From: Minisyncoccota bacterium
GTDB taxonomy: Bacteria > Patescibacteriota > Minisyncoccia > JAHIHE01 > JAGLIN01
Reading direction: 5' to 3'
Assembly (NCBI GenBank): GCA_023142995.1
Contig: JAGLIM010000028.1
Span: 1-52,094 of the forward strand
DNA length: 52,094 bases
Each line of letters opens with the position of its first letter. The first letter of the stretch is position 1. The notes beneath the pieces were generated by a model, which did not search any database, was not told the origin of the DNA, and was given only the letters and a program-made list of their open reading frames with translations. A program made the position numbers and the translations under genes. Shown here piece by piece: positions 1 to 52,094 of the stretch.

Positions 1-10
1 AAATATAAAA

Positions 11-256
11 ATGAAAAAAAAGTCTGAAACTAAATATAAACTGAACGACAGACAGGTTTATCTTTTGCAATATTTATATGGCGCTCCAGATGAAAGGACA
101 ACTTTAAAAATGCATATGAATGTATATCAAGTGGCAAAAATGACGGCTAGTAAAGACTTGAAAGAATTGGCAAGAAAAGGATTTCTGAAACCTTTGAAAA
201 AGGGGAGAAATGTTTATTATTACGGAACGAATAAAGTTAAAGGGTTGTTTGAGTAA
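11..256 (+). CDS. Small winged-helix DNA-binding protein (possibly 5'-truncated)
   Basis: The product is 81 residues and reads as one winged helix-turn-helix: a helix starting LNDRQVYLLQYL, a turn, a recognition-like helix (MTASKDLKELARKGFL) and a basic wing (KKGRNVYYY). This pattern is common at the C-terminus of Fic-family and transcription-factor proteins, where it binds DNA or its own promoter. The frame stays open from base 2 to the ATG at base 11, so the gene may begin before the window and this may be only the C-terminal domain. A decayed radC tail follows. Helix pattern and basic wing are seen; the DNA-binding role is inferred. Confidence 0.6.
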   Translation: MKKKSETKYKLNDRQVYLLQYLYGAPDERTTLKMHMNVYQVAKMTASKDLKELARKGFLKPLKKGRNVYYYGTNKVKGLFE

Positions 257-264
257 AAATAATT

Positions 265-433
265 AAAATAATCGTTGGTTCCATAATCTGGAAACCCCGA
301 ACCATTAGAAGACGATCTAGAAATCACAAAAAGACTAGTCAGTGGAGGGAAGATATTGGGGATTGAAGTAGTTGATCATATAATTGTGGCAAAGGACAGA
401 TTTATGAGTTTTAAGGAGGAGAATTTGATTTAA
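265..433 (+). pseudogene. Decayed RadC (JAB/MPN domain) C-terminal fragment
   Basis: From base 287 to the TAA at 431-433 the frame reads SGNPEPLEDDLEITKRL, then SGGKILGIEVVDHIIVA and a short tail. This is the classic C-terminal end of RadC-family JAB-domain proteins, just after the metal-binding HxHPSG motif. The upstream part (IIVGS, bases 268-282) is in another frame. Between the two parts only four bases remain where about twelve would encode HNHP, so the metal-binding histidines and the reading frame are both lost. This is therefore a dead relic. RadC-like proteins are often carried by mobile elements, which fits the defence island that follows. Confidence 0.72.
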
Positions 434-483
434 AATATATGAATTTCAATTTATATTTTAAAGTTTGCCTGTTTGATAGGTAA

Positions 484-552
484 AAGTGAATTCCAATTTT
501 GGAGTTCAGGTTTCAACCCGTAAGAATGTGTTTATAAAATCTAATTTAAAAA
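484..552 (+). repeat. Dispersed hairpin repeat, family A, copy 1
   Basis: A degenerate copy of a roughly 80-bp unit built from small inverted repeats: a GTGAATTCCAATTTTGGAGTTC arm pair (split here as GTGAATTCCAA / TTTTGGAGTTC), then CAGGTTTCAACCCG, then an A/T-rich tail (TATAAAATCTAATTTAAA). It lies directly before hsdM. Better copies are near 25,761 and 28,990. It may serve as a processing or termination hairpin; that is inference. Confidence 0.6.
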
Positions 553-555
553 AAT

Positions 556-2007
556 ATGTTTGAGCAATCGTTTAAAAATATTGATAATATTCTTCATACT
601 GATTCCGGGTGTGGGACAGAGCTTGATTATGTCGAGCAAACTTCGTGGATTTTGTTTTTAAAATATCTTGATGATTTAGAAGAAACAAAAAAAGTGGAAA
701 ACAAGTTAGCGGGAAAGAAATATAAGTATATTTTGAAATCTGAATTTCAATGGGATAATTGGGCTTGTCCGAAAGTAAAAGATGGGAAATTAGATCATCA
801 CAAAGCGCTTGACGGAGATGATTTAAAAGAATTTGTTAATGACCAATTATTTCCATATCTCAAACAATTTAAAGCCGAAGATCCAAATACGGTTGAATAT
901 AAGATTGGTGAAATTTTTAGTGAATTAAAAAATAGGCTTGATAGTGGATATAAACTTAGAGAAATTTTAAATACGGTTGATGAGATGCATTTTCGCTTGT
1001 ATGAAGAAAAACATGAACTTTCGCATTTATATGAAGCAAAGATTTCTAAAATGGGAAATGCTGGACGGAACGGCGGTGAATATTATACTCCGCGTCCACT
1101 GATTAGAACGATTGTAAAAGTTGTTGATCCGAAAATCGGGGAAACAATTTATGATGGAGCGTGCGGAAGCGCAGGATTTTTGGTTGAAGCGTATAATTAT
1201 CTTACGCAAGATCAAGCGAAGCTTTCCTCAAGTCAAATGACAATATTGCAAGATAAAACTTTTTATGGAAAGGAAATAAAATCTCTTGCCTATATCATTG
1301 GAATTATGAATATGATCTTGCATGGGATTGAAGCGCCGAATATTCGGCATATGAATACGCTTGCTGAAAATATAAATGATTTTCAGGAAAAAGATCGTTA
1401 TGATATAATTTTAGCAAATCCGCCTTTTGGGGCTGGGATTGGGCGAGAGATTCAACAAAACTTTCCAATCAAAACAGGAGAAACCGCATTTTTATTTCTC
1501 CAGCATTTCATTAAAATTCTTAAAGCAGGTGGTAGGGCTGGCATTGTTATCAAAAACACTTTTCTTTCCAACACTGACAACGCTTCAGTAAGTCTCCGTA
1601 AACTGCTTCTGGAAAATTGTAATTTGCACACAGTTCTTGATTTGCCTGGCGGAACTTTTACGGGTGCGGGAGTAAAAACAGTAATTTTATTTTTTGAAAA
1701 GGGAGTGCCAACTAAAAAAGTTTGGTTTTATCAACTTAATCTTGATCGCAATCTTGGAAAAACAAATGCTTTGAATGAAAAAGATTTAGCGGAATTTGTG
1801 GAATTGCAAAAAGATGAAAAAGATTCTGAAAATTCTTGGAGCGTTGATGTGTCCGGTATAGACCAAAGTACCTTTGATTTATCAGTAAAAAATCCGAATA
1901 AAAATGACGAAGTGATTTTACGAGAGCCGAAAAAGATTTTAGAAGAGATGAGAGAGTTAGACAAGGAGAGTGAAGGGATATTAAAAGAAATAAATAAACA
2001 AATTTAA
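556..2007 (+). CDS. hsdM: Type I restriction-modification system, N6-adenine methyltransferase subunit HsdM
   Basis: HsdM is the methyltransferase subunit of a type I restriction system. With HsdS it adds a methyl group to adenine N6 at the recognition site using SAM. The 483-residue product has the helical HsdM N-terminal domain (about 1-165). The SAM-binding motif follows (DGACGSAGF, from D200), with the catalytic NPPFG motif at N288. Length is normal for the family. The start ATG follows a family-A repeat. Its partners hsdS (9256) and hsdR (11788) lie downstream on the same strand but are separated from it by seven kilobases of inserted genes, which is unusual because hsdM and hsdS are normally adjacent. 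Function is certain by motif; activity is inferred. Confidence 0.96.
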   Translation: MFEQSFKNIDNILHTDSGCGTELDYVEQTSWILFLKYLDDLEETKKVENKLAGKKYKYILKSEFQWDNWACPKVKDGKLDHHKALDGDDLKEFVNDQLFPYLKQFKAEDPNTVEYKIGEIFSELKNRLDSGYKLREILNTVDEMHFRLYEEKHELSHLYEAKISKMGNAGRNGGEYYTPRPLIRTIVKVVDPKIGETIYDGACGSAGFLVEAYNYLTQDQAKLSSSQMTILQDKTFYGKEIKSLAYIIGIMNMILHGIEAPNIRHMNTLAENINDFQEKDRYDIILANPPFGAGIGREIQQNFPIKTGETAFLFLQHFIKILKAGGRAGIVIKNTFLSNTDNASVSLRKLLLENCNLHTVLDLPGGTFTGAGVKTVILFFEKGVPTKKVWFYQLNLDRNLGKTNALNEKDLAEFVELQKDEKDSENSWSVDVSGIDQSTFDLSVKNPNKNDEVILREPKKILEEMRELDKESEGILKEINKQI

Positions 2008-2099
2008 AGATTTATTAACACATAGATGAACAGTTGAAAACAATAAAAACAATCAATAAATATCTAACATAAGCAAAAAACTAAGGCTTTAAAATTCAG

Positions 2100-2151
2100 T
2101 GTTAAGCGGACTTGACAATAAACCTATGTTTGCTGTATACTACACTTAACA
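2100..2151 (+). promoter_or_regulatory. Sigma70-type promoter flanked by an inverted repeat (putative operator)
   Basis: TTGACA (2112-2117) and TATACT (2136-2141) are separated by 18 bp, upstream of the AAA ATPase gene. The promoter is bracketed by TGTTAAG (2100-2106) and its exact inverse CTTAACA (2145-2151). This suggests a repressor site around an independent promoter, so the ATPase gene can be expressed separately from hsdM. Boxes and repeat are seen; the repressor is inferred. Confidence 0.6.
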
Positions 2152-2165
2152 GTAAGATATAGATT

Positions 2166-3605
2166 ATGACATCAAAAACAGAAAAAATAAAAGAGTATCT
2201 TAATGATCAAATGGCTCAAGTTGATTTTCGCGCTAGGGCGTATGTTTTTGATAGTGGGAATAATAAGAGACCAAACAGAAATATTTTTGTAAAAATCCGT
2301 TCCCATTTTCAGAAATTTTTAGATGGCAATGCTTCGTATCGCTGGCTAACGCTTACAGGGCTTCGCGGCGCCGGAAAAACAACTCTTCTGTATCAGTTGT
2401 ACTATGACAAAAAAAATATTGATGCGTATTTTCTTGTCTTGTCTGTTGATGAAATTGTTCAAACGCTTAATAGTAATATATATGAAGTCATTGGAATTTT
2501 TGAAGAATTGATTGGCAAGCCAATAACAAATCTTGATAAGCCACTTTTTCTTTTTTTAGATGAAGTGCAATATGATAAAAAATGGGGGGTGGCACTCAAG
2601 ACAATTTATGATCGTTCACAGAATGTATTTATTTTTTCTACAGGATCAGCGGCAGTTCTGATGAATACGAATGCCGATGTTGCCCGTCGTTCAATTTTTG
2701 AAAAAGTGTATCCATTAAGTTTTACGGAATATATAAAAATTAAAAATGACAAATATGAAATAAAGGGACTTTCAATAAAATTGCGAGATATTATTTTAAA
2801 TAGCCAAAACGCTATTGATGTTTTTCATAAATTACAGAAAGAAGAGCAAAGTATCGCTGATTATTATTTTGGAATTGGCAGATTAGATTTTATTAATTAT
2901 TTATATTATGGCTCTCTTCCGTTTATGATTGCTTTGAAAAATGAATCGCTTATCTATGATCAGATTGGTAAATCTTTAGAAAGAGCGGTGAATAAAGACA
3001 TACCGCAGGTAGAAGGGTTTTCCATTGATATTATAAATAAAATTCCGGCAATTTTATACGCGATAGCGGATATGGATGCTTTGAATTTTACCACGATTGC
3101 ACGTCGTTTTGGAATTTCAAGACCAAAAGTCGCGGAAATTTTTTCTGCTCTTGAAAAAACAGAAATTCTTCATCGTATTTATCCGTATGGTTCGCACTTT
3201 ACGCAAGTAACAAATAAACCGTCAAAATATCTTTTTTCTTCACCGGCATTTCGTGCTATGTATTATAAGACAATTGGAAGTATAATATCAGAGGAAAACG
3301 CGAAAGGTAAATTGCTTGAAGATTTGGTTGGAATGTATCTTTATCGCTTGCTTGATAAAAGGCTTGGAACTTCGTTGACTTACGACAGCGCAAAAGGCGG
3401 GGCGGATTTTGTTGTTCAGAGCGGAGATCGCAAGATAGTCATTGAGGTTGGTGTAAATAAAAAAATATATCGACAAGTCGCGCAAACGGCAAAAAAAGTA
3501 AATGCTTCTTATAGTATTATTATTTCAGAAAAAGCTGAATCAATGGAATACAACGAAGAAATAAACGCAATAAAAATACCATTAAAATATTTTTTATTGA
3601 TGTAG
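2166..3605 (+). CDS. AAA ATPase of the DUF4143 type
   Basis: The 479-residue product has a P-loop at residues 65-73 (GLRGAGKTT, K71), a Walker B region LDE at 131-133, and a sensor-like FSTGSAA segment. A helix-turn-helix region follows (IARRFGISRPKVAEIFSALEKT). The C-terminal part (about 375-470) resembles the DUF4143 restriction-endonuclease-like fold, with GADFVV and KIVIEVGV carrying the D and E of a possible nuclease-like core. Such ATPases are widespread in bacteria and archaea; most lack a known function, and some act as toxin-antitoxin or mobile-element genes. It has its own promoter with a putative operator and sits between hsdM and hsdS. It could be an independent defence or addiction module. 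Confidence 0.85.
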   Translation: MTSKTEKIKEYLNDQMAQVDFRARAYVFDSGNNKRPNRNIFVKIRSHFQKFLDGNASYRWLTLTGLRGAGKTTLLYQLYYDKKNIDAYFLVLSVDEIVQTLNSNIYEVIGIFEELIGKPITNLDKPLFLFLDEVQYDKKWGVALKTIYDRSQNVFIFSTGSAAVLMNTNADVARRSIFEKVYPLSFTEYIKIKNDKYEIKGLSIKLRDIILNSQNAIDVFHKLQKEEQSIADYYFGIGRLDFINYLYYGSLPFMIALKNESLIYDQIGKSLERAVNKDIPQVEGFSIDIINKIPAILYAIADMDALNFTTIARRFGISRPKVAEIFSALEKTEILHRIYPYGSHFTQVTNKPSKYLFSSPAFRAMYYKTIGSIISEENAKGKLLEDLVGMYLYRLLDKRLGTSLTYDSAKGGADFVVQSGDRKIVIEVGVNKKIYRQVAQTAKKVNASYSIIISEKAESMEYNEEINAIKIPLKYFLLM

Positions 3606-3625
3606 AAAATTTATTAAAAAAATAT

Positions 3626-3688
3626 ATGAACGAACTCATAAACATCAAAGTAATTCAAGATAAAATATATGAAAAAAGAAAAAATTGA
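3626..3688 (+). pseudogene. ORF6N-like N-terminal stub (20 residues)
   Basis: The short frame reads MNELINIKVIQDKIYEKRKN and stops. It matches the usual opening of ORF6N-domain phage antirepressor-type proteins, which normally continue after KIY with a conserved IRGKxVMLDxDLA segment. Here that segment is gone and the KilA-N gene start at 3669 overlaps the stub in another frame. The likely history is a KilA-N gene joining onto, or replacing, an ORF6N gene. The match is short, so this is tentative. Confidence 0.4.
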
Positions 3689-4493
3689 AATCAAAAATAA
3701 ACTTATCACTGTAAGTTTATCAAAAAATGAGAATGATTATTTTTCTCTTACGGATATGGCTAAATTTAAAGGTCAAGATACAGGACTAATTATTTCTCAT
3801 TGGCTTACTACTAAATACACCATCCAATTTATGGGAATTTGGGAACAAATGCACAATAAAAATTTTAATGTTACGGAATTCCGTAACATTAAAAATGAGG
3901 TTGGAACTAATGGATTCGTCGTTTCTTCTTCTATGTGGATAAAAAGAACAAATGCGATAGGGGTGCGATCATCCGCTGGTAGATACGGTGGCGGGACTTT
4001 TGCTCATAAAGATATTGCCTTTGAATTTGCGACATGGATTTCGCCTGAATTTAAGTTGTATTTGATTAAAGAATTCCAGCGATTAAAAATAGAAGAGAAT
4101 AAAAAGTTGTCTTTGGAATGGAATTTAAAAAGGACTTTATCAAAAGTAAATTATAAAATACATACAGACGCTATTAAAGAAAATATTATTCCAAAAGTAA
4201 TTTCTAAAAAACAAGCTAAAATTATTTATGCGTCAGAAGCGGATATTTTGAATGTGGCTTTGTTTAATAGGACGGCAAAAGAATGGAGAAACGAAAATTC
4301 CGGTAAAAAAGGAAATATTAGGGATTACGCAAATATTACTCAATTGGTTTGCTTGTCAAATCTGGAAACTCTTAACGCAGAATTTATTCGCAGTGGCTTT
4401 GAGCAACAAGAGAGGTTGAAAAAACTTAATGAGATTGCTATTATTCAAATGAGGTCACTGGTTGGCAACAAGAGTATTAAGAAATTGAAATAG
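3669..4493 (+). CDS. KilA-N domain protein
   Basis: The product is 274 residues. The KilA-N DNA-binding domain spans about residues 8-125, with YFSLTDMAKF and a helical segment with a well-spaced W/I core. It is followed by the typical GRYGGGTFAHKDIAFEFATW segment near residues 104-124. The C-terminal half is helical and charged. KilA-N proteins are found in phages, large DNA viruses and bacterial defence or mobile islands, often beside type I restriction genes; the molecular role is generally unknown. The start ATG at 3669 overlaps an ORF6N-like stub. A 32-bp perfect palindrome lies inside the coding sequence (3863-3894). Confidence 0.88.
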   Translation: MKKEKIEIKNKLITVSLSKNENDYFSLTDMAKFKGQDTGLIISHWLTTKYTIQFMGIWEQMHNKNFNVTEFRNIKNEVGTNGFVVSSSMWIKRTNAIGVRSSAGRYGGGTFAHKDIAFEFATWISPEFKLYLIKEFQRLKIEENKKLSLEWNLKRTLSKVNYKIHTDAIKENIIPKVISKKQAKIIYASEADILNVALFNRTAKEWRNENSGKKGNIRDYANITQLVCLSNLETLNAEFIRSGFEQQERLKKLNEIAIIQMRSLVGNKSIKKLK

Positions 4494-4521
4494 TTATTTG
4501 GTTAGTTGAAAATACGATTTT

Positions 4522-4677
4522 ATGGAAGATTTGGATTATTTTATATCCATTCCCAGTTCTGGGAATGGACAAAAAGCCAAATCTAAAGGAATAATCATTG
4601 ACGCGCGGGAACTGTTTTGTAAACAGTTTCTGATGTTTCCCAAGCAAATAGAATTATTGTATCTTCAAAATAAATGA
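4522..4677 (+). other. 51-codon ORF within a hairpin-rich intergenic stretch (doubtful gene)
   Basis: An ATG-started frame of 51 codons ends at TGA 4675-4677. I recognise no family in it. Much of it lies on small inverted repeats: ATTCCCAGTTCTGGGAAT near 4549-4566 and GGAACTGTTTTGTAAACAGTTTC near 4609-4631. The coding potential may therefore be accidental. The wider gap 4494-4807 holds these hairpins and a weak promoter, and nothing else I can identify. Confidence 0.2.
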
Positions 4678-4707
4678 AACTGATTACAAACCAGTTTCTG
4701 CGATAGA
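4608..4707 (+). repeat. Dispersed hairpin repeat, family C (two units)
   Basis: Two related units occur here: GGAACTGTTTTGTAAACAGTTTC and, some 45 bp on, GAAACTGATTACAAACCAGTTTCTGCGA. A further copy, GGAACTGGTTGCAAACCAGTTCC followed by CGCAGAAAGCG, lies at 30,091-30,124. Each forms a stem of about 9-10 bp. The function is unknown. Confidence 0.55.
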
Positions 4708-4710
4708 TAA

Positions 4711-4739
4711 TTGATTTTTTTATTTAAAAATAGTAAAAT
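4711..4739 (+). promoter_or_regulatory. Weak promoter candidate for the Dcm cassette
   Basis: TTGATT (4711-4716) and TAAAAT (4734-4739) are 17 bp apart, 69 bp before the methyltransferase start. The region is very A/T-rich, so chance matches are likely. If real, it would start the three-gene dcm/GHKL/receiver transcript. Confidence 0.35.
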
Positions 4740-4807
4740 AATGGTAAGAATAAGAAGTAAATTTAAATTATTATAACAAGTTACATATATTATTTTAAAA
4801 ATAAAAT

Positions 4808-6049
4808 ATGCCAAAAACAAAAAAAATAAAAGTTCTCGATTTATTTGCTGGTGCCGGAGGATTTTCTGAGGGTTTTGTTAACGCAGGCTGTAATATGGTT
4901 GCTCATATTGAAATGAACAAAGATGCTTGTGAAACTATTAGAACAAGAACGATTTATCACTCTTTAAAAAAGATTGGGAGACTTAGCGAATATAAAAAGT
5001 ATATGTTGGGTGAAATTGACAGAGATGAAATAGTGGAAAAGTACAATTTACAAAATGAAATTGATTCGGTTATTAATGCTGAAATAAAAAAAGATAACTA
5101 CAAAGAATTAATTAATCAAGTTAGGAAAAAAATAGGAAAAGAAAAAATGGATATTATAATCGGTGGACCACCTTGTCAAGCTTTTTCAATAATTGGAAGA
5201 TCAAGAGATAAAAACAATATGAGATGGGATAAGAGAAATACTTTGTATAAGTATTATATTGAATTTTTAAAAGAGTTTAAGCCTAAAATTTTTGTGTTTG
5301 AAAATGTTCCTGGATTACTGTCTGCTGCAAAAAGTCGTCATTTCAATACTATGAAGAGAATGATGAGAAAAGAAGGATACGAAATTGGTTATAAAATAAT
5401 AAATGCTGCAGAATATGGAGTGCCACAAAGAAGAAGGAGAGTGATATTAATTGGATGGAATGAATATTCAAAATTAATTAAATATCCAGAATTTAAAAAA
5501 GTAGAAAGAAAATATAATGTTGGTGATTTCTTAATAAATCTTCCTGAGCTGAAAGCGGGTCAGAAAGTTGATGCTGTTGAATATAATGAAGAATCTGATG
5601 TTGTAAAAAGTTTAAAGATTTGTAATCCAGAAGTGAATGTTCTTGAGTCTCATATTGCGAGACCAAACACTGATCAAGATTTGAACATCTATAAAAAGGC
5701 AGTATTAATTAAAAAGAGAGGAATAAATCTAAACTATAATGATTTACCAGAAAAACTTAAAACTCATAAGAACCGAAAGGGGTTTTTAGATCGGTTTAAA
5801 GTGGTGGATTTTGAATCTTCTGCCTGTCAAACTGTTGTAGCTCATATATCCAAAGATGGACATTATTATATTCATCCGGATATAAAACAAAATAGATCAT
5901 TAAGTGTTCGTGAAGCAGCGAGACTTCAAACCTTTTCAGATGATTACAAATTTGAAGGAAGTAGAACTGCACAGTTTAAACAAATCGGAAATGCAGTACC
6001 ATTAATGCTTTCAAACTTGATAGCTCCAAAATTAATAAAATATGTTTAA
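4808..6049 (+). CDS. DNA (cytosine-5)-methyltransferase
   Basis: The enzyme transfers a methyl group from SAM to cytosine C5 in DNA. The 413-residue product shows motif I (DLFAGAGGFSEGF, about residues 11-23), and motif IV GGPPCQAFS with catalytic C123. Motif VI has ENVPG (E165), motif VIII has VPQRRRRV, and motif X is near the C-terminus (QIGNAVP). About 70 lysine/glutamate-rich residues separate motifs II and IV, longer than in minimal family members. The region between VIII and IX is the target-recognition domain and sets the unknown site. It is followed after 10 bp by the GHKL protein and then the receiver protein, so the three are very likely co-transcribed. No separate restriction enzyme is obvious, so the restricting or killing function must come from the partners or be absent. 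Confidence 0.95.
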   Translation: MPKTKKIKVLDLFAGAGGFSEGFVNAGCNMVAHIEMNKDACETIRTRTIYHSLKKIGRLSEYKKYMLGEIDRDEIVEKYNLQNEIDSVINAEIKKDNYKELINQVRKKIGKEKMDIIIGGPPCQAFSIIGRSRDKNNMRWDKRNTLYKYYIEFLKEFKPKIFVFENVPGLLSAAKSRHFNTMKRMMRKEGYEIGYKIINAAEYGVPQRRRRVILIGWNEYSKLIKYPEFKKVERKYNVGDFLINLPELKAGQKVDAVEYNEESDVVKSLKICNPEVNVLESHIARPNTDQDLNIYKKAVLIKKRGINLNYNDLPEKLKTHKNRKGFLDRFKVVDFESSACQTVVAHISKDGHYYIHPDIKQNRSLSVREAARLQTFSDDYKFEGSRTAQFKQIGNAVPLMLSNLIAPKLIKYV

Positions 6050-6059
6050 CATTTGAAAT

Positions 6060-8051
6060 ATGAAATCAGGAAAACAAATTTTTAGACCAAAGGCAAGAAT
6101 TATTAAATCATTGGGTGATGAACTTATAGGTAATGAGTATGTTGCGATAAATGAGCTTGTAAAAAATTCTTATGATGCAAAAGCAACATCCGTTCTTATT
6201 GAATTATCTAAAGATAAAATAGTAATTAGTGATGATGGAGAAGGAATGACTTCGGAACAACTTAAAAAAGGTTGGTTTGAACCAGCAACAAATATAAAAG
6301 TTGGGAAAAAAGGGCTATTAGGAGAAAAAGGAATCGGTAGATTTGCAACCGTTAAATTAGCTAAAAAGTTGAATTTAAAAACCAAAGCGAAAGGACATAA
6401 TTGCATTGTTAGTAATTTTGACTGGGAAATTTTTAATGAAGACAAAAACACTTATCTTGATGAGATAAAGATTGACTGGGAAGAAAAAAAATGTGATGGC
6501 TTAGCTAGTCATGGCACAATATTAACTCTTTCTGATCTTGATGTTAATTGGTTAGATGAGAACAGAAAAAAAGAATTGAAAGTATTTCTTAGCAGAATGA
6601 TTAATCCATTTGATGAAGTGAAGGATTTTAAAGTTGAATTAAAGATTGGAAAAGATATTTTTGATATTGCTCCAAGTGAAGTTTTAAATCATCCTCATTA
6701 TGAGATAAAAGGTCAGTTTTTTGATAATAAAATAGAATTTGCTTATAAAGGATTAAAAATAAAAGAAAATGTAATAAAAGATATTAAGAATCCAAAATTA
6801 TTGTCATGCGGATTTTTTAAATTTATTTTTAGAATTTGGGATAGAGATGTAGAAGATATGAAAGAGCTATCTGAAAAATTAAAAATCAAAAGAAGCGATA
6901 TTAAAAAAGACCTTGATGAAGCGATGGGGATGAGCATATATCGTGATAAATTTAGAGTGCTTCCTTATGGAGAATTAAATAATGATTGGCTTAAATTAGG
7001 ACATAGAAGAGCTCAAAATATAACTATGTGTATAGACAATAATCAAATAGTTGGTTACATAAGTATAACAAAAGAAGGAAATAAAGAATTAAAAGATAAA
7101 ACTAGCAGAGATGGACTACAAGAAAATACAGCATATGATATTTTTAAAGAAAATATAAAACAAATTCTTAAAGAAATTGAAGCAAGAAGATATATAGAAA
7201 GAAAACCAAAAAGAGAAGAAATTAAAGCAAGGTCATCTCGTCAATTTATAAAAGAATTTAATTTAGATGATGTCAGTAAATATGCAAAAGAAAAATATCC
7301 AGAAGATAAAGTATTAGTCAAGAAAATAGACAAAAAAGAAACTGAAATTATTGAACAGGGGAAAAAATTCCAAAAATTAATTTTAAGATATAGAAGGTTA
7401 TCTACTCTGGGACAGTTACTGGAAGATGTTATTCACGAGATTAATGGTTCATTCGCAGGATTATCTACAAATATTGGAATTATAGAAAATTATTCAAAAG
7501 ATAATAAAAAGATTTTAGCTTGCACTTTAGCTATAAGAGAAAGCCAGAAAAATATAAATCAATTTGTCAATAGGTTAAAGCCATTTGCCGAAAGAAACAG
7601 AGGGTCAAAAAAAATGATAAGTATAGTTAACGAGATTAAAAACATAATAGCAATAAAAAAAGCGGAAATAGATAAAAATAAAATAAAAGTTAAGTTGCCT
7701 GTTAATGATGTGAAACTTTCTATGAGAACACTTGATTTATTTTCAATTATATCAAATTTAATAGATAATAGTATTTATTGGCTGAAAGAAAATAATAGCG
7801 AGAAAGATAGACAAATAATAATTAAACTCAAAGAAGATTCTGGTCAAACAATAATAACTTTTTGTGACAATGGTCCAAATGTTCCCGTTGAATATAGAGA
7901 AAGTATATTTGATCCATATTTTAGTTTAAAAAAAGATGGAACTGGACTAGGTCTTTCTATTATTGGAGAAATAGTTTCTGAATATGGAGGAAAATTTGAT
8001 TTTATTGAGGATAATGAATATCAGGGTGCTGCATTTAGGATTACTTTATAA
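6060..8051 (+). CDS. Dual GHKL protein: MORC/MutL/Hsp90-like ATPase fused to a histidine kinase
   Basis: The 663-residue product carries two ATP-binding GHKL folds. The N-terminal one resembles Hsp90/MutL/MORC ATPases: N-box E32-N36-D39 in NELVKNSYDA, DDGEGM at 58-63, and the ATP-lid motif GEKGIGRFA at 88-96. Residues of about 180-420 form a transducer-like and coiled region. A HisKA-like helix then contains VIHEI with candidate phospho-acceptor H459. The C-terminal HATPase_c has N566/D569/N570, DNGPNVP near 602, and GTGLGLSI from G627. No membrane segment is apparent, so it is a cytoplasmic sensor. MORC-like ATPases are known in restriction neighbourhoods; combining one with a full kinase beside a receiver protein suggests ATP-dependent DNA sensing coupled to phosphorelay. 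That coupling is inference. Confidence 0.88.
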   Translation: MKSGKQIFRPKARIIKSLGDELIGNEYVAINELVKNSYDAKATSVLIELSKDKIVISDDGEGMTSEQLKKGWFEPATNIKVGKKGLLGEKGIGRFATVKLAKKLNLKTKAKGHNCIVSNFDWEIFNEDKNTYLDEIKIDWEEKKCDGLASHGTILTLSDLDVNWLDENRKKELKVFLSRMINPFDEVKDFKVELKIGKDIFDIAPSEVLNHPHYEIKGQFFDNKIEFAYKGLKIKENVIKDIKNPKLLSCGFFKFIFRIWDRDVEDMKELSEKLKIKRSDIKKDLDEAMGMSIYRDKFRVLPYGELNNDWLKLGHRRAQNITMCIDNNQIVGYISITKEGNKELKDKTSRDGLQENTAYDIFKENIKQILKEIEARRYIERKPKREEIKARSSRQFIKEFNLDDVSKYAKEKYPEDKVLVKKIDKKETEIIEQGKKFQKLILRYRRLSTLGQLLEDVIHEINGSFAGLSTNIGIIENYSKDNKKILACTLAIRESQKNINQFVNRLKPFAERNRGSKKMISIVNEIKNIIAIKKAEIDKNKIKVKLPVNDVKLSMRTLDLFSIISNLIDNSIYWLKENNSEKDRQIIIKLKEDSGQTIITFCDNGPNVPVEYRESIFDPYFSLKKDGTGLGLSIIGEIVSEYGGKFDFIEDNEYQGAAFRITL

Positions 8052-8067
8052 ATTAATATTTTGATAT

Positions 8068-9114
8068 ATGCCTATAAAAATTTTATTAATTGATGATAGT
8101 GACGAAATGCTTGAATCTACAAAAGAATTATTTAAAACAAAGGGATACATTTGTAGTATAATAAATAGATTTGATGATGGTTTGAAAGAATTGACTAAGG
8201 ATAATTTTAATATTATTATAACGGACTATAAGGATAGTAAAGGAGATAGCGATGCAGGTAAAAAAGTAATTAATAAACTACAATCAATATATTTCTCCCC
8301 TTTAATAATTTATACAGGATTTATAGGTAGCATTGATGACGAAATAATTAAAAAACAAAATAGTTTTTTTAGAATTGTTGAGAAAGGAGTAGATTCTGAT
8401 AAAGAATTATTAAAAACTGTAGATGATATTTTGAAAAGTAAGGAATATAAAGTGAAAAAAGGGATAGAGGAGGAAATAGAAATAACTTTAAAAAATAATT
8501 TTAGAGAATACTTTTGGGATATTGTTCATAATTATTGGAGTGATTTTGAGAAGATTAACGAAGAAACACTTAGGAATGTATTATTAAGAAAAATATTAAA
8601 TAATATTCATCAAAAATACTTAACAGGAAAAGAAATTAATCCAATTGAGTTTTATGAACATCTTGCTATTGATCATTCAGAAATTCAAACTGGGGTAATT
8701 ATAAAAAAGGATGGAAATTTTTATATTTGCGTAAGTAATGATTGTGATTTATGTAGATGTAATTTAAATGCTCTAATTTTTCTCAAGATTAAAAATTATG
8801 ATGAAATTTTAATAAGTTTAACTGAGAATAGTAAACCTGAAAAAGTTAAACATATTAAAAGTAGATTTTTGAATAACAATCACAATGATTATAGAGAAAA
8901 AAGTTTTATTTTTCCTAAAACATTTTTTTTCTTGGGAGGTATTGCTTATTTTGATGAAATAATTTCATTATTTGAAGTAAAAGAATGTGAAATAATCATT
9001 TCTGATGACATTGAATTTATTGCAAAAGTCAATCAACCATTTTTATCTAGCTTAATTTCTAATTTTTCTAAGTTTTATAATAGAATTGGAACTCCAGATA
9101 TTGATGTGTCTTAA
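8068..9114 (+). CDS. Response-regulator receiver protein with an uncharacterised C-terminal domain
   Basis: Residues 1 to about 125 are a CheY-like receiver: acidic pair D9/D10 in LLIDDSDE, phospho-acceptor candidate D53 in IIITDYKD, YTGF as the Thr region, and VEKG supplying the conserved Lys. Residues 130-348 match no output domain I recognise: there is no winged helix, GGDEF or AAA signature. The tail includes a cysteine-bearing strand (ICVSNDCDLCRC) and a W/D-rich helical part. The gene starts 16 bp after the dual GHKL protein, its obvious cognate kinase. The tail may be the effector of the system, such as a nuclease or nucleotide-degrading domain; this is inference without motif support. 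Confidence 0.85.
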   Translation: MPIKILLIDDSDEMLESTKELFKTKGYICSIINRFDDGLKELTKDNFNIIITDYKDSKGDSDAGKKVINKLQSIYFSPLIIYTGFIGSIDDEIIKKQNSFFRIVEKGVDSDKELLKTVDDILKSKEYKVKKGIEEEIEITLKNNFREYFWDIVHNYWSDFEKINEETLRNVLLRKILNNIHQKYLTGKEINPIEFYEHLAIDHSEIQTGVIIKKDGNFYICVSNDCDLCRCNLNALIFLKIKNYDEILISLTENSKPEKVKHIKSRFLNNNHNDYREKSFIFPKTFFFLGGIAYFDEIISLFEVKECEIIISDDIEFIAKVNQPFLSSLISNFSKFYNRIGTPDIDVS

Positions 9115-9255
9115 AACAAAATAAATTACTATTTGTTGTTTTTATAATTTTGTTAGATTTACAGAACTTTTTTTATAGAATGTTATGTTATTAATGAACG
9201 ATAATACTTTTTTCTGAAAGTATTGATTGTAGAATATTATTTTTTTAAAAAATAC

Positions 9256-10452
9256 ATGAAAACTAACTGGCAAACAAAAAAACTCGGTGAAGTTTGTGAT
9301 ATTTCTATTGGGAAAACTCCTGCTCGCGGGAATGAGAAATTTTGGGACAAGGAAAAGGAAACGAATAATGTTTGGTTGTCTATTAGAGATTTAAGCAATA
9401 CGAATAAAAAAGATGTTTTTGATAGTCGTGAATATATTTCTGATTCTGGAGCGAAATTATGTAAGAAAGTAAAACAAGGAATTTTGCTTGCGAGTTTTAA
9501 ATTGACACTTGGACGATTGGCATTTGCGGGAACGGATTTATATACAAACGAAGCAATCGCAGCGCTTGAAATTAAAAATAGCAAAGAATTAAATAAAGAA
9601 TATTTATATTATTATTTAACTTTTTTTGATTGGCATGCAGAAACAAAAGGAGATATAAAAGTAAAAGGTAAGACATTAAATAAAGCTAAATTAAAAGAGA
9701 TAAAAGTTTTTATTCCGCTTCTTTCCGAACAAATCCGTATTGTCAAAATTCTTGATGAAGTGTTTGGCAAAATGGAAATAGCTAAGAAAAATGCGGAGAG
9801 AAATTTGCGGAATGCCAAAGAGCTTTTTGAATCGTATTTGCAGGGGGTTTTTACGAATAGTGGGGATGATTGGGAGGAGAAAAGATTGGGGGATGCTTAT
9901 GATGTTCGTGATGGTACTCACGATTCACCAAAATATCAGAAAGAAGGATATGTGTTAATTACTTCAAAAAATCTTAAGAGAGATGAATTGAATTTTAAAA
10001 ATATTAAATATATTTCTGAAAAAGATTATCAAAAAATTAATGAAAGAAGCAAAGTCCACAAAGGTGATATTCTATTTGCTATGATAGGAACTATTGGGAA
10101 TCCTGTTGTTGTGAAAGTTGAACCAGTCTTTGCGATAAAAAATGTCGCCTTGTTTAAAATTCCAAAAGAGCATGATAGTTATTTTCTTAAATATTTTCTA
10201 GATTCAAAATTTGTAATAGACAAGATGATAAGTGAAGCAAAGGGAACTACACAAAAATTTGTTGGTCTTGGCTATCTCAGGGATTTTATAATTAAGCTAC
10301 CAAAGCTATCCGAACAAAAACAAATCGTAATCAAACTTGACGCTCTCTCCGCATCCACTAAAAAACTTGAAAAAAACTATCAACAGAAAATTGATGATTT
10401 GGATGAGTTGAAGAAATCGGTTTTGAAGAAGGCGTTTGAGGGGGAGTTATAA
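9256..10452 (+). CDS. hsdS: Type I restriction-modification specificity subunit HsdS
   Basis: HsdS reads the DNA target through two recognition domains, one per half-site. The 398-residue product has the first target domain (about 1-150). A conserved helical region beginning SEQIRIVKILDEV follows, then a second target domain (about 205-345) and a second conserved helix (SEQKQIVIKLDAL). Both halves open with a similar motif (KLGEVCDI and RLGDAYDV). I chose the ATG at 9256 over the TTG at 9223 because HsdS similarity begins there. It is separated from hsdM by the AAA, KilA-N and Dcm/kinase genes, and from hsdR by a parA-like gene. Confidence 0.94.
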   Translation: MKTNWQTKKLGEVCDISIGKTPARGNEKFWDKEKETNNVWLSIRDLSNTNKKDVFDSREYISDSGAKLCKKVKQGILLASFKLTLGRLAFAGTDLYTNEAIAALEIKNSKELNKEYLYYYLTFFDWHAETKGDIKVKGKTLNKAKLKEIKVFIPLLSEQIRIVKILDEVFGKMEIAKKNAERNLRNAKELFESYLQGVFTNSGDDWEEKRLGDAYDVRDGTHDSPKYQKEGYVLITSKNLKRDELNFKNIKYISEKDYQKINERSKVHKGDILFAMIGTIGNPVVVKVEPVFAIKNVALFKIPKEHDSYFLKYFLDSKFVIDKMISEAKGTTQKFVGLGYLRDFIIKLPKLSEQKQIVIKLDALSASTKKLEKNYQQKIDDLDELKKSVLKKAFEGEL

Positions 10453-10457
10453 TCTAT

Positions 10458-10606
10458 TAGGACTTCCTTATTTATGTCATTTCGAGCCCTTTAAGGCGAG
10501 AAATCTAAAAGCAATACTATACAGAAATAATCTTTATATTAAGAGAGTTCTTAGATCTCTCAATCGCTTCGCTCATTTCGAGATGACATAAAGTGAAGAA
10601 GTCCTA
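10458..10606 (+). mobile_element. MITE-like element with about 27-bp terminal inverted repeats
   Basis: The left end reads TAGGACTTCCTTATTTATGTCATTTCG. The right end, read backwards, is TAGGACTTCTTCACTTTATGTCATCTCG, giving near-identical termini around a 149-bp element with no ORF. Inside are further short inverted pieces (GAGAAATCT / AGATCTCTC and CGCTTCGCTC). The element falls between hsdS and the parA-like gene. A related TGTCATCTTGAGCG...GAAATGACA unit lies at 20,100-20,222. No transposase is present here, so movement would need one in trans. Confidence 0.62.
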
Positions 10607-10617
10607 TTTATTTTAAA

Positions 10618-10646
10618 TTGCAAAAAAGCGTGTAGCTTGTTATAAT
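10618..10646 (+). promoter_or_regulatory. Sigma70-type promoter for the parA-like gene
   Basis: TTGCAA (10618-10623) and TATAAT (10641-10646) are 17 bp apart, with the ATG only 8 bp beyond the -10 box. A transcript starting here would be leaderless or nearly so. The boxes are clear; use in vivo is inferred. Confidence 0.6.
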
Positions 10647-10653
10647 AAAAATA

Positions 10654-11673
10654 ATGAAATTTATACGAACAAAAAAGCTTTTGTTTGCGAATAATAAAGG
10701 CGGAGTCGGCAAGACTACGCTGGCTTATAATATCGCAGTTAAATTTTCAGAAATGGGATATAAAACTGTTTTGGTGGATTTAGATCCGCAATGCAATTTG
10801 TCCAGACTGTCCTTAGGTCTGTTTGAAAAAAATTTATTTTCCGATAATCAAAAAACAATCTATACCGTTCTTGAGGGTATTATCAAAGGAGGATCCGATA
10901 TAGACAAAAGCGTGGATTTTGAAAAAGTTGGAAGTAATAATAACTTATTTATTTTACCAGGAAGCTTAAAGCTGTCTCAATATGAAAATTCTTTAATATC
11001 ATCCTACGGTGAAGCGGCGCAAGGAGTTGAGAGAGGATTTTTTATTACAAGCGCCATTGATAGATTTTTAACAGAAAAAGGACTAAATGAAGAAATAGAC
11101 CTTTTTATAATTGATACATCGCCAAATCTTAATCTTTTAAACAGAGTGATATTTTTGGGTTCTGATTATTTCGTCACGCCTTTAATGCCAGACGCTTTTT
11201 CTGTTCAAGGTATTGAAAATTTAGGAAACACTTTTGAAGAATGGAAAGATAATTGGAAAAAAACTGCAAAAGTTTTAGCAAAGGACAGAGAAATAGCGCA
11301 TAATAAAGTTTTAGACGGTGATGGTTTGTTTATAGGTTATATAATAAATTCATACAACCAATATTCAAAAAAACCTATTAAAAGTAATGAGGAATGGATT
11401 GCTAAGATCCCGACTTATATTAAAAAATATTTATCAGAAAAACATTGCAGGAATGGACTTGTTGAAAAATCATGGAAATCAGAATTAGCTTTGATTAAGG
11501 ACTATGGGCAATTATCTCCGTTAGCGCAAATTAAAAATAAAGCCATATTCAATCTTGATCCGACTACTGATGGTTTTGAAAATGTAAAAGGAACAAAAGA
11601 AAATTTAGAACAATCACAAAAAGAATTTAGCGAACTTTCAGAAAAGATTTTAAGAATATTGGAAGAATACTAA
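10654..11673 (+). CDS. ParA/MinD-family ATPase in the type I RM locus
   Basis: The 339-residue product starts with a deviant Walker A motif (NNKGGVGKTT, about residues 13-22). It also has LVDLDPQCNLS (Walker A-prime region) and LFIIDTSPNLN (Walker B), as in ParA ATPases that dimerise on ATP and bind DNA non-specifically. ParA proteins usually segregate plasmids and chromosomes with a ParB partner. No parB-like gene is adjacent; the neighbours are hsdS and hsdR. It has its own promoter and a strong downstream terminator, so it looks like a self-contained insert. It may be a remnant of a mobile element's partition module or a defence accessory. Confidence 0.9.
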   Translation: MKFIRTKKLLFANNKGGVGKTTLAYNIAVKFSEMGYKTVLVDLDPQCNLSRLSLGLFEKNLFSDNQKTIYTVLEGIIKGGSDIDKSVDFEKVGSNNNLFILPGSLKLSQYENSLISSYGEAAQGVERGFFITSAIDRFLTEKGLNEEIDLFIIDTSPNLNLLNRVIFLGSDYFVTPLMPDAFSVQGIENLGNTFEEWKDNWKKTAKVLAKDREIAHNKVLDGDGLFIGYIINSYNQYSKKPIKSNEEWIAKIPTYIKKYLSEKHCRNGLVEKSWKSELALIKDYGQLSPLAQIKNKAIFNLDPTTDGFENVKGTKENLEQSQKEFSELSEKILRILEEY

Positions 11674-11693
11674 ATTTAATAAATGAAAAATAA

Positions 11694-11735
11694 AAATCGT
11701 TAATTTTTCTAAATACTTGGAATTAACGGTTTTTT
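11694..11735 (+). terminator. Rho-independent terminator after the parA-like gene
   Basis: AAAAATCGTTAATT pairs with AATTAACGGTTTTT across a 15-nt loop, ending in a T-run. It separates the parA-like transcript from hsdR. Confidence 0.75.
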
Positions 11736-11787
11736 GTAAAAGGCGTTGTTGACAGAAGCGTGTATACTATAGTTTAAATTAAAATCT

Positions 11788-14127
11788 ATGAATGAATCAG
11801 AAACAAGAGCGGAGTATATAGACCCAAAGCTAAAGGCGAGTGGATGGGGTGAAATTGAAGGGTCAAAAGTTTTGCGTGAATTTCGAATCACTGATGGAAA
11901 AATTCAAGCAGGAGGAATGCGAGGAAAGTCAGAAATTGTTGACTATGTTTTGGTTTATAAAAATCGAAAAGTTGGTGTGATTGAAGCTAAGGCTGAAAAT
12001 TTAGAAGTAGGCGAAGGAGTGGCGCAAGCTAAATCATACGCAGAAAAATTGCACATTGATTATACATATGCGACGAATGGGAAAGAGATTTATGAAATGT
12101 CTTTGGAAAATGGGCAAGAGGGGAATGTTGTTGATTTTCCGACTCCTGATGAATTATGGAATAAAACTTTTTCTGACCAAAATCAATGGAAAGAAAAGTT
12201 TGATAATGTTTTATTTGAAGATAGCGGAAGCGGGAAAAAGGTAAGATATTATCAAGAAATTGCGGTGAATAATGTTTTAGGCGCAGTGGCTGAAGAAAAA
12301 GATAGAATTCTTTTGACGATGGCAACAGGAACAGGAAAAACATTTATTGCTTTTCAAATTGCTTGGAAACTTTTTCAAACCCGCTGGAATTTAAAACGAG
12401 ACGGAGCTCGCCGACCGAGAATTTTATTTTTAGCTGACAGGAATATCTTAGCTGATCAGGCATTCAACGCTTTTTCCGCGTTTGATAAAGACGCGTTGGT
12501 CCGTATTAATCCTTTGGATATTCGCAAGAAAGGCGGGGTGCCGATGAGCGGTAGTGTTTATTTCACGATTTTTCAAACTTTTATGAGTGGTCAGAATGGA
12601 AGTTCATATTTTGGAGAGTATCCATCTGATTTTTTTGATTTTATTATTATTGACGAGTGCCATCGTGGCGGCGCAAATGACGAGAGTAATTGGCGAGGAA
12701 TTTTGGAATATTTCTCTCCTGCTATTCAGCTTGGTTTAACGGCAACACCAAAAAGACAAGATAATGTTGACACATACAGTTATTTTGGTGAACCCGTATA
12801 TATTTATTCGCTTAAAGAAGGTGTGAATGACGGGTTTTTAACGCCGTTCAAAGTTAAACGAATTCAAACTACTCTTGATGAATATGTCTATATATCTGAT
12901 GATCAAATTATTGAGGGTGAAGTGGAAGAAGGGAAGATTTATGAAGAAGCTGATTTTAATCGAATTATTACTATTAAAGAGCGTGAGGCAAAAAGAGTTC
13001 GCATTGTGTTAGATGAGATAAATCAAAATGAAAAAACAATTATATTTTGCGCTACTCAAGATCACGCTTTAGCGGTTCGTGATTTGATAAATCAAATGAA
13101 AGAAAATAAAGATTCAAATTATTGTCAGCGTGTGACTGCGAATGATGGCGCTCGCGGAGAGCAATTTTTGAGGGAATTTCAAGATAATGAGAAAACAATT
13201 CCGACAATTTTGACAACTTCACAAAAACTTTCTACTGGTGTTGATGCACGCAATATTCGAAATATTATTTTAATGCGTCCAATAAACTCAATGATTGAGT
13301 TTAAGCAAATTATTGGACGAGGAACAAGGCTTTTTGATGGAAAAGAATATTTTACGATTTATGATTTTGTAGATGCTTATCATCATTTTTCTGATGAAGA
13401 ATGGGATGGTGAACCAATAGAAAAGATAAAGGAAAAAGAGCAAAAAGAAGTAAGCTATGATGAGAAATCAAAAGATGTAGAAATAGAGACTGTTAAAGAT
13501 GAAGAAAATGAATCTAAGAAAAAATTAAAAATCAAATTGCGTGATGGTAAAGAACGTGAAATTCAGCATATGATTTCAACCTCTTTTTGGAGCACTAATG
13601 GAAAACCGATTTCAATTCAAGAGTTTATGGATAATATGTTTGGTGTTATGCCAGAATTTTTCAAAAATGAAGATGAACTGCGAAAAGTTTGGTCAAATCC
13701 AACCACAAGAAAAACTTTTTTAAATCAAATTGCTGAAATTGGATATGGAAAAGATGAATTGGAAACATTGAAAAAAATGATTGATGCGGAAAATAGCGAT
13801 TTGTTTGATGTTTTAACTTACATCTCATTTCTTACTAAGCCTATTTCAAGAGCTGAAAGAGTGGCACAGTCAAAAGACAAAATATTTGAGGGACTAGACG
13901 AAAAACAAAAAGAGTTTTTAGATTTTGTATTATCAAAATATGAAGAAAAGGGTGTTGAGGAACTTGATGAAGAAAAATTGCCAATCTTGTTAAATTTGAA
14001 ATATAACGCCATTGCCAACGCGGAACAATCACTCGGCGATGTAGATCAAATCCGTTCAATGTTTTTTGAGCTTCAAAAGGATTTGTATGCGAAAGGAGTT
14101 AAGGAATATGAGGTGGATAAGGTATAG
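11788..14127 (+). CDS. hsdR: Type I restriction enzyme, motor/nuclease subunit HsdR
   Basis: HsdR cuts unmethylated DNA after ATP-driven translocation. The 779-residue product has an N-terminal nuclease core with D52, E66 and K68 (DYVLVYK then EAKAE). The SF2 helicase follows with Walker A ATGTGKT (K184), DECH at 289-292, LTATPKR, and motif VI IIGRGTRL. The C-terminal 200 residues are helical, as in EcoEI-type R subunits. It is shorter than the roughly 1000-residue classical HsdR but normal for this shorter class. All catalytic motifs are intact, so with hsdM and hsdS the type I system looks complete despite its scattered layout. Confidence 0.95.
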   Translation: MNESETRAEYIDPKLKASGWGEIEGSKVLREFRITDGKIQAGGMRGKSEIVDYVLVYKNRKVGVIEAKAENLEVGEGVAQAKSYAEKLHIDYTYATNGKEIYEMSLENGQEGNVVDFPTPDELWNKTFSDQNQWKEKFDNVLFEDSGSGKKVRYYQEIAVNNVLGAVAEEKDRILLTMATGTGKTFIAFQIAWKLFQTRWNLKRDGARRPRILFLADRNILADQAFNAFSAFDKDALVRINPLDIRKKGGVPMSGSVYFTIFQTFMSGQNGSSYFGEYPSDFFDFIIIDECHRGGANDESNWRGILEYFSPAIQLGLTATPKRQDNVDTYSYFGEPVYIYSLKEGVNDGFLTPFKVKRIQTTLDEYVYISDDQIIEGEVEEGKIYEEADFNRIITIKEREAKRVRIVLDEINQNEKTIIFCATQDHALAVRDLINQMKENKDSNYCQRVTANDGARGEQFLREFQDNEKTIPTILTTSQKLSTGVDARNIRNIILMRPINSMIEFKQIIGRGTRLFDGKEYFTIYDFVDAYHHFSDEEWDGEPIEKIKEKEQKEVSYDEKSKDVEIETVKDEENESKKKLKIKLRDGKEREIQHMISTSFWSTNGKPISIQEFMDNMFGVMPEFFKNEDELRKVWSNPTTRKTFLNQIAEIGYGKDELETLKKMIDAENSDLFDVLTYISFLTKPISRAERVAQSKDKIFEGLDEKQKEFLDFVLSKYEEKGVEELDEEKLPILLNLKYNAIANAEQSLGDVDQIRSMFFELQKDLYAKGVKEYEVDKV

Positions 14128-14142
14128 TAAAATTATAATTTT

Positions 14143-14185
14143 TCCTATCTTACTTTTATTGCTATGGCTAGAATTTTAAGATAGA
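14143..14185 (+). terminator. Terminator after hsdR
   Basis: CTATCTTA and TAAGATAG form an 8-bp stem with a 22-nt loop, followed by AGTTTTTG. The large loop weakens the call. Confidence 0.5.
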
Positions 14186-14267
14186 GTTTTTGTGTTTTGT
14201 TGCGTGTTTGTCTGTCTTTGAGAAGGAATAATAGAATAGTAACTTTTTAAAAATTAATTAATATTTT

Positions 14268-14735
14268 ATGGATATAGATTTTTCAGAAAGTTTAATCAAA
14301 GGAAAAATTGCTGAGATTATTTTTGACCAAATGTTTCGTGAGGCAGGGAAATATACAATTATTCCTTTTGGTTATGAAAGTATTGTGCCAGAATTATCGC
14401 AATGTAAAAAATTTTCTAAAGCACAAAAAGTAATAGATACTATTAGACATTCACCTGATTTTGTTTTAATCTCAAAAAATGAAGAAAGTGTTTATCTTGT
14501 TGAAGTAAAATATAATTCTAAGTTTGACGAAAAAAGGAATAAGGAACTTGCTATCAATCAAGATAAAAGATGGCATCCATCGTGGATTTTTATAGCAACA
14601 TTAGACGGTTTTTATTTTGATTCGTGTTCAAAAGTAATCAAAAATAACGGTAAAGTCTCAAAGCTTGAAAGTTGGTTAATTTCAAAAGATTTGCAACACA
14701 AATATTTGGAACTTCTCGAAAAATTTGAACACTAA
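14268..14735 (+). CDS. PD-(D/E)XK-type nuclease-like protein
   Basis: The 155-residue product has the order expected of a PD-(D/E)XK core: a helix with E15 (GKIAEIIFDQMF), then SPDFVLI with D64, then YLVEVKY with E79 and K81. A lysine-rich helix and a WIFIATLDGFYF strand follow. Proteins of this size and layout include resolvase-like, restriction-like and transposon-linked nucleases. It follows hsdR and precedes an unknown 126-residue protein, so the pair may be one accessory module. The active-site residues are seen; the substrate is unknown. Confidence 0.7.
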   Translation: MDIDFSESLIKGKIAEIIFDQMFREAGKYTIIPFGYESIVPELSQCKKFSKAQKVIDTIRHSPDFVLISKNEESVYLVEVKYNSKFDEKRNKELAINQDKRWHPSWIFIATLDGFYFDSCSKVIKNNGKVSKLESWLISKDLQHKYLELLEKFEH

Positions 14736-14797
14736 TACCTGTTTTTATATTCTTTATTTGTGTGAATAGAAGAACAGTAAATTTTAATAAATTATTT

Positions 14798-15178
14798 ATG
14801 AAAATAACTAAAAAACAGTGGGATAAATTATGGGGTGGAACAGGTCCTTATTCACAGGCAAATTTAACGATTCAAACAAGGATTCTGGACGATAAAATTA
14901 GTCGTGTATTTTTAGTTGTGGAAGCAGACATAAACCCGCTTACTTATGAAATAGTTAAACAAAACAGGTCTCAATTTAGAAACGATATAATGATTCAACA
15001 ATTATTGGATCATGCGGAATATCGCGGTCAGCAGTTTGGTTATGTTGTTTCTGCTTTTGAAGAAGAATTTACTGATAAAAGTGTTTGGAGCGAAGCGCAA
15101 GAAAGACTTGAATACACAAAAGATAATCTTATTAAAATGCATAAATTTGTAATGGATTTGCTGGATATCAAAATATGA
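14798..15178 (+). CDS. Hypothetical protein downstream of the PD-(D/E)XK gene
   Basis: The product is 126 residues from the ATG at 14798; a GTG at 14762 would add 12. It begins MKITKKQWDKLWGGTGPYSQ and shows three or four strands (RVFLVVEADI, FGYVVSAFEEEF) alternating with helices. No family is recognised. No membrane segment or signal peptide is seen. It lies 62 bp after the nuclease-like gene on the same strand, with no terminator between them, so they may be co-transcribed. The 5' context after ATG gives no Shine-Dalgarno. A function cannot be assigned. Confidence 0.6.
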   Translation: MKITKKQWDKLWGGTGPYSQANLTIQTRILDDKISRVFLVVEADINPLTYEIVKQNRSQFRNDIMIQQLLDHAEYRGQQFGYVVSAFEEEFTDKSVWSEAQERLEYTKDNLIKMHKFVMDLLDIKI

Positions 15179-15324
15179 TTTTGCACAGGGCCCATTCGCT
15201 TACGGTGGGGTCACCAGCGTAATAATATGCAATAATAGGTTTTGATAAATACAGAAGAAGTGAATTTGTAAAGTAAAATTGCTAAGTTTTGTGATGAGTT
15301 GAAGGTAAATAAGCCATTTTAAAG

Positions 15325-15395
15325 TTAGTTTATATATTTGACAACAAGTAAACTAAATGCTGATATAGTTTATATCTAATAAAAAAGTAAACTAA
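15325..15395 (+). promoter_or_regulatory. Operator-like array before the Fic pseudogene
   Basis: Four 8-bp sites alternate in orientation: TTAGTTTA at 15325, TAAACTAA at 15349, a near-match ATAGTTTA at 15365, and TAAACTAA at 15388, just before the ATG. A TTGACA box (15338-15343) lies among them, with GATATA 18 bp further on. This suggests autoregulation by the gene's own winged-helix domain; the sites are seen, the regulator is inferred. The rest of the gap 15,179-15,396 holds nothing I recognise. Confidence 0.55.
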
Positions 15396-15396
15396 A

Positions 15397-16046
15397 ATGA
15401 AAAAAGTTGAGATTTGTAAAAAAATAAAACAGTCAACTGGTTACATAGCATCAATCCCACAACCATTTCCAGTAAGTGGGATATTTAATGTTGATCAATC
15501 TCTACTGAATAAGGCCACAAAGGCGGAGAGACTTGTCGGGAACTTAATGGTATAACACAAACGCTTCCAGACATTGAGTTTTTTTTGAAAATGTTTGCGT
15601 ATAAGGATGCGACTTCATCTTTTCAAATTATTTCTTTCTTCTTTTTTTAAAAAACATCAGAAATTATATTACACCAAGTTAAATGCTTATCACGATGGTG
15701 ATATTTTTGAATGGCTTGATTTCTTTTTGACTGGAGTTATAGAAACTGCGAACAACGGCATTATTATATCAAAAAAATTCGTATTATTCGTGATAGAGAT
15801 ATGGAAAAAATACAAACACTTGCTAAAAGAGAATCTGATAGCAGTATGAAAGTTCTGCGGTTTTTGTTTACAAATCCTATCGTAACAACGAAGAGCATTA
15901 TGAGTAAAACTGGGTTTTCCCGTCCGGGAGCGCAAAAAGTTATTGATCGTTTTATCAAATTAAATATTCTTGAGCGTTATAACGAAAAGGAAACTTATGA
16001 CCGTAAATATATCTACAAGGAGTATTTTGACACGTTTGTGGATTAA
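15397..16046 (+). pseudogene. Broken Fic-family gene (catalytic core deleted, three lesions)
   Basis: The first frame begins MKKVEICKKIKQSTGYIASI and runs to LVGN, the typical Fic N-terminal domain with its P-x-PFP segment. A one-base loss near 15542 shifts it. The next frame reads LNGITQTLPDIEFFLKMFAY then KDATSSFQI, again normal Fic N-terminus. The whole catalytic core, including HPFxxGNGR, is then missing. The remnant resumes at about 15640 in the post-core helices (SFFKKHQKLYYTKL, WLDFFLTGVIETA). A further shift in the A-run near 15776 leads to the C-terminal winged helix (VLRFLFTNPIVTTKSIMSKT). The relic ends at 16046. Only that last domain, 81 codons from 15801, could still be translated. 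Confidence 0.85.
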
Positions 16047-16155
16047 ATAGGGGTTGCTGAAATTACATTATTAAGATATTAGAATATTTAGATTTCTTTG
16101 TTAATATTTTAATGGTTTGACATGATTTTTTAATCTAAGGCGGAATATTGTATTC

Positions 16156-16184
16156 AAAAAAATCGCTCTTTGTGGCGATTTTTG
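16156..16184 (+). terminator. Rho-independent terminator after the Fic pseudogene
   Basis: AAAAATCGC pairs with GCGATTTTT across a short TCTTTGTG loop, ending in a T-run. Confidence 0.8.
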
Positions 16185-16219
16185 TTATAATGAGATTATT
16201 ATTAACGAATAGAAATAAA

Positions 16220-16290
16220 TGGTTCAGGTCAGAGACACTGAACCAATGTAAGAGGCTAAAGCCTCAAAACCCTCAGCTAAAGCTGGGTAG
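16220..16290 (+). repeat. Dispersed hairpin repeat, family B, copy 1
   Basis: Three small hairpins in series: GGTTCAGGTCAGAGACACTGAACC, AGGCTAAAGCCT, and CAGCTAAAGCTGGG. The same array recurs at 17,880-17,950, and its first hairpin alone at 18,487-18,513. The unit sits between genes only. Confidence 0.7.
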
Positions 16291-16315
16291 AAATATGTTT
16301 GTTTTTGTAATCAAA

Positions 16316-16343
16316 TAGTATGGTAATATGTATTACCATACTA
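16316..16343 (+). promoter_or_regulatory. Inverted repeat upstream of the NUDIX gene
   Basis: TAGTATGGTAAT (16316-16327) and ATTACCATACTA (16332-16343) form a perfect 12-bp inverted repeat with a 4-nt spacer, 32 bp before the NUDIX ATG. It could be a repressor site or a 5'-UTR hairpin that limits translation. Confidence 0.5.
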
Positions 16344-16374
16344 AATAAAATTAGATTCTAAAAAAACAAAAATT

Positions 16375-16872
16375 ATGATGAAAAAGATTATTTGCCATGA
16401 TTTACAGAATAATGAATTTGAAATTGATTCTGATAAATTGTCGTTTAGGCCTTCGGTTTATGGAATTTTGATAGAAGAGGATAAAGTTCTTTTGTCGAAA
16501 CAATGGGATGGATATGATATGCCGGGTGGTGGAATGGAAATTTATGAAACGCTTGAAGATGCTTTGAAAAGAGAATTTTTTGAAGAAACAGGATTGATAG
16601 TTGAAGTGTTGCAGATTATTCATTGTGAAACATCATTTTTTAATCCAAACTATTCAACAAAGCATAAAGAGGAATTTTGGAATTGTCCTTTGATGTATTT
16701 TTTAGTAAAGAAAATAGGTGGAGAGATTTCTAAGGATAATTTTGATGAAGATGAAAAGAACTATGCTGACTTAGCAGAATGGATTGAACTGGAAAAAGTC
16801 AGTCAAATCAAGTTTTTCAATTCAGTGGATAGTGTTGCAATTATTAAGAAGGCGTTTGATAGGGGGCTATAA
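16375..16872 (+). CDS. NUDIX hydrolase
   Basis: NUDIX enzymes cleave nucleoside diphosphates linked to another group and often clean up oxidised nucleotides or cofactors. The 165-residue product has a complete NUDIX box at about residues 52-74 (GGMEIYETLEDALKREFFEE then TGL), including the REFFEE metal-binding glutamates at 66-71. The strand pattern before the box (VYGILIEEDKVLLSKQ) is normal. The substrate cannot be read from the sequence. It is alone between repeats, with an inverted repeat in its leader. A second start one codon downstream is possible because it begins MM. Confidence 0.92.
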   Translation: MMKKIICHDLQNNEFEIDSDKLSFRPSVYGILIEEDKVLLSKQWDGYDMPGGGMEIYETLEDALKREFFEETGLIVEVLQIIHCETSFFNPNYSTKHKEEFWNCPLMYFLVKKIGGEISKDNFDEDEKNYADLAEWIELEKVSQIKFFNSVDSVAIIKKAFDRGL

Positions 16873-16878
16873 AATTAA

Positions 16879-16951
16879 AACCGTGAAAATAGTATATAAA
16901 TTAACAGATTTTCACGGTTATGTTGACAAAACCGTGAAAAAGGAATATAAT
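16879..16951 (+). promoter_or_regulatory. Fic promoter with repeated ACCGTGAAAA boxes
   Basis: A consensus-like promoter has TTGACA (16923-16928) and TATAAT (16946-16951) exactly 17 bp apart. AACCGTGAAAA occurs twice in direct orientation, near 16879 and, inside the promoter spacer, near 16930. An inverted copy, TTTTCACGGTT, lies near 16910. A protein bound to the spacer copy would block RNA polymerase, and the first two copies could pair as a hairpin. The expected effect is strict repression of the Fic gene. Confidence 0.7.
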
Positions 16952-16989
16952 TAGGTTATAATGATAATTAAATTTCTTAATAGTAAGTT

Positions 16990-17862
16990 ATGACAAAAGT
17001 TTTAAGTATATTTAGTAAAATAGATTTTTTACGAAAACGGTATTATGAATCTTTTGCGAACAAAGGATCGCTTTTGAAACTCTTGAGTGAGACGGAAATT
17101 GCTGAACAAGTCTATAATTCCAATGCTATAGAAAATAGCACCGTTACATTTGAAGAAACAGAAAAGATATTGTTACAAATAGATCTTGATAGATATATTT
17201 CTGAAAGGGAATTATTTGAAGCAAAAAATCTGGCGCGAGTTGTAGAATATATTAATAAAAAAGCTAAAGAGCAAGAGCTTACTCTTGACGTTGTTTTGTT
17301 TCTTCATAAAATGTTGATCTCAAATATCCGCGATGATATTGCTGGGAGATTTAGAAAAGACAATGAGTATGTTCGTGTTGGAAATCATATTGCCCCTAAT
17401 TCAAAAGAAGTAGTTGGTCGTCTTGAAAAAATGCTGACAGATTATAATGCCACGAGTTATGAAAATATAATCAAACGTGTTGCAGGATTGCATCTTGCTT
17501 TTGAATATACTCATCCATTCATTGACGGTAATGGACGCATCGGACGTGTTATTAATAATTACTTATTGATCCGAGAGGGGTTTGTTCCGATAAATATAAA
17601 GTTTATTGATCGGAAAAAATATTATGAAGCTTTTAGGGAATTTGATGAGAAGAACAAAACGAGCATTATGGAAGAAATAGTAGGAAAAGCGTTGACAAAT
17701 AGTTATCATAAGCGATTGGCGTATTTGGAGGGCAAGGGAATTATCACTCTTGCTGATTATGCTAAAAATAATAAATTTTCGCATTCTAATCTTATTAATA
17801 AAGCCAACAGGCAAACCATTGAAGCTTTCTTGGAAAAAAATGTTTGGAAAATTGGGGTTTAA
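16990..17862 (+). CDS. Fic-family AMP transferase (probably self-inhibited)
   Basis: Fic proteins transfer AMP or another group to Ser, Thr or Tyr of a target. The 290-residue product has the catalytic HPFIDGNGRIGR motif at about residues 176-187. Near residue 43 it carries SNAIEN, matching the (S/T)xxxE(G/N) inhibitory helix that keeps such enzymes off until triggered, so this is a class II-like Fic. The C-terminal 45 residues (LADYAKNNKFSHSNLINKAN) look like a helix-turn-helix that may bind the promoter boxes described above. An independent, dead Fic gene lies 950 bp upstream. The target is unknown; it may serve as a toxin or defence effector. Confidence 0.92.
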   Translation: MTKVLSIFSKIDFLRKRYYESFANKGSLLKLLSETEIAEQVYNSNAIENSTVTFEETEKILLQIDLDRYISERELFEAKNLARVVEYINKKAKEQELTLDVVLFLHKMLISNIRDDIAGRFRKDNEYVRVGNHIAPNSKEVVGRLEKMLTDYNATSYENIIKRVAGLHLAFEYTHPFIDGNGRIGRVINNYLLIREGFVPINIKFIDRKKYYEAFREFDEKNKTSIMEEIVGKALTNSYHKRLAYLEGKGIITLADYAKNNKFSHSNLINKANRQTIEAFLEKNVWKIGV

Positions 17863-17879
17863 TTAGTTGTTGATAATTA

Positions 17880-17998
17880 ATTCAGATTAGAGATACTGAA
17901 CTAACACAAGAGACTAAAGTCTCAAAACCCTCGGCTAAAGCCGGGTAGAAGTGTGTTCAATGGAGCTTACACTCTGAAGAGTGAACTCCAAACTTTGT
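17880..17998 (+). repeat. Family B repeat, copy 2, joined to family A, copy 2
   Basis: TTCAGATTAGAGATACTGAA, GAGACTAAAGTCTC and CGGCTAAAGCCGGG are the three family-B hairpins. A partial family-A unit, CTTACACTCTGAAGAGTGAACTCC, follows at 17,966-17,989. Compensating changes keep each stem paired, so the structures have been selected or recently copied. This fills the gap between the Fic gene and the next ORF. Confidence 0.7.
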
Positions 17999-18023
17999 TT
18001 ATGTTATTTATAAAATTAAAAAT

Positions 18024-18485
18024 ATGAAAATTGATATAACTAAGGAGCAGTATGAGAGTTTGATCATTATGAATGGTATAGCAAGTAGTGTATTGGGAAC
18101 TCTTGGGGATTCTATGCCAGATACGAATTATGAAAAGCGGACGAATGAAATGGAAGAAATAGAAGAATATTTTTTGCAATATGCAGAAGATTTTGGTTGT
18201 GAAAAATTTACGGAAGATTATAAAGGAAAAAAGGTTTTTGAAGAGGAAATGCATGAAAAACATATTATGACGGTTATAGATGATTATGATCAGCTTGAAT
18301 TATTCAATGGATTGGCGAATAAATTAGCATGGCGTGATTTTCGAAGAGATCATTCAAAAAAAGAGATAGAAAAGATGAGTAGAAAAAATGGTGATTATTT
18401 TGGTCCTGAGATACATAGTTATGAGAAAAAATATTGGGATGAGTTTAAGAAATATGAATATGAAAGATTGGAGATAGAGAAATAA
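18024..18485 (+). CDS. Hypothetical protein, acidic and helical
   Basis: The 153-residue product opens MKIDITKEQYESLIIMNGIA and is rich in Glu, Lys and aromatic residues, with predicted helices over most of its length (NEMEEIEEYFLQYAEDF, HIMTVIDDYDQLELFNGLAN). No catalytic motif, signal peptide or membrane segment is visible. I do not recognise the family. It lies between family-B/A repeats on both sides, like a gene cassette bounded by hairpins, and it is a single-gene unit. Codon use is like that of its neighbours. Confidence 0.7.
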   Translation: MKIDITKEQYESLIIMNGIASSVLGTLGDSMPDTNYEKRTNEMEEIEEYFLQYAEDFGCEKFTEDYKGKKVFEEEMHEKHIMTVIDDYDQLELFNGLANKLAWRDFRRDHSKKEIEKMSRKNGDYFGPEIHSYEKKYWDEFKKYEYERLEIEK

Positions 18486-18486
18486 A

Positions 18487-18513
18487 CGGTTCAGGTCAGA
18501 GACACTGAACCAA
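18487..18513 (+). repeat. Family B repeat, partial copy 3
   Basis: Only the first hairpin remains: GGTTCAGGTCAGAGACACTGAACC, identical to that at 16,221. Confidence 0.7.
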
Positions 18514-18535
18514 CATAAAATATTAAAACAAAAAT

Positions 18536-19084
18536 ATGAAATGGATTGGGGTTAGTGGGAGTTGGCGGAAAATGAATCAGGAGATTGATGATAAGGTGCG
18601 GAATGTTGTTCGTGAAATTGTGTTGCGAGGGGATGGAATTGTTTCTGGCGGTGCTTTGGGTGTTGATTCAATTGCGCTAGATGAAGCGTTGAAAATTGAT
18701 TCTGTGGCAGAAAGAATTAAGATCTTTTTACCAACGACACTTGAGGTTTATTCTGCGCATTATCGCAAACACGCTACGTTTGGAACAATCACAAATAAAC
18801 AAGCAGAAGGGCTTATTGATCAACTGACCAGACTTAAAAAAATCAATCCTAAGGCATTAATCGAAAGTTTGGATGTGAATTTCACGGAAGAAACAAAAAA
18901 GCAGATGTATTATAGGCGGAATACGGATGTTGTGAATGCTTTGGACGAACTTGTGGCTTTTCAAGTGAGATCAGAGCAAAGTGAAGGATTAGGGACTGCA
19001 GATGCAGTTGGAAAAGCCAGGGCAAAGGGTATTCCTGTGCAATTGTTTCAATATGATCTGACTGAGGAAGTTTTGAAGAATTAA
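18536..19084 (+). CDS. SLOG-fold (DprA/LOG-like Rossmann) protein
   Basis: The 182-residue product begins with a Rossmann strand, WIGVSGSWRK, and has a GIVSGGALGVDSIALDEAL segment. This is the nucleotide-binding GG-x-GxD loop typical of SLOG proteins (DprA/Smf, LOG, TIR-linked sensors). A later ADAVGKARAKGIPVQLF segment completes the fold. It lacks the extra DNA-binding domains of true DprA, and its length equals a single SLOG domain. SLOG domains bind or release nucleotide ligands and are common in defence systems. Its exact ligand is unknown. It is flanked by repeats. Confidence 0.8.
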   Translation: MKWIGVSGSWRKMNQEIDDKVRNVVREIVLRGDGIVSGGALGVDSIALDEALKIDSVAERIKIFLPTTLEVYSAHYRKHATFGTITNKQAEGLIDQLTRLKKINPKALIESLDVNFTEETKKQMYYRRNTDVVNALDELVAFQVRSEQSEGLGTADAVGKARAKGIPVQLFQYDLTEEVLKN

Positions 19085-19097
19085 TATGTTTCTGTTT

Positions 19098-19228
19098 TAT
19101 GGAGAACTTTGCGCGGTAGCTTTCTCCACAAGGTCGAAAAATATTATGTAATAAATATAAAAGAACATTTATATAATATTGTTCGACTTTATGGAGAACT
19201 CTATGCGATTGATTTCTCCACAAGGTCG
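19098..19228 (+). repeat. Pair of 39-bp direct repeats with internal hairpins
   Basis: Copies occupy 19,098-19,136 and 19,190-19,228. Both read TATGGAGAACT, a variable 14-nt middle, TTTCTCCACAAGGTCG. Each can fold as TGGAGAA / TTCTCCA. The 92-bp offset and only two units argue against CRISPR. The wider gap 19,085-19,377 otherwise holds nothing recognised. Confidence 0.6.
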
Positions 19229-19377
19229 GAAGATATTTGTATCAAAAATATTTGTATAGGCGGCTTGTTTTAAGTGCGTTTTTTTATTTTCCTCCAATTT
19301 ATAATTTTGATTTATAGTGTTGAGGGTGGTAGAATAAAGACAAAGCTTTTAAAATATGTGTAAATATTATCATCAAT

Positions 19378-20094
19378 ATGGCAAAGAGCAAAATAAATAA
19401 TTTAATTCAACTTCAAGAAAAATTAAAAGAATTATCTGATCCAAAACAGGCAAAAATCCTGCAAAGATTTTTTAAGACAGGAAAAGGGGAGTATGGAGAG
19501 GGTGATGTCTTTTTAGGAGTGAAAGTGCCAATTCAAAGGAAAATCGTTTCTGGTTTTAGGGATTTATCACAAAAAGATATAGAGAGATTATTAAATAGCA
19601 ATATCCATGAATATCGGATGACAGCTCTTTTGATTTTAGTTTCTCAATATGAAAAAGCGAATGAGCGTGAAAAAAAAATAATCTTTGATTTTTATCTAAA
19701 GAATAGTAAAAAGATTAATAATTGGGATTTAGTTGATATTTCTGCGTCGAAGATAGTTGGTGATCATTTAATGAAAAAACCTAGAACCGTTCTTTATAAA
19801 TTTGTCAGATCAAGAAATTTATGGCAAAGAAGAATAGCCATTATTTCAACATTTACTTTTATCAGAAACAATGATTTTGATGATACTTTAAGAATTTCAA
19901 AAATGCTTTTATCAGACAAGCACGATCTAATTCATAAAGCAGTTGGTTGGATGTTGAGAGAGGTCGGGAAAAGAGATCAAAAAATTGAAGAAGAATTTTT
20001 GAAAGAACATTACTCCGAAATGCCAAGAGTAATGTTACGGTATGCCATTGAAAAATTTAATGAAAAGAAAAGGAAGTTCTATTTGAAAAAATAG
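19378..20094 (+). CDS. DNA alkylation repair protein (AlkD-like HEAT-repeat glycosylase)
   Basis: AlkD-type enzymes excise bulky or cationic alkylated bases using a HEAT-like superhelix. The 238-residue product is all helical and has family marks: GVKVPIQRKIV near residue 47, NWDLVDISAS at about 118-127, and LWQRRIAIISTFTFIR at about 147-162, with the expected W and R residues facing the DNA. The later VGWMLREVGKRD is the usual helix. Length is typical. It stands alone with repeats on both sides. The start ATG follows A/T-rich sequence without a clear ribosome site. Confidence 0.9.
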   Translation: MAKSKINNLIQLQEKLKELSDPKQAKILQRFFKTGKGEYGEGDVFLGVKVPIQRKIVSGFRDLSQKDIERLLNSNIHEYRMTALLILVSQYEKANEREKKIIFDFYLKNSKKINNWDLVDISASKIVGDHLMKKPRTVLYKFVRSRNLWQRRIAIISTFTFIRNNDFDDTLRISKMLLSDKHDLIHKAVGWMLREVGKRDQKIEEEFLKEHYSEMPRVMLRYAIEKFNEKKRKFYLKK

Positions 20095-20099
20095 ATAAG

Positions 20100-20222
20100 C
20101 TGTCATCTTGAGCGATGATAAGGAATTGAGAACTTTATTTTAAAATTATACGAGACTTAGAGCGATTTCTCCATTTCACTTGTTCGTTCCTCACTTCGCT
20201 CCAGTCGAAATGACAATTGATA
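20100..20222 (+). repeat. MITE-like repeat with GTCAT / ATGAC ends
   Basis: The left part reads TGTCATCTTGAGCGATG, the right part TCCAGTCGAAATGACA, with internal CGTTCCTCACTTCGCTCC. It resembles the element at 10,458-10,606 and is of the dispersed type often found between genes. No ORF is present. Confidence 0.5.
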
Positions 20223-20252
20223 AGATCAAAGAGCTGAATTTAGATATTTCAA

Positions 20253-20318
20253 TTTACACTCTAAAGAGTGAACTCCAAAGCTAGTTTTTAGAGTTTAGGT
20301 TTCAAGGTGTAAGAGATG
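20253..20318 (+). repeat. Family A repeat, copy 3
   Basis: TTACACTCTAAAGAGTGAACTCC followed by a degenerate TTAGAGTTTAGGTTTCAAGGTGTAA portion. Confidence 0.65.
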
Positions 20319-20363
20319 GAGTTTCAAAAAGATCTTTTTAGTATAAAAATAAAATTATATATT

Positions 20364-20963
20364 ATGAAAAAACAAGTTATTGTTATTCATGGGGGAGGTG
20401 TTTTTGTAAATTATAAAGAGTATATTGCTTTTTTGAAAAAGCGAGAGATCAGTATTAAAAATAATGGTGATTGGAAAAGATGCTTAGGTGAAAAGTTGGG
20501 AAAGGATTTTGAAGTTATTATCCCTGCAATGCCGAATTATTCCAATGCCAAATATTTGGAATGGAAGATTTGGTTTGAAAAGCTGTTTCCTTATCTCAAA
20601 GACAGTGTTGTTTTGGTTGGTCATTCTTTGGGAGCGATCTTTCTTACAAGATATTTATCAGAAAATAAATTTCCAAAAAGAATCTTGGCAACAGTTCTTG
20701 TTGCAGCTCCATATGATGATAGGAAATCAGCTGCTCGTTCGGCAGGTTTTGTTTTAAAAGAAAACCTGAGTCTGTTACAAAATCAATCAGGAGAGTTGAT
20801 CTTCTATCATAGTCGTGATGATAAGTCAGTTTCTTTTGAATGTTTTAAGAAGTATAATGAACTTTTGCCTGAAGCTAGTTTTAAAGAGTTTAAAGGTAGG
20901 GGACATTTTCAGCGAAATAGTTTTCCAGAAATTATTCGGGAAATAAGAAAAGTTTTTAAATAA
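20364..20963 (+). CDS. Alpha/beta hydrolase (RBBP9/YdeN-like serine hydrolase)
   Basis: The 199-residue product starts KKQVIVIHGGG, the first strand and oxyanion region of the fold. It has the nucleophile elbow GHSLGAIF near residue 90 and ends with GRGHFQRN, supplying the catalytic His; an Asp likely lies in YHSRDDKSV. This layout matches small esterase-like proteins of the RBBP9/YdeN group, whose natural substrates are mostly unknown. I chose the ATG at 20364, where the fold begins, over the ATG at 20316, which would prepend 16 unlikely residues overlapping a repeat. The GIY-YIG gene follows after 27 bp. Confidence 0.87.
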   Translation: MKKQVIVIHGGGVFVNYKEYIAFLKKREISIKNNGDWKRCLGEKLGKDFEVIIPAMPNYSNAKYLEWKIWFEKLFPYLKDSVVLVGHSLGAIFLTRYLSENKFPKRILATVLVAAPYDDRKSAARSAGFVLKENLSLLQNQSGELIFYHSRDDKSVSFECFKKYNELLPEASFKEFKGRGHFQRNSFPEIIREIRKVFK

Positions 20964-20990
20964 TCTATTACTATTTAGAAAATATAATAT

Positions 20991-21263
20991 ATGTATTATG
21001 TCTATATTTTAAAATGTGCTGATGAGACTTTGTATACTGGTATTACTGTTGATCTGAAAAAGCGGATAGATGAACATAATTCTTCTGATTTGGGCGCAAA
21101 ATACACCAGATACAGAAGACCAGTTCAATTAGTGTATTCAAAAAAGTTTCGTGATCGTTCAACAGCTTCTAAGGAAGAGATTAGAGTTAAGTCTTTGTTG
21201 AGGAAAGAGAAATTGGAGATGATTGGAAAGTGTTTGAAGAAAAAGAAAATTTTGAAGAATTAA
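20991..21263 (+). CDS. GIY-YIG nuclease-domain protein (UPF0213 type)
   Basis: The 90-residue product begins MYYVYILKCADETLYTGIT, giving the GIY-YIG core as YVY...YTG. Then come KKRIDEHN with the catalytic Arg region, and KEEIRVKSLLRKEK with the conserved Glu. It is the single-domain, SLX1-like type widespread in bacteria and thought to cut or bind branched DNA; its cellular role is unsettled. It follows the hydrolase by 27 bp. Confidence 0.92.
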   Translation: MYYVYILKCADETLYTGITVDLKKRIDEHNSSDLGAKYTRYRRPVQLVYSKKFRDRSTASKEEIRVKSLLRKEKLEMIGKCLKKKKILKN

Positions 21264-21303
21264 TGGATTTTTTTATAATTTAATGTTAAAGAATTCAAGT
21301 GTT

Positions 21304-21404
21304 ATGGAGTCATGACGAGAGTCAGGGAGAAATATCATAATACTTTAGAATTTCATTAATCTTATGAAATTTCACCCTTGCTTTTGCAAGGACTCCAGAT
21401 CATG
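21304..21404 (+). repeat. Hairpin repeat, family D, copy 1
   Basis: ATGGAGTCATGACGAGAGTC opens the unit. It closes with CTTATGAAATTTCACCCTTG and CTTTTGCAAGGACTCC. The closing block recurs at 32,681-32,713 (TTATGAAATTTCACTCTTGC then TTTCGCAAGGACTCC). Confidence 0.55.
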
Positions 21405-21437
21405 CTTTGAATCACAAAAAACTAATCATAAAAAGTT

Positions 21438-22997
21438 ATGAAGAAAAAAGCTAAAAAAATTGAATTGAATGGGCAGTTTAAGAAGGCGTTGGATCTGATG
21501 GAAAATACTGATCATCATATTTTTGTGACGGGGAAAGCTGGAACTGGGAAGTCAACGCTTTTGAGTTATTTTCGTGAAACTACTGAAAAGAAAATTGTGG
21601 TTTTGGCGCCGACTGGAGTGGCGGCGGTTAATATCAAAGGACAAACCGTTCATTCTTTTTTTGGATTCAAGCCGAATATTACTCTTTCTAAGGTTAAGAA
21701 AGTTTCAGCAATGTATAATAAGATCTATAAAAAGATTGATGCCATTGTGATCGATGAAATTTCAATGGTGCGTGCTGATCTGCTTGATTGTATTGATAAG
21801 TTCCTGCGGCTTAATGGAAAGAAAAAGAATCTTCCTTTTGGAGGAGTGCAGATGATTTTTATTGGTGATCTATATCAACTTCCGCCAATTATCTCTCGAG
21901 ATGAAAAGGAGATCTTTAAGGAGCATTATAAAAGTGGTTATTTCTTTTCTAGTTTTGTGTTTAAAAATTTCAAGATGGATTTTGTGGAACTTGAAAAGAT
22001 ATATCGTCAAAAAGATAAAAAGTTTATTAGCGCGCTTAATAATATCAGGAATAACAGCGTGACGAGTAAAGATCTTTCTGAGATTAACAAGAGGCTTGAT
22101 TTGGATTTTGAACCAGAAGTTGATGATTTTTATGTGTATTTGACCACAACGAATGATCTTTCCCGAAAAATAAATGAAGAGCATTTGAAAAAGGTTAAGG
22201 GCGAGGAATATTATTTTAAGGGAGAAATGAAAGGGAGATTTGATGAAAAACATTTTCCAACCGATATTGATCTGACGATCAAAGAAGGGGCGCAAGTGAT
22301 GCTTCTGAACAATGATTCTCGGGGACGGTGGATCAATGGAAGTATTGGAAAAGTGATCGGAACTGGAGAGGGAGACGAAGAAGAAGATGTTGTTTTTGTA
22401 GAGCTGGAAGATGGAAATGTTGTTGAAGTTGGAACTTATAACTGGACGATCTTTAAATATGTCTATAATGACAAAACCAATGCTTTGGAAACAGAGGAGT
22501 CTGGTTCTTTTATTCAGTATCCTTTAAAATTAGCCTGGTCATTGACGATCCATAAGAGTCAGGGAAAAACATTTGATAAGGCTATTATTGATGTTGGTCG
22601 GGGAACTTTTGCTTTTGGGCAGATGTATGTGGCATTGAGCCGTTGTGTTTCATTAGAAGGGTTGGTGCTCAAGAAGCCTATTGAAAAAAGACATATCTTT
22701 ATTGATTGGAAAGTGGTTGAATTTGTGACAAAATATCAGTATGATATTTCTGAGAAAAATATGCCATTGGAAAAGAAAACTGAAATGATCAAAAAAGCAA
22801 TTAAGAATAATCAGAAATTGAAGATCGTATATCTCAAAGCAAATGATGAAAAATCAAAAAGGATAATTGAGCCAAAATATATTGGAGATATAGAATATGC
22901 TGGGAAAACATTTTTGGGAATGAAAGCAATTTGTCTCACAAGAGGTGAGGGTAGGGTTTTTAAAGTGGATAGGATTTTGGAATTAAAGAAGGTTTAG
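21438..22997 (+). CDS. PIF1-like SF1 helicase with C-terminal WYL domain
   Basis: The 519-residue product is a superfamily 1B helicase: Walker A TGKAGTGKST with K38, GVAAVNIKGQTVHSFF (motif Ia), VIDEISM (Walker B), QLPPI (motif III), and a late WSLTIHKSQGKTFDK and YVALSRC. PIF1 and RRM3 helicases unwind G-quadruplexes and stalled forks. The last 55 residues (from about 465: LKIVYLKAN, RIIEPKYIG, FKVDRI) form a WYL domain, which senses nucleic acid or small ligands and is common in defence and regulatory proteins. PIF1 with a fused WYL domain suggests ligand-gated helicase activity; that is inference. Confidence 0.92.
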   Translation: MKKKAKKIELNGQFKKALDLMENTDHHIFVTGKAGTGKSTLLSYFRETTEKKIVVLAPTGVAAVNIKGQTVHSFFGFKPNITLSKVKKVSAMYNKIYKKIDAIVIDEISMVRADLLDCIDKFLRLNGKKKNLPFGGVQMIFIGDLYQLPPIISRDEKEIFKEHYKSGYFFSSFVFKNFKMDFVELEKIYRQKDKKFISALNNIRNNSVTSKDLSEINKRLDLDFEPEVDDFYVYLTTTNDLSRKINEEHLKKVKGEEYYFKGEMKGRFDEKHFPTDIDLTIKEGAQVMLLNNDSRGRWINGSIGKVIGTGEGDEEEDVVFVELEDGNVVEVGTYNWTIFKYVYNDKTNALETEESGSFIQYPLKLAWSLTIHKSQGKTFDKAIIDVGRGTFAFGQMYVALSRCVSLEGLVLKKPIEKRHIFIDWKVVEFVTKYQYDISEKNMPLEKKTEMIKKAIKNNQKLKIVYLKANDEKSKRIIEPKYIGDIEYAGKTFLGMKAICLTRGEGRVFKVDRILELKKV

Positions 22998-23125
22998 ACA
23001 TAATAACTTTGAATTACAAAATAGAATTTTATTAGTTTTTCAGAGTTTCTCTGGATACTTTCGTATTTTTACTCTCTGTCATTTCCGTTTTCGTAGGAAT
23101 TGTAGATGTTAAGTAATTCACTGAC

Positions 23126-23343
23126 AGAAAAATTGTCATTCTGAATTTATTTCAGAATCTTCGTTTTTTTACATTTAACCAAACCTATAGATCACAAAAC
23201 TTTAAATTAAATTGAAAATACAATAAATGTATTATTATAGCAAAGATAATTGTATTTGCACCGCATACAAAAGTATAGTGTAAATAGTACAAGTCAAAAT
23301 CTAAAATACAAAAGATCCTGAAATAAATTCAGGATGACAGATA
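23126..23343 (+). repeat. Long-range inverted repeat around a non-coding block
   Basis: TTGTCATTCTGAATTTATTTC AGAATCTTC-type sequence at 23,126-23,163 is matched in reverse by GATCCTGAAATAAATTCAGGATGACAG at 23,312-23,339. Each arm is itself a small hairpin. The 450-bp gap 22,998-23,446 holds this pair and no ORF that I can support. Confidence 0.6.
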
Positions 23344-23446
23344 TTGTTAACGAATTATTTAATATCTATAGGAATGACAAAAAATATGTAAGTGTTAATA
23401 TAATCTAAAAGGATTACTCTTATATAAGCAATTAACGTTTTATAAA

Positions 23447-24304
23447 ATGATAGATTCTGAGGAAGAAAAAATAATAAATGCAAATGTTTGTAATTATTAT
23501 CATCTTGTTGATTGTAATACTCATATATTTGGTGAACCTTTTTTGGAGGATAATTATTTATATTATTTTGATGGAAAAGTCATTACAATTATATCTCTTA
23601 GATCAGAAAAGCAAATGGACAAAGACAGTCTGAATGATCTTATTAAAAAAATAATCAAAAAACATTCTCCACAAAATATTATATTTTGGGGTGAAACGCC
23701 TATTACAGAAATAGATGAACAAAAAGGTTATAAATTTTCCAAGAAAGACATTGATCTGTTTCGGAGAGAACTTGTTTTTAAAACAGCTGATTTTATTCCA
23801 TCCAAAAAATATAAATATTATCTTAATAAAGCAGAGAAAGAGAAATTAACGATCAATCCTGTTAAGTCAAATTATTATAAATCTGAATATACAAAGCTTC
23901 TTTCGAAAACGCATAATAATCTCTTAGATGCTAAATCTCTTTCATACTATTCAATATTTCCTAATTTAAAAGGGGTGAGATTTGTTGAGATTCGAAAGGG
24001 TGAAAGAATAGTTTCAATAAACATAATGATTGAAGCTTTTCCTAATTATCTATGTTTTGCGGAAACTGGATATGAAGATTCTTTTAATCGTATCTCAGGA
24101 ATCACAGGATCAATGCTTATTAAATATTATCTTGATAAGGCAAAATATATCAGTTGGGGTGGTTGTGCTAATGAGGGAATTTTTAAGTTTAAAAAAGAAA
24201 TTACAGGAGAAACTCCTCTTAACTTTTATGACAATTATATTTGGTATGAATTTTATAAAGATAAAAAAGCTGATTGGTGGTTTATGAAGATGGCTAAAGA
24301 GTGA
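23447..24304 (+). CDS. FemAB/DUF2156-like GNAT-fold acyltransferase
   Basis: The 285-residue product resembles the DUF2156 and FemAB branch of the GNAT superfamily, which transfers aminoacyl or acyl groups to lipids or peptides. Visible marks are the double-lobed layout, a ELVFKTADFIP strand before the second lobe, VRFVEIRKGERIVSI, and the late GCANEGIFKFKKEITGETPLNF. There the W-G-G-x-N and the KF-Lys line the acyl pocket. The substrate is unknown. The last codons, AKE-stop, lie on a family-A repeat (GCTAAAGAGTGA), so the repeat supplies the stop codon. The start follows an A/T-rich stretch. Confidence 0.72.
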   Translation: MIDSEEEKIINANVCNYYHLVDCNTHIFGEPFLEDNYLYYFDGKVITIISLRSEKQMDKDSLNDLIKKIIKKHSPQNIIFWGETPITEIDEQKGYKFSKKDIDLFRRELVFKTADFIPSKKYKYYLNKAEKEKLTINPVKSNYYKSEYTKLLSKTHNNLLDAKSLSYYSIFPNLKGVRFVEIRKGERIVSINIMIEAFPNYLCFAETGYEDSFNRISGITGSMLIKYYLDKAKYISWGGCANEGIFKFKKEITGETPLNFYDNYIWYEFYKDKKADWWFMKMAKE

Positions 24305-24330
24305 ACTCCAATTATGTTTTTAAAATTTAA
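24294..24330 (+). repeat. Family A repeat, copy 4 (overlaps a gene end)
   Basis: CTAAAGAGTGAACTCCAATT overlaps the last codons of the FemAB-like gene; the TGA of GAGTGA is its stop. Confidence 0.6.
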
Positions 24331-24348
24331 TTTATTTAGAGGTTTGTT

Positions 24349-25751
24349 ATGAAAAATGGTAATTCAAAAAAATGGAAAAAGATCGTGGCCAGAGAATATG
24401 GAGTTCAGCATACTCAATTATCTCTCAGGTCGTTGAGCCCGGAAAGTAAGTTTATCATTCCAAAGCCATTTTATAAACAGATGTATATTCCAGAGGGTGA
24501 AAATGAAGTTTGTTATATGGGAGAAAAAGAGTTAAATGAGTTTGTTCTTTCTTTAAAAAAAAATATTTGGAAAAACCAGAAGATTATGATAAATTTGAAG
24601 ATCAGTTTATTAAATTTGGCAGTCAATACGTCAAAGTTGCCAAGAATATCTCTAAAGCCAATCTCAGCAAAAAAAATAACAGAGAATTGAGAAAGATATA
24701 TCTTGATTATCAAGAAAAGAATCTCAAGTATGCTCCTTTCATCTGGATCCAGTTTATTATTAATGATTTTTTTGCAAATTATGTTGCAGAAATAATTAGA
24801 TCAAGATCTGTTTATAATAAGGATGTGAGTGAAATCACGGGTATTATTCTTGCTCCTTATAAAAAAGCCTCTCCTGCTAAATTGATCAAAATAGCTAATA
24901 GTTGGAAAAAACTGAGTGCGGTTGAAAAAGAAAAAGTATATAAAAAGTTTCAGTGGCTACCTTGTATGGATATACATAATAAGCCATTGACAAAAGAAGA
25001 GTTTTTTTCTTATATAAAAGACTTTAAGAGTTCTACAAAAAAAGATGTTTTGTCATATGGACAGTTAATGAAAAAGATTAGATTTACAGAAAAAGAAAAG
25101 AATGCTATAAATATCGCCAAAAGACTAGCTTATCTGAAAGATCTGAAGGATGATTTTCGCAGACAGGGGACATTTTATGCGCGATCACTTTTTTCACAAA
25201 TTGCCGAAAGAATCGGAGGGTCAATAGATGATGTTTCATATTTACTCCAAGAAGAAATAGAGGAGTTGTTAAATGGAAATAAAAAACTCTCAAAAGCAAT
25301 GGTTTGTGAAAGAAAAGACGGCTTTGTTATTTATTACAATTCTGCCGATAAGATCAGATGTCAGAGTGGGAATAATATCAAGACGATGATTAAAAAATTT
25401 GATCTGTCAGTTGAAAAAGAATTTGCACAAGAGATAAAAGGAAAACCTGCATTTTGTGGGAAAGCAAAAGGAAAAGTGGCAGTTGTAAAAAGTGTTTCAG
25501 ATCTAGGTAAAGTTAAAAAAGGAGATATTCTAGTTTCAATTACAACTCATCCAGATTATGTTCTTGCTATGCAAAAAGCAAAGGCAATTGTTACTGACGA
25601 AGGTGGAATTACTTGTCATGCTGCGATCGTTTCCAGAGAATTGAAAAAACCTTGTATTGTTGGAACTAAAATTGCAACTAAGGTTCTTAAAGACGGAGAT
25701 TCAATGGAGGTCAATGCGGATAGGGGTGTTGTTAGGATAATTAAAACATAG
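24349..25751 (+). pseudogene. PEP-synthase-type swivel-domain protein, frameshifted in an A9 run
   Basis: The gene is in two frames that join at nine adenines (24,555-24,563). The first gives MKNGNSKKWKKIVAREYGVQ to ELNEFVLSLKK. With one more A the second frame continues KYLEKPEDYDKFEDQFIKFG. The restored 467-residue protein has a helical N-terminal part (to about 355). Its C-terminal phosphohistidine swivel domain runs from KGKVAVVKSVSDLGKVKKGD to GGITCHAAIVSREL, with KPCIVGTK after it. The catalytic His is in TCHAAI. It lacks the PEP/ATP-binding domains of full PEP synthase. The lesion may be a mutation, a sequencing error, or programmed slippage. An intact paralog follows. Confidence 0.82.
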
Positions 25752-25760
25752 GAATTTAAA

Positions 25761-25849
25761 CTTACGCTCTAAAGAGTGAACTTCAATTATTATTAAATTT
25801 GGAGCTCAGGTTTTAACCTGTAAAAATGTATTCGTAAAACTTAATTTAA
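25761..25849 (+). repeat. Family A repeat, copy 5 (near complete)
   Basis: CTTACGCTCTAAAGAGTGAAC, then AAATTTGGAGCTCAGG, TTTTAACCTGTAAAAATG and the tail CGTAAAACTTAATTTAA. This is one of the two best copies of the unit. Confidence 0.7.
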
Positions 25850-25968
25850 TGCATAGGAATTTCAATGTCTATAACCTTATAGAGACGAGGCAGTGTCTTG
25901 TTCCTACTTATTCGCGATAGCGTTATGTGTTTATAGAACCTAATTTAAGCAATTTATAGAAATTTAAA

Positions 25969-27216
25969 ATGAATAAACAGCAACAATATGAATTGATATT
26001 TAAAGTGAGTGAAGAATTCTGGCTACCGTTGTATATTGATCTATGTCTAAAAGCTGGTTATGAAGAAACTAATTTTTTATTTTTATATAAAAATCCTAGA
26101 CTAGAAGTTTATTTATCTCAAAAAGACCAACAAAAACCGTCTTTAACAGGTTTTAATTTGTATAAAAATAAAAAAAAGACCAAAGAGCTTATTGAAAAAG
26201 GTAAAAAAACTTCTGAAAAAATAGATATCTTTTTGAAAAAGAATGATCCTAAAAAATTTAATGATGTTAGTAATGAAGAAATAGAAAAAATATTCAAAGA
26301 AACTTGTTTTCATTATACAAAACTCATAGAAGTTTATAAATATACAGAATCGTTTTATTTTAAAAAAATTAATAAGTTTATTGAGAATTATATTTTTGAT
26401 AATATAAAGAATAAAAAAGAAGCAATAAACGCTTTTTCTGTAATGTTAAATCCTTCTGTAGAGAATGGTATAATAAAAAAAAGAGAACAAATTCTTGATT
26501 CTCTTAACGCTTCAGAAAAGATAATAATTCTTTGCGAATCAATTAGAGTTATAGGAAAAGAAAAACTTTTTTTTAGAAAAACAGTTAACAATCTATCTGA
26601 ATTTTTTCAATTGTTAATGGAAAATATTGCAGAAAGGCTTGATCTATCTTTTAAACAAATAGAATCCTGTTTATATGATGAAATAATTTCTTTGTTCAGA
26701 GGTGAAAAAAGAAAATTTATAATTAATCAATGCAATAAAAGAAGTGAACTGTTTGCGGTAAAAAAAGAAAGAGGCAAATGGGTTTTTATAACTGGTCTGA
26801 AAGCTAAAAAATTAATTAGTTCAGTAGAACTAAAGGTAACGAGAAATATATTAGAATTTAAAGGTGTAATAGCAAGTGTCGGTAATGCCAAAGGGAAAGT
26901 TAGAATTATGCCATTTGGAGTTGGAAGAGAAAATATTATGAAACTTAAAAAAAAGATAAGCAATTTTAAAAAAGGAGATATCTTAGTAGCCAAGTCTGCG
27001 GGACCGGAAATGATTATAGCTTGTAGAAAGGCGGGAGCGATTGTAGCGGAAGAAGGCGGAATAAGTTCTCATGCTGCGATTATTTCAAGAGAATTTAATA
27101 TACCTTGTTTAGTAAATACAAAGATTGCTACTGATATTTTGAAAGATGGTGATCTAATAGAAGTTGAAGCAAATAATAATGGAATAGTAAGAATTATAAA
27201 TAAAGTTAATAAATAA
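25969..27216 (+). CDS. PEP-utilising-enzyme mobile (swivel) domain protein
   Basis: The 415-residue product has a mostly helical N-terminal region (about 1-290) with no motif I recognise. Its C-terminal swivelling domain is that of PEP synthase, PPDK and enzyme I: GVIASVGNAKGKVRI, FKKGDILVAKSAGPEM, and EEGGISSHAAIISRE with phospho-acceptor H368, then IPCLVNTK. No PEP-binding barrel or ATP-grasp domain is fused, so the phosphate donor is unknown. It ends 9 bp before a histidine-phosphatase gene, which suggests an operon in which phosphorylated His could be a substrate. That link is inference. It is an intact paralog of the frameshifted gene upstream. Confidence 0.85.
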   Translation: MNKQQQYELIFKVSEEFWLPLYIDLCLKAGYEETNFLFLYKNPRLEVYLSQKDQQKPSLTGFNLYKNKKKTKELIEKGKKTSEKIDIFLKKNDPKKFNDVSNEEIEKIFKETCFHYTKLIEVYKYTESFYFKKINKFIENYIFDNIKNKKEAINAFSVMLNPSVENGIIKKREQILDSLNASEKIIILCESIRVIGKEKLFFRKTVNNLSEFFQLLMENIAERLDLSFKQIESCLYDEIISLFRGEKRKFIINQCNKRSELFAVKKERGKWVFITGLKAKKLISSVELKVTRNILEFKGVIASVGNAKGKVRIMPFGVGRENIMKLKKKISNFKKGDILVAKSAGPEMIIACRKAGAIVAEEGGISSHAAIISREFNIPCLVNTKIATDILKDGDLIEVEANNNGIVRIINKVNK

Positions 27217-27225
27217 ATTAATTAT

Positions 27226-28035
27226 ATGAATGCAGAAACAATAAACTTTGAAGATACAATTGAAAATGGAAGAGAAAACGAACCATTCTCTGCAGATTCC
27301 AGAGTTGATTTTGTAAGGCATGGCAAACCAGAATATACAGAAGAAGAGATTGAAACGGGAAAATATGAAGGGGAACTAAATGATGAATCAAAAGAAAATG
27401 TCAGAAGAAGTGCTGAAAACTTTGCAAGAAATATTAATAAAGAAAAAGAGATAATTGTTTTCCTAACAAGTCCCAGAAACAGAGCAAAAGAAACAGCTGA
27501 AATTTATAAAGATGTTTTTGAAAAAGAAGAAATTTTTATATACGAAGAGATGATAACAAAAGCAACCCTTTTAAGAAATACTGAATTAAATGCAGATTTT
27601 CTTGATAATCAGGAAGAAGCAGTTAATAGTGGTGAAATTAGTTGGGACGACTGGATGGAATTTTGGGTAGATGAATCTGAAAAAGAAAAACTATCTGAAG
27701 GTGTGGAAAGTCCAGATGAAGTAAGAGAAAGGGTTGGAAAGTTTATAGGACTGTTAAAAGATTCAGATATTCTTATCAGACCTCCAAAAAATAAAAAAGT
27801 GCATTATATTTGTATTGGACATGAGGAAATTGTAAGAGATTTGCTGGAAGAAGGATATGACACGGGAATAGCAAAGGGGACTAATCTAGATTATGGAGAA
27901 AAATTAAGAATGGATATTTATAAATCTCAATCTAATAAAAATGCTTCTTTAAAATTGGAATATAAGAGTAACGAGTCAACTCTTGATTTTGATGCTACTG
28001 AGAAAAAATTTGAAAAACATAAAGATAATAATTAA
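27226..28035 (+). CDS. Histidine phosphatase (phosphoglycerate mutase superfamily)
   Basis: The 269-residue product has the RHG catalytic motif at residues 31-33 (VDFVRHGKPEY, H32), TSPRNRAKETAEI with the second phosphate-binding Arg, and IGHEE near H199. These are the core residues of the superfamily, which includes mutases, SixA-type phosphohistidine phosphatases and many sugar phosphatases. An acidic N-terminal extension precedes the fold. It starts 9 bp after the swivel-domain gene and is followed 4 bp later by the MBL hydrolase, so the three are probably co-transcribed. The substrate is not readable. Confidence 0.9.
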   Translation: MNAETINFEDTIENGRENEPFSADSRVDFVRHGKPEYTEEEIETGKYEGELNDESKENVRRSAENFARNINKEKEIIVFLTSPRNRAKETAEIYKDVFEKEEIFIYEEMITKATLLRNTELNADFLDNQEEAVNSGEISWDDWMEFWVDESEKEKLSEGVESPDEVRERVGKFIGLLKDSDILIRPPKNKKVHYICIGHEEIVRDLLEEGYDTGIAKGTNLDYGEKLRMDIYKSQSNKNASLKLEYKSNESTLDFDATEKKFEKHKDNN

Positions 28036-28039
28036 ATTT

Positions 28040-28615
28040 ATGACAGAAATAAAAGTTTTAATTGAGGGGTATGCGAAAGAGATTAAAAATGGATGGAAAG
28101 CTTCTTCATCTGTTGTTTTGGTAAGGAATAATAAAAAGAATATTTTAATTGACACTGGATGTAACAGAAAAAGACTGATTGTTTCGCTTAAGAAGGAGAA
28201 ACTTAAAGTAGGGGATATAGATCTTGTAATTCTCACTCACAATCATCTTGACCACATTCTGCTTGCTGGAATTTTTGAGAATGCGAAAGTTCTGACAACT
28301 GAAGAATTATACAAAAACGATAAACAAATAAAACATAATAATCTTATACCTGGTACGGATTTAAAAATTATCCAAACTCCGGGGCATTGTAATGAGCATT
28401 GTTCTGTCGTGGTTCCGATCGGAAAAGAAATTTATGTAATTGCGGGAGATGTGTTTTGGTGGACGGAAGGTGAAAAACAATTGATTGATATAAATAAAAT
28501 TGATGATGCACATTCAGAAGAGGTTAATATAAAAAAACTGATTGAATCAAGAAAGAAGATTCTCAAAATTGCTGATTACATAATTCCGGGGCATGGGAAA
28601 ATGTTTAAAGTTTAA
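28040..28615 (+). CDS. MBL-fold metallo-hydrolase
   Basis: The 191-residue product has the metallo-beta-lactamase signature THNHLDH with H67, H69, D71 and H72. Then come a TPGHCNEH segment with the next metal His, AGDVFWW, and the last metal His in IPGHGK. The class includes hydrolases of thioesters, lactones and phosphodiesters, and this small single-domain type is close to MBLAC1-like proteins. I chose the ATG at 28040 because the fold starts there (MTEIKVLIEGYAK), 4 bp after the histidine phosphatase stop; the upstream ATG at 27983 would overlap that gene. Confidence 0.9.
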   Translation: MTEIKVLIEGYAKEIKNGWKASSSVVLVRNNKKNILIDTGCNRKRLIVSLKKEKLKVGDIDLVILTHNHLDHILLAGIFENAKVLTTEELYKNDKQIKHNNLIPGTDLKIIQTPGHCNEHCSVVVPIGKEIYVIAGDVFWWTEGEKQLIDINKIDDAHSEEVNIKKLIESRKKILKIADYIIPGHGKMFKV

Positions 28616-28630
28616 AAATAAATAAAATAA

Positions 28631-28972
28631 ATGAAAATAATACATAAAGATCAAGCAGAAATTTATAAAAATAGTGATGTTTGTACGGCGATTGAATATT
28701 CTTTGGATGACAAGGACATAAATGGGGCAGTTGTAGAATCAAATGGCAGGTATCCTGATAAAGGCAGAGTGGTAAATTTAAAATGCAAAGAGATAGCTTA
28801 TATCATTAAAGGTTCGGGAAAAGTGATAGTTGAAGGTCAGAAGATAGAATTTAAAGAAGAAGATCTGATTTTGATAGAATCTGAAGAAAAATATCATTGG
28901 GAAGGAAACTTTGTTATGTTTGTGTCATGTGTGCCTGCATGGTATCCAGAACAGCATAAAGAAGTTGAATAA
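28631..28972 (+). CDS. Small cupin-domain protein
   Basis: The 113-residue product has cupin strands: CKEIAYIIKGSGKVIVEG (motif 1, with a reduced metal-ligand set) and FKEEDLILIESEEKYHWEG (motif 2, with one His). It ends with FVSCVPAWYPEQHKEVE. Most canonical metal ligands of motif 1 are missing, so a binding rather than a redox role is likely. A second, broken copy follows. The 16-bp gap to the MBL gene suggests co-transcription. Confidence 0.8.
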   Translation: MKIIHKDQAEIYKNSDVCTAIEYSLDDKDINGAVVESNGRYPDKGRVVNLKCKEIAYIIKGSGKVIVEGQKIEFKEEDLILIESEEKYHWEGNFVMFVSCVPAWYPEQHKEVE

Positions 28973-28989
28973 TTTATCATTGAAAGACT

Positions 28990-29072
28990 CTTACACTCTA
29001 AAGAGTGAACTCCAAATTTGGAGTTCAGATTTTAATCTGTAAAAGATGTTTTTGTAAAATCTAATTTAAAAA
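28990..29072 (+). repeat. Family A repeat, copy 6 (best copy)
   Basis: CTTACACTCTAAAGAGTGAAC, then AACTCCAAATTTGGAGTT (a perfect 18-bp palindrome), CAGATTTTAATCTG (a perfect stem), then a TTTTTGTAAAATCTAATTTAAA tail written here as TTTTTGTAAAATC / TAATTTAAA. The tail is shared with copies 1 and 5. Confidence 0.75.
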
Positions 29073-29077
29073 ATAAT

Positions 29078-29419
29078 ATGAAACATATTTTTAAGCTTCC
29101 AAATGAATATACTTTTGAAAAAGAGGGGATAAAAGGTACAAATTTTGAAAGTAAGGATTTAAGCGATGAAGCTAAGTTCGCGGTAATTGAAGCAGAGACT
29201 GGACATAAGAACAAGATCAGGGAAAATAAATGTAGTTTCTTTTATTATATTTTGCAAGGAGAAGGAAATTTTGAGATCAATGGTAAGACTGAAGAGTGTT
29301 AAAAAGGGGACTTGGTTGTGATTCCTTCAGGTTCGGTTTTTAAATATACAGGAAAAATGAAATTGTTTTTGACTACGATTCCGTTTTGGTATCCGGAGCA
29401 GGAAGAAACATTAAATTAA
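29078..29419 (+). pseudogene. Cupin paralog with an in-frame stop
   Basis: The gene begins MKHIFKLPNEYTFEKEGIKG and reads well to NGKTEEC, where a TAA occurs at 29,300-29,302. The same frame then continues KGDLVVIPSGSVFKYTGKMK and IPFWYPEQEETLN to a second TAA at 29,417-29,419. That tail matches the end of the intact cupin upstream (WYPEQ). A normal copy would read EEVKKGD here. One- or two-base changes made the stop, so the gene is probably recently dead; read-through cannot be excluded. Confidence 0.8.
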
Positions 29420-29424
29420 TATTT

Positions 29425-29997
29425 ATGAATAAAATCTTTCAAATGAATAAAAAGTTTACTATAATTTTTATTATTAGTTTAGTCGTTACTGGTTTGATCT
29501 ATCTGTTAAGTAATCTTTCGTTTTCTGGTGAAACTGAATTTGAAAGTTTTGACTTTCTTAAACCGCAGAATGGGTTGTATAAAGTTATCAGGGTGGTAGA
29601 TGGTGATACTATGATCGTTAGAATAGATGGTAAGAATGAAACTGTGCGGCTTATTGGTATTAATACGCCAGAAAGTGTAGATCCTCGCAGAGAAGTGGAA
29701 TGTTTTGGAGTAGAAGCATCAAATAGAGCCAAGGAAATATTAACTGGTAAAAGTTTTAGATTAGAATCAGATGATGCTGTTGGTCAGAGAGATAAATATG
29801 GACGATTATTGCGTTATATCTTTTTAGAGGATGGGACTAACTTTAATGAATTAATGATCTTTGAAGGTTATGCTTACGAATATACTTATGATCTGCCTTA
29901 TAAATATCAAGATGAATTCAAGCAAGCAGAAAAGAATGCCAGAGAGTCTAAGGTGGGGTTATGGGTTGATGGTGTTTGTGAAGAGTTTATAAAATAA
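29425..29997 (+). CDS. Thermonuclease (SNase-like), membrane-anchored or secreted
   Basis: The 190-residue product has a hydrophobic N-terminal segment (about residues 9-30, FTIIFIISLVVTGLIYLL) and then a staphylococcal-nuclease domain. That domain has VIRVVDGDTMIV with metal Asp residues, VRLIGINTPES with catalytic Arg and Glu, and DKYGRLLRYIF with the second Arg. It would degrade DNA and RNA outside the membrane with calcium. In CPR cells this may serve nucleotide scavenging from hosts, which is inference. The ATG at 29425 is used; an ATG at 29443 would also keep the anchor. Confidence 0.93.
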   Translation: MNKIFQMNKKFTIIFIISLVVTGLIYLLSNLSFSGETEFESFDFLKPQNGLYKVIRVVDGDTMIVRIDGKNETVRLIGINTPESVDPRREVECFGVEASNRAKEILTGKSFRLESDDAVGQRDKYGRLLRYIFLEDGTNFNELMIFEGYAYEYTYDLPYKYQDEFKQAEKNARESKVGLWVDGVCEEFIK

Positions 29998-30090
29998 AAG
30001 AAACCACTTACAAATTACAACTATCAATACTAATTTATACAAATAATTTTTATAAATATTATTTTATGTGAATAGAAAACATTTAGGAAC

Positions 30091-30124
30091 TGGTTGCAAA
30101 CCAGTTCCCGCAGAAAGCGTAAGA
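30091..30124 (+). repeat. Family C hairpin repeat, copy 3
   Basis: GGAACTGGTTGCAAACCAGTTCC forms a 10-bp stem and is followed by CGCAGAAAGCG. The gap 29,998-30,204 otherwise holds only A/T-rich sequence. Confidence 0.6.
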
Positions 30125-30204
30125 ACTTTTTCGAAATCTTTATTCTCTAGACAAAAATAATTAATTCATATAATATATAGTCATTCATTAAATTTATATA
30201 ATAT

Positions 30205-30693
30205 ATGACACTTATAGTAATAATTGTTGTTTTAGTCCTTGTTTGTACGGTTATCGTCCATTATTTGGGTTTTGCGACAGAGGAAGAGTATCTATTTTTT
30301 AATAGAAAAAGCGCTCAGTCCTTGTTTTTTCTTTTTTTAAGTATGTTCGTTGCATCTGCTTATTTTTTTTATCTTGAATTGCAAATGCCAAAAACATTAG
30401 CTATGTATATGACTCCATATCATAATGCTGATCCATCGATTCTGTCGTCACTGCATCTTAAAAGTGAAGATACTAAAAAATGGACTTTTGTCACAAACGA
30501 TCTAGCGAAAGAGATAAAAGAATTTTATCTCAGAAAAAAGAATTATGATGGATGGGTGATAAAAAGTAAGACAGAAGAAGGGTTATTGATCTTTGGAAAA
30601 GGAGATTTGAGTTTAACGATCACAACTAAAGAACAGAAAAATGATAAATCTAAAATATATTATGTGCTAAAGGATAGAAGTGTTGATAATTAA
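30205..30693 (+). CDS. Hypothetical membrane protein with two N-terminal helices
   Basis: The 162-residue product has two hydrophobic segments, about residues 2-23 (LIVIIVVLVLVCTVIVHYLG) and 33-53 (SLFFLFLSMFVASAYFF). A soluble domain of about 105 residues follows (TKKWTFVTNDLAKEIKEFYL, then DGWVIKSKTEEGLLIFGKGD). No conserved motif is recognised. The topology predicts a small soluble domain on one membrane face. It is a single-gene unit with repeats on each side. Function is unknown. Confidence 0.7.
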   Translation: MTLIVIIVVLVLVCTVIVHYLGFATEEEYLFFNRKSAQSLFFLFLSMFVASAYFFYLELQMPKTLAMYMTPYHNADPSILSSLHLKSEDTKKWTFVTNDLAKEIKEFYLRKKNYDGWVIKSKTEEGLLIFGKGDLSLTITTKEQKNDKSKIYYVLKDRSVDN

Positions 30694-30710
30694 AAGTATA
30701 AGAGTTTAAT

Positions 30711-30737
30711 TTATGCTTTAAGGAGTGAACTTTGATT
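30711..30737 (+). repeat. Family A repeat, degenerate copy 7
   Basis: TATGCTTTAAGGAGTGAACTT retains the CTxxAGxGTGAACT core only. Confidence 0.4.
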
Positions 30738-30845
30738 TATATCTTTACAAATATTTAAAGTTTGATATACTGCTGTTACTGTTTCAAAATGAAAAACAGT
30801 TCAAAAATATATTGTAAAAATAAAAACAAAAGGAGAATAGTCTTA

Positions 30846-31262
30846 ATGATAAATGTGATAGATACAGACGTAGAAATGACAAAATATATGGAGATATTAT
30901 CCATTATGTACCAGCAAGCAGAGAGGAGAGGTGATCTTCTCAGTATTGGAGCATGTTTGGAAATCTGTGATTTTCAGAATCTCCTAACTAACGCTAATGT
31001 AGCGATTGACAATAATGATACTGGTCTTGAGCCAAAGCTATATAAGGGATTTTTACATGTCAGTAGGAATATTGCCGTGAGAAATTTCTGGGACTTGAAC
31101 AAGCAAGAGAAGGAGGATCTCATTAAAAAAATATTTAAAGGAAATAAAACAGAAAAAATAATCTCAACAATGAACAATACGGAAATAGCTTTTGTTTTTT
31201 GTGGAATATGTTTAAAAGCAGAATATTATTTTCTTGATAAGAATTTAAAAAATCTAAGCTGA
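30846..31262 (+). CDS. Hypothetical protein with a Shine-Dalgarno start
   Basis: The product is 138 residues from the ATG at 30846, which is preceded by AGGAG at 30,831-30,835. Upstream in-frame starts exist near 30,762 and 30,789 but add a cysteine- and lysine-rich stretch without homology sense. The body is helical, with MEILSIMYQQAERRGDLLSI, a short acidic linker (DNNDTGLEP), and FWDLNKQEKEDLIKKIF. I do not recognise the family. It has no membrane segment. It is followed by a strong terminator, so it forms a unit of its own before the metK promoter. Confidence 0.68.
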   Translation: MINVIDTDVEMTKYMEILSIMYQQAERRGDLLSIGACLEICDFQNLLTNANVAIDNNDTGLEPKLYKGFLHVSRNIAVRNFWDLNKQEKEDLIKKIFKGNKTEKIISTMNNTEIAFVFCGICLKAEYYFLDKNLKNLS

Positions 31263-31290
31263 AAGGGTCCGTTTTACCCTTCTTTTTTTT
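31262..31290 (+). terminator. Rho-independent terminator
   Basis: AAGGGT pairs with ACCCTT across a CCGTTTT-type loop, followed by eight T. It ends the upstream hypothetical gene. Confidence 0.82.
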
Positions 31291-31325
31291 ATCATATTTT
31301 TCAATATAAGATGAATGAAGGTCGC

Positions 31326-31354
31326 TTGACTATCTTTTAATATTTTGATAGAAT
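31326..31354 (+). promoter_or_regulatory. Promoter of the metK riboswitch
   Basis: TTGACT (31326-31331) and TAGAAT (31349-31354) are 17 bp apart. Transcription would begin near 31,361, just before the riboswitch. Confidence 0.75.
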
Positions 31355-31375
31355 AAATCACATAAGTATATATGA

Positions 31376-31486
31376 ATTTATCAAGAGAACGGATAGAGCT
31401 CTGGCTCGATTAATCCGTCGGCAACCCTTTGGATATTATAATTCAAGGAAGGTGCTAAACCAGATGCCCTAAGGGAAAAGATAAAG
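31376..31486 (+). ncRNA. SAM-I (S-box) riboswitch controlling metK
   Basis: The hallmark S-box blocks occur in order: TTATCAAGAGAACGG at the start of P1/P2, the kink-turn-like CTCTGGCTCGATTAATCCG, CGGCAACC at 31,419-31,426, GGTGCTAAACC from 31,451, and the closing AAGATAA that pairs with TTATC (P1). The RNA binds S-adenosylmethionine. When SAM is high, P1 forms and the downstream hairpin terminates transcription, switching metK off. The signature and position, just upstream of the SAM synthetase gene, leave little doubt about class; ligand response is by family knowledge. Confidence 0.94.
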
Positions 31487-31504
31487 GTCGATTTAAAACA
31501 TCAA

Positions 31505-31534
31505 GACTCTTTTTCTCTAGAAAGTGTTTTTTTT
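31505..31534 (+). terminator. Riboswitch expression-platform terminator
   Basis: ACTCTTT and AAAGTGT pair (one T-T mismatch) across a TTCTCTAG loop, followed by eight T. It lies between the S-box and metK and is the likely SAM-dependent off-switch. Confidence 0.65.
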
Positions 31535-31558
31535 ATTTATTAATTAACTATTATTATT

Positions 31559-32611
31559 ATGTTTGGAAAAACAAAAATCTATACAGTTGAAAGTGTGACT
31601 TCTGGTCATCCTGACAAGGTTTGTGATCAAATTTCAGATGCGATTCTTGATGAATGTTTGAGAGGTGATCCAAAAAGTCGTGTTGCAGTAGAAAATTTTG
31701 GCGGTCATGGAGTTTTGAATATTGGTGGAGAGATCACAACAGGATCTAAAGTTGATTTTAAGGATATTGCCAGAAAAGTTTATAAAGATATTGGGTATGA
31801 AGAAGATTTGGAAATTATCTCAAATATTGTTTGTCAATCACCAGATATTGCTCAAGGAGTAGATACTGGTGGTGCAGGAGATCAGGGTATTATGTATGGA
31901 TATGCAACTGATGAAACTGAAGAATATTTACCAAAAGGTCTTGTTCTGGCTCATAAATTAGCAGAAGGCTTAGAAACCTTAAGGAAAAACGGAGATGTGT
32001 TATGGTTGCGTCCAGATGGTAAATCACAAGTTACACTAGAAGATGATAAGATAAGATCTGTTTTGGTCAGTACTCAGCACAAAGAAAGCGTTTTGCAAGA
32101 AGAAATTCGTGAAGTTCTTATTCAAAAACTTATCAAAGATATTATCAAAGATGAAGATATAGAAATATATATTAATCCAACTGGAAAATTTGTACAAGGT
32201 GGCTTTGAAGCTGATACAGGTTTAACAGGAAGAAAGATCATGGTTGATACATATGGTGGTTTAGCTCCGCATGGCGGGGGATGTTTTTCTGGAAAAGATT
32301 CAAGCAAAGTAGATAGATCTGCTGCTTATATGGCTCGATATGTAGCTAAAAATATAGTTGCAAATAAACTAGCAAAGAAATGTATGGTATCAGTTGCTTA
32401 TGCGATAGGTAAGGCTGAACCTCTTATGGTTGAAGCATTAGATGAAAATGGAAAATCTTTTGCAAACTATGTAAATGATAGATTTGATTTTCGTCCTAGA
32501 GCTATTATTGAAAAATTAGATCTACAGAAACCAATTTATGGGCAAACTGCTTGTTATGGTCATTTTGGCAAAAAAGGATTGCCATGGGAAACTATAGAAG
32601 ATCTGTCATAG
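31559..32611 (+). CDS. metK: S-adenosylmethionine synthetase
   Basis: MetK makes SAM from methionine and ATP. The 350-residue product shows the ATP-site GHPDKVCDQISDAILDE near residue 17. It also has GAGDQGIMYGYATDE near residue 103, LRPDGKSQVTLE near 151, and the glycine-rich GGLAPHGGGCFSGKDSSKVDRS near 233-255. Two changes from canon are its shorter length (usual bacterial MetK is about 380-400) and GGGCFSGKD in place of GGGAFSGKD. All catalytic blocks are present. It is preceded by a SAM-I riboswitch and followed by a terminator, so it is a single-gene, SAM-repressed unit. Confidence 0.97.
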   Translation: MFGKTKIYTVESVTSGHPDKVCDQISDAILDECLRGDPKSRVAVENFGGHGVLNIGGEITTGSKVDFKDIARKVYKDIGYEEDLEIISNIVCQSPDIAQGVDTGGAGDQGIMYGYATDETEEYLPKGLVLAHKLAEGLETLRKNGDVLWLRPDGKSQVTLEDDKIRSVLVSTQHKESVLQEEIREVLIQKLIKDIIKDEDIEIYINPTGKFVQGGFEADTGLTGRKIMVDTYGGLAPHGGGCFSGKDSSKVDRSAAYMARYVAKNIVANKLAKKCMVSVAYAIGKAEPLMVEALDENGKSFANYVNDRFDFRPRAIIEKLDLQKPIYGQTACYGHFGKKGLPWETIEDLS

Positions 32612-32628
32612 ATTATAATTTTATCTAG

Positions 32629-32665
32629 CAAAATAAGATTCTATCTGAATCTTATTTTGTTGTTT
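32629..32665 (+). terminator. Terminator after metK
   Basis: CAAAATAAGATTC pairs with GAATCTTATTTTG (13 bp) across TATCT, then TTGTTT. Confidence 0.85.
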
Positions 32666-32680
32666 GATAATTTCTTGTCT

Positions 32681-32713
32681 TATGAAATTTCACTCTTGCT
32701 TTCGCAAGGACTC
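32681..32713 (+). repeat. Family D hairpin repeat, copy 2
   Basis: TTATGAAATTTCACTCTTGC then TTTCGCAAGGACTCC, matching 21,363-21,395. Confidence 0.55.
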
Positions 32714-32768
32714 CGACTTTATATTTTGTGTCTATGTTTATAATACCTAACTTATCAAAACCTAAAAA

Positions 32769-33047
32769 ATGAAACAGAATAAATATTTACAGACTGCTCA
32801 GATGGAACTTGATCTTCATGGGCTCACAAAAGAAGAAGCCAGAGAAGAAGTTCTTGATCTTTTGAGTGAGGCAAATTTAAAAGGATATAACAAAATAAGG
32901 ATCATTACTGGGAAAGGTATTCATTCTGAAGATAATAGGGGTGTTTTGAAAGAATATGTTCAGTTTATGCTAGATGAAAAAGGTTTAAAATACACTGATG
33001 CAAAAATAAATGAAGGAGGATCTGGAGCGATCAATATAGAACTATAA
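32769..33047 (+). CDS. Smr-domain protein
   Basis: The 92-residue product is one Smr domain: MELDLHGLTKEEAREEV (LDLHG motif near residue 14), RIITGKGIHSED (the TGKG motif near residue 50), and a closing INEGGSGAINIEL. Smr domains nick or bind branched nucleic acids, and in MutS2 and SmrB act on DNA or collided ribosomes. It is stand-alone here. rpmG follows after about 100 bp, so the gene may serve RNA or ribosome quality control; that is inference. Confidence 0.92.
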   Translation: MKQNKYLQTAQMELDLHGLTKEEAREEVLDLLSEANLKGYNKIRIITGKGIHSEDNRGVLKEYVQFMLDEKGLKYTDAKINEGGSGAINIEL

Positions 33048-33146
33048 ATTAAGTATTATCCGATAGCTTACACAGGTCTTGATAAATTATTTTATATGTG
33101 CTAGAGTAAATTATAGGTAATTAAAAATTAATTTTAACTAATATAT

Positions 33147-33305
33147 ATGTCACAAGATAATCTTATTAAACTGAAGTGTGTATGTGGACAGATCAATTAT
33201 CATTCTACAAAGAATAAAAAGACAATCAAAGAAAAGATCGAAGTCAGAAAGCACTGTAAATTTTGTAGAAAACACACAGATCATACTGAGATGAAGAGTA
33301 AATAA
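33147..33305 (+). CDS. rpmG: 50S ribosomal protein L33
   Basis: The 52-residue product begins MSQDNLIKLKCVCGQINY. It has four cysteines at residues 11, 13, 37 and 40 (KCVC and HCKFC), as in zinc-binding L33, and the typical STKNKK loop. It was too short for an ordinary ORF cutoff but is clear. tRNA-Trp follows, matching the common rpmG-trnW order that in many bacteria leads into secE-nusG; here those genes do not follow. Confidence 0.93.
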   Translation: MSQDNLIKLKCVCGQINYHSTKNKKTIKEKIEVRKHCKFCRKHTDHTEMKSK

Positions 33306-33337
33306 TGAATATTGTTGTTCTTTGTTTTTAGAAAATA

Positions 33338-33372
33338 TTTAAATAGAGCGACAATTTGTCGCTCTATTTAAA
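33338..33372 (+). terminator. Strong 16-bp hairpin between rpmG and tRNA-Trp
   Basis: TTTAAATAGAGCGACA and its exact inverse are separated by ATT. A T-tract is absent downstream, so it may be a processing or Rho-like site rather than a classic terminator. Confidence 0.6.
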
Positions 33373-33415
33373 AGTATTTATTAAAAATGAAAATTGTTTT
33401 ATAATATAAACATTT

Positions 33416-33486
33416 GGGAGCTTAGTTTAGCGGTAGAATTTCGGTCTCCAAAACCGAAGGCGGGGGTTCGATTCCCTCAGCTCCTG
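33416..33486 (+). tRNA. trnW: tRNA-Trp (anticodon CCA)
   Basis: The acceptor GGGAGCT pairs with AGCTCCT (first pair G-T). The anticodon arm TCGGT-CTCCAAA-ACCGA shows CCA. The T arm GGGGGTTCGATTCCCTC is canonical. The discriminator is G. No CCA tail is encoded. Confidence 0.96.
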
Positions 33487-33566
33487 CGAAAATGAAAAAT
33501 ATAAGATTCTGTCTTGTATTTTTTTATTTTGCAATTTTTATAAATACTATTATAATAAATTTATAA

Positions 33567-33650
33567 GTGGAAGTCGAAAATAAAGCCCAATCTATTTTGG
33601 AAGCGACGTATAAAGAATCTTTAAGAAAGGTCTGTTGGTTCTTTTATTAA
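33567..33650 (+). other. 27-codon GTG-start frame, possible SecE relic
   Basis: The frame reads VEVENKAQSILEATYKESLR then KVCWFFY-stop. KESLRKVCW resembles the conserved KESxxELKKVxWP of SecE, whose gene usually lies at this point after rpmG-trnW. The rest of SecE, including its membrane helix, is absent. It could be chance or a broken remnant. Confidence 0.25.
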
Positions 33651-33680
33651 GGTATTTTCTTAAAAAATAATTTAAAATTT

Positions 33681-34571
33681 ATGTTTGAAGAATTTGAAGA
33701 AAATGATAGTTGTTCAGATCTAGAAGATCAGGAGCGTCTTTTTATTGAAAAAGAAATAAAAAAGTCAAAAGAATACAGCGAAAAAGATAAGACTAATGAA
33801 GGACAAGAGCGAATATGGAATCAACTTTATGAATATGCGGATAAAATTGTTGAAAATATAAAAATAGATCATATTTCTCATAATAAAAACACAAAAGATA
33901 TTGAAGAGATCATTCAAGAACAGAGGACTATACCATCAACATCGCGAACAGAGGAAGAAATCGCAGGATGTTATGATCTAAAAGTTGAAGAGTTAGAAGA
34001 ATTATTGGAGAATAAAAAAGTATTTGATTTTGGATGCGGTAAATCTGAATTATCAAAAGAGATTAAAAGCAAAAATATTAATACTGATATTATTTCATAC
34101 GATATAGAAAAAGAAGTATTGTTAGAAGATGAAGCGAAAAAGGCTGTTCAGGGGTCAGGAGAGAGTCTTCCTTTTTATGATGAAAGTTTTGATTCAATTC
34201 TGGCAACGTACTCTCTTCCGTATTGGGCGAGTTCAGAAGATATGGTTGAAAATAATCTTAAAGAATTATTAAGGATTTTAAAAAAAGATGGAACATTATG
34301 CATAGCTCCTATAACTGATATATTAAATAGACCATCTTTGAATAATGATCCCAAGCTAAGAAATGTTCTTTCGATAAAAGAATATCACGATGGAGTGATA
34401 GAAATATTGGATAAAATACAAGTAAAGTTTATAGATCTATTGAAAGAATTAAAAGAAGATGATAAATATGAAATTAAACTTGGTAAGAATTATTTTTATG
34501 AAATGAAATATCGAAATATTGATAAGATCAATAAAAGGGAACCTTCAATTGCGTATATTAAAAAGATTTAA
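33681..34571 (+). CDS. Class I SAM-dependent methyltransferase
   Basis: The 296-residue product has a charged, helical N-terminal part (about 1-110) and then a Rossmann-type methyltransferase core. Motif I is VFDFGCGKSELSKEI near residue 115, the acidic end of strand 2 is IISYDIE, and motif IV is ESFDSILATYSLPYWA. The substrate is unknown. The context (metK upstream, ahcY and an adenosine-kinase-like gene downstream) fits a user of SAM. It ends at a bidirectional terminator that also serves the convergent ahcY gene. Confidence 0.88.
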   Translation: MFEEFEENDSCSDLEDQERLFIEKEIKKSKEYSEKDKTNEGQERIWNQLYEYADKIVENIKIDHISHNKNTKDIEEIIQEQRTIPSTSRTEEEIAGCYDLKVEELEELLENKKVFDFGCGKSELSKEIKSKNINTDIISYDIEKEVLLEDEAKKAVQGSGESLPFYDESFDSILATYSLPYWASSEDMVENNLKELLRILKKDGTLCIAPITDILNRPSLNNDPKLRNVLSIKEYHDGVIEILDKIQVKFIDLLKELKEDDKYEIKLGKNYFYEMKYRNIDKINKREPSIAYIKKI

Positions 34572-34587
34572 ATCAAAATACAAATTT

Positions 34588-34620
34588 AAAAAACACAGAG
34601 TTAAAACTCTGTGTTTTTTG
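34588..34620. terminator. Bidirectional terminator between methyltransferase and ahcY
   Basis: AAAAAACACAGAGT and ACTCTGTGTTTTTT form a 14-bp perfect stem with a TAAA loop; A-run and T-run allow use on both strands. Confidence 0.9.
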
Positions 34621-34639
34621 TATAAAGTATATTTATTTT

Positions 34640-35911
34640 TTATGTTCCTTCTTGCCAGCTTTCCAGATATTTCTTTTGTTCCTCAGTAAGTTCGTCGATT
34701 TGAATATCCATAGATATAAGCTTTAAGTTGGCGACAGTATTTTCAATTTCTTCACTGACATTATAGACCTTTGGTTTGAGAATGTCTTTATTCTTTGCAA
34801 CCCATTCTCCTGCAAGGGCTTGTGTGGCAAAGCTCATATCCATAACCGATGCTGGATGTCCTTCGGCTGCTGAGAGATTAATAAGTCTTCCTTCGGCTAA
34901 AACGAATATTCTCTTGTTTGTTCCATCGGAATTTTTCAAAGTATATTCATCAACAAAGTTTCTAATATCCTTTTTTATACTTTCTGACATTTTTTCCAAA
35001 TTCTTTAAATTTATTTCACAATCAAAATGACCAGAATTACAAACGAACGCTCCATCTTTCATAACTTTGAAATGCTGTTCGTCTATAATGTTTATATCAC
35101 CTGTGATCGTGCAGAATAGATCTCCTTTTTTGGCAGCTTCGATCATTGGAGAAACTTCAAAGCCATCCATTGCAGCTTCAAGCGCTTTAATTGGGTCTAC
35201 TTCTGTCACAATGACTTTTGCTCCCATACCTCTGGCTCGGTCTGCGAATCCGCGTCCACACCAACCATAACCTGCAACAACTATATTTTTTCCTGCAAGC
35301 AACATATCGGTTGCCCTGATTATTCCATCTAGTGTTGATTGACCTGTTCCATATCGATTATCAAACATATTTTTTGTTTTGGCGTCATTAACTGCGACGA
35401 TCGGAATTTTCAAAGCATTATCTTTTTCCATTGCTCGAAGACGGATCACACCAGTTGTTGTTTCTTCCATACTGCCTATTAGTTGTTTGATAAGTTCAGG
35501 ATATTTTTTATGGATCGTAGAGATCAGATCAGCTCCGTCATCCATTGTTATATTTGGACTATGAGCTATGACTGCTTTTAAATGTTTGTAGAATGTATCT
35601 GTGTCCTCGCCTTTAACGGCAAAAACAGAAATACCATAATCTTCAACCAAACTTGCCACTACATCATCTTGAGTGGAAAGGGGATTAGAAGCACATAGTG
35701 CGACTTCAGCTCCACCTTCTTTGAGAGTTCTTGCTAGATTTGCAGTTTCTGCGGTCATATGCAAACAAGCTGACATTTTTAATCCTTTGAATGGTTTTCC
35801 ACTTGCAAACTTTTCACGAACTTGAGTTAGAACAGGCATATCATTGCTTGCCCACTCAATTCTTTTTTTGCCTTGTGGAGCAAGGCTTTTATCCTTAACG
35901 TCGTATTCCAT
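34640..35911 (-). CDS. ahcY: S-adenosylhomocysteine hydrolase
   Basis: AhcY splits S-adenosylhomocysteine into adenosine and homocysteine, removing the inhibitor left by methyltransferases. The 423-residue product has the substrate-site segments [17 protein letters not shown] and [14 protein letters not shown], and the NAD-binding NNMFDNRYG-type region ([17 protein letters not shown]). The dinucleotide loop is [20 protein letters not shown], and the C-terminal KYL block is present. Length is within the normal 420-470 range. It lies 6 bp downstream of the PfkB kinase on the minus strand, so both share the promoter near 36,890. Confidence 0.96.
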
Positions 35912-35917
35912 AGTTTT

Positions 35918-36853
35918 TTAAGATAATTGTTTATTAAAATTCTCTTTATATCTTTTTTTGATCTGATTGAAATTAAATTTATGGTTTTGAGTGCCATAAT
36001 TTTCAATTGCGTAGCAAGATATCACACCAGCAAATTCACCTGTAGTTTGCAAAGACCAATTATTTATAAATCCTTTTATAAATCCTGCTCTATAAGCGTC
36101 TCCTGCTCCTGTCGGATCAGTGATTGTTTTTGGTTTTGCTGGTTTTACTTTGATTGTTTTATCTTTGGTTTTTATGATAGATCCTTTAGATCCTAATGTT
36201 GTTACTAGTATCTCAACATTTTCTATTATCTTATTTTCAGAGTATTTTATCTTCTTCATTACCATACTTAGCTCATAATCATTTGAGATAAAGATCTTTG
36301 CTCCTTTTATGCATTTTATTAATTCATTTTTACTCAAAACTGGAATTTGTTGTCCTGGGTCAAAGATAAAAGGTATATTATTTTTGATGTAAAGATCAGA
36401 TAGATCTGTCATATCTTTCATTAAGCCTGGAGCGACTATTGCTAATGAATTTTTGTATGTTTGCTTATATTTTGCCAAACACGGATTGATCATTGCGCCT
36501 GGACAAAAAGAAGATATTTGATTGTCAGCTTTATCTGTTATTATTGTGGCGACAGCTGTTATATTATTTTTAAATATTTTTACATTGCTAAAATCAATTT
36601 TATTTTTTTTAAGCCATTTTTGATATTTTTCAAAATCATTTCCAACTGATGAAAATATGACTGGCTTTTCATCTAAAAGCGTTAGATTATATGCGATGTT
36701 TCCAGCAGTACCTCCAAAATTTTCATTTATTTTTTCAATAAAAAAACTGACATTGATATTATGAATTTTGTCAGGCAGAATATGATCTTTAAAATACCCA
36801 GGAAAATTCATAATTTTGTCATAAGCCACAGAACCAGAAACTAAAATTTTCAT
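35918..36853 (-). CDS. PfkB-family sugar kinase, probably adenosine kinase
   Basis: The 311-residue product shows PfkB signature 1 near residue 45 (NFGGTAGNIAYNLTLL) and signature 2 near residue 245 (DPTGAGDAYRAGFIKGF), with the catalytic Asp in GAGD. The lid strand near the N-terminus (GSVAYDKIMNF) fits adenosine, ribose or fructokinase types. Being first in an operon with ahcY makes adenosine the best guess: it would phosphorylate the adenosine that AhcY releases and so pull the reaction forward. Ribokinase-type activity cannot be excluded. Confidence 0.85.
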   Translation of the reverse strand: MKILVSGSVAYDKIMNFPGYFKDHILPDKIHNINVSFFIEKINENFGGTAGNIAYNLTLLDEKPVIFSSVGNDFEKYQKWLKKNKIDFSNVKIFKNNITAVATIITDKADNQISSFCPGAMINPCLAKYKQTYKNSLAIVAPGLMKDMTDLSDLYIKNNIPFIFDPGQQIPVLSKNELIKCIKGAKIFISNDYELSMVMKKIKYSENKIIENVEILVTTLGSKGSIIKTKDKTIKVKPAKPKTITDPTGAGDAYRAGFIKGFINNWSLQTTGEFAGVISCYAIENYGTQNHKFNFNQIKKRYKENFNKQLS

Positions 36854-36884
36854 AAGAATGGTAAAATTAATGATTTACTTATCA

Positions 36885-36913
36885 ATTTTACTAATTTAAT
36901 AAGCCGTTGTCAA
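36885..36913 (-). promoter_or_regulatory. Promoter of the PfkB-ahcY operon
   Basis: Reading the minus strand, TTGACA (36,913-36,908) and TAAAAT (36,890-36,885) are 17 bp apart, 31 bp before the kinase ATG. Confidence 0.65.
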
Positions 36914-36978
36914 TTTTTGTATGTATGCTTTACATTATTGTTATTTTATTATAGTATGTATAAGTATTATTAAAGTTT

Positions 36979-37060
36979 GGGTAGGTACCAAAGCGGTCAA
37001 ATGGGACTGGCTGTAAACCAGTTGGCTCTGCCTTCGGGGGTTCGATTCCCTCCCTACCCA
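36979..37060 (+). tRNA. trnY: tRNA-Tyr (anticodon GTA)
   Basis: The acceptor GGGTAGG pairs with CCTACCC. The anticodon arm ACTGG-CTGTAAA-CCAGT shows GTA. A long variable arm (GGCTCTGCCTTC) is typical for bacterial tRNA-Tyr. The discriminator is A. Confidence 0.96.
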
Positions 37061-37116
37061 CAGAATAAACCTCTTGTGTAATTACTTTCTACTGCAATTT
37101 TCAGAGGTTTAAATAT

Positions 37117-37150
37117 AAAATAAAACTGTATACAGTTTTATTTTTTAGAT
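37117..37150 (+). terminator. Terminator after tRNA-Tyr
   Basis: AAAATAAAACTGTA and TACAGTTTTATTTT form a 14-bp perfect palindrome, followed by more T. Confidence 0.65.
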
Positions 37151-37250
37151 TAATGTTGTATAATATAGTAAAGCTATGATGAATGGATCAAAGCGGTTTA
37201 TTGTATGTATTAAATTCAATCAAAAAGCAATTTATTAATTTAAATTAATA

Positions 37251-37973
37251 ATGACAGAAAATAATAAATTACCAAAACATATTGCTATAATTCCTGATGG
37301 AAACCGAAGATGGGCCAAAGAGCATAAATTAGATGCTTGGCTTGGACATAAGAAAGGAGCTGAAAAAAAGAAATTAGATAAATTAATAGATGTGATCATA
37401 GAATTGAACATTCCGCATCTTTCTTTTTGGGGTTCTTCAAAGGATAATATAAAAAAACGTTCAAAAGTTGAAATAGATTTTTTATTGAATATATTTAAGA
37501 ATAAATTTTTAGAATTAGCAGAAGACCAAAAAGTTCATAAAAATAATATTAAGATAAATATTATAGGTGATTGGAAAAATCAGTTTCCTGATGAAGTATG
37601 TTCGTCTATGGAAAAAGCAATAGATCGTACAAAAGATTACAATAGATTTTTTCTCAATTTCTTTATAGCATATAGTGGTAAAAGTGAGATTTTAGATACG
37701 ATCAAATGTATTGCAAAAAAAGCAAGAAAGGATAAGTCTTTAAATATAGATGAAGATTTCTTAAAAAGTTGTCTTATGACCAAAGATCTACCGAGCGTTG
37801 ATCTGATGATTCGCTCTGGAGGAGAGCCACATTTATCTGATGGATTTATGATGTGGGAAACAGCAAATTCACAGTTATATTTTTCCCAAAAGTATTGGCC
37901 AGATTTCAATGAAAATGATCTAAAAAATGCAATTGAAGATTATTCAAAAAGATGTAGAAGATATGGAAAATAA
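37251..37973 (+). CDS. uppS: Isoprenyl transferase (undecaprenyl diphosphate synthase family)
   Basis: UppS condenses isopentenyl diphosphates with a farnesyl primer to make the lipid carrier for cell-wall precursors. The 240-residue product has HIAIIPDGNRRWAK with catalytic D16 and the conserved LSFWGSSKDN block. IDLMIRSGGEPHLSDGFMMW gives the SGE...LS substrate site, and the C-terminal SQLYFSQKYWPDF is present. The core is complete. It is followed 37 bp later by mltG, another envelope gene; no terminator separates them. Confidence 0.95.
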   Translation: MTENNKLPKHIAIIPDGNRRWAKEHKLDAWLGHKKGAEKKKLDKLIDVIIELNIPHLSFWGSSKDNIKKRSKVEIDFLLNIFKNKFLELAEDQKVHKNNIKINIIGDWKNQFPDEVCSSMEKAIDRTKDYNRFFLNFFIAYSGKSEILDTIKCIAKKARKDKSLNIDEDFLKSCLMTKDLPSVDLMIRSGGEPHLSDGFMMWETANSQLYFSQKYWPDFNENDLKNAIEDYSKRCRRYGK

Positions 37974-38010
37974 ACCAACTCTCTAACTCTCTAACTCTTT
38001 ACTTAATCCC

Positions 38011-39048
38011 ATGAACAAGAAAAAAATATTCTTAGCTTTTATTATTTTTATATTCTCCCTTGTTTTTATTGTAATGGGAAGTTATTTTTATATTCAAGAT
38101 ATTATTAAAAAACCCTATAATATTCAAGATAGCGCAAAACAAGAATTTGTGATTGAAAGTGGAGAGAGTGTAAGGCAAATTGCAAATAAGCTAGAAAGTG
38201 AAAGTTTAATATTGGGTAGAAATTATTTTGAAATTTATATATGGCAGGAAAAGTTGGCAAGTAGGCTTCAGGCGGGAAAATATGAGTTGTCTCGATCAAT
38301 GACAATAGGGCAGATGGTAAATTTATTCGTAGGAGGAGAAATAGTTGGTAATGAAATTTCAATAACAATTCCTGAAGGTTATTCAGTCAAAGATATTGAC
38401 CGAACACTTGCGGAGAATAATCTTATAAACGAAGGAGAGTTTATAAATTTTGATGAAAATATTAACCAAGAGCTTTTGTCTAAATATGGATTTTTGGAAG
38501 ATAAGCCAAAAGGAATAGGACTTCAGGGATATTATTTTCCTGATACATATAAATATTACAACAACTCTCCTATAGAAGACGTGGTAGCAAAGATGCTTTC
38601 TAATTTTGATGCGAAGCTAACAAGCGACCTAAGATCTGAAATTAAAAAACAAAACAAAACAATTTTTGAAGTTATAATTCTTGCAAGTATAGTTGAAAAA
38701 GAGGCTGGTAATGCAAAAGATATGAGCAAGGTTGCAAGCGTATTTCAAAATAGGCTTGATATCGGAAAAGCGCTTGAGTCTGATGCAACTGTAAATTTTA
38801 TAACAAATTCTGGCAGATCTCAATCTACTTATGAAGATTTGAAAGTTGATTCACCGTATAATACTTATAAGTATAAAGGCTTAACTCCTGGTCCGATCTC
38901 TAATCCAGGGATAGATGCAATAAAAGCTACTATATATCCTTCCAAAACAGATTATTATTATTTTCTTACAGAAAAAGAAAATGGTAAGGCAATTTTTTCT
39001 AAAACATATCAAGAGCATCTAATGAACAAGAACAAATATTTAGATTGA
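38011..39048 (+). CDS. mltG: Endolytic murein transglycosylase MltG
   Basis: MltG cuts nascent glycan strands and sets their length. The 345-residue product has an N-terminal membrane helix (about residues 5-27, IFLAFIIFIFSLVFIVMGSY), an LysM-like N-lobe (FVIESGESVRQIANKL), then the YceG core. That core has ILASIVEKEAG with the catalytic Glu region, ASVFQNRLDIGKALESDATV, and NTYKYKGLTPGPISNPG. Family length is normal. It follows uppS, and the pair supports peptidoglycan synthesis. Confidence 0.96.
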   Translation: MNKKKIFLAFIIFIFSLVFIVMGSYFYIQDIIKKPYNIQDSAKQEFVIESGESVRQIANKLESESLILGRNYFEIYIWQEKLASRLQAGKYELSRSMTIGQMVNLFVGGEIVGNEISITIPEGYSVKDIDRTLAENNLINEGEFINFDENINQELLSKYGFLEDKPKGIGLQGYYFPDTYKYYNNSPIEDVVAKMLSNFDAKLTSDLRSEIKKQNKTIFEVIILASIVEKEAGNAKDMSKVASVFQNRLDIGKALESDATVNFITNSGRSQSTYEDLKVDSPYNTYKYKGLTPGPISNPGIDAIKATIYPSKTDYYYFLTEKENGKAIFSKTYQEHLMNKNKYLD

Positions 39049-39089
39049 TCTAGTCTCAATAGACATATATTTATTATTAATTGAAAATT

Positions 39090-39659
39090 ATGAAAGAAAA
39101 AAAGCTAGTTGATAAAAAAATATTATTCATTATCGCAAGCAAAAATTTCAGAGATGAAGAATATTTTATACCATATGAAATCTTGCAGAATGAAGGTGCG
39201 GACATTACTACCGCTAGTTCTATAAAGGGTGAAATAGTTGGTGTTGAAGGAGGCGAGGCAAGATCAAAAATGACTTTGAAAGAGGTGGAAGTTAGGAAAT
39301 TTGATGCAGTTATGTTTGTCGGTGGTAGTGGAGCAATTGAATATTTTGATGACAATGAAGCTCATAGAATTATTCAAAAAACAGTTAATAGTAGAAAGGT
39401 TTTAGCAGCAATATGTATTGCTCCAATAATTTTAGCAAGATCAGGAGTCCTAAAAGGAAAAAAAGCAACTGTATGGTCAAGTCTTTCGGATAAAGTTGGA
39501 AAAGAAGAATTGGAAAAAGCAGGTTGTAATATTTCAGATCAAAGAGTCGTTACAGATGAAAGAATCATCACAGCAGATGGTCCATCTGTTGCATCTGACT
39601 TTGCAAATGCTATAATATATGCAATGACAAATGAATGTGATGATAAACGAAAAGCTTAG
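39090..39659 (+). CDS. DJ-1/PfpI-family protein
   Basis: The 189-residue product has the nucleophile elbow AAICIAPIILA with the reactive Cys, and FVGGSGAIEYFDD with the conserved glycine-rich loop. RVVTDERIITADGPSVASDF supplies the closing strands. The family includes glyoxalase/deglycase, chaperone and protease-like members, so the reaction is uncertain; a detoxification role is a common guess. The ATG at 39090 is preferred over the TTG at 39081. Confidence 0.9.
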   Translation: MKEKKLVDKKILFIIASKNFRDEEYFIPYEILQNEGADITTASSIKGEIVGVEGGEARSKMTLKEVEVRKFDAVMFVGGSGAIEYFDDNEAHRIIQKTVNSRKVLAAICIAPIILARSGVLKGKKATVWSSLSDKVGKEELEKAGCNISDQRVVTDERIITADGPSVASDFANAIIYAMTNECDDKRKA

Positions 39660-39678
39660 TATAAGATCAATAAATAAT

Positions 39679-39706
39679 TTGACATATAGATTAAGTTGTG
39701 TATAAT
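39679..39706 (+). promoter_or_regulatory. Promoter of the rplJ-rplL operon
   Basis: TTGACA (39679-39684) and TATAAT (39701-39706) are 16 bp apart, directly upstream of the L10 leader. Confidence 0.8.
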
Positions 39707-39711
39707 TGTTA

Positions 39712-39800
39712 TATTAGTCCACAGACAGTAGGCAGAAATAAGTCCTACCGAGGATGAAGCAATGTTTTATTGTTTTGCTGTTGTCTGTTAGATCGCAGTT
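39712..39800 (+). ncRNA. Ribosomal L10 leader
   Basis: The leader begins TATTAGTCCACAGACAGTAG and contains GGCAGAAATAAGTCCTACC and a TTTTATTGTTTTGCTGTTGTCTG closing segment split as GCAATGTTTTATTG / CTGTTGTCTG. CAGACAG pairs with CTGTCTG-like sequence (TTGTCTG) to close the structure, and GTAGG pairs with CCTAC. This matches the family of L10-binding leaders by which L10-L12 represses its own operon. Confidence 0.8.
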
Positions 39801-39822
39801 TTTTATTATTTAATATGTATTT

Positions 39823-40347
39823 ATGACTATAACAAAACAGAAAAAGAAAGACATAGTTAAAGGTCTTACTGAGAAGTTTTCGAAGTCAAAATCTATAGTT
39901 TTTGTTGGATTTCAGGGATTAACTGTTGCCGAGGATGAAGAACTAAGAGCTAAGCTCAGAAGTGAAAATATAGATTATAAAGTAGCTAGAAAAACTTTGA
40001 TCAAAAGAAGTCTTAAGGATGTTAATATTGAAGGAGTGGATGATTTAAATTTTGAAGGACCAATTGGAGCTGTAGTTGGATATGATGATGAGGTTGCTCC
40101 AGCAAGATTGGCAAACGAATATGCGAAAACGAATAAGAAATTAAAATTATTCGGTGGATATGTATCAAATAGATATTTAGATAAATCTCAAATTAAAGCT
40201 TTGGCATTATTGCCAGGAAAAGATCAACTAAGAGCTCAACTAGTAGGAACAATAAACGCACCTGTATCTGGTTTTGTAAATGTACTAGCTGGAAATGTTA
40301 GAGGATTAGTTACGGTGTTAAAAGCAATTAGTGATAAAAAAGAATAA
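39823..40347 (+). CDS. rplJ: 50S ribosomal protein L10
   Basis: L10 anchors the L7/L12 stalk and controls its own mRNA through the leader just upstream. The 174-residue product starts MTITKQKKKDIVKGLTEKFS and has SIVFVGFQGLTVAEDEELRA and YKVARKTLIKRSL, the rRNA-binding face, and the C-terminal helix VSGFVNVLAGNVRGLVTVL that binds L12 dimers. Length is normal. In many bacteria rplK and rplA precede; here the upstream gene is a DJ-1-like protein, so the operon contains only rplJ and rplL. Confidence 0.96.
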   Translation: MTITKQKKKDIVKGLTEKFSKSKSIVFVGFQGLTVAEDEELRAKLRSENIDYKVARKTLIKRSLKDVNIEGVDDLNFEGPIGAVVGYDDEVAPARLANEYAKTNKKLKLFGGYVSNRYLDKSQIKALALLPGKDQLRAQLVGTINAPVSGFVNVLAGNVRGLVTVLKAISDKKE

Positions 40348-40398
40348 TAAAGAATAATAAATAATTTAATTTAATAATTTTTAAGAAAGGAAAATATT

Positions 40399-40839
40399 AT
40401 GTCAGAAGAAAAAACAGCTTCAACAGAAGCAACAGAAGAAAAAAAAGAAGTAGAAGTTCCTAAAAAGTTTAAGGATCTAGTAAAGCAAATTGAAGAACTT
40501 AGTGTTCTTGAGCTTTCAGAGTTAGTAAAGGTCTTGGAAGATAAGTTTGGTGTTTCAGCAGCAGCTCCTGCAGCAATGATGGCAATGCCACAAGCTGGCG
40601 CAGCAGCTGGAGAAGAAGTAGAAGAAAAATCAGACTTTGATGTTGAACTTGTTGCAGGTGGAGATGCAAAAATTGCAGTTATTAAAATTGTAAGAGAAGT
40701 ATCAGGAAAAGGACTGAAAGAAGCAAAAGATATAGTTGATTCAGCTCCTGCGATCATTAAGGAAAAAGCGCCAAAAGCAGAAGCAGAGGCTTTAAAGAAA
40801 CAACTTGAAGATGCTGGTGCTACTGTAAATTTGAAATAA
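40399..40839 (+). CDS. rplL: 50S ribosomal protein L7/L12
   Basis: L7/L12 recruits translation GTPases. The 146-residue product has an acidic N-terminal extension (about residues 1-22, rich in Glu, Thr and Lys) that lengthens it beyond the usual 120-125. The dimer domain is [20 protein letters not shown]. An Ala/Met/Gly hinge follows ([20 protein letters not shown]), then the C-terminal domain with [29 protein letters not shown] Shine-Dalgarno-like site precedes the ATG, stronger than for most genes here, as expected for a protein made in several copies per ribosome. A clear terminator follows. Confidence 0.96.
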
Positions 40840-40861
40840 GTTTACCATAGATAATGGAAAT

Positions 40862-40891
40862 AAAAACAAGAGCTTTTGCTCTTGTTTTTTT
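40862..40891 (+). terminator. Rho-independent terminator after rplL
   Basis: AAACAAGAGC pairs with GCTCTTGTTT across TTTT, then a T-run. Confidence 0.92.
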
Positions 40892-40926
40892 ATTTAAGTT
40901 TATTCTTATCTAAATAAAAATAAATT

Positions 40927-43302
40927 TTATTCTTTTGTATTTATTTCAATTTCAAAGATATTATTACCGCTTAGGGCATAAATAGTTTCTTCTTTTTGAT
41001 CAACTATTATATTTTGCAAATTGCTAAATTTATCACTGACAAATTGTCTTATTAACTTTCCATTGCTTTTATCGAATAATACGATTCTCTTGTTTTGTTT
41101 ATCTGTAATATAGAGATAATTCATTTCTGGTTTGGTGTATATCGTTGATGTATCAGAAATAGGTGTACTTGGAATTTCAACTGAAAACTTTTGTTTATTT
41201 CCTGTTCTGTATTTATCAATTGTGCTATCAGATTTTAGAACATAGATAGAGCCATCAATTGTCAGAGAAATAGCATTTTCAATATTTATATTCTTATCAT
41301 CAAGCCACGCGTTTCCATCATTGAAACCTGTTTGCGTTTTTTTGAATTTGTATATTTGATTTGACAATGGATTTAAAGTGTAGATGAAATTACTATATGA
41401 ACTAATATCTTTTATTTCTGTATTGCTATCTGATAACTTCTCGCTAGCATTTGAAAAACTTTCAGTACTAATGTCATATATTTCAAAGCTATTATCTTCT
41501 GTAATAAATACTATTTCACCTATCTTGTTAATTAACTCTGAAGTAGTGGTAAAGCTTGTATTTTCATCAGAATAAACTTTTAGAGCTCCTATGCTGTTTT
41601 TTGAAAGATTTAAGTCGCTAATAAGCTTATTCTTTAAATCAAAAATAAAATATTTATCATTATATTGGAATATTTTTTCAGGATCATTTATGTGATCAAC
41701 ATTGTTAAAATCAATTACCTGCTTTGGATCATTAATTCTATTTATTAGATCAATAACATCTAGTTGATCTCGAATATTACTTAATAAAGCGATAAAGTTA
41801 TTATTTAGGTCTGTATATCTACTTTTTCCATTTAAGGTGGTGTTTCTTCGGTCTATTATTTTTCTTGCTTCTAGCAGTGTTTTTCTTGCTTGGCTCTTAT
41901 CGCTGATCGAATCGATCTCTGCCCGATCTACTTTTTCCTGAGCTTGTAAAAATATGTTTGAATATGCAGTAAATTTATTATCTTCAATATCTTTATATCT
42001 CTTGAAAACTAATCCTCCTGATAAAATAAAAGCAACTAAAATAAAAGCAATAACAATAACTCTTTTTCTTTTAGAGACTGAACTAATTTTTTGATATAAT
42101 TCTTCGTCAGATGTTTCTCTGTTTTTAACATTCTTTAACATTTCAATAGACTTTTTTAAAAGAAGTATTATAGGAGATATGATTAATAAAAATATTTTTA
42201 TGAAAAGCTTGCTTAATTTATTAAGAGTTTGACCTAAGGATCTGTTTTTAGTATCTTCATCCAGAGAAGAAAGAAAATCATCAGAATCTTCTTTTTCTTC
42301 TGTGGTGTTGTTTTCTATTTCTGCTTGTGGTCTATTAATATCATCTAATTTATTCTCATTGTCAGTATTTATGTTTTTTTCATCTGAATTTTCATATCCA
42401 TTTATAATATCTTCAAGACTTAGTTTTTCTTCAGCGTTAGTAACAATATTGTTTTTATCTGTTGTTTTTGCCTCTTTGTCATTGAAAGTTTCTTTTTTAT
42501 TAATCATAGTTTCATCACTTTCTTTTTTTGAGAAGGGGACAGCTTTATTTTGTTTTTCAAAAAAGTCGTTTTTCTTAGGTTCAATTTCAATATGTGTATG
42601 TGGTATTGTTTGTTGGTCGTTTTCTTCGATCTTCATAGCAAGTACTCCCATAGTGTTCAGGTCATTGTTCTGATTAGCAACATCGCTTATAATTTGAACA
42701 AAATCGTCAAGGCTATGTGAAGATTCTAATTCTTTTAACTTTTCTTCTGAGAATATGTTGAAAAGTTCAGGAGTTGCAAATAATACTAAATCTCCTACTT
42801 CTAATTCTCCGCTAGCAATATTTGCAAATGTTTTAAGCGAATCAGAACCATTTTGACTAGCAATATTTTCTCCTATATCAGAAATTTTGTTGTCCCTTAT
42901 AAGCACAGTCCTTATTTTTCCAGCTTGGCTTATATAAAGTTCTCCATTTTTATATGCGCTACATGTCATATTCAAATTACCCATCCAATCTGTATTATCT
43001 TGTTCTGCAAGATCAGAAAGTGCGGTATTTACTTTATGCAATCCAGATTCCAAACTTTCCATAGTGGATCTTTTTGGATTGGAATAAAATTCAGTTTTGA
43101 TCTTTGATGCCAAGGTGTTAATAAGATAGGATGAACTTTCAGAAAAATTTACAATTTCACCAATTATATAAAGATTACCAAGGGCTTGTTCATCAATATT
43201 CTCTGGAATATATATAAATGTATCACAAAAAGATTTCCCTTCCTCAGAAGAAACAACAACTTCTCTTAAGGTGACTTTAATTTTTTTACTAGAATCTAAC
43301 AT
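40927..43302 (-). CDS. Membrane protein: PP2C-like N-terminal domain and propeller-like C-terminal domain
   Basis: The 791-residue product has a PPM/PP2C-like phosphatase fold at about residues 1-240 (NLYIIGEIVNFSESSSYL, GNLNMTCSAYKNGELYISQA, GDLVLFATPELFNIF). Most metal-binding Asp residues of true PP2C enzymes are replaced, so it may be inactive or regulatory. A long acidic, low-complexity linker follows (about 250-365). Two hydrophobic segments lie near 370-388 and 413-433. A coiled region comes next (about 450-520), then a repeat-rich C-terminal region (about 530-790) resembling a beta-propeller (YVLKSDSTIDKYRTG, YLYITDKQNKRIVLFDKSNG). It fits an envelope sensor that links an outside propeller to an inside PP2C-like domain. 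Confidence 0.75.
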   Translation of the reverse strand: MLDSSKKIKVTLREVVVSSEEGKSFCDTFIYIPENIDEQALGNLYIIGEIVNFSESSSYLINTLASKIKTEFYSNPKRSTMESLESGLHKVNTALSDLAEQDNTDWMGNLNMTCSAYKNGELYISQAGKIRTVLIRDNKISDIGENIASQNGSDSLKTFANIASGELEVGDLVLFATPELFNIFSEEKLKELESSHSLDDFVQIISDVANQNNDLNTMGVLAMKIEENDQQTIPHTHIEIEPKKNDFFEKQNKAVPFSKKESDETMINKKETFNDKEAKTTDKNNIVTNAEEKLSLEDIINGYENSDEKNINTDNENKLDDINRPQAEIENNTTEEKEDSDDFLSSLDEDTKNRSLGQTLNKLSKLFIKIFLLIISPIILLLKKSIEMLKNVKNRETSDEELYQKISSVSKRKRVIVIAFILVAFILSGGLVFKRYKDIEDNKFTAYSNIFLQAQEKVDRAEIDSISDKSQARKTLLEARKIIDRRNTTLNGKSRYTDLNNNFIALLSNIRDQLDVIDLINRINDPKQVIDFNNVDHINDPEKIFQYNDKYFIFDLKNKLISDLNLSKNSIGALKVYSDENTSFTTTSELINKIGEIVFITEDNSFEIYDISTESFSNASEKLSDSNTEIKDISSYSNFIYTLNPLSNQIYKFKKTQTGFNDGNAWLDDKNINIENAISLTIDGSIYVLKSDSTIDKYRTGNKQKFSVEIPSTPISDTSTIYTKPEMNYLYITDKQNKRIVLFDKSNGKLIRQFVSDKFSNLQNIIVDQKEETIYALSGNNIFEIEINTKE

Positions 43303-43343
43303 TTGTGTATTTTATTATAAATAATTGTTTGTTTTATCTATAT

Positions 43344-43372
43344 ATTATAAAACTTTTTGCTACTTTTGACAA
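43344..43372 (-). promoter_or_regulatory. Promoter of the PP2C-like gene
   Basis: On the minus strand, TTGTCA (43,372-43,367) and TATAAT (43,349-43,344) are 17 bp apart, 42 bp upstream of the ATG. Confidence 0.7.
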
Positions 43373-43561
43373 ATGAAGTATCATTTTAACATCTTAACAT
43401 CTTGTATTTTAGTGCAGGAATTATAGGTGTTTACTAATTTGTTAATAGGAATCTGTTGTTCTTGGTATAAACCAATTTTTTGTTTTATTGTATTTATTAA
43501 TTCCAAGTAGAGACATTTTATCTGCTTTTATAGCAAGATATTTTATTGTTTGTAATCAATC

Positions 43562-43623
43562 AAAAATACTCCTATAACCTCTTTTATGACGATCGTCATA
43601 AAAGAGGTTATAGGAGTATTTTT
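43562..43623. repeat. Perfect 62-bp palindrome without spacer
   Basis: The left arm AAAAATACTCCTATAACCTC then TTTTATGACGA is exactly repeated inverted from 43,593 to 43,623; all 31 pairs match and there is no loop. It lies between the divergent PP2C-like gene and tRNA-Ala, so it is not at the end of either. The 430-bp gap 43,303-43,733 otherwise contains the two promoters and A/T-rich DNA. Confidence 0.93.
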
Positions 43624-43690
43624 AGTTTGTTTGCAATTTCATAATTTAAAAACTTAAATATGAAAACTTTAGTTATCAACATGTAGAGTA

Positions 43691-43719
43691 TTGACAATTT
43701 TGTTTTTTTAATTTAATCT
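43691..43719 (+). promoter_or_regulatory. Promoter of tRNA-Ala
   Basis: TTGACA (43691-43696) and TAATCT (43714-43719) are 17 bp apart, 15 bp before the tRNA. Confidence 0.65.
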
Positions 43720-43733
43720 TTAAAAAACAAGAA

Positions 43734-43807
43734 GGGCATGTCGTCTAGTCTGGTATGACCGCTCCTTTGCAAGGAGTAGAACCGGCGTTCGAATCGCCGC
43801 ATGTCCA
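43734..43807 (+). tRNA. trnA: tRNA-Ala (anticodon TGC)
   Basis: The acceptor GGGCATG pairs with CATGTCC (one G-T). The anticodon arm GCTCC-TTTGCAA-GGAGT shows TGC. The T arm CGGCGTTCGAATCGCCG is canonical. A weak hairpin with GATCC / GGGTC and TTTTCTTTT follows. Confidence 0.94.
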
Positions 43808-43881
43808 TTTTAACAACGATCCACACAATGATGGGTCTTTTCTTTTGCACAAAATCAAATTTATACACATGTAATTAGTTA

Positions 43882-43999
43882 TAAGAAACAAGGTTATTAG
43901 CAGTAGGAATAGTCATAAGGTTTAAGTCATAAGTTTGTTCTTAAACTAATAACTTATAGCCAATGACCAGTCCTATTGCTAATAACCTTGTTACCTACA
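43882..43999. repeat. 118-bp imperfect inverted repeat flanked by short direct repeats
   Basis: AACAAGGTTATTAGCA at the left and TGCTAATAACCTTGTT at the right are exact inverses; pairing continues with mismatches over roughly 30 bp. Outside lie similar sequences ATGATGGGTCTTTTCTTTTG (43,830) and ATAATTGGTCTTTTCTTTTA (44,031). The 330-bp gap 43,808-44,137 contains nothing else recognised. Confidence 0.7.
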
Positions 44000-44137
44000 A
44001 CTTTAATATGTTTATCAAATGATTCATGTAATAATTGGTCTTTTCTTTTATGCAAGATTTATATACTAAATCTTGCCTTGCTATATACTTGAAAAGTTAT
44101 ATAATTAAGATAATGATAATTTAATGTAAACATAATT

Positions 44138-44716
44138 ATGTCAGAAATATTAGAAAGTTTATTTAACTCAAAGGCGGAAGTAAAACTTTTGCGTCTTTTT
44201 TTAAATAATGCTGATAAGAAATATACTTTATCTGAAATTGCAGAAAAAGTTAAGATCAGATCTAATATTGCTAAAAAAGAAGTTAATAATTTATTAAAGA
44301 TTAAATTTTTAATTAAAACAAAAAAATCAAATCAGACATTTTATAGAATTAATACAGAATTTATTTTTTATAATGAATTAAAAAAATTAATATTTAAAGC
44401 AAGTCCAACTTCAGCAGACAAAATAGCATCTCAGGTAATGAAACTTGGGCAAACAAGATTTGTGCTAGTCTCTGGAGCATTTTTGAATTCTGACAAAGGC
44501 AAAATTGACATATTGATCGTTGGTGAACAGATCAGTAGAACTAAACTAAAGAACTTTTTGTCTAATGTTGAAGCAGATGTTGGAAAAGGAATTAATTATG
44601 TATGTATGAGCACGGATGAGTTTAGATATAGAAAAAATATGTTTGATAAATTTATTTTAAATATTTTTGATACTCCACATAAGATATTAGTTGATAAGAT
44701 GAAAAAAGATGTGTAG
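44138..44716 (+). CDS. Winged-helix regulator with a nucleotidyltransferase-like domain
   Basis: The 192-residue product starts with a winged helix (about residues 1-75: EVKLLRLFLNNADKKYTLSE, SNIAKKEVNNLLKIKFL). It continues with a domain of the MNT-like nucleotidyltransferase layout (VLVSGAFLNSDKGKIDILIV), where the usual GSxARG...D is degenerate. This wHTH plus NTase-like architecture is frequent in CPR genomes and archaea; the NTase part is probably ligand-binding rather than catalytic. The next gene, pilM-like, lies 140 bp downstream with its own promoter. Confidence 0.72.
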   Translation: MSEILESLFNSKAEVKLLRLFLNNADKKYTLSEIAEKVKIRSNIAKKEVNNLLKIKFLIKTKKSNQTFYRINTEFIFYNELKKLIFKASPTSADKIASQVMKLGQTRFVLVSGAFLNSDKGKIDILIVGEQISRTKLKNFLSNVEADVGKGINYVCMSTDEFRYRKNMFDKFILNIFDTPHKILVDKMKKDV

Positions 44717-44784
44717 TATATTTTTCACAAGAGATATATCAGGTCTCGTTATTAAAGAGAACTGCTAGTTTTTGTAGTTATATA

Positions 44785-44813
44785 TTGTCAATTGTTGCTT
44801 TTTTTAATATAAT
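44785..44813 (+). promoter_or_regulatory. Promoter of the PilM-like operon
   Basis: TTGTCA (44785-44790) and TATAAT (44808-44813) are 17 bp apart, 45 bp before the ATG. Confidence 0.7.
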
Positions 44814-44858
44814 AAGTTTAAGTATAGTTGTAATAACAAAATTAATTTTTATAAGTCG

Positions 44859-46121
44859 ATGAATGTTTTATCTAAAATAATCAAAAAAAGAAAGACCAAA
44901 GATGATTATTTTATCTCGTTAGATATTGGAGTTGAAGTTGTTAAAGCTTTGGTATTACACTTGGATCAGAATGAAGATAAGGTTTACGTGTTAGGCTTTG
45001 GATCAGTGCAGCAACAAGTTGGAAATATGAAAGGAAGCGATATACAAGATGACTCTGGTGTGATTTTGACGTGCAAAAAAGCAATATCCAAAGCAGTTGC
45101 AATGACTGATGTAAAACCAAAAAAAGTTATTATTGGAATAAATGGTGAATTCACAATGGGAATGGCAATGAAAATGGAATATCAAAGAAATGATTCTAAA
45201 TCAAAAATAGATACAGAAGAAATAAAAGATATCATCAGTACGATGCAAAAAGATATTCTTGAGAAAATAAAAAATAAAATGAAAAAGGAGCATGACGTGA
45301 AGAAAAAAATAAAAATTACTAGTGCTGATATAGTTGATATTAGTATTGATGGATATAGAGTTATGAGTCCAATAGGTTTTAAAGGAAGCAAAATTGAATT
45401 TAACATGTTCAATTCGTTTTTATATAGTTACAGATTTGATATAATAAAAAAGATTGCCAAAGAATTACAACTAACTTTGCTTGATGTTATTTCAGAATCT
45501 TATGCTGTAGCAATGTCAATTGGTGCTCAAGATAATACGGAATTTAATGCAATATTGGTTGATGTTGGAGGTAAGACAACTAATGTAGCAATTGTGCATG
45601 ATGGAAATGTTGAAGATGTCGTAACTTTTAATATAGGAGGACGTGCTTTTACAAAAAGTCTATCCAATGAATTAGGAATTAGTATGGAAGAAGCGGAAAA
45701 ACTAAAGATAAAATATTCAGAAAATAAAGTTGATAAAGATATGGAGGGTAAGATAAAAGAGATTTTTGCGTATGATTGTGATGTATTATTTGCTGGTATT
45801 GAAATTTCTTTGAAAGAATTTTCAAGTTCTAATTTGCTTCCCGTACAAATTATTCTTTATGGAGGAGGAAGTCAGCTTTTTCATATTAATGAGATTATTA
45901 ATAAACCATTTTTAAAAAAAGATCTGTCTTTTCTTTCTAAGACAAAAATAAAGTTTGTTAATGTAGATGATATAATAAATGTAGTTGACAAGACTGATAA
46001 AGTTAAAGGTTATCAATATATAAATTCTATGAGTTTAGCTAATTTTGTTCTTGACTCAGAAGACGTTGATAGTAATAGTGTAAATGTGATTCTGAGAGAT
46101 CTAATTAGGAAGAACTATTAG
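44859..46121 (+). CDS. PilM/FtsA-like actin-fold ATPase
   Basis: The 420-residue product has the actin/FtsA signatures: phosphate-1 loop FISLDIGVEVVKALVL (about residues 18-33), phosphate-2 loop AILVDVGGKTTNVAIVHDG (about 226-244), and IILYGGGSQLF (adenosine motif). The SHS2-like 1C insertion lies between them. PilM is the cytoplasmic ring-binding platform of type IV pili, and FtsA is the divisome anchor; the similarity is closer to PilM in size and in lacking an amphipathic tail. The next gene, after 53 bp, codes a membrane protein that may be its partner, as PilN is for PilM. Confidence 0.85.
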   Translation: MNVLSKIIKKRKTKDDYFISLDIGVEVVKALVLHLDQNEDKVYVLGFGSVQQQVGNMKGSDIQDDSGVILTCKKAISKAVAMTDVKPKKVIIGINGEFTMGMAMKMEYQRNDSKSKIDTEEIKDIISTMQKDILEKIKNKMKKEHDVKKKIKITSADIVDISIDGYRVMSPIGFKGSKIEFNMFNSFLYSYRFDIIKKIAKELQLTLLDVISESYAVAMSIGAQDNTEFNAILVDVGGKTTNVAIVHDGNVEDVVTFNIGGRAFTKSLSNELGISMEEAEKLKIKYSENKVDKDMEGKIKEIFAYDCDVLFAGIEISLKEFSSSNLLPVQIILYGGGSQLFHINEIINKPFLKKDLSFLSKTKIKFVNVDDIINVVDKTDKVKGYQYINSMSLANFVLDSEDVDSNSVNVILRDLIRKNY

Positions 46122-46174
46122 TATAAAATTAAATTATTACAAAATTAATAGTTAATAAATATCTATAAAATCTT

Positions 46175-47989
46175 ATGGATGATGAAAACAAAAAAATATA
46201 CATAAACGAAGATGAAGAGATACCTTCTATCATTATGAAAATCAGTAGACATAAAGAAAATGATATAATTTTAGTTGTATCTCGTGAAAATGTAATATTA
46301 CAAAGTCTAATAAATCTAAAAATATTAAAAAAGAAAGTTGAGGAAATGGGGAAAACAGTTTCAGTTATAAAAACAGATTCTCAGGTAAAAGAAGAAGAAA
46401 TTGCGGAAGATATTAAAGATAGTAGTGATTTTGTGAATACTAATGGAAAACAATTTGGATCCATTAGAAGAAATGTAGATATTAAACCTAATGCTGATGA
46501 GCTAAATTTAAAAAAAGATGAGGAGAGTATTGCAAAAGTTCACAAAATTGATGTAGATTCTGATACAAATAAACATTTAGACAAAAATAATAATGGGAAT
46601 AGAGTTAAAATGTTTGATATAGTAAAAAAGATGGAAGATAATACTTCTGTGAATATGGAAAGATCATCCGCAGAGACGATAAAAACAGATTTAAGTTCCG
46701 TAGAAAAAGGATCAGACGTTAGAAATGGTGAATCTAAAGCAGAAATTGTTCCTGATAAAAATACTGGATTTTTAAAGTTTAAAAAAGGAGCTAAAAGAAC
46801 TAAAGGAACTAAGAAGACGATGTTAATACCATCAATAAATTCAAAAGTATTTTCTTTATTTATTTTAATAATTTTTGCTGCAGTTGTTTTAGTAATTGCT
46901 TTTATTTTACCAAGGGCAGATATCAATGTAGTACTTAAGAGTGAAAGTGTTTCTTATAATTTTGAATTTTTGACAGATGAAACATTAGATAATATTGATT
47001 TTGCAAATAATAAAATTCCATTGGAGAAAATTGAGATTATAGGTCAGGAAAGTGGAGAGTATCCTACAAAAGGAAAAAAACATTTGCAGGAAAGAGCAAG
47101 TGGAGAGATCACTGTTTTTAATGAATATTCTTCTAATCCACAAAGAATCGTTGCAAATACGAGATTTCTATCTAAAGATTCTAATAAACTTTTTAAAGTT
47201 AAAGAAGCTGTAACTATTCCTGGATTTTCAAGAGTTGAAGGAGTAGATGTTCCTGGACAAGTAAAAATCATGGTTTATGCTGATAAAATAGGAGAAGATT
47301 ATAATATTGGAAATTCATCTTTTTATTTACCAGGTCTTCAGGGAACTGCGAAATATACATCTATTTATGCGAGATCTATTAAACCTTTTTCTGGTGGTAT
47401 AGATAAAGAAGTTTCGTATTTTTCGGAGAGTGATTATATAACTGCCAAAGAAAGTCTTTTGAGATTAGCCAAAGAGAAAAACGCTAGTGATTTCGAAAGT
47501 AAAATTTCTGATCAATCGATCTTATTAGAGGAAACAAAAAAAGATGAAAATATTGAAATTGAAACTGATGTTGAAGTTGGTGATACTGCTGATAAATTTG
47601 AAATGAAAATAACAGTGAAAAATAGTGTAGTAACAATTAATAGAGAAGACTTGGAAAAAATTATAGACGAAAAAATTATTTCTAAGCTTGATGCAAATAA
47701 AAGTCTTTTAGAAAATAGTAGAATATACAATGTTCACGAAATAGTAATTAATGATGATGAGAAAATTAATATTTTTGTTGATGTTAAACAAGATGTGATT
47801 GAAAATATAGATGTTGATAATTTAAAATTTGAAATTGTGAATAAGGATGAAGAAAATTTGAAAAGTTATTTTAGAAATATTGATGGAATCAAATCAACAG
47901 ATATTAGTCTTTGGCCGTTTTGGGTAAAGAAGATACCTTCGTCATATGAAAAAATTAATATAACTATTGACATAAATGATTCTATATAG
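46175..47989 (+). CDS. Membrane protein with a baseplate-J-like extracellular domain
   Basis: The 604-residue product has a cytoplasmic N-terminal part (about 1-220), starting with a DNA/RNA-helicase-free alpha/beta domain (NDIILVVSRENVILQSLINL) and then a low-complexity Lys/Asp/Ser linker. One membrane helix follows at about 226-248 (SLFILIIFAAVVLVIAFIL). The exterior part has the baseplate-J-like pattern: ASGEITVFNEYSSNPQRIVA, TRFLSKDSNKLFKVKEAVTI, PGQVKIMVYADKIGEDYNIG. Such proteins are common in CPR bacteria next to PilM-like genes. It may form part of the pilus or surface apparatus; no PilN motif is seen. Confidence 0.75.
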   Translation: MDDENKKIYINEDEEIPSIIMKISRHKENDIILVVSRENVILQSLINLKILKKKVEEMGKTVSVIKTDSQVKEEEIAEDIKDSSDFVNTNGKQFGSIRRNVDIKPNADELNLKKDEESIAKVHKIDVDSDTNKHLDKNNNGNRVKMFDIVKKMEDNTSVNMERSSAETIKTDLSSVEKGSDVRNGESKAEIVPDKNTGFLKFKKGAKRTKGTKKTMLIPSINSKVFSLFILIIFAAVVLVIAFILPRADINVVLKSESVSYNFEFLTDETLDNIDFANNKIPLEKIEIIGQESGEYPTKGKKHLQERASGEITVFNEYSSNPQRIVANTRFLSKDSNKLFKVKEAVTIPGFSRVEGVDVPGQVKIMVYADKIGEDYNIGNSSFYLPGLQGTAKYTSIYARSIKPFSGGIDKEVSYFSESDYITAKESLLRLAKEKNASDFESKISDQSILLEETKKDENIEIETDVEVGDTADKFEMKITVKNSVVTINREDLEKIIDEKIISKLDANKSLLENSRIYNVHEIVINDDEKINIFVDVKQDVIENIDVDNLKFEIVNKDEENLKSYFRNIDGIKSTDISLWPFWVKKIPSSYEKINITIDINDSI

Positions 47990-48050
47990 TAAACTTTAAC
48001 AGTAGCTTATTATTAACTTAAATTAGGGAAAAAACAATTTAAGAAGCTAT

Positions 48051-48090
48051 CAAAACGGTCCAGCTAGTGGTGCTAGTTGTTGTTTTGTTT
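48051..48090 (+). terminator. Terminator or leader hairpin before infA
   Basis: CAGCTAG and CTAGTTG form a 7-bp inner stem (loop TGGTG), enclosed by CAAAAC / GTTTTG and followed by TTT. It may end the membrane-protein transcript or be an attenuator of the infA operon. Confidence 0.5.
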
Positions 48091-48135
48091 ACAAGTGTTT
48101 CTTTAAACTAATTCTTTAATTAATCAAAATATTAT

Positions 48136-48345
48136 ATGAAAGAGATAGTACAGGTTGAGGGAACTGTTACAGAGACATTACCTGGAACAAAATTTAAAGT
48201 TAAGATTGATGAAGGCCATGAGTTATTGGCACATATTTCAGGTAGAATGAGAATGAACTATATAAAAATTTTGCCTGGTGACACAGTCATTGTTGAAATG
48301 AGTCCGTATGATTTGACAAAGGGTAGAATTGTTCGTAGAGGATAA
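48136..48345 (+). CDS. infA: Translation initiation factor IF-1
   Basis: IF-1 binds the ribosomal A site during initiation. The 69-residue product is one OB fold: [40 protein letters not shown], and [19 protein letters not shown]. Size and motifs are canonical. It heads the infA-rpmJ-rpsM-rpsK-rpsD-rpoA-rplQ cluster. A MITE-like element begins 5 bp after the stop, separating it from rpmJ, so co-transcription would have to pass through the element. Confidence 0.96.
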
Positions 48346-48349
48346 GGAC

Positions 48350-48496
48350 TCGTCCATAAATAACCTCCCAAACTTCATCTCATCTTCACATCATCTTGGC
48401 TTGAAAAAACTCTCAAGATATAAGTATATCTTTCAATCTTTTTCAAACCAATCTGACGCAAAGCTGAGTGAACTTAGGAATGTTATTTATGGACGA
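48350..48496. mobile_element. 147-bp MITE-like element between infA and rpmJ
   Basis: TCGTCCATAAATAAC (48350-48364) is exactly inverted at 48,482-48,496 (GTTATTTATGGACGA). The interior has a CTTGGCTTGAAAAAACTCTC segment and a TCTTTTTCAAACCAATCTGA segment that can partly pair. No coding frame makes sense. It follows the infA stop by four bases and precedes rpmJ by 29 bp. A target duplication is not obvious. Such non-autonomous elements need a transposase elsewhere. Confidence 0.75.
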
Positions 48497-48525
48497 CCCC
48501 TAAGTTTGTAAATTAATTTAAAAAA

Positions 48526-48639
48526 ATGAAAGTTAGAGCTTCTATAAAGAAAATGTGTGATAATTGTAAAATAGTAAGACGTAAAAGAAAGCTTTATGTT
48601 ATTTGTTCTAATCCTAAACATAAACAACGTCAAGGTTAG
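48526..48639 (+). CDS. rpmJ: 50S ribosomal protein L36
   Basis: The 37-residue product begins [20 protein letters not shown] and has the zinc ligands C11, C14, C27 and H32 (CDNC, ICSNPKH). Length is canonical. It sits where rpmJ is normally found, between infA and rpsM, though an element lies on its 5' side. Confidence 0.95.
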
Positions 48640-48680
48640 TATATTTAAATTTTTGTTAATAAATTTTAATTCAATTTTAT

Positions 48681-49067
48681 ATGCCAAGAATTCTAGGAGT
48701 TAATATACCAGAGGGTAAAAGAATGGAAATTGCCCTTACTTATATAAAAGGTATAGGGGTTTTTTTGAGTAGAAAGATTCTTAAAGAGACAAATATCAGT
48801 TTTGATAAAAGAGCAAAAGATATTACATCAGAAGAAATAGGGAAGATTCAGAAAGTCATTGAGAAAGATTATAAAATAGAGGGTGAGTTGGGAAGAATTG
48901 TTATGATGAATATTAAAAGATTAAAAGAAATAGGTTGTTACAGAGGAACGAGACATGCAAATGGATTGCCGACAAGAGGTCAAAGAACTAAAACTAATAA
49001 TAGAACTGTAAGAGGTAATATAAGAAGAACAGCAGGAAGTGGTAAAGTAAAAGTTGAAAAAACATAA
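48681..49067 (+). CDS. rpsM: 30S ribosomal protein S13
   Basis: S13 contacts the P-site tRNA and the B1 intersubunit bridges. The 128-residue product has [20 protein letters not shown], the H2TH region, and the C-terminal [20 protein letters not shown] with its basic tail. Length is slightly above the usual 118-125. Start ATG is at the edge of the fold. rpsK follows after a 97-bp A/T-rich gap. Confidence 0.96.
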
Positions 49068-49074
49068 GATTTAG

Positions 49075-49160
49075 AATTTTGAATCTTGAATTTTGAATAA
49101 TGATTCAAGACTTACAAGATATTCTAAATTCTAAATTCTAAATTCAATATTCTAACTAAA
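49075..49160 (+). repeat. Simple repeat and inverted repeat in the rpsM-rpsK gap
   Basis: The gap contains repeated TTTTGAAT / TTCTAAATTC units: TTGAATCTTGAATTTTGAAT then ATTCTAAATTCTAAATTCAA. The left and right halves are inverses and can fold around TGATTCAAGACTTACAAG. It is unusual inside a ribosomal operon. Confidence 0.55.
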
Positions 49161-49164
49161 ATAT

Positions 49165-49602
49165 ATGGGAAAAAGAAGAATAGTAACAATTGGAGGTAAA
49201 GATAAAGCAGGTTCAAAATCTTTGAGTCGAAGTAAAGCTTCTAAGAAAAGAAAAAACATATCAAAAGGACAGATTCATATTAAATCAACATATAACAATA
49301 CTATTGTAACTCTTACTGATTTAAATGGGGGTGTTATTGCGTGGTCAACAGCAGGTCTTTTGGGTTTTAAAGGAGCAAAGAAAGCAACTCCTTATGCAGC
49401 AACTAATATTGTTGGATCATTATTGGAAAAAGTAAAAAAAGTTGGATTAAAAGACGTAGAAGTATATGTTAAAGGTATTGGAAGCGGAAGAGAATCTGCT
49501 GTAAGAGCAATTGCTGCAAATGGTATAAATATTATTTCAATAACTGATACAACACCGATTCCTCATAATGGATGCAGACCTCCAAAGCCTAGAAGAGTAT
49601 AA
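49165..49602 (+). CDS. rpsK: 30S ribosomal protein S11
   Basis: S11 shapes the platform near the mRNA exit. The 145-residue product has a basic N-terminal extension of about 30 residues (KDKAGSKSLSRSKASKKRKN), then QIHIKSTYNNTIVTLTDLNG, TPYAATNIVGSLLEKVKKVG, and DTTPIPHNGCRPPKPRRV at the end. The extension makes it longer than the usual 125-130. All core blocks are present. Confidence 0.96.
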   Translation: MGKRRIVTIGGKDKAGSKSLSRSKASKKRKNISKGQIHIKSTYNNTIVTLTDLNGGVIAWSTAGLLGFKGAKKATPYAATNIVGSLLEKVKKVGLKDVEVYVKGIGSGRESAVRAIAANGINIISITDTTPIPHNGCRPPKPRRV

Positions 49603-49720
49603 ATGGTGAATTTTTCCGCCCAAGGCGGACCAACCAAAGGCTGGGAATTTTGAATAAAATTGAAAATTTTATGAATAAATAGTAAAGAAAATATTATTAT
49701 AAATATATAATCAACAAAAT

Positions 49721-50347
49721 ATGGCTAGAGATTTAAGTGCAAAATGTAAAAAATGCAGAAGAGAAGGTAAAAAGATTTTTCTTAAAGGAGAAAGGTGTTT
49801 TAGTATGAAATGTGCAATGATAAAAAGACCTTATGCACCAGGACAACACGGACAATCTAGGAGAATGGGATTATCTGAATATGGAATACAATTAAGAGAA
49901 AAACAGAAGGTAAAGAGAACATATGGTTTGCTTGAAAAACAGTTTAGAAAATATTATGATATGGCAAACAGTATGAAAGGAAACACAGGGGTTCTGCTTT
50001 CAACGCTTCTAGAACGAAGAATGGATAACGTTGTTTATCGTCTTGGCTTAGCGGAATCAAGAAATCATGCTAGGCAATTAGTAAATCACGGACATTTTCT
50101 GCTTAATGGCATAAAGACAGATATACCATCATGTTTATTAAAAGAAGGGGATGTAATATCGATAAAAAATGATAAAGGTGTTTATTTTCAGAATCTGAAA
50201 AATGTTTTAAAAAATCAGCAAGTTCCATCTTGGTTATCGCTGGATCTACAAAAAATAGAAGGCAAGGTAGTGTCTTCTCCAACGTTGGATGAAATTGACA
50301 TGAATAGCAACATTCATTTAATAATTGAATTTTATTCAAAATCATAA
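49721..50347 (+). CDS. rpsD: 30S ribosomal protein S4
   Basis: S4 nucleates 30S assembly on 16S rRNA and in many bacteria represses this operon. The 208-residue product has cysteines 9, 12, 26 and 31 (CKKC and CFSMKC), the zinc-binding form, then RPYAPGQHGQSRRMGLSEYG. The S4 RNA-binding domain is RRMDNVVYRLGLAESRNHAR then QLVNHGHFLLNG. Length is normal. The 118-bp gap to rpsK holds a hairpin-like CCGCCCAAGGCGGACC. Confidence 0.96.
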   Translation: MARDLSAKCKKCRREGKKIFLKGERCFSMKCAMIKRPYAPGQHGQSRRMGLSEYGIQLREKQKVKRTYGLLEKQFRKYYDMANSMKGNTGVLLSTLLERRMDNVVYRLGLAESRNHARQLVNHGHFLLNGIKTDIPSCLLKEGDVISIKNDKGVYFQNLKNVLKNQQVPSWLSLDLQKIEGKVVSSPTLDEIDMNSNIHLIIEFYSKS

Positions 50348-50373
50348 TTATAAATAATAAAATAAACAAAAAT

Positions 50374-51399
50374 ATGCAAAAAATTACACTACCAGAGAAA
50401 CCAATATTAAAAAATCAAAAAGATAATTTTGCTGTTTTTGAAATAAAATCATGTTATCCTGGCTATGGTACAACAATTGGAAATGCTTTAAGAAGAGTAT
50501 TACTTTCGAGTTTACCTGGATCTGCGATTACATCTGTAAAGATTTCAGGAGTTAATCATGAATTTTCTACAATACCTGGAGTATTAGAAGATGCTGTTGA
50601 GATAATTCTTAATTTGAAGAAAATAAAATTTAAAATGTATGTTGATGATTCAGTTAAATTATCTTTAAAAGTTAATAAAGAAGGTAAGGTGACTGCAGGA
50701 GATATCAAGGGAAATAGTGATGTTGAAATTTCAAATAAAGATGCTTATATTGCAACAGTAACTAATAAAAATGGAGAGTTTGAGATGGAGATTAAGATCG
50801 AAAAAGGAATTGGATATATGCCTATTGAACAACAAGGCGACGAAAAGCTTGAAATCGGTAATATAGCGATGGATGCAATATTTACGCCAGTAAAAAAAGT
50901 AAATTATCGTGTTGAGAATATGCGTGTTGGCAAAATGACTAACTATGACAAACTTATATTGGAGATTCAGACAGATGGAAGCATAACTCCAGAAGAAGCA
51001 TTTAAAAGCGCTACTTTGCTTCTTGTTGATCATTTTAATCTTTTTAGGGAAGTTATTGATCAAGAGCAATATGAGTTAAACGAAGCTGAGGAAACAGATG
51101 GAGAAGAAGAAGCATTCAAAAAAGCTGAATCAAAAAGAAAAGAGACCGAGAAGAAGGCAAAAGAAGAAAGAAAAGAACAAAATAAAGAGGAACAAGAAGA
51201 TGTTCTTAAGCTTTCAATAGAAGACATTAATTTATTACCGAGAATTTCTAACATATTAGCTGAAAATAAGATTAAGTCAGTTGGAAAGATAATTAAAAAA
51301 ACAGATGAAGATTTACAGCTATTGCCAGGTATGGGAGACAAAGCAATAAAAGATATTAAAAAATCCCTTGGAAAATTCGGTTTAACACTGAAAAAATAG
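50374..51399 (+). CDS. rpoA: RNA polymerase alpha subunit
   Basis: Alpha dimerises to start RNA polymerase assembly; its C-terminal domain binds DNA and activators. The 341-residue product has the N-terminal domain (about 1-230: SCYPGYGTTIGNALRRVLLS, PGVLEDAVEIILNLK, YRVENMRVGKMTNYDKLILE). An unusually long, charged Glu/Lys linker follows (about 231-285, with KESKRKETEKKAKEERKEQN-like sequence). The C-terminal domain (about 285-341) has helix-hairpin-helix LLPRISNILAENKIKSVGKI and LLPGMGDKAIKDIK. The linker is far longer than the usual 15-20 residues. Confidence 0.96.
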   Translation: MQKITLPEKPILKNQKDNFAVFEIKSCYPGYGTTIGNALRRVLLSSLPGSAITSVKISGVNHEFSTIPGVLEDAVEIILNLKKIKFKMYVDDSVKLSLKVNKEGKVTAGDIKGNSDVEISNKDAYIATVTNKNGEFEMEIKIEKGIGYMPIEQQGDEKLEIGNIAMDAIFTPVKKVNYRVENMRVGKMTNYDKLILEIQTDGSITPEEAFKSATLLLVDHFNLFREVIDQEQYELNEAEETDGEEEAFKKAESKRKETEKKAKEERKEQNKEEQEDVLKLSIEDINLLPRISNILAENKIKSVGKIIKKTDEDLQLLPGMGDKAIKDIKKSLGKFGLTLKK

Positions 51400-51554
51400 T
51401 TTACACTCCTTCGCTTTTTGTATTCCGATTTTGTAGATTTTAAAAAGATTACTTTTTCATTTAAAATCAAAGGAAATTTCACATAAAGCTACGGAGCATT
51501 ATACGGAATTATTTTAGCAAAGGAGTATAGATTTTATAGATATAATATTTAGTT

Positions 51555-51902
51555 ATGAAACATAAGATTAAAGGAAGACAATTTAAAAGAAGTAAATCAC
51601 AAAGAAAAGCTTTACTTAAACATTTATCTGAAGCTATTATTTTAAATGAAAAGATTACTACAACAACAGCAAAAGCAAAAGAATTATCTTCTCATGTTGA
51701 AAAACTTATAACAATTGCAAAGAAGAACAATCTATTAGCAGCAAAGACAATTCATAGTAGATTGTGTGACGAGGCATCAAAAAAATTGTTAAAAGATATT
51801 GTAAAACGTTATGAGAAAAGAAGTGGTGGTTATACAAGAGTAGTAAAGATTGGAGAAAGAAAAGGAGATGTTGCTCAAATGTCTATCATAGAATTTGTAT
51901 AA
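51555..51902 (+). CDS. rplQ: 50S ribosomal protein L17
   Basis: L17 is a 50S assembly protein near the exit tunnel. The 115-residue product has HKIKGRQFKRSKSQRKALLK, ILNEKITTTTAKAKELSSHV, and ends RSGGYTRVVKIGERKGDVAQ with MSIIEFV. The 155-bp gap from rpoA contains inverted ACTCCTT / AAGGAGT ends (51,405 and 51,521) but no ORF. Confidence 0.96.
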   Translation: MKHKIKGRQFKRSKSQRKALLKHLSEAIILNEKITTTTAKAKELSSHVEKLITIAKKNNLLAAKTIHSRLCDEASKKLLKDIVKRYEKRSGGYTRVVKIGERKGDVAQMSIIEFV

Positions 51903-51990
51903 ATAGACATTTTGCGTAATTACTTCCTAACTGCGATCGTTATGTTTTGGTCAAATGATGCAGTAAGTCTAATACTTAATGATTAATAAA

Positions 51991-52094
51991 ATGACTAAGA
52001 AAATGAATAAGTCAGTTGATAAAATTGAAAGAAAATGGCATATTTTTGATGCTTCTGAAGAGAGTTTTGGAAGAATGTCTTCAAAAATTTCAAC
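51991..52094 (+). CDS. rplM: 50S ribosomal protein L13 (5' part, runs off the window)
   Basis: The visible 34 codons contain ERKWHIFDASEESFGRMSSK, the L13 opening (usually RKWYVIDAxxxxLGRLA). The start is uncertain: ATG at 51979, 51991 or 52003 are all in frame. The gene continues the rplQ-rplM order and is cut by the window end. Confidence 0.9.
   Translation, partial: MTKKMNKSVDKIERKWHIFDASEESFGRMSSKIS

What the first reader, a model, noticed from the sequence alone, without database searches (positions are those of the whole stretch)
43562..43623. 62-bp perfect palindrome with no spacer between divergent genes
All 31 base pairs match and there is no loop, which is rare since such cruciforms are unstable in replication. 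It is not downstream of any gene here, so a terminator role is unlikely. Options include a regulator site shared by both divergent promoters, a replication- or segregation-related site, a recent insertion or an assembly fold-back.
Basis: seen in the sequence. Interest (0 to 1): 0.58.

Follow-up and report, generated by a model that had tools for sequence, protein, structure and literature searches.

The report
Roaming palindrome paired with Cas2-like gene
The perfect 62-base palindrome is one lone copy of a short element scattered between genes in a group of tiny uncultured bacteria, and in relatives the same palindrome sits on both sides of a small gene for a DNA-binding, Cas2-like protein, which points to an unrecognised two-part genetic element.

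Summary
The palindrome is real, exact (31+31, no loop) and far beyond chance. It is not an assembly fold-back: copies of its core lie at six places in this Patescibacteria genome, and in five of 53 relatives. In relatives the same palindrome flanks, on both sides, a 176-aa gene (HTH-like N-terminus plus PaaX/Cas2-like domain, PF20803). Different lineages' genes have different palindromes, and the dispersed solo copies in a genome match that genome's own gene (8 G003-type places in G003, 9 G039-type in G039, none in seven other genomes each time). At two syntenic sites some genomes hold gene plus two palindromes and another holds one solo; gene lineage does not follow site. I read this as a REP/RAYT-like two-part element whose partner is a Cas2-like protein instead of a tyrosine transposase; the window copy is a solo in a genome where the gene was not found. 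That the protein binds the palindrome is inferred from cognacy; that it moves it is inferred and less sure. Main rival: spreading operators of a PaaX-like repressor. No SbcD above cut-off in these genomes may explain why long perfect palindromes survive. Ten full-text searches found no description.

The parts
43562..43623 (.). 62-bp perfect palindrome: a solo copy of the dispersed element
43574..43611 (.). 38-bp core shared with the other copies (query positions 13-50)
43589..43596 (.). tip ACGATCGT; the central dinucleotide is purine-pyrimidine in 51 of 51 aligned copies
43562..43573 (.). left outer arm, specific to this site, paired with 43612-43623
   Evidence: the C40 copy keeps a similar right arm only
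43612..43623 (.). right outer arm, specific to this site
40927..43302 (-). neighbouring 791-aa ORF (context only); a match to it is found in 17 of 17 relatives searched
43734..43807 (+). neighbouring tRNA-Ala (TGC) (context only)

Best explanation
The palindrome is a solo copy of a two-part element of Patescibacteria: (1) a short palindrome and (2) a gene for a small protein with an HTH-like N-terminal part and a PaaX/Cas2-like domain, which in complete units lies between two copies of its own palindrome. Shown: the unit architecture, the lineage-specific match of gene and palindrome, solos that match the gene of their own genome, presence or absence of solos at orthologous sites, and units and solos alternating at the same sites. 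Inferred: a dimer of the protein recognises its palindrome, as a duplex or as an extruded or single-stranded hairpin, and moves the unit or the palindrome by excision and insertion, or promotes recombination between copies; loss of the gene between two direct copies leaves one solo. In the window genome no gene was found and only solos remain. Long perfect palindromes persist perhaps because these cells lack SbcD. Separate confidence: about 0.9 that it is a solo copy of this gene-linked family, about 0.5 that the protein mobilises it.
For: Six places in the own genome; 6 of 54 genomes match, own included. Gene between two palindromes in G001, G004, G005. PF20803 in five of five proteins. Same-gene flank similarity 41 of 67 against 6 of 203 control ORFs; 43 of 67 match their own partner best. 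Second set 13 of 30, all among the 21 short proteins. Own-genome specificity of solos: 8 places in G003, 9 in G039, 0 in seven other genomes each. Solo against unit at two syntenic sites. Gene tree does not follow site. Of 12 orthologous gaps, 11 lack a family palindrome and 1 has one of its own genome's type. Repeats 22 direct, 7 inverted, 22 ambiguous. No SbcD above cut-off in 54 genomes.
Against: No insertion junction or target duplication was resolved. Copy numbers are low (at most 17 core matches in a genome). Units at sites A and B, and five groups of solos, lie beside the same genes in different genera, which also suits vertical descent or function. 26 of 67 genes did not pass the flank test. 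No catalytic residue is established; the structure model was unusable and no solved structure matches by sequence. Differential loss of old paralogues could explain the tree.
Confidence: 0.6

Rival explanations
1. Operator: the protein is a PaaX-type autorepressor that binds its palindromes as duplex DNA; solos are operators of a small regulon that co-evolve with the repressor.
For: The domain is that of PaaX; the upstream palindrome ends about 45-75 nt before the start codon in most family-f1 units listed; solos persist at five groups of orthologous places while their letters shift with the genome's type; palindromes suit a dimer.
Against: A palindrome also follows the stop codon; 9 of 48 solos lie between convergent genes, not fewer than background; pairing is kept in the variable middle (194 of 233) and in the site-specific outer arms; 11 of 12 orthologous gaps lack one; the nine longer PaaX_M proteins (221-269 aa) show no flanking pair.
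Confidence: 0.27
2. RNA-level element: a transcribed hairpin used as terminator or mRNA stabiliser, spread by chance.
For: Scores as a terminator on both strands; 15 of 51 copies have TTTT at an end.
Against: The window copy and four others lie between divergent genes; 36 of 51 lack the T-run; it does not explain the gene-specific pairing.
Confidence: 0.08
3. Classical REP element moved by a Y1 (RAYT) transposase.
For: Y1_Tnp genes occur in the three genomes searched; 2 of 11 lie within 1.3 kb of a core palindrome.
Against: The other 9 of 11 do not; the three Y1 genes of the window genome have none within 2.5 kb; no tag was seen by eye in the aligned flanks.
Confidence: 0.03
4. Assembly fold-back artefact.
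For: Perfect zero-loop palindromes can arise from chimeric fold-back reads (general knowledge).
Against: The core recurs with other flanks and imperfect forms in the own genome and in independent assemblies.
Confidence: 0.01

Closest known systems
REP sequences with RAYT/TnpA-REP (REPtrons)
   Same: Short intergenic palindromes, dispersed, that co-evolve with a protein gene flanked by the same palindromes
   Different: The partner is an HTH plus PaaX/Cas2-like protein, not a Y1 tyrosine transposase; no GTAG tag seen; perfect zero-loop palindromes; tens of copies at most
CGTC-tagged REPs (PMC3733652)
   Same: Palindromic intergenic repeats without a known transposase
   Different: Their CGTC is an unpaired tag at the end of an 8-9 bp stem with a 4-5 nt loop; here CGTC occurs inside the tip of a long stem in many copies
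PaaX transcriptional repressors (TIGR02277)
   Same: Central Cas2-like domain PF20803
   Different: 176 aa against a 279-position model, far below the family cut-off (29.5 and 39.5 against 264.55 bits), and flanked by palindromes on both sides
TIGR-Tas stem-loop arrays (PMC12045711)
   Same: Palindromes around a protein gene; also reported from Parcubacteria (passages read)
   Different: Tas proteins carry a Nop domain and arrays with spacers; no Nop match in five proteins scanned and no spacer arrays seen here

Membership tests
REP/RAYT (REPtron) | Y1 (HUH) tyrosine transposase as partner | tested here: not met
   Partner matches PF20803, not PF01797; Y1 genes near a core palindrome in only 2 of 11 loci
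REP/RAYT (REPtron) | partner gene flanked by the same palindrome as the solos | tested here: met
REP/RAYT (REPtron) | unpaired GTAG-type tag at the foot of the stem | tested here: inconclusive
   No shared tag seen by eye in the aligned flanks of 51 copies; no formal motif test
PaaX repressor (TIGR02277) | whole-protein match above the curated cut-off | tested here: not met
   29.5 and 39.5 bits against 264.55 for two proteins
PaaX_M domain (PF20803) | match above the curated cut-off | tested here: met
   70.8-79.7 bits against 24 in five of five proteins
CRISPR Cas2 | match to Cas2 models above cut-off | tested here: not met
   PF09827 at most 18.8 against 23.8 bits; TIGR01573 17.9 against 24.5
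TIGR-Tas | Nop-domain protein | tested here: not met
   No Nop match in five proteins at E up to 0.1
Intrinsic terminator | downstream of a gene, stem followed by a T-run | tested here: not met
   T-run present, but upstream of both neighbours; 15 of 51 copies have TTTT at an end
Transposable element | precise insertion junctions or target duplication | tested here: inconclusive
   Empty sites exist, but the intergenic DNA is too diverged to align to the base
Transposable element | enzyme moves the DNA | not testable with these tools
   Needs a bench assay

The most novel reading that the evidence does not exclude
A class of mobile elements in Patescibacteria in which an HTH plus Cas2-like protein, with no tyrosine transposase and no Cas1 in the unit, excises and inserts units at palindromes used as attachment sites and leaves solo palindromes behind: a Cas2-like counterpart of REPtrons, and a possible window on how Cas2-like proteins came to handle DNA insertion.
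Probability: 0.35. Interest if true: 0.88.

Novelty: new variant of a known kind. Interest (0 to 1): 0.72.

Why it matters
PaaX_M genes are common in this phylum (89 of 286 genomes) and would by their best matches be filed as regulators or Cas2. Their pairing with gene-specific palindromes gives them a candidate substrate, predicted base by base, and offers a testable case of a Cas2-like domain linked to mobile or regulatory DNA outside CRISPR. It also gives a source for otherwise puzzling perfect palindromes in these streamlined genomes.

Tried and rejected
Y1/RAYT partner: searched and set aside. Viral carriage: 302 stretches of viral contigs matched a peptide pattern, none was confirmed as a relative; no phage match to window 43500-43700. 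Solved structures: no sequence match. AlphaFold on three proteins gave an unusable model (pLDDT 42), so no fold search was run. Rfam at gathering threshold: two tRNAs and an L10 leader only. Window site in relatives: the 791-aa neighbour has a match in 17 of 17 genomes; its loci hold no family palindrome in the stretch fetched (17 loci) and no tRNA-Ala in the 12 loci scanned, so the neighbourhood differs and the exact empty site of the window copy could not be shown. Nine sites were put into the flank query; five gave both flanks together in another genome; the sites in L029, L034, L141 and L005 did not.

Rows dropped: one of 52 regex hits (L023 near 3835, 3-bp arms, inside an ORF) before the counts of 51; three of 70 genes (L169, L173, L198) from the flank test for short flanks. 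The copies at C56 of the own genome and C101 of G009 were not caught by the regular expression and are not among the 51. Not every protein match was fetched: 70 loci were used. An earlier flank scan with wrong strands for some loci was replaced. The short/long protein split was made after seeing the scores. Control ORFs are mechanical ORFs of 100 aa or more. The GTDB pattern scan also hit other phyla; those loci were not studied for flanks.

Full report
Observation. The 62-base palindrome at 43562-43623 is exact: two 31-base arms, all paired, no spacer. Sixty first-order Markov simulations of the window gave no arm above 12, and the expected number of 31-base arms is about 7e-13. It sits between a minus-strand 791-aa ORF starting at 43302 and tRNA-Ala at 43734-43807. 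The best minus-strand promoter-like site is 43372-43344. The palindrome scores as a terminator on both strands but lies upstream of both neighbours.

It is a family. The window is contig C21 of a 1.48-Mb, 95-contig genome; a search of that genome with the palindrome found six places, and 6 of 54 genomes, the own one included, match. A looser core pattern gave 49 places in 6 of 11 genomes: 5, 12, 17, 13, 1 and 1 in G000, G001, G004, G005, G009 and G016, with no hit of the reversed control. In a scan of named genomes (48 stretches) the repeated hits fall in records titled Candidatus Parcubacteria, Candidatus Paceibacterota and an unclassified bacterium bin, with single hits in records titled Moranbacteria and Moraniibacteriota; scattered hits in other phyla were not studied.

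Anatomy. Fifty-one copies were aligned on their centre (one spurious hit of 52 dropped). CTCTTT/AAAGAG and CG..CG are constant or nearly so, in part because the search pattern asked for them. The centre dinucleotide is purine-pyrimidine in 51 of 51, the variable middle is paired at 194 of 233 positions, and pairing continues outside the core with site-specific letters and fades to background about 15 nt out. None of the 51 lies inside an ORF, though a few overlap ORF ends. Of 48 flanked on both sides, 34 are between codirectional, 9 between convergent and 5 between divergent genes; background gaps are 145, 18 and 26 of 189 (a simple ORF caller). The differences are not significant.

The partner gene. 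In G001:C48, G004:C42, G004:C55, G005:C54 and G001:C73 a 531-bp gene lies between two palindromes. The 176-aa proteins match PF20803, the PaaX central Cas2-like domain, at E about 1e-20, and PaaX TIGR02277 and Cas2 TIGR01573 only below cut-off. The helix-turn-helix reading of the N-terminal part rests on weak winged-helix matches and on PaaX architecture as I recall it. Relatives of the protein occur in 27 of 54 genomes but not in the window genome; PF20803 is in 89 of 286 genomes of the phylum and again not in the window genome, which is 96% complete, so a gene in a gap is not excluded. Among 88 short proteins D114 and S141 (numbering of P0001) are invariant and W108, G86, D105, R123 and Q139 nearly so.

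Pairing of gene and palindrome. I took 70 homologous loci and compared the flank before the start with the flank after the stop. Of 67 with enough flank, 41 exceed the 99% level of mismatched pairs and 43 match their own partner best; of 203 control ORFs 6 exceed that level (Mann-Whitney p = 6e-20). The shared pieces are palindromes or quasi-palindromes with gene-specific letters and tips such as ACGATCGT, ACGGCCGT, GCTATAGC or CCATGG. A second set of 30 loci gave 13 of 30, all among the 21 proteins shorter than 215 aa; 0 of the 9 longer ones (221-269 aa) passed (split made afterwards). Of 51 genes whose flanks share a piece in a wider frame, 22 have it direct, 7 inverted and 22 cannot be told.

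Cognate solos. A pattern for the palindromes at the single G003 gene found 8 places in G003, two at the gene and six elsewhere, and none in seven other genomes. A pattern for two G039 genes found 9 places in G039, four at the genes and five elsewhere, and none in seven other genomes. So the solos of a genome carry that genome's gene-associated type.

Presence, absence, exchange. Site A (665-702-aa gene / 258-281-aa gene): units in G005, G004 and G003, a single solo in the window genome at C30:17942-17969. Site B (about 260-aa gene / about 1100-aa gene): units in G001, G004, G007 and G017, a solo in G005:C58. In a tree of 69 proteins the G005 gene at site A groups with the G001 and G007 genes at site B (99/92, 98/93), while the G004 gene at site A groups with genes at other sites in G001 and G005 (100/97): occupants of a site have been exchanged, or paralogues lost differentially. 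For five solo sites I read 12 orthologous gaps in other genomes: 11 lack any family palindrome and one, in G003, has a palindrome of the G003 type at a different position; some of these gaps hold extra ORFs. Against rapid movement, five groups of solos lie beside the same gene in different genera (read with the positions).

Why perfect palindromes survive. SbcD (TIGR00619) exceeds its cut-off in 0 of 54 genomes, with weak matches in 6; the own genome has none; 8 of 14 control genomes exceed it. That cells without SbcCD tolerate long palindromes is recalled knowledge.

Mechanism. I infer that a dimer of the HTH-Cas2-like protein recognises its palindrome and that units and palindromes are inserted, exchanged and lost at a low rate; direct flanking copies explain how loss of the gene leaves one solo. 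Neither binding nor mobilisation is shown. The main rival is a PaaX-like autorepressor with spreading operators; it explains the upstream palindrome and the shared domain, but not easily the downstream copy, the convergent contexts or the hairpin pairing of variable positions.

Comparison with the known. It works like REP/RAYT pairs (search-listing starts of abstracts of PMC2817692 and PMC3116915; abstract and outline of PMC8266576; abstract and passages of PMC3733652), but the defining Y1 transposase is not met. TIGR-Tas stem-loop arrays also place palindromes round a gene (PMC12045711, passages), but with a Nop protein and spacers. PaaX was read of only in passages of PMC4424350. Ten full-text searches listed no paper that, by title and start of abstract, links PaaX or Cas2-like genes to palindromes in these bacteria; the library lacks most subscription journals and all preprints.

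Noticed in passing
L115:5352-5418, L118:4960-4993, L119:5016-5045, L122:2276-2343 and 2820-2867: Long near-perfect palindromes of other families lie in or right beside Y1_Tnp genes, possibly palindromic inserts in or next to the coding sequence.
   Followed up: no
L117:67-95 and 374-402: A Y1_Tnp fragment is flanked by GTAGGG...CCCTAC palindromes, which looks like a classical REP/RAYT pair in the same bacterial family.
   Followed up: no
L215:128-177 and 3931-3980: Two nearly identical 50-bp palindromes lie on either side of the G001 match to the 791-aa neighbour; another palindrome family.
   Followed up: no
L031:763-836: A 74-bp perfect zero-loop palindrome, longer than the window's.
   Followed up: no
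L020:3155-3511 and L023:2277-3430: Clusters of palindromes of two or three subtypes (AACCTCTTTT, AGCCTCTTTT, AGTGTCTTTT) upstream of the same paralogous operon in G005.
   Followed up: partly
L149:2018-2290: Beside the G017 unit several ACGGCCGT-centred quasi-palindromes follow one another, like a small array.
   Followed up: no
window 3863-3894, 33338-33372 and 34588-34619: Other perfect or near-perfect palindromes of 28-35 bp; not checked, may be terminators.
   Followed up: no
window 39701-39813: Ribosomal protein L10 leader (RF00557) before the 174-aa ORF at 39823.
   Followed up: no
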